Source: a virus. From it: a stretch of DNA of 27,384 bases. The translations under genes were made by a program, and so were the position numbers. The notes beneath the pieces were generated by a model, which was given only the letters and a program-made list of their open reading frames with translations, did no database searches and was not told where the DNA came from. Positions 1 to 27,384 of this stretch are shown piece after piece. The stretch's first letter is position 1, and every line of letters begins with the position of its first letter. The stretch spans positions 1 to 27,384 of the IMG/VR virus record IMGVR_UViG_3300037189_002230; one strand, 5' to 3'.

Positions 1-1380
1 ATGGCTCGCAAGTTCCTTTCCGCTATCAAAGCACGCTTGTCCCACCCTAACTGGACAAGAATGCAAGTAGCATTCGGCCCACCAGGAGGATACAAGTCAG
101 ACTCGGCATCTTGGAGCGCCGATATGATTTACCTTGGCTCTGGACGGGATTCGGGTGAGAAAGACCCGACCGTACAGGCTCTTGGTTTTGGAAGCCAGAT
201 CTACGGCGCACGCGCCGATCTGATTATCCTCGACGATGTGGTGATGAACGCAAATGCCCATGAGTGGGAGAAGCAGCTGGAATGGCTGCAAAAGGATGTT
301 ATCACCCGATTGGGACGGCACGGAAAATTACTTGTGGTAGGAACCCGTGTCGCTCCCGTAGACCTTTATCGTCAGATACGGGATCCACAACAGTGGAGCG
401 GGGGCAAGAGCCCCTTTACTTATTTTGCCATGCCGGCAGTACTCGAATTCGACGAGAAGCCTGCCAACTGGAAAACTCTCTGGCCTAGGACTGATCGCCC
501 AGAAAATGAACGCGACGAGCCAGATGAGGACGGTCTCTACCAGAAATGGGATGGGCCAGCCCTGTACACCCGACGAGGAGAAGTTGCTCCGTCGGTTTGG
601 GCTATGGTCTATCAACAGGAAGACGTACAGGAAGATTCGATCTTCCCGCCAACCTGTGTAGCTGGATCGACCAACGGCATGAGAAAACGCGGCCCGCTAA
701 AACCGGGAACGCCAGGGCACCCCAAGCATGTTGAGGGTGCATATACGGTCATGGGACTTGACCCAGCCATGTCTGGTAATACGGGTGCTGTCATAGCAAC
801 CTACAACCGGGCCGACGGAAAGATCTACATTCTTGACTGTGTCAATATGACAGAGCCAAGCCCGTCCAAGATCCAGAACTTAATTGAAGACTGGGTAGAG
901 AAGTACCGTCCACAAGAACTTCGTATTGAAATCAACGCTCACCAGAAGGCATACGCTCTGGATGACAACCTAAGGAATTGGTTAGCACAATATGGGACGC
1001 AGCTCAACTCGCACTTTACTGGCAAGAATAAGTGGGACGTTAGTTTCGGTGTGGCTTCTATGGCAACTTTATTTGGCACCACTCGGGATAGTCGGTTCCA
1101 AGATAACAATCTTATTGAATTACCTTCGGTCGAAGGTTCAGAGGGGCTAAAGACCCTAACGCAACAGATGCTCACGTGGAGACCTGACACCAGGAACGCC
1201 ACAGATACTGTGATGGCGCTGTGGTTCTGTATCATTCGCATACGTGAACTGATGCAGCAGTCAACACGCATCGGCTCTTATAATAATAATAGATGGGCTA
1301 CGCGGGCACAACTAGCACAACGCGTTGCTATTAATGTTGATGAAGCTATTGCAGAACAATGGAACGAACTCTACGGATAA
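1..1380 (+). CDS. terL: terminase large subunit, 5'-truncated by the window edge
   Basis: This is the DNA-packaging motor: an ATPase joined to a headful nuclease that docks on the portal and cuts concatemeric DNA. The Walker B strand is visible as ADLIILDDV (Asp78-Asp79 of the part present), followed by a coupling segment LLVVGTR. The RNase H-like nuclease shows its acidic residues at Asp254 (in GLDPAMSG), Glu310 (in LRIEIN) and Asp402 (in ATDTVMALW). No Walker A P-loop is present, and 459 residues is about 100 short of a usual T7/N4-type terminase. The ATG at base 1 is therefore probably an internal Met, with the true start upstream. The C-terminus is intact and ends 10 bases before a small Lys-rich gene. 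Late operon, rightward. Confidence 0.92.
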   Translation: MARKFLSAIKARLSHPNWTRMQVAFGPPGGYKSDSASWSADMIYLGSGRDSGEKDPTVQALGFGSQIYGARADLIILDDVVMNANAHEWEKQLEWLQKDVITRLGRHGKLLVVGTRVAPVDLYRQIRDPQQWSGGKSPFTYFAMPAVLEFDEKPANWKTLWPRTDRPENERDEPDEDGLYQKWDGPALYTRRGEVAPSVWAMVYQQEDVQEDSIFPPTCVAGSTNGMRKRGPLKPGTPGHPKHVEGAYTVMGLDPAMSGNTGAVIATYNRADGKIYILDCVNMTEPSPSKIQNLIEDWVEKYRPQELRIEINAHQKAYALDDNLRNWLAQYGTQLNSHFTGKNKWDVSFGVASMATLFGTTRDSRFQDNNLIELPSVEGSEGLKTLTQQMLTWRPDTRNATDTVMALWFCIIRIRELMQQSTRIGSYNNNRWATRAQLAQRVAINVDEAIAEQWNELYG

Positions 1381-1389
1381 AGGATAAAA

Positions 1390-1554
1390 ATGGCAGATAC
1401 AACTAGAATGATTGGCCGTAAGGCAACTAAGTCTGACGTTATTAAGAATATCAAGAAAACCAAAAGTAAAGATTTGGGATTAGTAACCAAGATGCCAGCA
1501 CAAAACAAAATGATTGGCAAAAAGCTAGTACCAGTTAAGATTAAAAAGAAGTAA
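1390..1554 (+). CDS. tiny Lys-rich basic protein (54 aa)
   Basis: An ATG follows an AGGATAAAA ribosome-binding stretch placed straight after the terminase stop. The 54-residue product has about one third Lys/Arg and ends in IKKK. It contains two similar pieces, MIGRKATK near the start and MIGKKLVP near the end, which suggests a short internal duplication. No known domain is recognised. It sits between terminase and portal with its equally basic neighbour, so a virion or DNA-binding role is possible, but this is inference. The tight spacing and clean start-stop in the operon direction support it as a real gene. Confidence 0.6.
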   Translation: MADTTRMIGRKATKSDVIKNIKKTKSKDLGLVTKMPAQNKMIGKKLVPVKIKKK

Positions 1555-1562
1555 GGGACGAC

Positions 1563-1727
1563 ATGCCAGCTATTAAGAAAAAAGGATTAAACGATTTCCT
1601 TAAGCAGGGTAAGACACCACCTACTAAGGGCAAGAAGGCTCCGCCAGATTACGATGTAGTCGATAAGAGCATGGGTTATACTAAGCCAACCAAGAAGAAC
1701 CCACCAAAGAAGATTAAGAAGAAGTAA
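1563..1727 (+). CDS. tiny Lys/Pro-rich basic protein (54 aa)
   Basis: An ATG follows AAGGGACGAC, a good Shine-Dalgarno element eight bases after the previous stop. The product is 54 residues, very rich in Lys and Pro, and ends in KKIKKK like the gene before it. The same length, charge and C-terminal tail suggest the two are related or do the same job. A run DYDVVDKSMGY in the middle is the only non-basic part. No family is recognised. It could bind packaged DNA or the portal-terminase complex, but nothing in the sequence proves that. Confidence 0.6.
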   Translation: MPAIKKKGLNDFLKQGKTPPTKGKKAPPDYDVVDKSMGYTKPTKKNPPKKIKKK

Positions 1728-1735
1728 GGATTACT

Positions 1736-3526
1736 GTGGCATTATCAATGGAACAAATTGTAGCACGCGTCGAGGCGTTGCGCCATCGTGCACGCGCACG
1801 TGATGCTCGTTCTCTTGATGTGCTCTCAGTACGCCAGGGTCGCATCTCGGAGGTGTATCCAGACTTCTTTCCAGATGGCGTGGATCAAAACGTAGTAGCA
1901 AACTTTGTTGATATTGTAGCTCGTGACTTGTCAGAAGTTATGGCACCACTACCTGCAGTAAACTGCTCGACCGCAAATCAGACGTCTGATCGCGCTCGTA
2001 CATTTGCAGATCGACGAACAAGAATTGCTGCTAACTATTTCCGTAATTCAGATTTGCAAGTTCAGATGTATGCTGGCGCAGATCAATATATTACCTACGG
2101 TTTTGTTCCTTTCATCGTAGAGTTGGATGCTGAGGCCGGTCTTCCAAGAATCCGCATAGAGAATCCAATTGGATCTTACCCAGAGTTTGATCGTTTTGGA
2201 CGTTGCGTAGCATTTGCTAAGCGCTACATGATGAGCCTTGGTGAACTTGCAAGCCAATTCCCAGAGTATGATTATGTTATCCTTGGACAAGATGGTTACA
2301 AGCAGAACCTCAACTCTGAACTTGAATTGATCCGTTACTACGATAAAGATCAATCAGTAATCTTCCTCCCAGGACGAGATAACTTTATTTTGTCACAGGC
2401 AAAGAACCCAATTGGCAAGATGATGGTTGTTGTCGCTAAGCGACCAACCGTTGATGGCGAAATGCGCGGACAGTTTGATGATGTCCTTGGCATTCAGTTG
2501 CTTCGCAATCGCTTTGCACTTCTTGCTATGGAAGCAGCAGAGAAGAGCGTACAGGCTCCAATCGTATTGCCATCAGATGTACAAGAGTTGCAACTTGGCG
2601 GAGACGCAATTATTCGCACAGCAAATCCAGCTGGCGTACGTCGCGTAGAACTTTCGCTACCACAAGGTGCATTTACCGAGCAAGAACTTCTCAATCAAGA
2701 ACTTCGTGTCGGTACCCGTTACCCAGAAGGTCGTACTGGAAACATTGATGCTTCTGTAATTACAGGCCAAGGCGTACAAGCACTTATGGGTGCGTTTGAT
2801 ACGCAAGTAAAGAGCGCACAGGCAATCTTTGCTAAGGCCCTTACAGATATCATGGCACTTTGCTTTGAAGCCGACGAGAAGATATTTAACTTTGAAAAGA
2901 CAATTCGTGGTGTAGACGCAGGCGCACCGTACGAAGTAACCTACACACCATCAAAAGACATTAAGGGTGATTACTCGTCTGATGTTCGTTATGGTATGTT
3001 GGCAGGTCTTAACCCAGCACAAGGTCTTATCTTTATGCTACAAGCGCTTGGTGGTAAATTAATCTCCAAGGATATGGCAATGCGTGAACTTCCATTTGGA
3101 GTTAACGTAACCCAAGAGCAAGAGAAGATCGAAATTGAAGACATGCGCTCATCGCTTATGGCTTCGCTACAAGCTTATACACAGGCCATCCCACAGATGG
3201 CAGCATCAGGCGGGGACGCTTCTGAAGTGGTTCGGAAAATCGCAGCCGTTATCAAGGCTCGACAAAAAGGCAAGGCACTAGAAGATGTCGTTGAAGATAT
3301 CTTTGCTCCGCCTCCACCACCCGAACAACAAGTTCCTCCTACTGGTGAAGCATCTGCGGTTGAGCAACCGTCCCCTGCTCCCGGCTCCCCAGTAGGAGGC
3401 GCTCTTCCTCCTGAAATGGGAGCACAACAAGGGCCACCAGATATTCAAAGCCTCCTTTCTAGTTTAACTGGAGCTGGTGAAGCAAACGCAAGTGTAAGAA
3501 CAATCAATCGACGACAGGTAGGATAA
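1736..3526 (+). CDS. portal protein
   Basis: The portal is the dodecameric ring at the capsid vertex through which DNA enters and leaves, and it nucleates head assembly. The call rests on its place after terminase, its length of 596 residues, and the pattern of a mixed alpha/beta N-terminal wing followed by a long helical stem (about residues 330-385, around TGQGVQALMGAFDTQVKSAQ). The C-terminal 80 residues are a Pro/Gln/Gly-rich tail with PPPPP, likely disordered. The start is GTG: AAGGA lies five bases upstream, whereas the first ATG, four codons in, would have worse spacing. It ends one base before the next gene. Confidence 0.85.
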   Translation: MALSMEQIVARVEALRHRARARDARSLDVLSVRQGRISEVYPDFFPDGVDQNVVANFVDIVARDLSEVMAPLPAVNCSTANQTSDRARTFADRRTRIAANYFRNSDLQVQMYAGADQYITYGFVPFIVELDAEAGLPRIRIENPIGSYPEFDRFGRCVAFAKRYMMSLGELASQFPEYDYVILGQDGYKQNLNSELELIRYYDKDQSVIFLPGRDNFILSQAKNPIGKMMVVVAKRPTVDGEMRGQFDDVLGIQLLRNRFALLAMEAAEKSVQAPIVLPSDVQELQLGGDAIIRTANPAGVRRVELSLPQGAFTEQELLNQELRVGTRYPEGRTGNIDASVITGQGVQALMGAFDTQVKSAQAIFAKALTDIMALCFEADEKIFNFEKTIRGVDAGAPYEVTYTPSKDIKGDYSSDVRYGMLAGLNPAQGLIFMLQALGGKLISKDMAMRELPFGVNVTQEQEKIEIEDMRSSLMASLQAYTQAIPQMAASGGDASEVVRKIAAVIKARQKGKALEDVVEDIFAPPPPPEQQVPPTGEASAVEQPSPAPGSPVGGALPPEMGAQQGPPDIQSLLSSLTGAGEANASVRTINRRQVG

Positions 3527-3527
3527 T

Positions 3528-3773
3528 ATGTCAGGGGACGCACTATCAAAGAAGATTGAACAAGCTTTAGATATTATAGCAAAACAAGACCCAGATGCCA
3601 AGCACCAAGTCTGTACTGGGTGGATACTCATTAGTGAGTGGTCTGATTTTAGCGGAGATAAGTTTATCGCTACGGAACTCAGTGATGGTCTAGCACCCTG
3701 GACAGCAATTGGCATGATGTATTACTCTATTGAAAATGATATTTACGGAAATGAGGAAGACGATGACAGTTGA
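3528..3773 (+). CDS. hypothetical small acidic protein (81 aa)
   Basis: The ATG lies one base after the portal stop, with GTAGGATA as ribosome-binding site inside the portal gene. The 81-residue product begins with an amphipathic helix (KKIEQALDIIAKQDPDAKH), continues with Trp-containing beta-like sequence (GWILISEWSD), and ends in the acidic tail EEDDDS. No signal peptide or membrane segment is seen. It is not recognised. Its position between portal and the large virion proteins suggests a head or assembly role. Its end overlaps the next gene by 11 bases, indicating translational coupling. Confidence 0.75.
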   Translation: MSGDALSKKIEQALDIIAKQDPDAKHQVCTGWILISEWSDFSGDKFIATELSDGLAPWTAIGMMYYSIENDIYGNEEDDDS

Positions 3774-4221
3774 TCCACGTGGTGGCTTCCGACCAACTGC
3801 ACCTCAAAATAGTCCAACAAATGTATCTGCCACTGGTGGAGACGGACAAAGTGGACGTGCTACACAACCAGCTCGCTATATGCCAGGACTTGGTTATGGT
3901 AAAGGCAAAGAGCAAATGGAACAACAGACTGGCGCAACTATTGCTGGCAATCCAGTTGCAGCAGCTGCACCATCAGCAGCCACGCCCCCAACTATTCCTT
4001 CAACTATTGGTTTATTTGAACCCACACAGCGTCCAGATGAGCCATTAACTGCAGGAATGGATTTTGGCCCAGGGCCAGATTCAAGTATTCTTGGCGTACC
4101 AAATTTACCAAAGGATCCAGATCCAGCAGTTGCTGCTATTCAAACATTATATTTACAAAATCCACGTAATGAGGATCTACGCCTTATCGTACAATCATTG
4201 CAGGATGAAGGTAGACTGTGA
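3763..4221 (+). CDS. hypothetical Pro/Ala-rich virion-region protein (152 aa)
   Basis: The frame is open from a TTG at 3730, but the ATG at 3763 is chosen because GAGGAA lies four bases before it. This gives 152 residues. The first 110 are low-complexity Gly/Pro/Gln/Ala sequence, likely unstructured. The last 40 contain a compact helical piece (PDPAVAAIQTLYLQNPRNED). The charged ordered C-terminus after a flexible arm would suit a linker or assembly protein. The function is unknown. It overlaps the previous gene by 11 bases, and its stop overlaps the GTG of the next gene by three bases (GTGA), so the three genes are translationally coupled. Confidence 0.7.
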   Translation: MTVDPRGGFRPTAPQNSPTNVSATGGDGQSGRATQPARYMPGLGYGKGKEQMEQQTGATIAGNPVAAAAPSAATPPTIPSTIGLFEPTQRPDEPLTAGMDFGPGPDSSILGVPNLPKDPDPAVAAIQTLYLQNPRNEDLRLIVQSLQDEGRL

Positions 4222-7200
4222 GTGTTTACCCTAAATATAAGAAGGATGCAAATGGCCTTCCTATTGTTGAGGGTGTCAAGGCTCTAACTCCAGCTAAAGG
4301 GACAGAGCCGTTACAGATACCATCAAGTTTTAATCCAGATCTTGCTAAGGATATTGTTTCCAAAAATTCTGGAATATCTGCCGGCACCGCTTACGCCATG
4401 TCATCTTTTGATATTAAGGGTGATGATGAGTTAGCTCGCAAGATTGCTGAAATTGATAAGCAAACTAAAGAGCAACGCAAGCGTAATCAAATGAAAGAAG
4501 CACAAGACAAGGCAACTGCAGACTTCAACAACAGTCTTCGTGGACGAGCATGGACTGGTCTTAAGGCACTTACTCGCGGTCTTGGTGTGGTAGCATTCAC
4601 CCCCGTAGAAATTATTAATTCAGCGACAAGAAATGCCGCTCTTCAACTTTCCACAATGAAGAATCCTAATGCCTATACCAAAGAGCAAAAGGATAAAATT
4701 ATACGTGGCGGTGCCATTAATGATCTCAACGAATTAACAATCTTTCAAATTGGCAAGCAACTAATCAATGAGGGACGCATTGATATAGGCAATGGCTTTT
4801 TTGCTAGTGAGACAATGGGTGCTGGGTTTAAAGCACGTCAAGCAGCAATCAATACTTTTAATGTAGCATTAAAGGACAAAGACGGCAATCCTGTTAAGGA
4901 TAAAGAAGGTCGTCCAGTACTTCGTCCATACACTGTTGCTACTCCACTTGCTTGGGTATTAACTGGTGGGCATCCAGAAAGTCGAGCCGGTGCAGTTATT
5001 GATGCTATTGGCGAACTTGCAGTATCTTTTTATGCAGATCCTGTTAGTAAATGGGGTAAAGTTGCTAGAGCAGCAAAACTTGCGAAAGCAGAAGAACGTA
5101 CCGTCAAGGGTGTTGCATCCGCTAAAGATGCAGTTAAAGCCCAAGAAGTACAAAAGCAATTGGCTGACACAGCAAAAGCAATCCAAGATGCCAAGGACGA
5201 CCTATTCAAAATATCTCAGTCTACAGCTCCAGTCAAAACTATTAACCAAGCGCGCTCTAGAATCCAAGATCTTATTGAAAAAGAAGTTAAACTCAAAGAC
5301 GAGTTTGGCAACTTAAAATATGATGCTGATGCAATTACTGGATTTCTTTCTAAAGATAGTTTGACACCACTTATTGATGAAATAGCAAAGACTGATGATG
5401 CTGCAGAGATCTGGCGTTTATCTAATAAAAAAATAGATATCAGTATCGCAGATGAATTAGCTAATGCTAAAACACAAGAAGAAGTTATTGGTGTATTTGC
5501 ACGTAATATTCTTGGAGCAGAATCTAAGGTTCTTACTGCAGAAGAAAGAGCTAGATCATTAGCACTTGGCGCACTTGAGTCTGGTGGACTTGGCGCGACA
5601 ACTGTAGGCCGAGCAGTCAAAGCTATTCCAGGATCAACAAAGGTTGCTAAAGGCGTATCTACTGTAACAGGTAAGGCTCTTACTGGTGCTTCAGCAGCTA
5701 CCAAGGCACGCGCACCCTGGCTACATGACTTTGTTTCCAGAACCGCTGCAAGCTACAATACTATTATTCCTCGTGGAGCTATGGTTCACAGAGGCGATCG
5801 ATCAGCTCTTGTAGAAGCAGCTGACTCATGGATGGCTGTTGGCCGCGTAAGTCTTGAGAAGCGTAACCAAATTATTAATTCTATCATTACCGCCACTGAT
5901 GATTCGACAGCAGCTTTCAATGCTACTGGAAAAGCCTTTGATGCTGTATATGAAGCAGCTGCTGCTCGTGGTGTTCCAAAAAGAATTCTAGATAAAGTAT
6001 ACGAAGAAACTCGATTCTTCAAAAAAGCCGAAGAAGAAATGTCCGTATACTGGGCAAGCCGTCAAATGGATGGCAGCGCCATAGATGTTGGATTAGCAAA
6101 CGGTAAAAATATCCGCCTACACAGCTCACACCTAGATTCAGAATTTCTTAACTCACATGTATATTTTCCACCAGCAGACGACTTAATGAAGTTAATTGGT
6201 GTTGTGGAAAGATACGGCACTGGTGCTGGTCGTCTCGCTGCGGATGCGGCAGATTTGCTTATTAGCAATTTCTGGAAGAAGTCGGTTCTTGTCCGTCCAG
6301 CGTTTATTGTACGTAATATTATGGAAGAACAAATCCGCGTATTTGGAACTGGACACGTATCGTTCTACAATAATCCTCTTGTTGCTATGGGAATGTGGTT
6401 AGGCAAGCCAGAAGGTGGAGCATTCCGCAGACTGATGTCACGCTTTGATCCAGTCAAGAATACTGTTTATGGTAGTAACTTCAGAGGTGTTGATCTAGTA
6501 GAAGATCTATCGGATGAAGCAGCAGCTGTAGCTCTTAAGAATCAATACATTGACTTTATGGCAGCATTTAACTATGGTGCTACAGATGACCAACTTGGTA
6601 AAATTATTAGCAAGATGGACTATGTCACAAAGCGATTTGGCGAGAATGGCTGGTGGGATGGATTTGCTAGCCAAGTTCAAATCTTAAGCAATAGTAAGAT
6701 TGCTAGTCTTGTAGCTAAGGTAGATCCAAACGACGCTAAAGCAGTAGACGATTTAGTACGACGCTTAACAGAGGGTGATTCAAAAAATATTTGGGAGTCT
6801 TTTGTTAAGTCGCTTGTCAAAGAAAATCAAGTTGCCGATCTTCTAAACCCTGCTAACGCTAAGATATTTTTGTTTGAATCTCCCAACTCCATCAATGCGC
6901 GTATTGAAGAACTAGCTGGTGGATTATCAACAGTTCGATCGCTTATTGCAAATGGTTCAGTAAAGGTCGGGGATAAGGTAATTACAATTCCTCGGGTAAT
7001 CGATGAAGCCGCTAGCAACATCTCTAAGGGGATGGCAAAAAAACTTGATACGAATCAAGTGTTCGGCGAGACACTTTTAGAAGCTTTTGGTAAACTTGGT
7101 AAATGGGATAATGTGCCACTTACCGTGCCAAGAAAGCGCGTCATTAAGACTGGTCGCAAGAATCAAGATAGTGCAATTGCTAGCAAGATTGACGGGTTCT

Positions 7201-9047
7201 TTAGCATTGCAGTTGGTTTTGAAAAGCGTACCACTATGGGGCCGGAATGGCGCATGACCTACTGGGATACAGTTGGTCGCTATTCCAAGCTTCTTGATAG
7301 CGATTCTCTTACCAAGCTAAAAGCTGGGATGGACGCAGATCTTAAAGAGATCACCAATACCAGGGGAATTAAGATAGGCGCAAGCCACCCAACCTATGGC
7401 AAAATTAAAGAGGCCAAGGGAACTGGTGCAATGACTCTTGATGAGATACACGAGATTGCATCTACTGAAGCAAGTCGCAAGGTAGCTACACTATTTTATA
7501 ACGCTAGTGAACGCAGGTTGCTATTTCATCAACTGCGTCTCATCATGCCATTCGGACAAGCATGGGCCGATACTCTGGTGAACTGGACAAAGATTGCATT
7601 TGACAATCCAGATAAGGTTTATTCTATAGCACGTAGCGCTAGTTGGTTGAACAAGCCAGCATCTGGATCTATTTATGGATTAACAGATGCTAGAGATTAC
7701 TACGATCCAAATCAAGGATTCTTTTACAATGATCCTCAATACAATGCTCGTAGATTCTTTGTTCCATTCCAGGCAATGCCAATGAATGTTGCAGCTAATC
7801 TAAAAGCTGGTAAAGGATTCTCAGTACAAGGCCCGTTCGCTGCATCAGCAGATCCAATGAGCGTTAACTTCGCACTTCAAGGCAACGGAATTCTACCTGG
7901 TGTAGGCCCTGGAGTCACTGTTCCATTTGAGACATTAAACCTCATGGGATTAAACCCAACAAAGAAGTTACCACTTTCTGTGCAGTCCGCTATTAATAGT
8001 TATCTTTATCCATATGGTGCTCCAGATATCCAGAATAAAGGTCTTGTTGAGGGTAGTTTATTCAGCAACAACTGGTCACGTATTCTTGGTAGCATAGCAA
8101 AGCGTGAGGAAACATATGCCTCTGCATTTGCTCCCACAATGGGATACCTAGCCCAAAGCGGTGACTACAATATGGATGACGTTGAAGATCAAGGTCGTCT
8201 GGTTCGGGATACGCATTCATTCGCACAGTGGTTCACATTAATGCGTGGTTTAACTGGTGCGTTATCACCAACTCCAGTAGCTATTATACCTACTGCGATA
8301 GCAAAAGATAGGACTGGAGACACGCAGTTAGCTGCTACTTTGTATAAAGATTTCAATGATATGCGTGTTCAAAACGTAGACCCTAACAAGGCTTATGCAG
8401 AGTTCATGGACTTGTACGGCCCAGAAGCTATCTATGCTGTAATAGGCAAGACAAGTGGTGGCCCTACAAACTTAGCTACCTATGAGCTTATCAATCAGGA
8501 TCCATCAGTTCTTGACGAGTACAAAGATACATTCTCTTTCTTCTACCCATATGGTGGATTTTCCAAGGAAATGTACAACTGGTCAAAGATCAACCAGTCC
8601 AAGAAGTATCTAACACCTAATGAGATTATGCAGAAGGTTACAAACATTAGATACTACGCGGCAAAGGATAGACTCGCAGCCAGAGCTGCAGCAGAGGGAT
8701 GGAGCCAAGAGCGCTTTGACGCTGGCAATTCAGAACTCAAGAAGTCTTATGATATCACTGGTCGTGAGGTCAAAGTTGACTTTACCAAGAAAGATCGTGT
8801 AATTGCGCAGTTAGAACAAGCTGCAATGGATCCACGATTTGATGACTCTGATGCTGTAGCTGGCTTGAGAGATTATCTATTGCTCCGTAACACAGCCATT
8901 GAGGCTAGTGGTATGAAGGGTCTTAAGAATAAGGCATCACTGCCACAACGTAAATGGCTTGCAGATCAAGCAGTTGAAATCCTTAAGAGAAATCCAGAAT
9001 TTACAAATCTATACTATAGCGTCTTTGCTAGAGAATTGAAGGGATAG
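4218..9047 (+). CDS. giant virion protein (1609 aa), putative internal/ejection protein
   Basis: GTG start, coupled to the preceding stop. The 1609-residue product is the largest in the window. Residues 1-110 are charged. Residues 110-290 hold hydrophobic helices (TGLKALTRGLGVVAFTPVE and similar). Residues 280-470 are Ala/Lys-rich and coiled-coil-like. A hydrophobic patch near 684 contains VRPAFIVRNIMEEQIRVFG, and patches near 1100-1200 contain LIMPFGQAWADTL and RRFFVPFQAMPMN. There is no signal peptide and no clear enzyme motif. Its size and mix of coiled-coil and membrane-like segments suit a podoviral internal protein ejected with the DNA, as T7 gp16 is, but it lies between portal and scaffold. 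A tape measure is unlikely because no tail-tube or assembly genes accompany it. It resembles, from memory, large proteins of aquatic podoviruses with polyvalent-protein-associated domains. Confidence 0.8.
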   Translation: MSVYPKYKKDANGLPIVEGVKALTPAKGTEPLQIPSSFNPDLAKDIVSKNSGISAGTAYAMSSFDIKGDDELARKIAEIDKQTKEQRKRNQMKEAQDKATADFNNSLRGRAWTGLKALTRGLGVVAFTPVEIINSATRNAALQLSTMKNPNAYTKEQKDKIIRGGAINDLNELTIFQIGKQLINEGRIDIGNGFFASETMGAGFKARQAAINTFNVALKDKDGNPVKDKEGRPVLRPYTVATPLAWVLTGGHPESRAGAVIDAIGELAVSFYADPVSKWGKVARAAKLAKAEERTVKGVASAKDAVKAQEVQKQLADTAKAIQDAKDDLFKISQSTAPVKTINQARSRIQDLIEKEVKLKDEFGNLKYDADAITGFLSKDSLTPLIDEIAKTDDAAEIWRLSNKKIDISIADELANAKTQEEVIGVFARNILGAESKVLTAEERARSLALGALESGGLGATTVGRAVKAIPGSTKVAKGVSTVTGKALTGASAATKARAPWLHDFVSRTAASYNTIIPRGAMVHRGDRSALVEAADSWMAVGRVSLEKRNQIINSIITATDDSTAAFNATGKAFDAVYEAAAARGVPKRILDKVYEETRFFKKAEEEMSVYWASRQMDGSAIDVGLANGKNIRLHSSHLDSEFLNSHVYFPPADDLMKLIGVVERYGTGAGRLAADAADLLISNFWKKSVLVRPAFIVRNIMEEQIRVFGTGHVSFYNNPLVAMGMWLGKPEGGAFRRLMSRFDPVKNTVYGSNFRGVDLVEDLSDEAAAVALKNQYIDFMAAFNYGATDDQLGKIISKMDYVTKRFGENGWWDGFASQVQILSNSKIASLVAKVDPNDAKAVDDLVRRLTEGDSKNIWESFVKSLVKENQVADLLNPANAKIFLFESPNSINARIEELAGGLSTVRSLIANGSVKVGDKVITIPRVIDEAASNISKGMAKKLDTNQVFGETLLEAFGKLGKWDNVPLTVPRKRVIKTGRKNQDSAIASKIDGFFSIAVGFEKRTTMGPEWRMTYWDTVGRYSKLLDSDSLTKLKAGMDADLKEITNTRGIKIGASHPTYGKIKEAKGTGAMTLDEIHEIASTEASRKVATLFYNASERRLLFHQLRLIMPFGQAWADTLVNWTKIAFDNPDKVYSIARSASWLNKPASGSIYGLTDARDYYDPNQGFFYNDPQYNARRFFVPFQAMPMNVAANLKAGKGFSVQGPFAASADPMSVNFALQGNGILPGVGPGVTVPFETLNLMGLNPTKKLPLSVQSAINSYLYPYGAPDIQNKGLVEGSLFSNNWSRILGSIAKREETYASAFAPTMGYLAQSGDYNMDDVEDQGRLVRDTHSFAQWFTLMRGLTGALSPTPVAIIPTAIAKDRTGDTQLAATLYKDFNDMRVQNVDPNKAYAEFMDLYGPEAIYAVIGKTSGGPTNLATYELINQDPSVLDEYKDTFSFFYPYGGFSKEMYNWSKINQSKKYLTPNEIMQKVTNIRYYAAKDRLAARAAAEGWSQERFDAGNSELKKSYDITGREVKVDFTKKDRVIAQLEQAAMDPRFDDSDAVAGLRDYLLLRNTAIEASGMKGLKNKASLPQRKWLADQAVEILKRNPEFTNLYYSVFARELKG

Positions 9048-9049
9048 CG

Positions 9050-10237
9050 ATGCCTGCAGTACCAGTACCTAGTGATAGCCGTCCTAAAAATACAAAGTCC
9101 AAGAAGGGCAAAGGAGAAACTCCTACCCCGACCGAAGAAGCACAACAAGTAACTGGCACTGTTCCAGCTGGTTCTAATGATGGGCAACTAATTACCAGCA
9201 AAGGTGGCAAGAAACTTCCTGCTGGAAAAGGACAATGGAAACCAGAGGATGTCTACACTGTATGGCAGAACGCAGATACTGCTCGGCGAGCGCAAATACT
9301 CGCTGCTATGGCAGCTATTCCAGGTTTATATAAAGCCGGAGAAGCTCCACCAATTGGCAACATTAAAGCTGGGATCTTCCGCGATCAAGACTTTGATAAC
9401 ATGTCAAAGGTGTTATCGTATTCGAATGTAACTGGTCTCACGGCTGGAACAGCAGAAGATTCACTTACCCTTTCGTTAAGTTATTTATACAACAATCCAC
9501 AATCTGCAACAGATTACTTTGGTGCCCCTAAGGCTAAGAAGATATCACTAACAGACAAAGCTGAAGCAAGCGCACTGCTCAAGAATAACTTCGTAAATCT
9601 TTTTGATTCTGAGCCTAACACAAAAGAATACAGTAAGTTTATTACTAGGTTAAATGCTGCGGAGCGCAAAGCTGGTGGTGCTATTGACGCAGCGCAGAAG
9701 GAAGATATTCTTCTATCCGTAATCCAGGATCGAGCTACCGGACGTACAACTCGTGCCCTAAAGGGCGAAGAGACTAAGCCTGGTATTGTAGAGACTGGTG
9801 CATTTGGCAGACTTGTTCGTGATATCCGCTCTTCTTATGCTGACAATGGACTTCCTGTAGACAATAAGAAAATCTATAAAGATGCCATCAAGGGTTTACA
9901 GGGTGAACAAGTAGTAAAGAATATCAAAGATACCATAGCGCTAAACGCTAAGGTTCAGTTCCCTGGATTCGCAGAATACATAGACAAGGGCAAGACAGCA
10001 GCGGAGATGCTAGAACCATACGTAGATACAATGTCAAGACTATATAACATTCCTGCAAATCAAATCAATTTAGCTGACCTAAAGTTTGTGGCCAAAGATC
10101 CAAACAAGATTATGTCTCTTGAGGAAACGGAAACAGAACTTATGAAGAGGCCAGCATACTTCAAGAGCGACACATATAAGACATCTGTTAAAGACGGTTT
10201 AAGAGGTCTTGCCAGAAGTTTTGGATTGGGTATATAA
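9050..10237 (+). CDS. putative internal virion protein (395 aa)
   Basis: The ATG is two bases after the giant gene, with AAGGGA eight bases upstream. The first 60 residues are Lys/Pro/Thr-rich and probably disordered (PKNTKSKKGKGETPTPTEE). The rest is helical and charged, with ALLKNNFVNLFDS and a long stretch around residues 270-350 (QVVKNIKDTIALNAKVQ, LEPYVDTMSRLYNIPANQI). No membrane segment or enzyme motif is visible. The function is unknown. Its position directly behind the giant protein, and a third such gene after it, resembles the sets of three ejection proteins known in podoviruses, which is the basis for the tentative call. Confidence 0.7.
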   Translation: MPAVPVPSDSRPKNTKSKKGKGETPTPTEEAQQVTGTVPAGSNDGQLITSKGGKKLPAGKGQWKPEDVYTVWQNADTARRAQILAAMAAIPGLYKAGEAPPIGNIKAGIFRDQDFDNMSKVLSYSNVTGLTAGTAEDSLTLSLSYLYNNPQSATDYFGAPKAKKISLTDKAEASALLKNNFVNLFDSEPNTKEYSKFITRLNAAERKAGGAIDAAQKEDILLSVIQDRATGRTTRALKGEETKPGIVETGAFGRLVRDIRSSYADNGLPVDNKKIYKDAIKGLQGEQVVKNIKDTIALNAKVQFPGFAEYIDKGKTAAEMLEPYVDTMSRLYNIPANQINLADLKFVAKDPNKIMSLEETETELMKRPAYFKSDTYKTSVKDGLRGLARSFGLGI

Positions 10238-11488
10238 ATGGCTAAGACCACAAAAGTAATAGTAGCCGGTACACCAATTACAGTTCCAGCTAGTTTCGGA
10301 ATGCAAGACAAGACTCCGCAATCTGCAAAGACCAAAGCCATATTCGCTCCGACCTATACTCCTCCTGCACCTAAAGCTCCTAAAACCAAAAAAGAAATTG
10401 CAGATTTCCAACAAAAATTAAAAGACGCCAAAGACCAAATTAAAACAATCGAAGCACAGGGTCTTGAAACTATTAAAGGTCTTCAAACGGGCGTTGATAA
10501 AGTCTCGCAATCTTTTGGTTCAATTGCTGCTAATATCCAATTTGGTGCTGGCACTGGAGCTGCCTCTGTTGCTAAACAAGCAATGGGTGAAGGTGGCATC
10601 AAGTCAGTTGACGAAGCATTTGCTACAATAAAGTCCATTACGGAAGATCCTGAGTACGTAACACTTGTCAATGTATTTAAGAACTATGGCATGGGTGATA
10701 TTGCCGACTTGTATCTTAAGGTTAAAGCAGATTATCCTAAAGCAGATAAAGATCAAGTAGAAACTCTTCTTAAGACTGATAATAGATACAACAAAGATGC
10801 CAACGGCAACGCAATAGGATACTCTAAGAGATTTGCTGGTAATGTCGAGCTTATGAAAAAGGGCAAAGCCCCATTGGAAGATGCTGAGTATCTAAGAGCT
10901 GAATCTGAGTATGAGAAGTCACTTAAGGCATATGGGCTTAACTCTATGGCTACAAAAGAATCTTATGCAAAATTAATTTCGCAGGAAATCTCAGCTGAAG
11001 AAGCAACTAAAAGACTCCAGTTAGGTTACGACAATCTTAAGTCAAACCAAAAGGTTTTGCAGGCATTCCAAACATTCTACCCGCAACTTTCTCAGGGTGA
11101 TATTGTGGCAGCCATGCTTAACCCAGATGAGCAATTGCCAGCTCTGCAACGTAAAGTTGAGACTGCTCAAATTGGTGGAGCTGCATTACGTCAAGGACTT
11201 GCTACATCACAACAGCGAGCACAAGAACTTCAAGGTCTTGGAGTTACACAAGCTGGAGCTGAAAAGGGATATGCAGCAATTGCTCGCTATCTTCCAACAG
11301 CGCAAAAGCTGTCTGAGATCTCCAAGGAGACAGATAAGTTTACTCAGCTTGCCGCTGAGCAGTCACAAATTGAAGGACTTGCATCGGCAAAGCGTAGAGA
11401 AGAAAAGCTTGCAGCAGAAGAAGAGGCAAGATTCCTTAAGTCTTCCGGTACAACACAAGCTTCGCTCAAGCAGGCGAGGACATACTAG
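10238..11488 (+). CDS. putative internal virion protein, coiled-coil (416 aa)
   Basis: The ATG directly follows the previous TAA, and the SD is weak, so coupling is likely. The protein starts with a short beta-like segment. A Lys-rich coiled coil follows at about residues 47-90 (KKEIADFQQKLKDAKDQIK), then helical sequence. A second strongly charged coiled coil lies near the C-terminus, residues 365-405 (QIEGLASAKRREEKLAAEE). A hydrophobic Ala/Gly helix (FGAGTGAASVAKQAMGEG) lies around residue 105. No family is recognised. It probably acts with the two preceding gene products inside the head or at the portal. The gene ends before a 119-base non-coding spacer. Confidence 0.7.
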   Translation: MAKTTKVIVAGTPITVPASFGMQDKTPQSAKTKAIFAPTYTPPAPKAPKTKKEIADFQQKLKDAKDQIKTIEAQGLETIKGLQTGVDKVSQSFGSIAANIQFGAGTGAASVAKQAMGEGGIKSVDEAFATIKSITEDPEYVTLVNVFKNYGMGDIADLYLKVKADYPKADKDQVETLLKTDNRYNKDANGNAIGYSKRFAGNVELMKKGKAPLEDAEYLRAESEYEKSLKAYGLNSMATKESYAKLISQEISAEEATKRLQLGYDNLKSNQKVLQAFQTFYPQLSQGDIVAAMLNPDEQLPALQRKVETAQIGGAALRQGLATSQQRAQELQGLGVTQAGAEKGYAAIARYLPTAQKLSEISKETDKFTQLAAEQSQIEGLASAKRREEKLAAEEEARFLKSSGTTQASLKQARTY

Positions 11489-11607
11489 AATCCTGACGTG
11501 GACACACCAGCCCCACGCAGCGTATGAGACTGGTAGTAGGAGCCAACCGATTTCCCCGAATCGACTTGAGGCCTACGCTCAAACTAATAGAAGGGTGGAC
11601 AGTTGCT
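11489..11607 (+). promoter_or_regulatory. structured intergenic leader before scaffold gene (candidate cis RNA)
   Basis: This is the longest gap inside the operon. CGTGG at 11497-11501 pairs with CCACG at 11513-11517. Downstream, four nested helices share one axis: TGAG (11525-11528) with CTCA (11578-11581), GTAGG (11536-11540) with CCTAC (11572-11576), CC (11543-11544) with GG (11570-11571), and CGATT (11548-11552) with AATCG (11559-11563) around loop TCCCCG. All pairs are Watson-Crick. No U-run follows, so it is not a simple terminator. No convincing -35/-10 pair is seen. It could set translation of scaffold and capsid, be an RNA-processing site, or hold an unrecognised promoter. Confidence 0.55.
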
Positions 11608-12096
11608 ATGAGCAACAACTACTGGGATGACGAAGACGACGATCTAGATACCGATGTCGTAGAGCAAATCAATGATGGAAGCGACTTACTAAAAAAGTTG
11701 CGGAAAGCAAAGAGAGCAGACGAGAAGCGGATCAAGGAACTTACTGAGCAACTTGAGTCTTTATCCAAGGTGCAGCGTGAGCGAACCGTCAAGGAAGTCC
11801 TAGAAAAGAAAGGTGTTAATCCAAAGGCTACACGGATTATCCTAAAAGATTTGGAAGACATTTCAGAAGATTCAGTTAATACCTGGCTCGAAGATAATGG
11901 CGACCTATTTGGGATTACCGTGACTAAGGACGAAGCGCCAGTAGACCAACAGAATCTTGCCGCTTTGCGTCAACAGGATGTGGTCACACAGGGTGCTTAC
12001 ACACCTGATCGTGCACAAGATTTATCAGCTCAGTTGGACAACTTTGGTTCAGCTGATGACTTGATAGCATTCTTGCGTAATCAAGAAAATTCATAG
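11608..12096 (+). CDS. putative capsid scaffolding protein
   Basis: A scaffold co-assembles with capsid protein in the procapsid and leaves before or during packaging. The 162-residue product begins very acidic (YWDDEDDDLDTD). A Lys/Glu coiled coil follows at about residues 25-60 (LLKKLRKAKRADEKRIKELT). The C-terminus is an Asp/Gln/Leu-rich helix pair (AQLDNFGSADDLIAFLRNQ). Charge pattern, size and position just before the capsid gene are those of scaffolds. The frame is open 28 codons further up, to an ATG at 11524, but that ATG has no SD and lies inside the foldable leader. AAGGGTGG precedes 11608, although with a longer than usual gap. Confidence 0.75.
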   Translation: MSNNYWDDEDDDLDTDVVEQINDGSDLLKKLRKAKRADEKRIKELTEQLESLSKVQRERTVKEVLEKKGVNPKATRIILKDLEDISEDSVNTWLEDNGDLFGITVTKDEAPVDQQNLAALRQQDVVTQGAYTPDRAQDLSAQLDNFGSADDLIAFLRNQENS

Positions 12097-12102
12097 TTCC
12101 TA

Positions 12103-12118
12103 GTCACTTGGAGGTGAC
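12103..12118 (+). promoter_or_regulatory. capsid gene ribosome-binding site carried on a small hairpin
   Basis: GTCAC (12103-12107) and GTGAC (12114-12118) form a 5-bp stem around the loop TTGGAG. The strong Shine-Dalgarno GGAGGTG (12110-12116) occupies the loop and the 3' arm, six to seven bases before the capsid ATG at 12124. The weak stem would mainly present the site, but it could be stabilised or opened by a bound protein. Pairing is seen directly; the regulatory role is inference. Confidence 0.45.
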
Positions 12119-12123
12119 ACAAC

Positions 12124-13068
12124 ATGGCTTACACAGATACCTCATCTGGTTCCTTAGGTGGAACCGTTGGTGGCGCTGGTTTAGTACAAAAAGCCTATGA
12201 CCGCCTCTTGGAGTTCGCCCTCCGTTCTGAGCCGCTCATTCGTTCCGTAGCAGACAAGCGTCCCGCACGTCAAGCAATGCCTGGGTCTAGCGTAGTTCTT
12301 CAACGCTATGTAGATCTTTCGGCAGCAACAACTGCACTCACTGAGACCACAGATCCAGACGCAGTTGCACTATCAACCCCAACCACAGTTACCATTACTC
12401 TCAACGAGTACGGCAACTCGGTTCTTGTTACCCGTGCTCTTCAACTATTCAGCCTAGCTGATGTTGATCCAGCAATTGCTAACATCATCGCCTTCAACCT
12501 CGCCGATTCGATCGACCAGGTTGCAATGACCACTCTTCGTGGTGGTTCAAATGTTATCTACTCAGGTTCAACCGCAACCTCAACTGCAACTATCACTGCT
12601 GCAGCAACCCTTACTTCGGCTAACGTCCGTAAGGCAGTTGCTAAGCTTCGTGCTAACAAGGCAGTTGCTCGCAAGGGTGCCCTTTACTGGGCAGGTATCC
12701 ACCCAGAAGTTTCACACGATCTTCGTGCTGAGACTGGTGCTGGTGGATGGCGTTTGCCTCACGAGTACAACAGCAACGATGCCATCTGGGCAGGAGAGAT
12801 TGGAACCTACGAAGGTGCATACTTCGTTGAGTCCCCACGTCTCTACACCGCAACTGATGGAGCTTCATCTGCTAAGGTCTACCGCACGATTCTTGCTGGA
12901 CAGCAAGCTCTTGCAGAAGCAGTAGCAGAAGAGCCACATGTCGTTATTGGAAATGTAACTGATCGCTTGATGCGCTTCCGCCCGATGGGCTGGTACGGCG
13001 TACTTGGCTTCGCACGTTATCGTGAAGAAGCATTGTACCGCATCGAGTCCGGTTCTTCAATCGCTTAA
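12124..13068 (+). CDS. major capsid protein (HK97 fold, N4-gp56-like)
   Basis: This protein forms the icosahedral shell. The 314-residue product has a Gly-rich N-terminal arm. Next come an amphipathic helix (AYDRLLEFALRSEPLIR), a beta-rich segment with a TTVTITLNEYGNSVLVT strand (the E-loop or P-domain region), and the A-domain signature IHPEVSHDLRAETG with GEIGTYEGAYFVESPR. That last pattern matches the N4-gp56 family of HK97-fold capsid proteins that I remember. The C-terminus ends in a beta strand (WYGVLGFARYREEALYRIES). It has the strongest SD in the window and follows the scaffold directly. A 12-bp hairpin lies immediately downstream. No protease gene is seen, so maturation cleavage is not evident. 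Confidence 0.93.
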   Translation: MAYTDTSSGSLGGTVGGAGLVQKAYDRLLEFALRSEPLIRSVADKRPARQAMPGSSVVLQRYVDLSAATTALTETTDPDAVALSTPTTVTITLNEYGNSVLVTRALQLFSLADVDPAIANIIAFNLADSIDQVAMTTLRGGSNVIYSGSTATSTATITAAATLTSANVRKAVAKLRANKAVARKGALYWAGIHPEVSHDLRAETGAGGWRLPHEYNSNDAIWAGEIGTYEGAYFVESPRLYTATDGASSAKVYRTILAGQQALAEAVAEEPHVVIGNVTDRLMRFRPMGWYGVLGFARYREEALYRIESGSSIA

Positions 13069-13079
13069 TTGATTGACGG

Positions 13080-13109
13080 TTAGGCAGAGAGTTTCGGCTC
13101 TCTGCTTAA
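13080..13109 (+). terminator. 12-bp hairpin after the capsid gene (partial terminator or mRNA-stabilising stem)
   Basis: A 12-bp stem with one G-U pair encloses the loop TTTCGG; the core arms are GCAGAGAG at 13084-13091 and CTCTCTGC at 13098-13105. It starts 11 bases after the capsid stop. The downstream bases are TTAACAG rather than a U-run, so a stabilising or processing hairpin, or a leaky terminator lowering expression of later genes, fits better than a full Rho-independent terminator. Confidence 0.65.
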
Positions 13110-13132
13110 CAGTAAGTTCATTAAGGAGAACT

Positions 13133-13402
13133 ATGCCAAACTATATATTTCGGACACCTACCGTAGAGGAAGGCCCGATTGGCGAGGGACGACTATTCTC
13201 TTTTTACGCAATGGACAGAGGAATCACTATTGTAAAAAGTGGTGCCTCGTACTCACGTAAACGTTACCTCGTTGATGAAGATCTTGCTGACTATGATGTT
13301 GTTTATCTTGGTGGCAGAAATCACACAGTAGATGAAGCAACAAAAACGGCATTAATTGCTGGTGGCATAGGAGTCACAGAAAGCAACTTCACTGCAATAT
13401 GA
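13133..13402 (+). CDS. hypothetical small protein after capsid gene (89 aa)
   Basis: The ATG at 13133 has a perfect AAGGAG four bases upstream. The open frame extends back to 13073 but runs through the post-capsid hairpin, so the longer version is rejected. The 89-residue product is beta-rich (IFRTPTVEEGPIGEGRLFSF, DYDVVYLGGRNHTV) and ends in a small Ala/Gly segment. No membrane or enzyme motif is present. Its place right behind the major capsid protein suits a head decoration or minor head protein, but I do not recognise the family. It overlaps the next gene by four bases (ATGA). Confidence 0.8.
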   Translation: MPNYIFRTPTVEEGPIGEGRLFSFYAMDRGITIVKSGASYSRKRYLVDEDLADYDVVYLGGRNHTVDEATKTALIAGGIGVTESNFTAI

Positions 13403-13725
13403 GCCTTCATAAACAAGTTAAACATCCCGAATATGTTGAGGGTTGTTTTGGATGCAAAGTATCCACACTGGAACTCTCCACTGGCGATGCTAGAGGAGCA
13501 GTAATCGAAAGCGGCACAACGCAAAAGAAGTGGGACTCAGAACTGCAGGCATATAGAGATGCCAGAGCCAATGGCATTCAACCTGGAGGAACTTCCCGAA
13601 AGCACGTCGAGGCAGCCATTACGGCTTCCGAGAATTTAGGCAGAGCATATGATGGAAACACTATGCCTGCTGCTCATAAGATCAACAACAAGGTATCCCA
13701 AGTAATGAAGGAAGTAGGTATCTAA
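13399..13725 (+). CDS. hypothetical small protein with CxxC motif (108 aa)
   Basis: The start is coupled by ATGA overlap to the previous gene. The N-terminus carries KHPEYVEGCFGCK: a single Cys-x2-Cys with His residues nearby at positions 4 and 9, which could bind one metal ion. The rest is polar and helical, with AITASENLGRAYDG and a basic C-terminal helix (HKINNKVSQVMKEVGI). I remember similar small proteins with this HPxYVEGCFGCK start in phages of Actinobacteria, but without an assigned role. A structural or nucleic-acid-binding function is possible. Confidence 0.8.
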   Translation: MSLHKQVKHPEYVEGCFGCKVSTLELSTGDARGAVIESGTTQKKWDSELQAYRDARANGIQPGGTSRKHVEAAITASENLGRAYDGNTMPAAHKINNKVSQVMKEVGI

Positions 13726-13726
13726 T

Positions 13727-13894
13727 ATGCCAGAAGTAAATGGTAAAAAGTTTCCTTATACAGCAGCAGGGAAGAAAGCTGCCAAAAAGGCTATGATGAA
13801 ACACGAGAAAACCGAGTCAGCCAAAGAGCGTATGAAAGAATACGGCAAGAAGTCTGGCAAAGCTGGTATGAAAAAGATGGGAAAAAAGAAGTAA
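13727..13894 (+). CDS. tiny Lys/Met-rich basic protein (55 aa)
   Basis: The ATG is one base after the previous stop. The 55-residue product is about 35 percent Lys with several Met, built as one helix-forming run (AAGKKAAKKAMMKHEKTESA) and ending in KKMGKKK. The N-terminus MPEVNGKKFPYTAAGKKAA is reminiscent of small phage and plasmid proteins with a GKxFPYTxxGxxAA motif. Function unknown; DNA condensation or charge neutralisation in the head is a guess. Its TAA overlaps the next ATG by one base (TAATG), supporting both as genes. Confidence 0.65.
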   Translation: MPEVNGKKFPYTAAGKKAAKKAMMKHEKTESAKERMKEYGKKSGKAGMKKMGKKK

Positions 13895-14067
13895 TGAAGA
13901 AGACCTCATCTCAAAAAAAGATTTCTAAGGTCATGAAGGAATATAAAGCTGGCACATTGCACGCTGGCAAGGATCCCAAAGGGCCGAAGAAGGCCAAGGT
14001 AGTAAAGTCCAAGAAGCAAGCAATCGCTATCGCTCTTAGCGTAGCCGGAAAAGCAAGGAAGAAATAA
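13894..14067 (+). CDS. small basic protein, DUF6496-like (57 aa)
   Basis: TAATG overlaps join this gene to both neighbours. The 57-residue product has the pattern KVMKEYKAGTLHAG near residue 12 and KKQAIAIALSVAGKARKK at the end. From memory this is the signature of the DUF6496 family of small basic proteins found in phages and many bacteria (KVM.E.K.GTL..G, then K.RKQAIAI.LS.A). The function of that family is not known. It lies in a run of five basic small genes between capsid and glycosyltransferase genes. Confidence 0.75.
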   Translation: MKKTSSQKKISKVMKEYKAGTLHAGKDPKGPKKAKVVKSKKQAIAIALSVAGKARKK

Positions 14068-14555
14068 TGAGAATGCCAGAAACAGGTGGCAAGAAAGTTG
14101 CCCCGAAGGCTTCGGCTGCTGCCAAGAAGCCAATGCGTCAGGTAGAAACATCAATGTCAAAGAAGTATAAGGGAACCGCAAAGGTATCTCAAACAACCAT
14201 TGACAATATCAAGAAGCTCGGAATGACCGCAGCTCTTAAGAAAGCTGGCTCAAGTAAGAACGTAGAATACCTTGAGGGTGTTCGCCGTATGTACGGTGCA
14301 AAGCGTCTTGCTACAGCACAAGGTGCAACTAAGCCAGCAGCTAAGAAGACCTTCTCACCAGCACAAAAGACTGCTATGGGAATGGGAGTAGCGAAGAAGG
14401 CTGCAGCAGCTCAGACCAAGTCGCCACGTGCAACAGAGCGCACCAGTGAATCACGTGCTGGAGTTAACCGAGTTTCTCCACGAACAATCACCAAAGGTGA
14501 CCAAAAGAAGAATCTAAACCCAACCAACAAAGAGTGGTGGGATAGAAGGAAATAA
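14067..14555 (+). CDS. basic Ala/Lys-rich protein (162 aa)
   Basis: The ATG overlaps the previous TAA by one base. The 162-residue product has low-complexity Lys/Ala ends and one more ordered block at about residues 32-80, with QTTIDNIKKLGMTAALKKAG followed by VEYLEGVRRMYGAKRL. That block looks like a small helical domain. The C-terminus is Arg/Lys/Ser-rich and ends in KEWWDRRK. The composition resembles DNA-condensing histone-like tails. The same helical block occurs, from memory, in other actinophage-type proteins without function. It may be packaged with DNA, but this is inference. Confidence 0.75.
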   Translation: MRMPETGGKKVAPKASAAAKKPMRQVETSMSKKYKGTAKVSQTTIDNIKKLGMTAALKKAGSSKNVEYLEGVRRMYGAKRLATAQGATKPAAKKTFSPAQKTAMGMGVAKKAAAAQTKSPRATERTSESRAGVNRVSPRTITKGDQKKNLNPTNKEWWDRRK

Positions 14556-14839
14556 TGAAGAAGCCAGACTCACGACTAAAGCGTGCTGGAGTATCAGGCT
14601 ACAACAAGCCAAAGCGTACTCCTAATCATCCAACCAAGTCTCATATTGTTGTTGCCAAAGAAGGTAGCCAAGTACAGACCATCCGGTTTGGACAACAAGG
14701 TGTGTCTGGCTCTCCTAAGAAGAGTGGCGAGTCTACTTCCTATCGGAAGCGACGAGAGTCTTTCAAGGCTCGCCATTCTCAAAACATTGCCAAGGGCAAG
14801 ATGTCTGCTGCATACTGGGCAGACAAGGTTAAGTGGTAA
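14555..14839 (+). CDS. conserved basic phage protein, probably DUF6321-like (94 aa)
   Basis: The ATG overlaps the previous TAA by one base. The 94-residue product carries RLKRAGVSGYNKPKRTP at the N-terminus, then HIVVAKEGSQVQTIRFGQQG, and KARHSQNIAKGKMSAAYWAD at the C-terminus. This is a widespread phage pattern that I believe is catalogued as DUF6321; the number should be checked. The middle looks like a small beta hairpin and the ends are basic helices, so nucleic-acid binding is plausible. Function is unknown in the family. It is followed at once by another basic gene. Confidence 0.8.
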   Translation: MKKPDSRLKRAGVSGYNKPKRTPNHPTKSHIVVAKEGSQVQTIRFGQQGVSGSPKKSGESTSYRKRRESFKARHSQNIAKGKMSAAYWADKVKW

Positions 14840-15234
14840 TGGGATACACTAATCCCGCAAAGCGGGAAGCTTTGAAGAATAGAATTATGGCTGGATCAAA
14901 AGGTGGTAAGCCTGGTCAATGGTCAGCCCGTAAGGCACAGTTGCTAGCGCAAGCTTACGAAAAGTCTGGTGGCGGTTACACTGGCCCAAAGACTAACAAG
15001 CAAAAGTCTTTATCTAAATGGACTAAAGAGAAGTGGGGCACCAAGTCTGGTAAACCTAGCACTCAAGGGTCAAAAGCAACCGGCGAGCGCTACCTACCAG
15101 AAAAAGCACGCAAGTCTCTTACCGCTGCAGAGTATGCAGCAACAAGCAAGGCTAAGCGTGAGGGCACAAAGAAGGGCAAGCAGTTTGTTGCTCAGCCCAA
15201 GAACATTGCAAAGAAGACAGCCAAGTACAGATAG
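14839..15234 (+). CDS. conserved basic protein, DUF5872-like (131 aa)
   Basis: The ATG at 14839 overlaps the previous TAA by one base, the same junction used by its neighbours; a GTG two codons earlier is the alternative. The C-terminal half has SLSKWTKEKWGTKSGKPS, then ATGERYLPEKA and EYAATSKAKREGTKKGKQFV, which I recognise as the DUF5872 pattern. The N-terminal half has NPAKREALKNRIMAGSKGG and KAQLLAQAYEKSGGGY, which may be a separate small motif. The DUF5872 function is unknown. It has no membrane segment and is strongly basic. It is the last gene of the basic cluster. Confidence 0.82.
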   Translation: MGYTNPAKREALKNRIMAGSKGGKPGQWSARKAQLLAQAYEKSGGGYTGPKTNKQKSLSKWTKEKWGTKSGKPSTQGSKATGERYLPEKARKSLTAAEYAATSKAKREGTKKGKQFVAQPKNIAKKTAKYR

Positions 15235-15248
15235 AAAGCAAGGGGACA

Positions 15249-15977
15249 ATGAGTAAAAAAGATAGCGTAGCTCTAGCATGGTGTGACAACGGAAACGTTG
15301 ATGGCAAGTTTATGCAAGGTGTTACTGATGTTTTACTAAAATCTGGTGTAGAGTTTTCTAGTACTTTAAGAAGTCAAGGTAATCAAATTGCCCGACAGAG
15401 GCAAACATTAATAGATTACTGGTATGACAAAACAGATCATGAATGGTTATTGTGGGTAGACTCTGATGTAGTCATTAGCCCAAACACATTCAGATTATTA
15501 TGGGATAACAGGGATGTAAAAGAACGTCCTATGTTGACTGGGGTATACTTCACTACTGATAACCCAGAAGAACCACTGATGATCCCAATGCCAACAATCT
15601 TCCGATTTGTAGAGGGAGACGGCGGAGGATTTGGATTGGAAAGAATCCATCCACTACCAGATAACAAGCTTATCAAGGTAGATGCTGCAGGCATGGGCTA
15701 TGTTCTTATGCATCGTAGTGTTGTAGAGCGGATAAGAAAAGAACTTCCAGACGCTCAGTTGTTTATGGAAATGGGACGAGGAACAAAGTTTATTGGAGAG
15801 GACATCTACTTCTTCGCACTATGTGACAAAGTAGGCATCCCACTTTACTGCCACACTGGAGCACTAGCTCCACACATGAAACGATTCTCATTTGACGAAC
15901 ACTACTACAAAGCCTTCTTTGGCGGAGTACAGAAAGAGTCAAATCTTATACTACCGAAACATCACAGAAAGAAGTAA
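15249..15977 (+). CDS. GT-A fold glycosyltransferase (family 2-like)
   Basis: This gene likely encodes a nucleotide-sugar-dependent glycosyltransferase. The 242 residues have a Rossmann-like start. The metal-binding DxD motif WVDSDV lies at about residues 70-75. The acceptor-side motif KVDAAGMGYVLMHRSV lies at 142-157, and GEDIYFFALCDKVG, holding the probable catalytic acid Glu-Asp, lies near 183. No transmembrane segment is present, so the enzyme is cytoplasmic. The SD AGGGGA precedes the ATG. It is embedded in the virion operon between small head proteins and the connector, so its substrate could be a virion protein; host wall sugars or another target are also possible. Sugar and target cannot be read from sequence. 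Confidence 0.85.
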   Translation: MSKKDSVALAWCDNGNVDGKFMQGVTDVLLKSGVEFSSTLRSQGNQIARQRQTLIDYWYDKTDHEWLLWVDSDVVISPNTFRLLWDNRDVKERPMLTGVYFTTDNPEEPLMIPMPTIFRFVEGDGGGFGLERIHPLPDNKLIKVDAAGMGYVLMHRSVVERIRKELPDAQLFMEMGRGTKFIGEDIYFFALCDKVGIPLYCHTGALAPHMKRFSFDEHYYKAFFGGVQKESNLILPKHHRKK

Positions 15978-15980
15978 TAG

Positions 15981-16256
15981 ATGGCACTTGGCAATCCTGG
16001 TAGTCCTATAACAGCAGAGCTTAACCGTCTTGCAAATGGTGGAACTTATCCTTTGCGTACGGTTTTTAAAGATGAGCAAGGTGCGGCTAACGCATGGGCT
16101 GGGACATCTGGGCTTGGCATAGTTGCTGCTCTTAATTACAAAGCAAGTTCCTCAAGGCAGCCAAGTGCATACAAGGGTTTATCCGCAGTATGCAATGAGC
16201 TTGCTTCAACAACTGGCAAATCGGCAGTCGATGCCTTAAGGAGCATATCTTCATGA
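15981..16256 (+). CDS. hypothetical small protein before connector (91 aa)
   Basis: The ATG lies three bases after the glycosyltransferase stop. The 91-residue product is Ala/Gly/Ser-rich, with ELNRLANGGTYP, a tryptophan in ANAWAG, and a helical C-terminus LSAVCNELASTTGKSAVDAL. No clear membrane segment or motif is present. It resembles, from memory, small proteins that precede connector genes in aquatic podoviruses. It overlaps the next gene by four bases (ATGA), so co-translation with the connector is likely. Function is unknown; a head-tail joining accessory role would be a guess. Confidence 0.75.
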   Translation: MALGNPGSPITAELNRLANGGTYPLRTVFKDEQGAANAWAGTSGLGIVAALNYKASSSRQPSAYKGLSAVCNELASTTGKSAVDALRSISS

Positions 16257-17185
16257 CAACTTTTTCTAATCTTATCGACGAAGTTTTGATTAACCTTGCT
16301 GGCTATACCTACCAGCAGGATCGGTCAACATACATTACAAATGCTGTGACTACCACCACATCCACTAGTGCATCTCCTTTGGTTCTCAATCTTGCATCGA
16401 CAGAGAATGTTGGCAAGGGTATTATTGAGATTGATGATGAACTTATGTGGGTGGATTCATTTGACCGCGTTAGCGCTACTGCAACAGTAGCTCCATATGG
16501 TCGTGGATATCTTGGCACTACAGCGGCAACACATGCTGCCGATGCTCGTGTTATTATCAGTCCAACGTTTCCACGCCACGTAGTAAAGCGTGCCATCAAC
16601 GATACTATCAATGCTATGGGTTCAACAATCTTTGCAGCAAAGTCCACTACCTTTACTTACAACCCTGCGCAGACAACTTATCCTTTGGCTAACTTAGACA
16701 TTGAAAATATCCTATCTATATCTTGGCAGGATGTCGGGCCAAGCAAAGAATGGATTCCTATCCGTAGATGGACATGGGACGCGACTGCAAATCCAGAGGC
16801 TTTTGGTTATGTCACTGGAACAGATACTGTCCAGTCCGTTACAATTGGTGATTTGGTTATCGCAGGAAGAACGGTAAAGATTCTTTATGCTACAGCACCA
16901 GTTGCTTTTTCCTCAACATCGCAGGTATTTACAACTCAGACTGGCTTGCCAGGATCTTGCAAAGATGTTGTAGTCCTTGGTGCAACTTATCGTTTGTTGA
17001 CATTCTTGGATCCAGCACGTGCTGCTATGGTCAGCCCACAGGCTGATGAGACAGACAGCAAGCGTCCATTTGGAGCTTCGCAAAATGCAACAAAGCAAAT
17101 CTATGCACTATACACTCAACGTCTCAACGAAGAAGTGTCAGCTCAACAACAGCAGTATCCCATCCGCGTCCACTACAGCCGATAG
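16253..17185 (+). CDS. putative head-tail connector/adaptor protein
   Basis: The protein probably joins portal and tail. Its 310 residues start with a helix (NLIDEVLINLAG). A beta-rich insertion follows at about residues 40-105, with EIDDELMWVDSF and YGRGYLGTTAATHA, and then helical sequence around RHVVKRAINDTINAMG. The core has VLGATYRLLTFLDPAR and ends in a charged helix. Gene order (after capsid, before fibres), length, and an N-terminal and central helical bundle typical of gp11-type adaptors support the call. The beta insertion resembles one in the next gene. No motif is decisive; a tail-completion protein is the alternative. Confidence 0.68.
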   Translation: MTTFSNLIDEVLINLAGYTYQQDRSTYITNAVTTTTSTSASPLVLNLASTENVGKGIIEIDDELMWVDSFDRVSATATVAPYGRGYLGTTAATHAADARVIISPTFPRHVVKRAINDTINAMGSTIFAAKSTTFTYNPAQTTYPLANLDIENILSISWQDVGPSKEWIPIRRWTWDATANPEAFGYVTGTDTVQSVTIGDLVIAGRTVKILYATAPVAFSSTSQVFTTQTGLPGSCKDVVVLGATYRLLTFLDPARAAMVSPQADETDSKRPFGASQNATKQIYALYTQRLNEEVSAQQQQYPIRVHYSR

Positions 17186-17192
17186 GTAGAAA

Positions 17193-19748
17193 ATGACAAT
17201 ACGCAAATATTCCTCTCGTTCACAACAGACAACACTCTCAGCAGCCTTGACATCCTCAGCCACGACTGCTACTGTTGTTTCTGGTTCCAATCTTTTAGGT
17301 GGTATTACAGTAACGGCTGGTACAACTTTTACAGTTGTTATCGATCCAGATACGGCTCTCGAAGAAATTGTTGATATTACTGCCGTCTCTACTAATACCT
17401 TAACTATTGTTCGTGGTATTGATGCATCAACTGGACAAGCTCACTCAGCTGGTGCAGTTGTTCGACACATGGCAATTGGACGCGACTACCGCGAAGCCAA
17501 CACTCACATTGAAGCATCATCTGGAGTTCATGGTCTAACTGGTTCTGTAGTGGGAACCACAGACACCCAGACTATTACCAACAAAACAATTGGCAATGGT
17601 GGCGTAGCATTTGAAGGATCTACTGACGATGGTTTTGAAACTACGCTTACAGTTGTCGACCCTACAGCAGATCGAACCATTACACTTCCAAACGTAACTG
17701 GCACCGTAGTAACAACTGGAGATACAGGAACAGTTGCTACAGCAATGATTGCGGACAGCGCCGTTACTACAGCAAAAGTAGCAGACAGTGCCATTACTTC
17801 AGCTAAGATTGCAGATCTTACAATTGCTACTGGCGACATAGCTGATGGAGCAATCACTAGTGGTAAGATTGCAACTGGTGCCGTTGGCACAGTTAAGATT
17901 GATGACCTATCAATTACAACTGCTAAGATTGTTGATAGCGCAGTTACTGCTGCTAAGATAGCATCTGATGCTGTAACTACTGTTAAGATTCTTGATGCCA
18001 ATGTTACTACCGCAAAAATTGCCAACTCAGCTATCACCTCTGCCAAGATCGCCGATGGTACAATTGCTACCGGAGATATTGCCGATGGAGCAGTTACATC
18101 AGCTAAGATTGCGGATGGCACTATTGTTGCTGGCGATATTGCAGATGGCGCTGTTACTTCAGCCAAGATTCTTGATGGCACAATTGTTGATGCAGACATT
18201 AACGCAGCAGCAGGAATTGCCTATGGCAAGCTAAGCCTTGGTGGAACTATTACTTCTGCTGACTTGGCAGATGGAACAATTGTCAACACCGACATAAGTG
18301 CTACCGCTGGTATTGCACTTAGCAAGTTGGCAACTGATCCGCTAGCCCGTGCTAACCACACAGGAACCCAGACTGCCAGCACAATCTCTGACTTTGATAC
18401 CCAGGTGCGGACTAACCGACTAGACCAAATGACTGCACCTACCGCAGCAGTTGCGTTAAACGCACAAAAGATTACTGGTCTTGCCGACCCAACCTCTGCA
18501 CAGGATGCAGTAACTCTTAACTACATTACTACTCAAAAAGGTGTAGCAAATGGTATTGCTGAACTTGATGGTTCTGGTTTAGTACCAACCCACCACTTAC
18601 CAGCACTTGCTATTACCACTACACAAGTAGTTAACTCACAATCGGCAATGCTTGCTTTGACTGCACAAACTGGCGATGTTGCCGTTCGTACAGATGTCAA
18701 CAAATCTTTTATCCTTACCGCAACACCAGCAACAACGCTTGGCAACTGGCAAGAACTTCTTACCCCAACAGATGCAGTTCTTTCTGTTGATGGTGGTACT
18801 GGAGCAATTAGCCTTTCTGGTACATATCTCAACAAAACAACAGGTCAATTGCTTGGCAATCTTGATGCCAATAACTTTAAAGTAACTGGACTTGGTACGC
18901 CAACCAGCAATGCTGATGCTGCTACTAAAGTCTATGTAGATACAGTTGCCGGCTCTGCTACTGCTGCTGCAGCCAGCGCTACTGCTGCTGCTGCATCATA
19001 CGATTCTTTTGATGACCGCTATCTTGGCGCAAAGTCATCTGCCCCTACACTAGACAATGATGGAAATGCACTTCTTACTGGTGCTATCTACTGGAACTCA
19101 ACTACCAACGCAATGTATGCTTGGACTGGTTCTGAGTGGGGAAGCATCTCATCTACTGCTGATCTATTCCGCTATCGCTTTACCGCATCAGGTGGAGAAA
19201 CTAGTGAGTCTGGCATTGATGACAATGGTGTAACTCTTGCTTATCTCCCTGGAAAAGAGCAAGTATATCTCAATGGTGTACTTCTTGCCCGTGACTCTGA
19301 TTATGTAGCAAGCAACGGAACAAGCATTGGTTCATTGGCTGCACTAGCAGCCGGAGATATTCTAGAGATTATTTCCTTCACATCCTTTGAGATGGCCGAT
19401 GCAGTACAGCGTGCAGTGCTAGATGCAAAGGGTGACATTATTGTTGCTTCTGCTGCTGATACTCCAGGCAAGTTAGGCGTTGGCACTAATGGTCAAGTTC
19501 TTACTGCTGATTCAGCAGAAGCACTTGGTGTCAAGTGGGCAACACCTGCTCCAGGATATTCCGCTCCTACAATTGGCTCAACATCAATTGCTTCTGGTGC
19601 AACTGTCACCACAATCGCTGGATTAACTTTAACAGCACCAACATTAACTGGAACAGTAACTGCTTCTGGTGATATCAACCTCAGCGCAGTTAACGGCCCA
19701 GGGAGCATAACAGATGAACTAACACTCATACTCATGGGTGCCCTCTAA
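17193..19748 (+). CDS. tail fibre protein with decapeptide repeats (851 aa)
   Basis: This is probably a trimeric receptor-binding or side fibre. Residues 1-95 hold a virion-attachment-like beta domain (EEIVDITAVSTNTLTIVRG) similar to a segment of the upstream connector. Residues about 183-380 are near-perfect ten-residue repeats of the type AKIADGTIATGDIADGAVTS, expected to form a beta-helical shaft. Residues 390-600 contain fibre motifs such as NHTGTQTASTISDF, NAQKITGLADPTSAQDAVT and DANNFKVTGLGTPTSNADAA, which repeat a KxTGLxxPTSxxDAxT unit. The C-terminus has YDSFDDRYLGAK, a knob-like part and the end LTLILMGAL. The start is chosen from AGGTAG seven bases upstream. Confidence 0.9.
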   Translation: MTIRKYSSRSQQTTLSAALTSSATTATVVSGSNLLGGITVTAGTTFTVVIDPDTALEEIVDITAVSTNTLTIVRGIDASTGQAHSAGAVVRHMAIGRDYREANTHIEASSGVHGLTGSVVGTTDTQTITNKTIGNGGVAFEGSTDDGFETTLTVVDPTADRTITLPNVTGTVVTTGDTGTVATAMIADSAVTTAKVADSAITSAKIADLTIATGDIADGAITSGKIATGAVGTVKIDDLSITTAKIVDSAVTAAKIASDAVTTVKILDANVTTAKIANSAITSAKIADGTIATGDIADGAVTSAKIADGTIVAGDIADGAVTSAKILDGTIVDADINAAAGIAYGKLSLGGTITSADLADGTIVNTDISATAGIALSKLATDPLARANHTGTQTASTISDFDTQVRTNRLDQMTAPTAAVALNAQKITGLADPTSAQDAVTLNYITTQKGVANGIAELDGSGLVPTHHLPALAITTTQVVNSQSAMLALTAQTGDVAVRTDVNKSFILTATPATTLGNWQELLTPTDAVLSVDGGTGAISLSGTYLNKTTGQLLGNLDANNFKVTGLGTPTSNADAATKVYVDTVAGSATAAAASATAAAASYDSFDDRYLGAKSSAPTLDNDGNALLTGAIYWNSTTNAMYAWTGSEWGSISSTADLFRYRFTASGGETSESGIDDNGVTLAYLPGKEQVYLNGVLLARDSDYVASNGTSIGSLAALAAGDILEIISFTSFEMADAVQRAVLDAKGDIIVASAADTPGKLGVGTNGQVLTADSAEALGVKWATPAPGYSAPTIGSTSIASGATVTTIAGLTLTAPTLTGTVTASGDINLSAVNGPGSITDELTLILMGAL
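17740..18340 (+). repeat. about 30-bp (ten-codon) tandem repeats in the fibre gene
   Basis: The region repeats a unit of about 30 bases coding AD/G-x-A/T-I-x-T/S-x-K/D-I, seen as many diverged copies. Between 18050 and 18190 the copies are arranged as a 60-base double unit that recurs almost unchanged. Copies differ mostly at third codon positions, which fits selection on the protein. Such repeats can recombine to lengthen or shorten the fibre. Confidence 0.8.
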
Positions 19749-19765
19749 ACGAAAGGTAGTAACTA

Positions 19766-20083
19766 ATGGCTACAGCAACAAAAGTACTGGCTAGAACAGC
19801 AGCATCAACAACTACAACAACTGTGTTATATACAGTTCCCGCATCAACTACTACAGTAGTTTCAAATATTGCTGTAACAAATACGGCAGCATCTGCTGCA
19901 ACATTTACGTTGGGCATGGGTACTGCTGGTGCAAATACAGCACTACATACAACTACTACTATTGCTGCTAACTCAACTGTTTACATTGATTTAAAGCAGG
20001 TATTGATAGCAACTAATACTATTACTGGTGGAGCATCTGCGACAACAGTTAATTTCCATATCTCAGGCGTGGAGGTTTCATAA
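19766..20083 (+). CDS. small beta-sandwich fibre-associated protein, copy 1 (105 aa)
   Basis: The ATG follows AAAGGTAG. The 105-residue product is Thr/Ala/Val-rich, with alternating hydrophobic residues typical of beta strands (TVLYTVPAS, VVSNIAVTNTAA, STVYIDLKQV, TVNFHISGVEVS). It has no Cys and no charge clusters. It is clearly similar to the product at 22020-22349: both begin with a K-V-L start, contain LYTVPAS followed by a strand with S-N/T-I-x-V, and end FxISGVEVS or FSAFGTEIS. It probably forms a fibre tip or a clamp for the adjacent Gly-rich protein. The role is inferred from context. Confidence 0.8.
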   Translation: MATATKVLARTAASTTTTTVLYTVPASTTTVVSNIAVTNTAASAATFTLGMGTAGANTALHTTTTIAANSTVYIDLKQVLIATNTITGGASATTVNFHISGVEVS

Positions 20084-20084
20084 C

Positions 20085-20879
20085 ATGGGTCTATCACAAT
20101 TTCCCGTTGCTGCTGGTTTTGACCAAACTAAATTAACTTTACAACAAACATTAAATTCAAGTAGTAATAACGTATCTATACCATCTGGCGTAAATCTTGT
20201 TTACGCAATTTGTGTTGGTGGTGGCGGTGGCGGAGGTTCAGGAGGTTCTGGCGGTGGCGGTGGTGGCGGAGTCACTCAAGGATGGACTGACGCAAGTACA
20301 GTAGTTGTTGTTGGTGCTGGTGGAACAAAAGGAACAAGCGCTGGCGGTGTTACTAGATATGGTGGCCTTCTTGCAGGTGGTGGAGGTCTTGGTGGTGGAA
20401 CCAACACGGCCACTTTACCAACAACTGGTGGCGCAGGTGGCGGTGGCCAAGCAGGTTCAATTTCTTTTAACGGAGCACTAGGCGCCCCTAATCCAGGAGG
20501 CGCTAATGGAATAAACGGTTATGCTGCTGGAGGTTCAGGGGCTGAAGGTGCTACCGCTGGATATAATGGCGGAAATGGAATTTCTGGCGGTGGAGGCTCT
20601 GGTGGTAATGCTAGTGGCGGAGCCGGTGGAAGTGGTTTAGTTGGAGGCGGTGGAGGCTACGGAGCCAACGGCGGTAATGGTGGCTCTGGAAAAGGCGGCG
20701 CCGGAGGTTCATTTGGCAGTAACTATGGAGGTGGCGGTGGTGGTTATACCGGAGCCGGAAATAGTGCCAGTGCTAATGGCGGAGGCAATGGAGGCGCAGG
20801 TGGAGGCGGTGGAGGTGCTACCTCCGGTGTTCTTGCAAATGGCAATGGCGGTGCTGGAGTAGTTCTATTATATTACTAG
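20085..20879 (+). CDS. polyglycine-rich putative tail adhesin, copy 1 (264 aa)
   Basis: The ATG at 20085 is used because GGAGGT lies upstream; the frame opens earlier but inside the previous gene. Residues 1-45 are a non-repetitive beta segment ending VNLVYAICVGG. Residues 45-255 are Gly-rich (runs of GGGGGGG and GGNGG motifs). The end is AGVVLLYY. Gly-rich blocks of this type in phage adhesins (T4-like gp38) fold as polyglycine-II sandwiches whose surface loops bind receptors; that comparison is by composition only. The copy at 22349-23245 has the same N- and C-terminal caps. Likely a host-range determinant. Confidence 0.85.
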   Translation: MGLSQFPVAAGFDQTKLTLQQTLNSSSNNVSIPSGVNLVYAICVGGGGGGGSGGSGGGGGGGVTQGWTDASTVVVVGAGGTKGTSAGGVTRYGGLLAGGGGLGGGTNTATLPTTGGAGGGGQAGSISFNGALGAPNPGGANGINGYAAGGSGAEGATAGYNGGNGISGGGGSGGNASGGAGGSGLVGGGGGYGANGGNGGSGKGGAGGSFGSNYGGGGGGYTGAGNSASANGGGNGGAGGGGGGATSGVLANGNGGAGVVLLYY

Positions 20880-20887
20880 GAGAAAAA

Positions 20888-21073
20888 ATGTCTAATTATG
20901 CAGTTTTGTCAGGAAATACAGTATCAAATATTATTGTTGCAGATGACAAAGAAACAGCAGAAACAGCAACTAATGCTACCTGTATTGAATACACATCAGA
21001 AAATCCTGCCGCTATTGGCTGGACATATGATGAAACAACTGGAAAGTTTATTGATCCAGAACAAGCAGAATAA
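20888..21073 (+). CDS. small conserved phage tail-region protein (61 aa)
   Basis: The ATG is eight bases after the previous stop, with AGGAG upstream. The 61-residue product reads YAVLSGNTVSNIIVADDKE, then EYTSENPAAIGWTYDE and an acidic end. From memory this matches a small protein common near phage tail fibres (N.V.NIIVAD... NPA.IGW.YD..TG.F). Its exact role is unknown; an accessory fibre or chaperone-like function is often guessed. It has no membrane segment. The 17 bases between it and the next gene carry that gene's strong SD. Confidence 0.85.
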   Translation: MSNYAVLSGNTVSNIIVADDKETAETATNATCIEYTSENPAAIGWTYDETTGKFIDPEQAE

Positions 21074-21090
21074 ATGATCCGGGGGGACAA

Positions 21091-21780
21091 ATGAAGAAAA
21101 TAATCTTTACCAATACAGCAGCAGTAGATAATCAATATGCTCCAGTACCGGCATCAACAATGGTGCCGGACTGGTATAAGCAAATAGATTCTTATATGGG
21201 TAAAGAAAAGAAACCAGATGGTGCTGGTGGAACTACCGGAACTATTAAGAAATGCGTTCCAGTATTTGATGCTATTACTGGCGGATATATCATCCCAACA
21301 CCAATGGATGTGTATGTATCACAAAAAGATGGTGCTCCTTGGTACGAATGGGCTTCTGGTACGAGCGTAGAGTTTCATCCAGTAGCGCAAGCATTAAATC
21401 ACCCAAACTTTAACGGAGTTCCGTACCCCAAGTGGACAAACCCTTGGGCTATCAAAACCCAGCCTGGGTATTCAGTGTTATTTATACAACCAATGCACCG
21501 AGAATCTGTCTTTACAATCCTACCTGGAATTGTAGATACAGATACCTACACATCACCAGTAAATTTCCCGTTTGTTCTTAATGATGTTAAATGGGAAGGA
21601 ATGATTCCAGCCGGAACACCAATGGCTCAAGTCATTCCATTTAAACGAGATTCTTTCAAAATGGAAGTTTCTGATAGCCAAGATAATCTTAAAGAGCAAG
21701 CACAAGCAACAAGAAAACTTAGGTCAAGAATATTTGACTCATACCGAAATCAATTCTGGCACCGTAAGGAGTACAGGTGA
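21091..21780 (+). CDS. conserved phage tail-region protein, possibly DUF6065-like (229 aa)
   Basis: The ATG follows GGGGGGAC. The 229-residue product has an N-terminal MVPDWYKQID segment, then FDAITGGYIIPTPMDVYVSQ and HPNFNGVPYPKWTNPWAIKT. A block GYSVLFIQPMHRESVFTILP follows, then GIVDTDTYTSPVNFPF, and GMIPAGTPMAQVIPFKRDSF near the C-terminus. This is a pattern I associate with DUF6065, a phage family of unknown function; the number needs checking. The core looks beta-rich and cupin-like, but no clear metal triad can be assigned. It separates the two copies of the adhesin cassette. Its stop overlaps the next GTG (GTGA). Confidence 0.8.
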   Translation: MKKIIFTNTAAVDNQYAPVPASTMVPDWYKQIDSYMGKEKKPDGAGGTTGTIKKCVPVFDAITGGYIIPTPMDVYVSQKDGAPWYEWASGTSVEFHPVAQALNHPNFNGVPYPKWTNPWAIKTQPGYSVLFIQPMHRESVFTILPGIVDTDTYTSPVNFPFVLNDVKWEGMIPAGTPMAQVIPFKRDSFKMEVSDSQDNLKEQAQATRKLRSRIFDSYRNQFWHRKEYR

Positions 21781-22016
21781 CTAAATCAAGAACCAATGCA
21801 GACAATGCTAATGCCGATATTACTGGCATAACAGCATCTTCCCCGTTAACAGGTGGTGGAAGTACTGGTGCCATTACCGTAGGTCTTTCTACATCTGGAG
21901 TTACATCAGGTAGTTATACCGTATCTAGTATTACCGTTGACCAGTTTGGGCGCGTTACTGCTGCTTCTTCTGGTAGCGGTGAGTCATATCATCCGTTCCT
22001 CACAATGGGAGTATAA
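21777..22016 (+). CDS. short fibre-like protein (79 aa)
   Basis: GTG start overlapping the previous stop (GTGA), with AAGGAG upstream. The 79 residues contain ITASSPLTGGGSTGAITVGL and YTVSSITVDQFGRVTAASSG, a repeat typical of phage tail fibres (ITV-D-x-x-GRVT). It has no attachment domain and no knob, so it is either a small fibre tip subunit or a remnant of a larger fibre. Its end (HPFLTMGV) faintly resembles the end of the 851-residue fibre (LTLILMGAL). Both are followed by a beta-sandwich gene and a Gly-rich gene, so it may be the third member of the duplicated cassette. Confidence 0.7.
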   Translation: MTKSRTNADNANADITGITASSPLTGGGSTGAITVGLSTSGVTSGSYTVSSITVDQFGRVTAASSGSGESYHPFLTMGV

Positions 22017-22019
22017 ATA

Positions 22020-22349
22020 ATGCCAACAATCTACAAAGTGCTGGGACAATCTGCTCCGTCAGCAACAACAGCAACAACTTTATACACAGTGCCAGCAAGC
22101 ACTGATGCTGTGGTATCTACTATTTCAGTATGTAACCGAGCAGCAACAGCGGGTACCTACCGCATAGCAATCCGCCCTGGTGGAGCAACTCTTGCGAACT
22201 CACACTATATTGCTTATGACTCATCCGTAGCAGCAAATAACACTACATTCATTACCGTTGGTGTAACCCTTGATGCTACTGATGTTATTACTATATATGC
22301 ATCATCTGCAGACATGACATTTTCAGCATTCGGAACGGAGATTTCATAA
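22020..22349 (+). CDS. small beta-sandwich fibre-associated protein, copy 2 (109 aa)
   Basis: The ATG lies three bases after the previous stop. It is a paralogue of the product at 19766-20083: both have a KVL start, ATTLYTVPAS, a strand VVSTISVCNRAA (VVSNIAVTNTAA in copy 1), a TFITVGVTLDATD segment, and end in a F-S-A-F-G-T-E-I-S strand. It is less Thr-rich and has one Cys. It probably forms the same small beta fold. Its TAA overlaps the ATG of the Gly-rich gene by one base, so the pair is translationally coupled, which supports a complex of the two products. Confidence 0.82.
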   Translation: MPTIYKVLGQSAPSATTATTLYTVPASTDAVVSTISVCNRAATAGTYRIAIRPGGATLANSHYIAYDSSVAANNTTFITVGVTLDATDVITIYASSADMTFSAFGTEIS

Positions 22350-23245
22350 TGGCCGTTAGCAATCTAGTAACATCTGGCGGATTTGACGAATCACGATTAA
22401 CTTTAAGACATACAGTTAACTCAACTACTAATAGCATTGGTATTGCTAGCGGTGTAAACAGAGTATATGCAATCATTGCTGGTGGAGGAGGCGGAGGCGG
22501 TGCTGGATTAAACGCTGCAGCCGGCGGTGGTGGTGCTGGTGGAATTATGGAAGGTTGGACTGTTGCATCTAATGTTGCAACAATTGGTGCTGGTGGCACT
22601 GGTGGCGCAACAGGTAGTGGTGGAAGCGTAAGTGCTGGTGGAACAACCTCTTATGGGCCATTTTTTGCTGGCGGCGGCGGCGTTGGTTCTTCTGCTACAA
22701 ACATTGTTGCAGGAACTGGAACACTTGGTGGAGCCGGTGGCGGTGGTGGTGGAAATTTGGGAAATAATACAATTACTGGAGCCGCTGGGTCTGCTGGCCA
22801 ATTTCTTGCTACGTCAGCAGTAACTGGTGGGACTGCCGGTTCTGCCAACTTGCCCGGAACAACTGGTAGGGATGGCTACTCTGCTGGAGGTGGAGCAGGT
22901 GGAGGAAATGCTGCCCCAGGTAGTGGTGGCAATGGCGTGTCTGGTGGTGGTGGTGGAGGTGGAGCCTCTGGTGCGGGAGGTGCAGGAGGTTCTGGCTTTG
23001 TAGGTGGTGGTGGAGGTTCTGGTGGAAACACTGGTGGTTCCGGTGGAAACGGAATATTTTTTAATACTGGCAACAAAGTAAACCAAGCCGGAGGTGGTGG
23101 CGCTGGCCTTGCAGGAGCAGGTGGAACCCCAACGGGAAATAGTGGTGCAAATGGTGGAGCCGGTGGCGGTGGTGGTGGTGCAGGTGTGGGCAATACTGGC
23201 GCAGGTGGCGCCGGAGGCGCTGGTTGTGTCCTTATTTATTACTAA
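22349..23245 (+). CDS. polyglycine-rich putative tail adhesin, copy 2 (298 aa)
   Basis: TAATG junction with the preceding gene. The N-terminal cap (GFDESRLTLRHTVNSTTNSI, then GVNRVYAIIAGG) matches that of copy 1 position by position. The middle 240 residues are almost all Gly with Ala, Ser, Asn and Thr; the order of loops (LNAAAGG, FFAGGGGVGSS, TGNKVNQAGG) differs from copy 1. The end AGCVLIYY matches the AGVVLLYY of copy 1. The caps are probably conserved for assembly while the Gly-rich middle presents variable receptor-binding loops. It is longer than copy 1 by 34 residues. Confidence 0.85.
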   Translation: MAVSNLVTSGGFDESRLTLRHTVNSTTNSIGIASGVNRVYAIIAGGGGGGGAGLNAAAGGGGAGGIMEGWTVASNVATIGAGGTGGATGSGGSVSAGGTTSYGPFFAGGGGVGSSATNIVAGTGTLGGAGGGGGGNLGNNTITGAAGSAGQFLATSAVTGGTAGSANLPGTTGRDGYSAGGGAGGGNAAPGSGGNGVSGGGGGGGASGAGGAGGSGFVGGGGGSGGNTGGSGGNGIFFNTGNKVNQAGGGGAGLAGAGGTPTGNSGANGGAGGGGGGAGVGNTGAGGAGGAGCVLIYY

Positions 23246-23355
23246 TGTCCTACGCAACTGGTAATTGCACTGAAGAAGACCTCCCCTCTTGGGAGGATTT
23301 TGTTGACCCTATAGACGGGGATTATAAACCAAAGGAGAAACGTGGCAGGTCGTGA
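23245..23355 (+). CDS. tiny ORF between adhesin and tail protein genes (36 aa)
   Basis: A TAATG junction and a clean stop inside the start of the next gene (14-base overlap) make this 36-residue frame look genuine. The product is acidic in the middle (TEEDLPSWEDFVDPIDGD) and basic at the end (KPKEKRGRS). However, the sequence also holds a 6-bp hairpin with a T-rich tail at 23280-23304, so the region may act as RNA instead. No family is recognised. It could exist mainly to couple translation into the GTG of the tail gene, whose SD lies within it. Confidence 0.5.
   Translation: MSYATGNCTEEDLPSWEDFVDPIDGDYKPKEKRGRS
23280..23304 (+). terminator. hairpin with T-rich tail, possible weak terminator
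   Basis: CCTCCC (23280-23285) pairs with GGGAGG (23291-23296) around the loop CTCTT, and ATTTTGTT follows. This has the form of a short Rho-independent terminator between the adhesin genes and the tail protein gene. Because it lies inside a small reading frame, translating ribosomes could prevent folding. No good promoter for the downstream gene is visible, so at most it would reduce, not stop, transcription. Confidence 0.45.
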
Positions 23356-25564
23356 TATTACCGAAGGCCGATCAGGCCGGGCAATTGCTGTCGATGTTGG
23401 TATTGTATCCTCGTCTTCAATTTGGCAGAACACTAATGAGGCATATGATGTAGCTGTTGGCGGCATGCCATTCATCTATGCAATCAATGATGGTCGTCCG
23501 TACATTCGTCAGACTGCTCCATTCCGCAAGGAGCAGTTTGACAACGGCAACGAACCAGGTGAGCAGTCGCTCACTGGCTGGTGGCTGCGCAGTCAATCAT
23601 CATTTCATTCTGGTTCTGGCATCAAGTTCTACGATCCAACTGCTGGTGAAATAGTCGAGCACCGTTTTTCCGATAGCAAGAATGTAAACGTATGGACTAA
23701 GGGCCAGGTAACTCTACTTAACAATGTTACTACTAGCCATCTTACTACTGGCGATATACGCACAACTGGTCGCAGATTCCAGGAGCTTCGTTCTATTGAA
23801 TGGAGTGGCAACAAGGGTGTTCTTCTTAAGGATGAGTACGATGTAGATAAGATCGATTCTACTGGCACAGAAACACATTTTATTAATTACAATGCTGGAA
23901 CCGACGCACCAGTACATGGAATCTGTGATGATGGCGTGAATGCTTTTTGGATTACCAATACAGCAACCAAGAAAACTGTATATAAAAAGCCACTTACCGG
24001 AGATGCAACAACTGGGCCTGGCGATATTACAACTATGTTTGATGAGATTGGCACAGTTTCCAACGCCGTAATGGAATATATAAAAGAGCGTATTGTTATG
24101 TGTGCTGACAATAAAGTATATGAGTTCTCATCAGTTGCTTCTGCTATGCCTACTGCGGTATATACGCACCCTTCGTCATCTCATATATATACAAGCATTA
24201 CTGCATCAGGCCCTGCCATCTATGTTGCGGGCTACACTGGTATTCAATCTACTATTCAAAAGTTTACTCTATCAACTGCAGGAGTAATGCCTACATTAAC
24301 ATCAGCTATAGTTGCTGCTGAGTTACCAGTAGGGGAAATCGTTCATAAGATTTACTACTACCTGGGTTATATGATGATAGGTACCAACAAGGGAATCAGA
24401 GCAGCAGCTATATCTGACCAAGATGGTTCAATTAACTACGGCCCTATTATTGTAGAAACCACTCAGCCTTGCTATGACTTTGCTGCACGAGACAGATTTG
24501 TTTGGTGTGCAACTGGCGTAGATGGCGAGCCTGGAGTTATCCGCATTGACTTAGGTAATGAGATAGAAACTTTACGATTTGCTTATGCTAATGATATTTA
24601 CTATGCAGGTGTATCTGGCCGTAGTACTACCGCCTGTGCATTTCTTAATGGAACAGACCAACTAGCCTTTACAAGCCAAGCAAATATTAAAGGAACTAAA
24701 GTAACCAACAAGGCAAAAACATCTGACGTGGTAACACTTACTACGCAGACAGCACACGGCTTATCTGTCGGTGATGCAATCTGGGTTCAAGGTGTAGACA
24801 CTGTATCTGGTTCTGTATTTAACAGTACAAATAATGCTTTTACTGTGGCATCTGTTCCAAGTACAACAACACTTACCTACACCCTTGCTGGTGCAAATGT
24901 GGCATCTACTGTTGTATCTAGTTCATTAGCACACGTAACATCTCCTGGTGCTGTCTATATAGAATCAGACTCCACCTTGGCAACAAATGGATATATCACA
25001 ACAGGTAACATACGATATGGAACACTTGAGCCAAAGAATTTCAAGCGTCTCCTTGGACGTGGTGACTTTACATACGGCTCTATGACACTTGAGACTGTTG
25101 ATAAGAACGGTGTTGAGTACGATCATATATCTTATGATTCTTCAGTAGGTGCTCCGGAAATTACAACGCTATCTCCAGAAGCAGCGCAAGAGTATGTTGC
25201 CTACAAGTTTATTCTCTACAGAGATGCAACAACATCTTCCCTCGGCCCAGTATTCAAGGGCTACCAGGCCAAGGCTACCATTGCTACGCCTCGCCAACGT
25301 GTTATTAGATTCCCTGTGTTCTGCTTTGACATCGAGACCGATAGGTACAATGTCATTATCGGATACGAAGGAAGAGCGCTACAACGCTTGCAACTTCTCG
25401 AAGATATTGAGGAGAGTGGTGACGTTATAATTTGGCAAGATCTTAATACCAATGAATCACGACAAGCTGTTATCGAGGAAATATCTTTTACTCGTGAGAC
25501 ACCACCAGACAAACGCTTCGATGGCTTCGGTGGCATCATTAACATAACCGTAAGGACTGTATAA
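23342..25564 (+). CDS. large tail protein, putative nozzle (tail tubular protein B-like)
   Basis: The product likely forms the tip of the short tail. Its 740 residues are beta-rich with repeated blade-like segments (GICDDGVNAFWITNTATK, IVMCADNKVYEFSS, AIYVAGYTGIQSTIQKF, FVWCATGVDGEPGVIRIDL), as expected of the beta-propeller in gp12-type nozzles. At about residues 460-530 an inserted domain (TAHGLSVGDAIWVQG, then TLTYTLAGAN) resembles small beta modules found in many tail proteins. The C-terminal 150 residues hold RVIRFPVFCFDIETDR, with an Asp/Glu-rich end. GTG is used because AAAGGAG lies five bases upstream. The fibre genes precede it, whereas in T7 the nozzle gene comes before the fibre gene. 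Confidence 0.72.
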   Translation: MAGRDITEGRSGRAIAVDVGIVSSSSIWQNTNEAYDVAVGGMPFIYAINDGRPYIRQTAPFRKEQFDNGNEPGEQSLTGWWLRSQSSFHSGSGIKFYDPTAGEIVEHRFSDSKNVNVWTKGQVTLLNNVTTSHLTTGDIRTTGRRFQELRSIEWSGNKGVLLKDEYDVDKIDSTGTETHFINYNAGTDAPVHGICDDGVNAFWITNTATKKTVYKKPLTGDATTGPGDITTMFDEIGTVSNAVMEYIKERIVMCADNKVYEFSSVASAMPTAVYTHPSSSHIYTSITASGPAIYVAGYTGIQSTIQKFTLSTAGVMPTLTSAIVAAELPVGEIVHKIYYYLGYMMIGTNKGIRAAAISDQDGSINYGPIIVETTQPCYDFAARDRFVWCATGVDGEPGVIRIDLGNEIETLRFAYANDIYYAGVSGRSTTACAFLNGTDQLAFTSQANIKGTKVTNKAKTSDVVTLTTQTAHGLSVGDAIWVQGVDTVSGSVFNSTNNAFTVASVPSTTTLTYTLAGANVASTVVSSSLAHVTSPGAVYIESDSTLATNGYITTGNIRYGTLEPKNFKRLLGRGDFTYGSMTLETVDKNGVEYDHISYDSSVGAPEITTLSPEAAQEYVAYKFILYRDATTSSLGPVFKGYQAKATIATPRQRVIRFPVFCFDIETDRYNVIIGYEGRALQRLQLLEDIEESGDVIIWQDLNTNESRQAVIEEISFTRETPPDKRFDGFGGIINITVRTV

Positions 25565-25565
25565 C

Positions 25566-25763
25566 ATGACACCTGCTGACTGGGCTGGACTAGCCGTATC
25601 TATCATCTCTATTGCTGGAGCATTTGCTATGGCAATTAAATGGATGGTAAAGCATTACCTTAATGAACTTAAACCCAATGGTGGTAGTAGCCTTAAGGAT
25701 TCGGTTAATCGGCTTGAGTTGCGGGTTGACGAGATATTTAGGATACTAAGCGAAAGGGACTAA
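25566..25763 (+). CDS. small membrane protein, holin candidate 1 (65 aa)
   Basis: The ATG is one base after the tail gene stop. The 65-residue product has one membrane segment at about residues 5-28 (WAGLAVSIISIAGAFAMAIK). A charged linker and a C-terminal amphipathic helix (LKDSVNRLELRVDEIFRIL) follow, likely a coiled coil. One segment with a coiled-coil tail is known in some small phage lysis proteins and also in spanin-like or anti-holin partners. Placed two genes before the endolysin, it may form or regulate the membrane lesion. A tail-anchored structural protein is the alternative. Confidence 0.72.
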   Translation: MTPADWAGLAVSIISIAGAFAMAIKWMVKHYLNELKPNGGSSLKDSVNRLELRVDEIFRILSERD

Positions 25764-25764
25764 G

Positions 25765-25875
25765 ATGCCAAGGATTGATATGCCGGGCTGGAGTGAGCCG
25801 GTATTCCCACATCTAACTGACGATGACCTATACGAGAACGAGGACGACGATGACTTTACCGAAGGAGATTATTAA
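25765..25875 (+). CDS. tiny acidic protein (36 aa)
   Basis: The ATG lies one base after the previous stop, with AAAGGGAC ten bases upstream, and the TAA overlaps the endolysin ATG by one base. The 36-residue product is very acidic (LTDDDLYENEDDDDFTEGDY). No family is recognised. Its place between a holin candidate and the endolysin suggests a lysis-timing or coupling role. The SD for the endolysin (GAAGGAG) lies inside this gene, so one function may simply be translational coupling. Confidence 0.6.
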   Translation: MPRIDMPGWSEPVFPHLTDDDLYENEDDDDFTEGDY

Positions 25876-26318
25876 TGATTCCATTAGCACGTGTTGCTCA
25901 ACCGGCTGCCATTGCAATCCTGCGACAGGCAACAGCCCTGAAGCCGAAGCGGAAGAAGGCATCGGATGGGCTGCTCCCATCTAAGGCACACATCAAGCAG
26001 AATCCCAACTCAGACCACAACTCAGGCTTTGCCTGTGATCTAACTCACGATCCCAAGAATGGGATTGACTGCACTGTGGCCTATCAAGAATTCCAGAAAG
26101 ACCCACGAGTCAAGTACTTGATCTTCAAGGGTCGCATCTGGTCAGCAGAAAAAGGGGACAGAGACTTCGATGGGTACGCCCATCCACATCATCTCCACGT
26201 TTCAATCAAGGATACTAAGGGTTCTGATACCTCCCCTTGGTTTCCCTGGTTGGGCACACCCAAGACTCTGGCTAAAGTAAAAGCTAAGGTCAAACCCCTA
26301 CCAAAGAAGAAGGGCTAA
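25875..26318 (+). CDS. endolysin, M15-type zinc peptidase
   Basis: The product probably cuts peptide cross-links of peptidoglycan at the end of infection. Zinc ligands of the M15/VanY fold are visible: SDHNSGFACD gives His48 and Asp55, and HPHHLHVS gives His106, with His108 completing the H-x-H pair. The 147 residues form a single catalytic domain without a separate wall-binding domain. The basic tail (KVKAKVKPLPKKKG) may serve for wall affinity. There is no signal peptide, so release needs a holin. It is flanked by two holin candidates and coupled by TAATG to the acidic gene before it. Confidence 0.88.
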   Translation: MIPLARVAQPAAIAILRQATALKPKRKKASDGLLPSKAHIKQNPNSDHNSGFACDLTHDPKNGIDCTVAYQEFQKDPRVKYLIFKGRIWSAEKGDRDFDGYAHPHHLHVSIKDTKGSDTSPWFPWLGTPKTLAKVKAKVKPLPKKKG

Positions 26319-26319
26319 T

Positions 26320-26487
26320 ATGAAGAAAGTAGATACCAAGCAAGTACTCATGGCAATCACAGGCTTCCTTGTCACTTGGCAAGCCACCAATTTCGACCTC
26401 GATTACCGTGCTGTTCTCTCCTCGTTGATTGCGTCCGGCCTTGCCGGAGCTGCTCCGAAGAAGAAGGCTAAAGAGCCTACGGCATAA
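26320..26487 (+). CDS. small membrane protein, holin candidate 2 (55 aa)
   Basis: The ATG is one base after the endolysin stop. The 55-residue product has two short hydrophobic segments, about residues 8-22 (VLMAITGFLVTWQ) and 31-45 (AVLSSLIASGLAGAA). A loop FDLDYR separates them, and the basic tail is KKKAKEP. This hairpin-like topology with a charged C-terminus is typical of class II or III holins. Similar small proteins next to actinophage endolysins are known to me. It is the last gene of the late operon, just before the strong terminator, and is the better of the two holin candidates. Confidence 0.75.
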   Translation: MKKVDTKQVLMAITGFLVTWQATNFDLDYRAVLSSLIASGLAGAAPKKKAKEPTA

Positions 26488-26513
26488 CCCCGAAAAGCGG
26501 TACTTTCAGGCAA

Positions 26514-26558
26514 GACAAAACCCCGGCTAGGATATCACCTAGACCGGGGTCTTTTGTC
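26514..26558. terminator. strong bidirectional Rho-independent terminator
   Basis: An 18-bp interrupted stem: GACAAAA (26514-26520) pairs with TTTTGTC (26552-26558), CCCCGG (26521-26526) with CCGGGG (26544-26549), and CTAGG (26527-26531) with CCTAG (26538-26542) around the loop ATATCA. The A- and T-runs form U-tracts for both strands. It ends the late operon from the left and the leftward gene at 26594-26797 from the right. Confidence 0.92.
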
Positions 26559-26566
26559 GTTTCTAT

Positions 26567-26581
26567 GGCCGTTCTACGGCC
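26567..26581. terminator. second short GC hairpin in the convergent gap
   Basis: GGCCGT (26567-26572) pairs with ACGGCC (26576-26581) around TCT, followed on the + strand by TTTAAAAG. It lies between the large terminator and the end of the leftward gene and may help end leftward transcription. The loop of three bases is tight and no long U-run follows. Confidence 0.45.
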
Positions 26582-26593
26582 TTTAAAAGGGTA

Positions 26594-26797
26594 CTACTTG
26601 GTCTTCTTCTTGGTGACCTTTCCAACTAAGGCGTCTAACCTACGCTCAATCAGGTCTCGATCTTCCAAGAACTCGTTTATATACTTCCGGTCTTGATAGT
26701 TGTAGTAGGCATCTTCTACTCTATCGATAAGTCGACCTATGATATTGCTTGCTACTAAAGCACCTAGTAGTGTATAAAATAAATCTTGATAATTCAT
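26594..26797 (-). CDS. leftward small membrane-anchored protein (67 aa)
   Basis: This is the only supported gene on the minus strand. Its ATG (complement of 26795-26797) has AGGATA upstream in the minus sense. The 67 residues begin with one hydrophobic segment at about 5-23 (DLFYTLLGALVASNIIGRL). A highly charged cytoplasmic-type helix follows (RKYINEFLEDRDLIERRLD), then a basic end KKKTK. It lies convergent to the late operon, with its own leftward promoter candidate and a GC hairpin in its leader. The function is unknown. An inner-membrane role such as lysis control or superinfection exclusion fits the topology, but this is inference. Confidence 0.65.
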   Translation of the reverse strand: MNYQDLFYTLLGALVASNIIGRLIDRVEDAYYNYQDRKYINEFLEDRDLIERRLDALVGKVTKKKTK

Positions 26798-26828
26798 ATA
26801 TATCCTATCTATTATTATATATTATATA

Positions 26829-26843
26829 GCCCCCAGAGGGGGC
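26829..26843. terminator. GC hairpin in leader of the leftward gene
   Basis: GCCCCC (26829-26834) pairs with GGGGGC (26838-26843) around AGA, in an otherwise A/T sequence. In the leftward direction it lies in the 5' leader, about 30 bases before the gene start, and could act as an attenuator or stabiliser. In the rightward direction it would stop read-through into the divergent promoters. The following bases alternate T and A rather than forming a U-run. Confidence 0.55.
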
Positions 26844-26870
26844 TTATATAGTATATATTGTTGTTGTTTA

Positions 26871-26901
26871 ATTATACACACAACTCATATTAGCGTGTCA
26901 A
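26871..26901 (-). promoter_or_regulatory. leftward promoter candidate
   Basis: Read on the minus strand, TTGACA (complement of 26896-26901) and TATAAT (complement of 26871-26876) are both exact sigma-70-type boxes. They are separated by 19 bases, longer than the usual 17. The site would drive the gene at 26594-26797 with a leader of about 65 bases. Confidence 0.5.
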
Positions 26902-26920
26902 TAAATATTATTTCTTGACA
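26896..26920. promoter_or_regulatory. 25-bp near-palindrome, possible operator
   Basis: TGTCAA at 26896-26901 and TTGACA at 26915-26920 are the ends of a 25-base inverted repeat in which 11 of 12 base pairs match (mismatch at 26902/26914). The outer arms are the -35 boxes of the leftward and the first rightward promoter, so a dimeric repressor bound here would shut both. The alternative is that the symmetry is only two back-to-back -35 boxes. Confidence 0.45.
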
Positions 26921-26954
26921 AAAAGATCTGAGTAATTAATTATTTCTTGACAAA
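26907..26954 (+). repeat. 16-bp direct repeat with TTGACA boxes
   Basis: An identical 16-base sequence, beginning ATTATTTC and containing TTGACA, occurs at 26907-26922 and 26939-26954, 32 bases apart (about three helix turns). Each copy carries a -35 box, which gives tandem promoters or two binding sites for one regulator. The first copy has only a weak -10 candidate (AATTAT, 26938-26943, 17-base spacer). Confidence 0.65.
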
Positions 26955-26975
26955 CACTATATACAATCATATACT
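26947..26975 (+). promoter_or_regulatory. rightward promoter for a leaderless transcript
   Basis: TTGACA (26947-26952), a 17-base spacer and TATACT (26970-26975) form a near-consensus promoter. Only six bases (ATTCCA) lie between the -10 box and the ATG at 26982, so the expected transcription start is the A of the start codon. There is no Shine-Dalgarno. Leaderless mRNAs with TANNNT at this distance are common in Actinobacteria. Confidence 0.75.
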
Positions 26976-26981
26976 ATTCCA

Positions 26982-27170
26982 ATGATTAAATTAGAAGAAT
27001 ATACATTACCTGAACATATATCTTATTCAGCATTCAATACCTACCTTACCTGCGGTTACCAGTATTATCTGGGAAGACTGATGGAGATGCAAGAAAAACC
27101 ATCCGTCTGGTCTGTCGGAGGATCTGCATTTCACCTAGCAGCAGAGAGGTGGGACAGAGATAATGTTTGA
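26982..27170 (+). CDS. exonuclease (Cas4/RecB-like PD-(D/E)XK), N-terminal part (62 aa, frame interrupted)
   Basis: The product would process DNA ends in phage replication or recombination. The 62 residues contain the family's N-terminal signature ISYSAFNTYLTCGYQYYLGR and motif I, GGSAFHLAAERWD, with the conserved His. They lack the Asp and Glu-x-Lys catalytic motifs. The frame stops at TGA (27168-27170) just where the family continues with a Phe-x-x-Ala-Trp helix, and that sequence is found one frame over in the next entry. The start is the leaderless ATG six bases after a TATACT box. It is either half of a split enzyme, the first part of a frameshifted gene, or the result of a one-base mutation or error. 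Confidence 0.75.
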   Translation: MIKLEEYTLPEHISYSAFNTYLTCGYQYYLGRLMEMQEKPSVWSVGGSAFHLAAERWDRDNV

Positions 27171-27384
27171 TCTACAACAAGCATGGGCTGAAGCCTGGTC
27201 TGACTCATTGGGCGAGACTGACTTAACCAATGCCCGAGTAGGTGGCCGTGCCACCAAAGAAAACCCAGACAAAGAGGACGAAAAGTTCTGGCATAAGTCT
27301 GGCCCGAAATGGGTAGAAGCCTACATCGAGTGGCGCAAGAACAACCCCAACTGGAAGATATGGAAAACACCGGAAGGTGAGCCA
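27163..27384 (+). CDS. exonuclease (Cas4/RecB-like), continuation in +1 frame, runs off the window
   Basis: This frame opens with an ATG eight bases before the end of the preceding ORF and stays open to the last base (74 codons). It reads FDLQQAWAEAW at once, then ARVGGRATKENPDKEDEKFW and KWVEAYIEWRKNNPNWKIWK. I recognise this from actinophage Cas4-family exonucleases, where it directly follows the GGSAFH motif in the same chain. The catalytic Asp and Glu-x-Lys should lie beyond the window. An SD-like AGAGGTGGGA lies 8-17 bases upstream, so independent initiation is possible. Otherwise it is joined to the first ORF by +1 frameshifting. Confidence 0.7.
   Translation, partial: MFDLQQAWAEAWSDSLGETDLTNARVGGRATKENPDKEDEKFWHKSGPKWVEAYIEWRKNNPNWKIWKTPEGEP

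Follow-up and report, generated by a model that had tools for sequence, protein, structure and literature searches.

Genomic Context of the Interval

The window analyzed here, a 27,384-nt stretch of viral DNA (IMG/VR record IMGVR_UViG_3300037189_002230), represents the late region of an actinobacteriophage. Annotation with PHROG yields the gene order terminase, portal, large virion protein, two virion-type genes, the interval under study, scaffold and major capsid protein, with matches along the region, in order, to phrog_38, phrog_104, phrog_8424, phrog_7813 and phrog_1357. The scaffold was identified by its position, by the annotation of its homologues (Table 1) and, at low confidence (mean pLDDT 62.9), by a structure model containing a long helix (residues 15–68).

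The interval 11489–11607 extends from the stop codon of the upstream virion gene (TAG, 11486–11488) to the scaffold start codon (ATG, 11608) and is non-coding, as originally predicted. It contains no promoter-like or terminator-like site, in agreement with the same prediction, which had noted neither a U-run nor a clear promoter. No tRNA, tRNA-like element or tRNA remnant was detected inside it by ARAGORN or Rfam; in the homologues tRNAs occur only upstream of the RNA described below.

Two other features of the window were recorded in passing. A strong hairpin without a clear U-run, GGCAGAGAGTTTCGGCTCTCTGCTT (13083–13107), lies right behind the capsid gene, and the annotation of Streptomyces phage Abafar places a putative terminator at the matching site. 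The tail-fibre region encodes glycine-rich repetitive proteins in two similar units (20028–20879 and 22349–23245); ahead of each lies a small ORF, again similar between the two (19766–20083 and 22020–22349).

Table 1. Elements of the structured RNA and the adjoining genes, in window coordinates.
Feature	Position	Strand	Evidence
Entire structured RNA, running from the conserved C ahead of PA through the scaffold Shine–Dalgarno (SD) sequence	11492–11598	+	Conserved block in 66 freshwater homologues
PA, 5′ arm CTGACGTGG, A11496 bulged	11493–11501	+	PA 99.1% paired; double changes in 7 of 8 pairs
PB, 5′ arm ACCAG, within the PA loop	11506–11510	+	Covariation
PA, 3′ arm CCACGCAG	11513–11520	+	Covariation
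Unpaired conserved linker GUAUGAGA, pattern GUA..AGA	11522–11529	+	GUA and AGA in 99–100 of 100 homologues
PB, 3′ arm CTGGT, pairs with 11506–11510	11530–11534	+	95.8% of cells paired
PC, 5′ arm GTAGG	11536–11540	+	98.6–100% paired
Conserved internal-loop bases AGC, opposite GG 11570–11571	11541–11543	+	Base conservation
Short helix CAA, with TTG 11566–11568	11544–11546	+	99.5% paired; CAG/CTG alternates
PD, 5′ arm CGATT	11548–11552	+	Double changes in all 5 PD pairs
Apical loop TCCCCG, CCC 11554–11556 conserved; candidate anti-SD	11553–11558	+	Conservation and loop/SD covariation
PD, 3′ arm AATCG	11559–11563	+	Covariation
TTG, with CAA 11544–11546	11566–11568	+	Covariation
PC, 3′ arm CCTAC	11572–11576	+	Covariation
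Scaffold SD AAGGGTGG; GGG 11593–11595 candidate partner of the loop CCC	11591–11598	+	Sequence; loop/SD covariation
Inverted repeat GTTGC-TATGA-GCAAC, start codon in loop	11602–11616	+	Conservation in the freshwater lineage
Scaffold gene (regulated gene)	11608–12096	+	phrog_7813; positional homologues annotated as scaffolding protein (Streptomyces phages Dennebes and JPandJE)
Major capsid protein gene, next after scaffold	12124–13068	+	phrog_1357 and PF13252 (N4-like capsid family)

RNA Structure and Covariation

Thermodynamic folding of the plus strand, a test blind to pseudoknots, gave a structure less stable than the mean of shuffled sequences (z = +0.90; 166 of 200 shuffles were at least as stable), and the minus strand was unremarkable (z = −0.55). 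Stability alone therefore gives no support to an RNA structure, and minimum free energy was dropped as evidence for one.

Comparison of homologues reveals a defined architecture. Helix PB has its 5′ arm within the loop of PA and its 3′ arm beyond that loop, and the two helices thereby make up an H-type pseudoknot. They are followed by a long hairpin (11536–11576) composed of PC and then the PD part (CAA/TTG and CGATT/AATCG), closed by the loop TCCCCG. Bases conserved at 97–100% in 100 homologues are G11510 and C11511, GUA 11522–11524, AGAC 11527–11530, AGC 11541–11543, CCC 11554–11556 and GG 11570–11571.

The original prediction had drawn this apical loop correctly and had placed a small hairpin at 11497–11517, which is present but constitutes only part of the longer helix PA. 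It had further described four nested Watson–Crick helices; three of these, PC, CAA/TTG and PD, covary, whereas the outermost one, TGAG/CTCA (11525–11528/11578–11581), is a chance pairing, found in 25.3% of cells, the same as in shuffles, and its 5′ arm coincides with part of the conserved PA–PB linker. The pseudoknot helix PB had been missed. Another candidate, a closing helix between AUCC at the 5′ end and GGGU of the SD, can form in freshwater phages and is unsupported in Streptomyces phages; it forms no part of the final structure.

Compensatory changes, which the prediction had proposed looking for in related phages, were found in all of PA, PB, PC and PD. In a MAFFT alignment of 66 freshwater homologues, unfitted to any structure, 97.6% of pair cells keep their pairing, compared with 84.6% after shuffling and 17–38% when the arms are slid. 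Double changes occur in 272 cells (84 in shuffles) and involve 18 of 26 pairs; both the pairing and the double-change values were reached by none of 500 shuffles. Across more distant lineages MAFFT misregisters PA, for which reason a covariance-model alignment was used there. Among 100 diverse phages aligned in this manner, 84.6% of cells are paired (63.8% shuffled, 27–37% slid) and 515 show double changes (176 shuffled), values biased towards PA, PC and PD, to which the alignment is fitted. PB is absent from the aligning model, and its pairing thus serves as an unbiased check: 95.8% of its cells are paired, against 0.4–38% in slid controls, with 94 double-change cells against 26 in shuffles. 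Taken together, these comparisons of sequences strongly support the presence of a functional structured RNA in the interval.

Distribution of the RNA

Relatives were collected by a capsid-protein search of IMG/VR, which returned many contigs with the same scaffold. In these relatives the stretch from stop to start codon measures 113–128 nt and is clearly alignable, and the protein encoded upstream is often only 25–45% identical among relatives whose RNA can be aligned. DNA similarity between the window and phage ct2KA10 starts exactly where the interval starts. In Streptomyces phages, ~115–118 nt separate the last tRNA of an array from the scaffold gene, and the same fold is built there from other letters. 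Every relative whose sequence reaches far enough upstream has the RNA immediately ahead of its scaffold gene. Carriers comprise contigs of freshwater actinophages, soil actinophages, prophage-like loci of Streptomyces and all of the cultured Beephvirinae (Streptomyces phages) that were examined.

A covariance model of PA, PC and PD (R1), built from 53 sequences with the window among the training rows, matches the window at 11484–11595 (75.1 bits, E = 7e-17). It matched 100 of 100 loci, directly 5′ of the scaffold gene, and 25 of 27 further loci; the other two were a Bacillus phage and a contig beginning too near. In 100 more loci 85 were matched, and all 15 misses start no more than ~560 nt from the capsid gene. 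Exactly one match per genome was obtained in 30 phage records. A sample of 199 Streptomyces genomes yielded a single weak match, ahead of a scaffold-like gene, with a model whose sensitivity in whole bacterial genomes is limited (2 of 4 known carriers were missed). Five Streptomyces genome contigs (L353, L354, L355, L356 and L388), which probably represent prophages, possess a shorter GC-rich version of the RNA ahead of a scaffold-like gene; in several of them the loop reads CCCG and the SD CGGG.

The unmatched Bacillus phage, Pagevirus Pony (L094), is a distant capsid relative for which we do not claim membership. A short pseudoknot-like string, CGAC..TGAG..GTCG..CTCA, precedes the gene in scaffold position there (~545–610 of the locus). 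Five candidates from first-pass regex parsing (L137, L168, L174, L308 and L348) proved to be false, lying in coding DNA.

Loop, Shine–Dalgarno Sequence and Start Codon

The apical loop always contains CCC or CCU, and the scaffold SD GGG or AGG. All SD sequences being G-rich, some complementarity to a C-rich loop is to be expected in any case. The pairing score of each loop with its own SD is nevertheless 5.73, compared with 5.31 ± 0.09 for permuted partners (0 of 5000 permutations reaching the observed value), the permutation removing phylogeny only partly. We also examined the base following the loop CCC and the base preceding the SD GGG in 58 cluster representatives, a set that controls for relatedness only roughly; ten of these were read by eye. 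These two bases form a Watson–Crick pair in 24 representatives, where 13.9 are expected (p = 5e-5), and the covarying types include U-A, A-U, G-C and G-U. In 23 of the 58, the window included, a G-A mismatch occupies this position and only the three CCC/GGG pairs can form. In Streptomyces phages the complementary strings are CCUAG and CUAGG, changed in one of them (L122) to CCUAA and UUAGG.

The start codon itself lies in a second element, a perfect inverted repeat. Throughout the freshwater lineage the GUUGC/GCAAC stem is kept and the loop around the start codon varies in sequence and length (TATGA, AATGA, AAATGA and others). Half of this inverted repeat, namely the bases 5′ of the ATG, is non-coding yet conserved.

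Proposed Function

The comparisons above establish the structure of the RNA, its conservation, its fixed position and the covariation between loop and SD. The best explanation, to which we assign a probability of roughly 55% from sequence comparison, is that the RNA acts in cis as a translational operator of the scaffold gene. The cis-acting nature, already suggested by the original prediction, is supported by the fixed site 5′ of the scaffold SD, the single copy per genome and the covarying complementarity of loop and SD. Of the three functions then suggested for such an RNA, a translational element fits best, with the qualification that sequestration of the SD points to a regulated operator and not to a simple enhancer.

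We propose that the nascent mRNA would fold into the PA/PB pseudoknot with its GUA..AGA linker and then into the PC/PD hairpin, the C-rich loop of which would pair with GGG of the scaffold SD. In the lineage of the window, the start codon would additionally be held in the small hairpin. This folded state would mask the SD and keep scaffold initiation low or slow; masking in the cell, and translation as the regulated step, are what we infer. The output may be set by a trans-acting factor recognizing the pseudoknot core or by ribosome-assisted unfolding. As a guess, extending to both the identity of such a factor and the sign of its effect, the likeliest candidate would be a capsid-assembly protein such as free scaffold, stabilizing the folded form. 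Scaffold bound to its own leader could then exert negative feedback, keeping its synthesis in step with that of coat protein. Nothing was found that points to RNA binding by the scaffold or capsid protein.

The tRNA Junction and Alternative Functions

Soil and Streptomyces phages display a distinctive arrangement upstream of the RNA. Among 52 such loci, 38 have a detected tRNA, which ends 0–3 nt ahead of PA in 36 and lies further away in only 2 of the 38. The flush ends in these 36 loci indicate that tRNA arrays are placed directly against the RNA (for instance, in L284, L113, L097, L151 and L147, around locus positions 2300–2390). The last tRNA before PA varies, with six or more identities, Val, Asn, Met, Pro, Phe and Leu among them. 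Maturation of its 3′ end would presumably leave a transcript starting with the pseudoknot. There is no tRNA ahead of the RNA in the window, in other freshwater phages or in the Streptomyces prophage-like loci, and since freshwater phages keep the RNA without tRNAs, the latter are unnecessary for it. Where a tRNA array adjoins the RNA, the previously suggested processing site is a possible function, although not one that suits freshwater phages, the window included. The closeness of the junction in many homologues suggests a role in RNA processing, whether on top of translational control or instead of it.

This arrangement lends itself to the main alternative to the operator, which we consider clearly less probable and which could coexist with it: the RNA may be a 5′-end boundary or stabilizer. 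Maturation of the tRNA 3′ end, or a cut behind the upstream gene, would create an mRNA beginning at PA, and the pseudoknot would block 5′-to-3′ or 5′-monophosphate-dependent decay by actinobacterial RNase J or E, producing a long-lived scaffold-capsid mRNA. Besides the tRNA ends, the 5′ boundary of the RNA, tight in all lineages, fits such a role. However, the RNA is retained by freshwater phages and Streptomyces prophage-like loci that have no tRNA there, and protection of a 5′ end alone leaves both the covariation between loop and SD and the fixed end at the SD unexplained.

A ligand riboswitch, or a sensor of a host ribosomal protein that times late translation, is rather unlikely. The conserved unpaired core around the pseudoknot (GUA..AGA and AGC/GG) does resemble ligand- or protein-binding pockets, and the SD would be a candidate output. 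On the other hand, no riboswitch or ribosomal-protein leader of Rfam was matched, and the RNA always accompanies one viral gene and never precedes a metabolic gene, the only match among the 199 Streptomyces genomes being weak and in the same context.

We regard as quite improbable a trans-acting or virion-associated RNA (a packaging RNA or a sponge) cut from the mRNA. The RNA is compact, occurs once per genome and adjoins the capsid genes, and the tRNA junction offers a site for 5′ processing, but no 3′ processing or terminator signal precedes the scaffold SD, the conserved region takes in the SD itself, and Rfam registers no resemblance to phi29 pRNA. Still less credence can be given to an element for transcription antitermination or pausing: the position inside a late operon is what it has in its favor, while the RNA is not at a promoter, has no adjoining terminator and is conserved up to the translation start, which leaves the antitermination element of the original prediction without support.

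Finally, an N-terminal extension of the scaffold encoded by the interval in place of any RNA is virtually untenable, for although an ORF from ATG 11524 stays open in the window, 85 of 100 homologues have the scaffold frame interrupted within the RNA by a stop codon, whose distance varies, RNA lengths (113–128 nt) differ by amounts that are not multiples of three, and the helices carry double changes. Because of these stops and lengths, conserved translation as the scaffold N-terminus, named in the original prediction as the observation that would speak against an RNA, was not what the homologues displayed.

Returning to the translational operator, a broader version of it is conceivable and we offer it only tentatively. 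The RNA might constitute a family of double-pseudoknot RNAs specific to phages, in which the leader reads free scaffold or coat protein and adjusts scaffold synthesis accordingly, such feedback setting capsid stoichiometry across actinobacteriophages; in phages that carry tRNAs, maturation of the last one could also form the 5′ end of the sensor.

Comparison with Known Systems

The comparison with Rfam that the original prediction had recommended gave no match to a known family: at the gathering score of Rfam 15, none was found in window positions 11300–11800, in phage FlowerPower or in five further loci. Below the threshold, the window produced only a ylbH match, outside the RNA, and the five further loci only tRNAs. 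This ylbH leader match (11688–11769, inside the scaffold gene; 26.3 bits against a gathering score of 50) is probably due to chance. The order of PA and PB resembles that of P1 and the pseudoknot in the pistol ribozyme; in the loci scanned there was no Rfam match to self-cleaving ribozymes, pistol included. The RNA was likewise undescribed in the mostly open-access literature on scaffold autoregulation and phage structured RNAs that we covered. It is a real, widespread and apparently undescribed structured RNA family of actinophages. Hundreds of actinobacterial viruses keep its shape through matched changes of bases, and it probably controls the amount of scaffold. The family is present in sequenced Streptomyces phages held in laboratories, where the annotation shows a blank.

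Structured RNAs of other phages have been found by similar means. The manA and wcaG RNAs of cyanophages are families discovered by comparison in phage and metagenome DNA (PMC2864571, Weinberg 2010). Those two lie ahead of cyanophage metabolic genes; the actinophage RNA stands in front of a scaffold gene and matched no Rfam family.

It is an old question how tailed phages balance scaffold against coat protein. In phage P22, synthesis of scaffold is said to be adjusted post-transcriptionally to the level of free scaffold, reflecting the same physiological need as the one considered here. P22 differs from the present phage in both phage and capsid family, no pseudoknot leader is known for its scaffolding protein, and no open paper on the autoregulation of that protein was found. 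A conserved leader with an SD-complementary loop makes RNA feedback directly testable, using reporters and existing phages.

The S15 operator has the site of ribosome loading as part of its pseudoknot. In the RNA described here, by contrast, PA/PB is placed further 5′, leaving the hairpin loop as the sole part able to contact the SD; there is also no S15-type Rfam match. The likeness lies in the general plan: E. coli rpsO, encoding S15, is under autogenous control by way of a pseudoknot close to its SD (PMC3014915). An H-type pseudoknot in the leader, backed here by covariation, is a trait shared with operators of the T4 gene 32 and rpsO kind.

The closest working analogue, by comparison of layout, is the pseudoknot of T4 gene 32, possibly the sole viral pseudoknot in translational autoregulation according to a 2010 review (PMC3014915). 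Both are leaders of phage mRNAs in which an H-type pseudoknot lies ahead of the start region, with translational control as the established function in T4 and the proposed one here. Gene 32 encodes an early single-stranded DNA-binding protein that binds cooperatively along unstructured RNA into the start region. The actinophage RNA, in contrast, belongs to a late scaffold gene, has an extra long hairpin with an SD-complementary loop as well as a conserved core, is unrelated in sequence and lineage, and is a candidate operator with a putative protein ligand. It is a strong candidate to join the very few viral pseudoknots known to control translation initiation.
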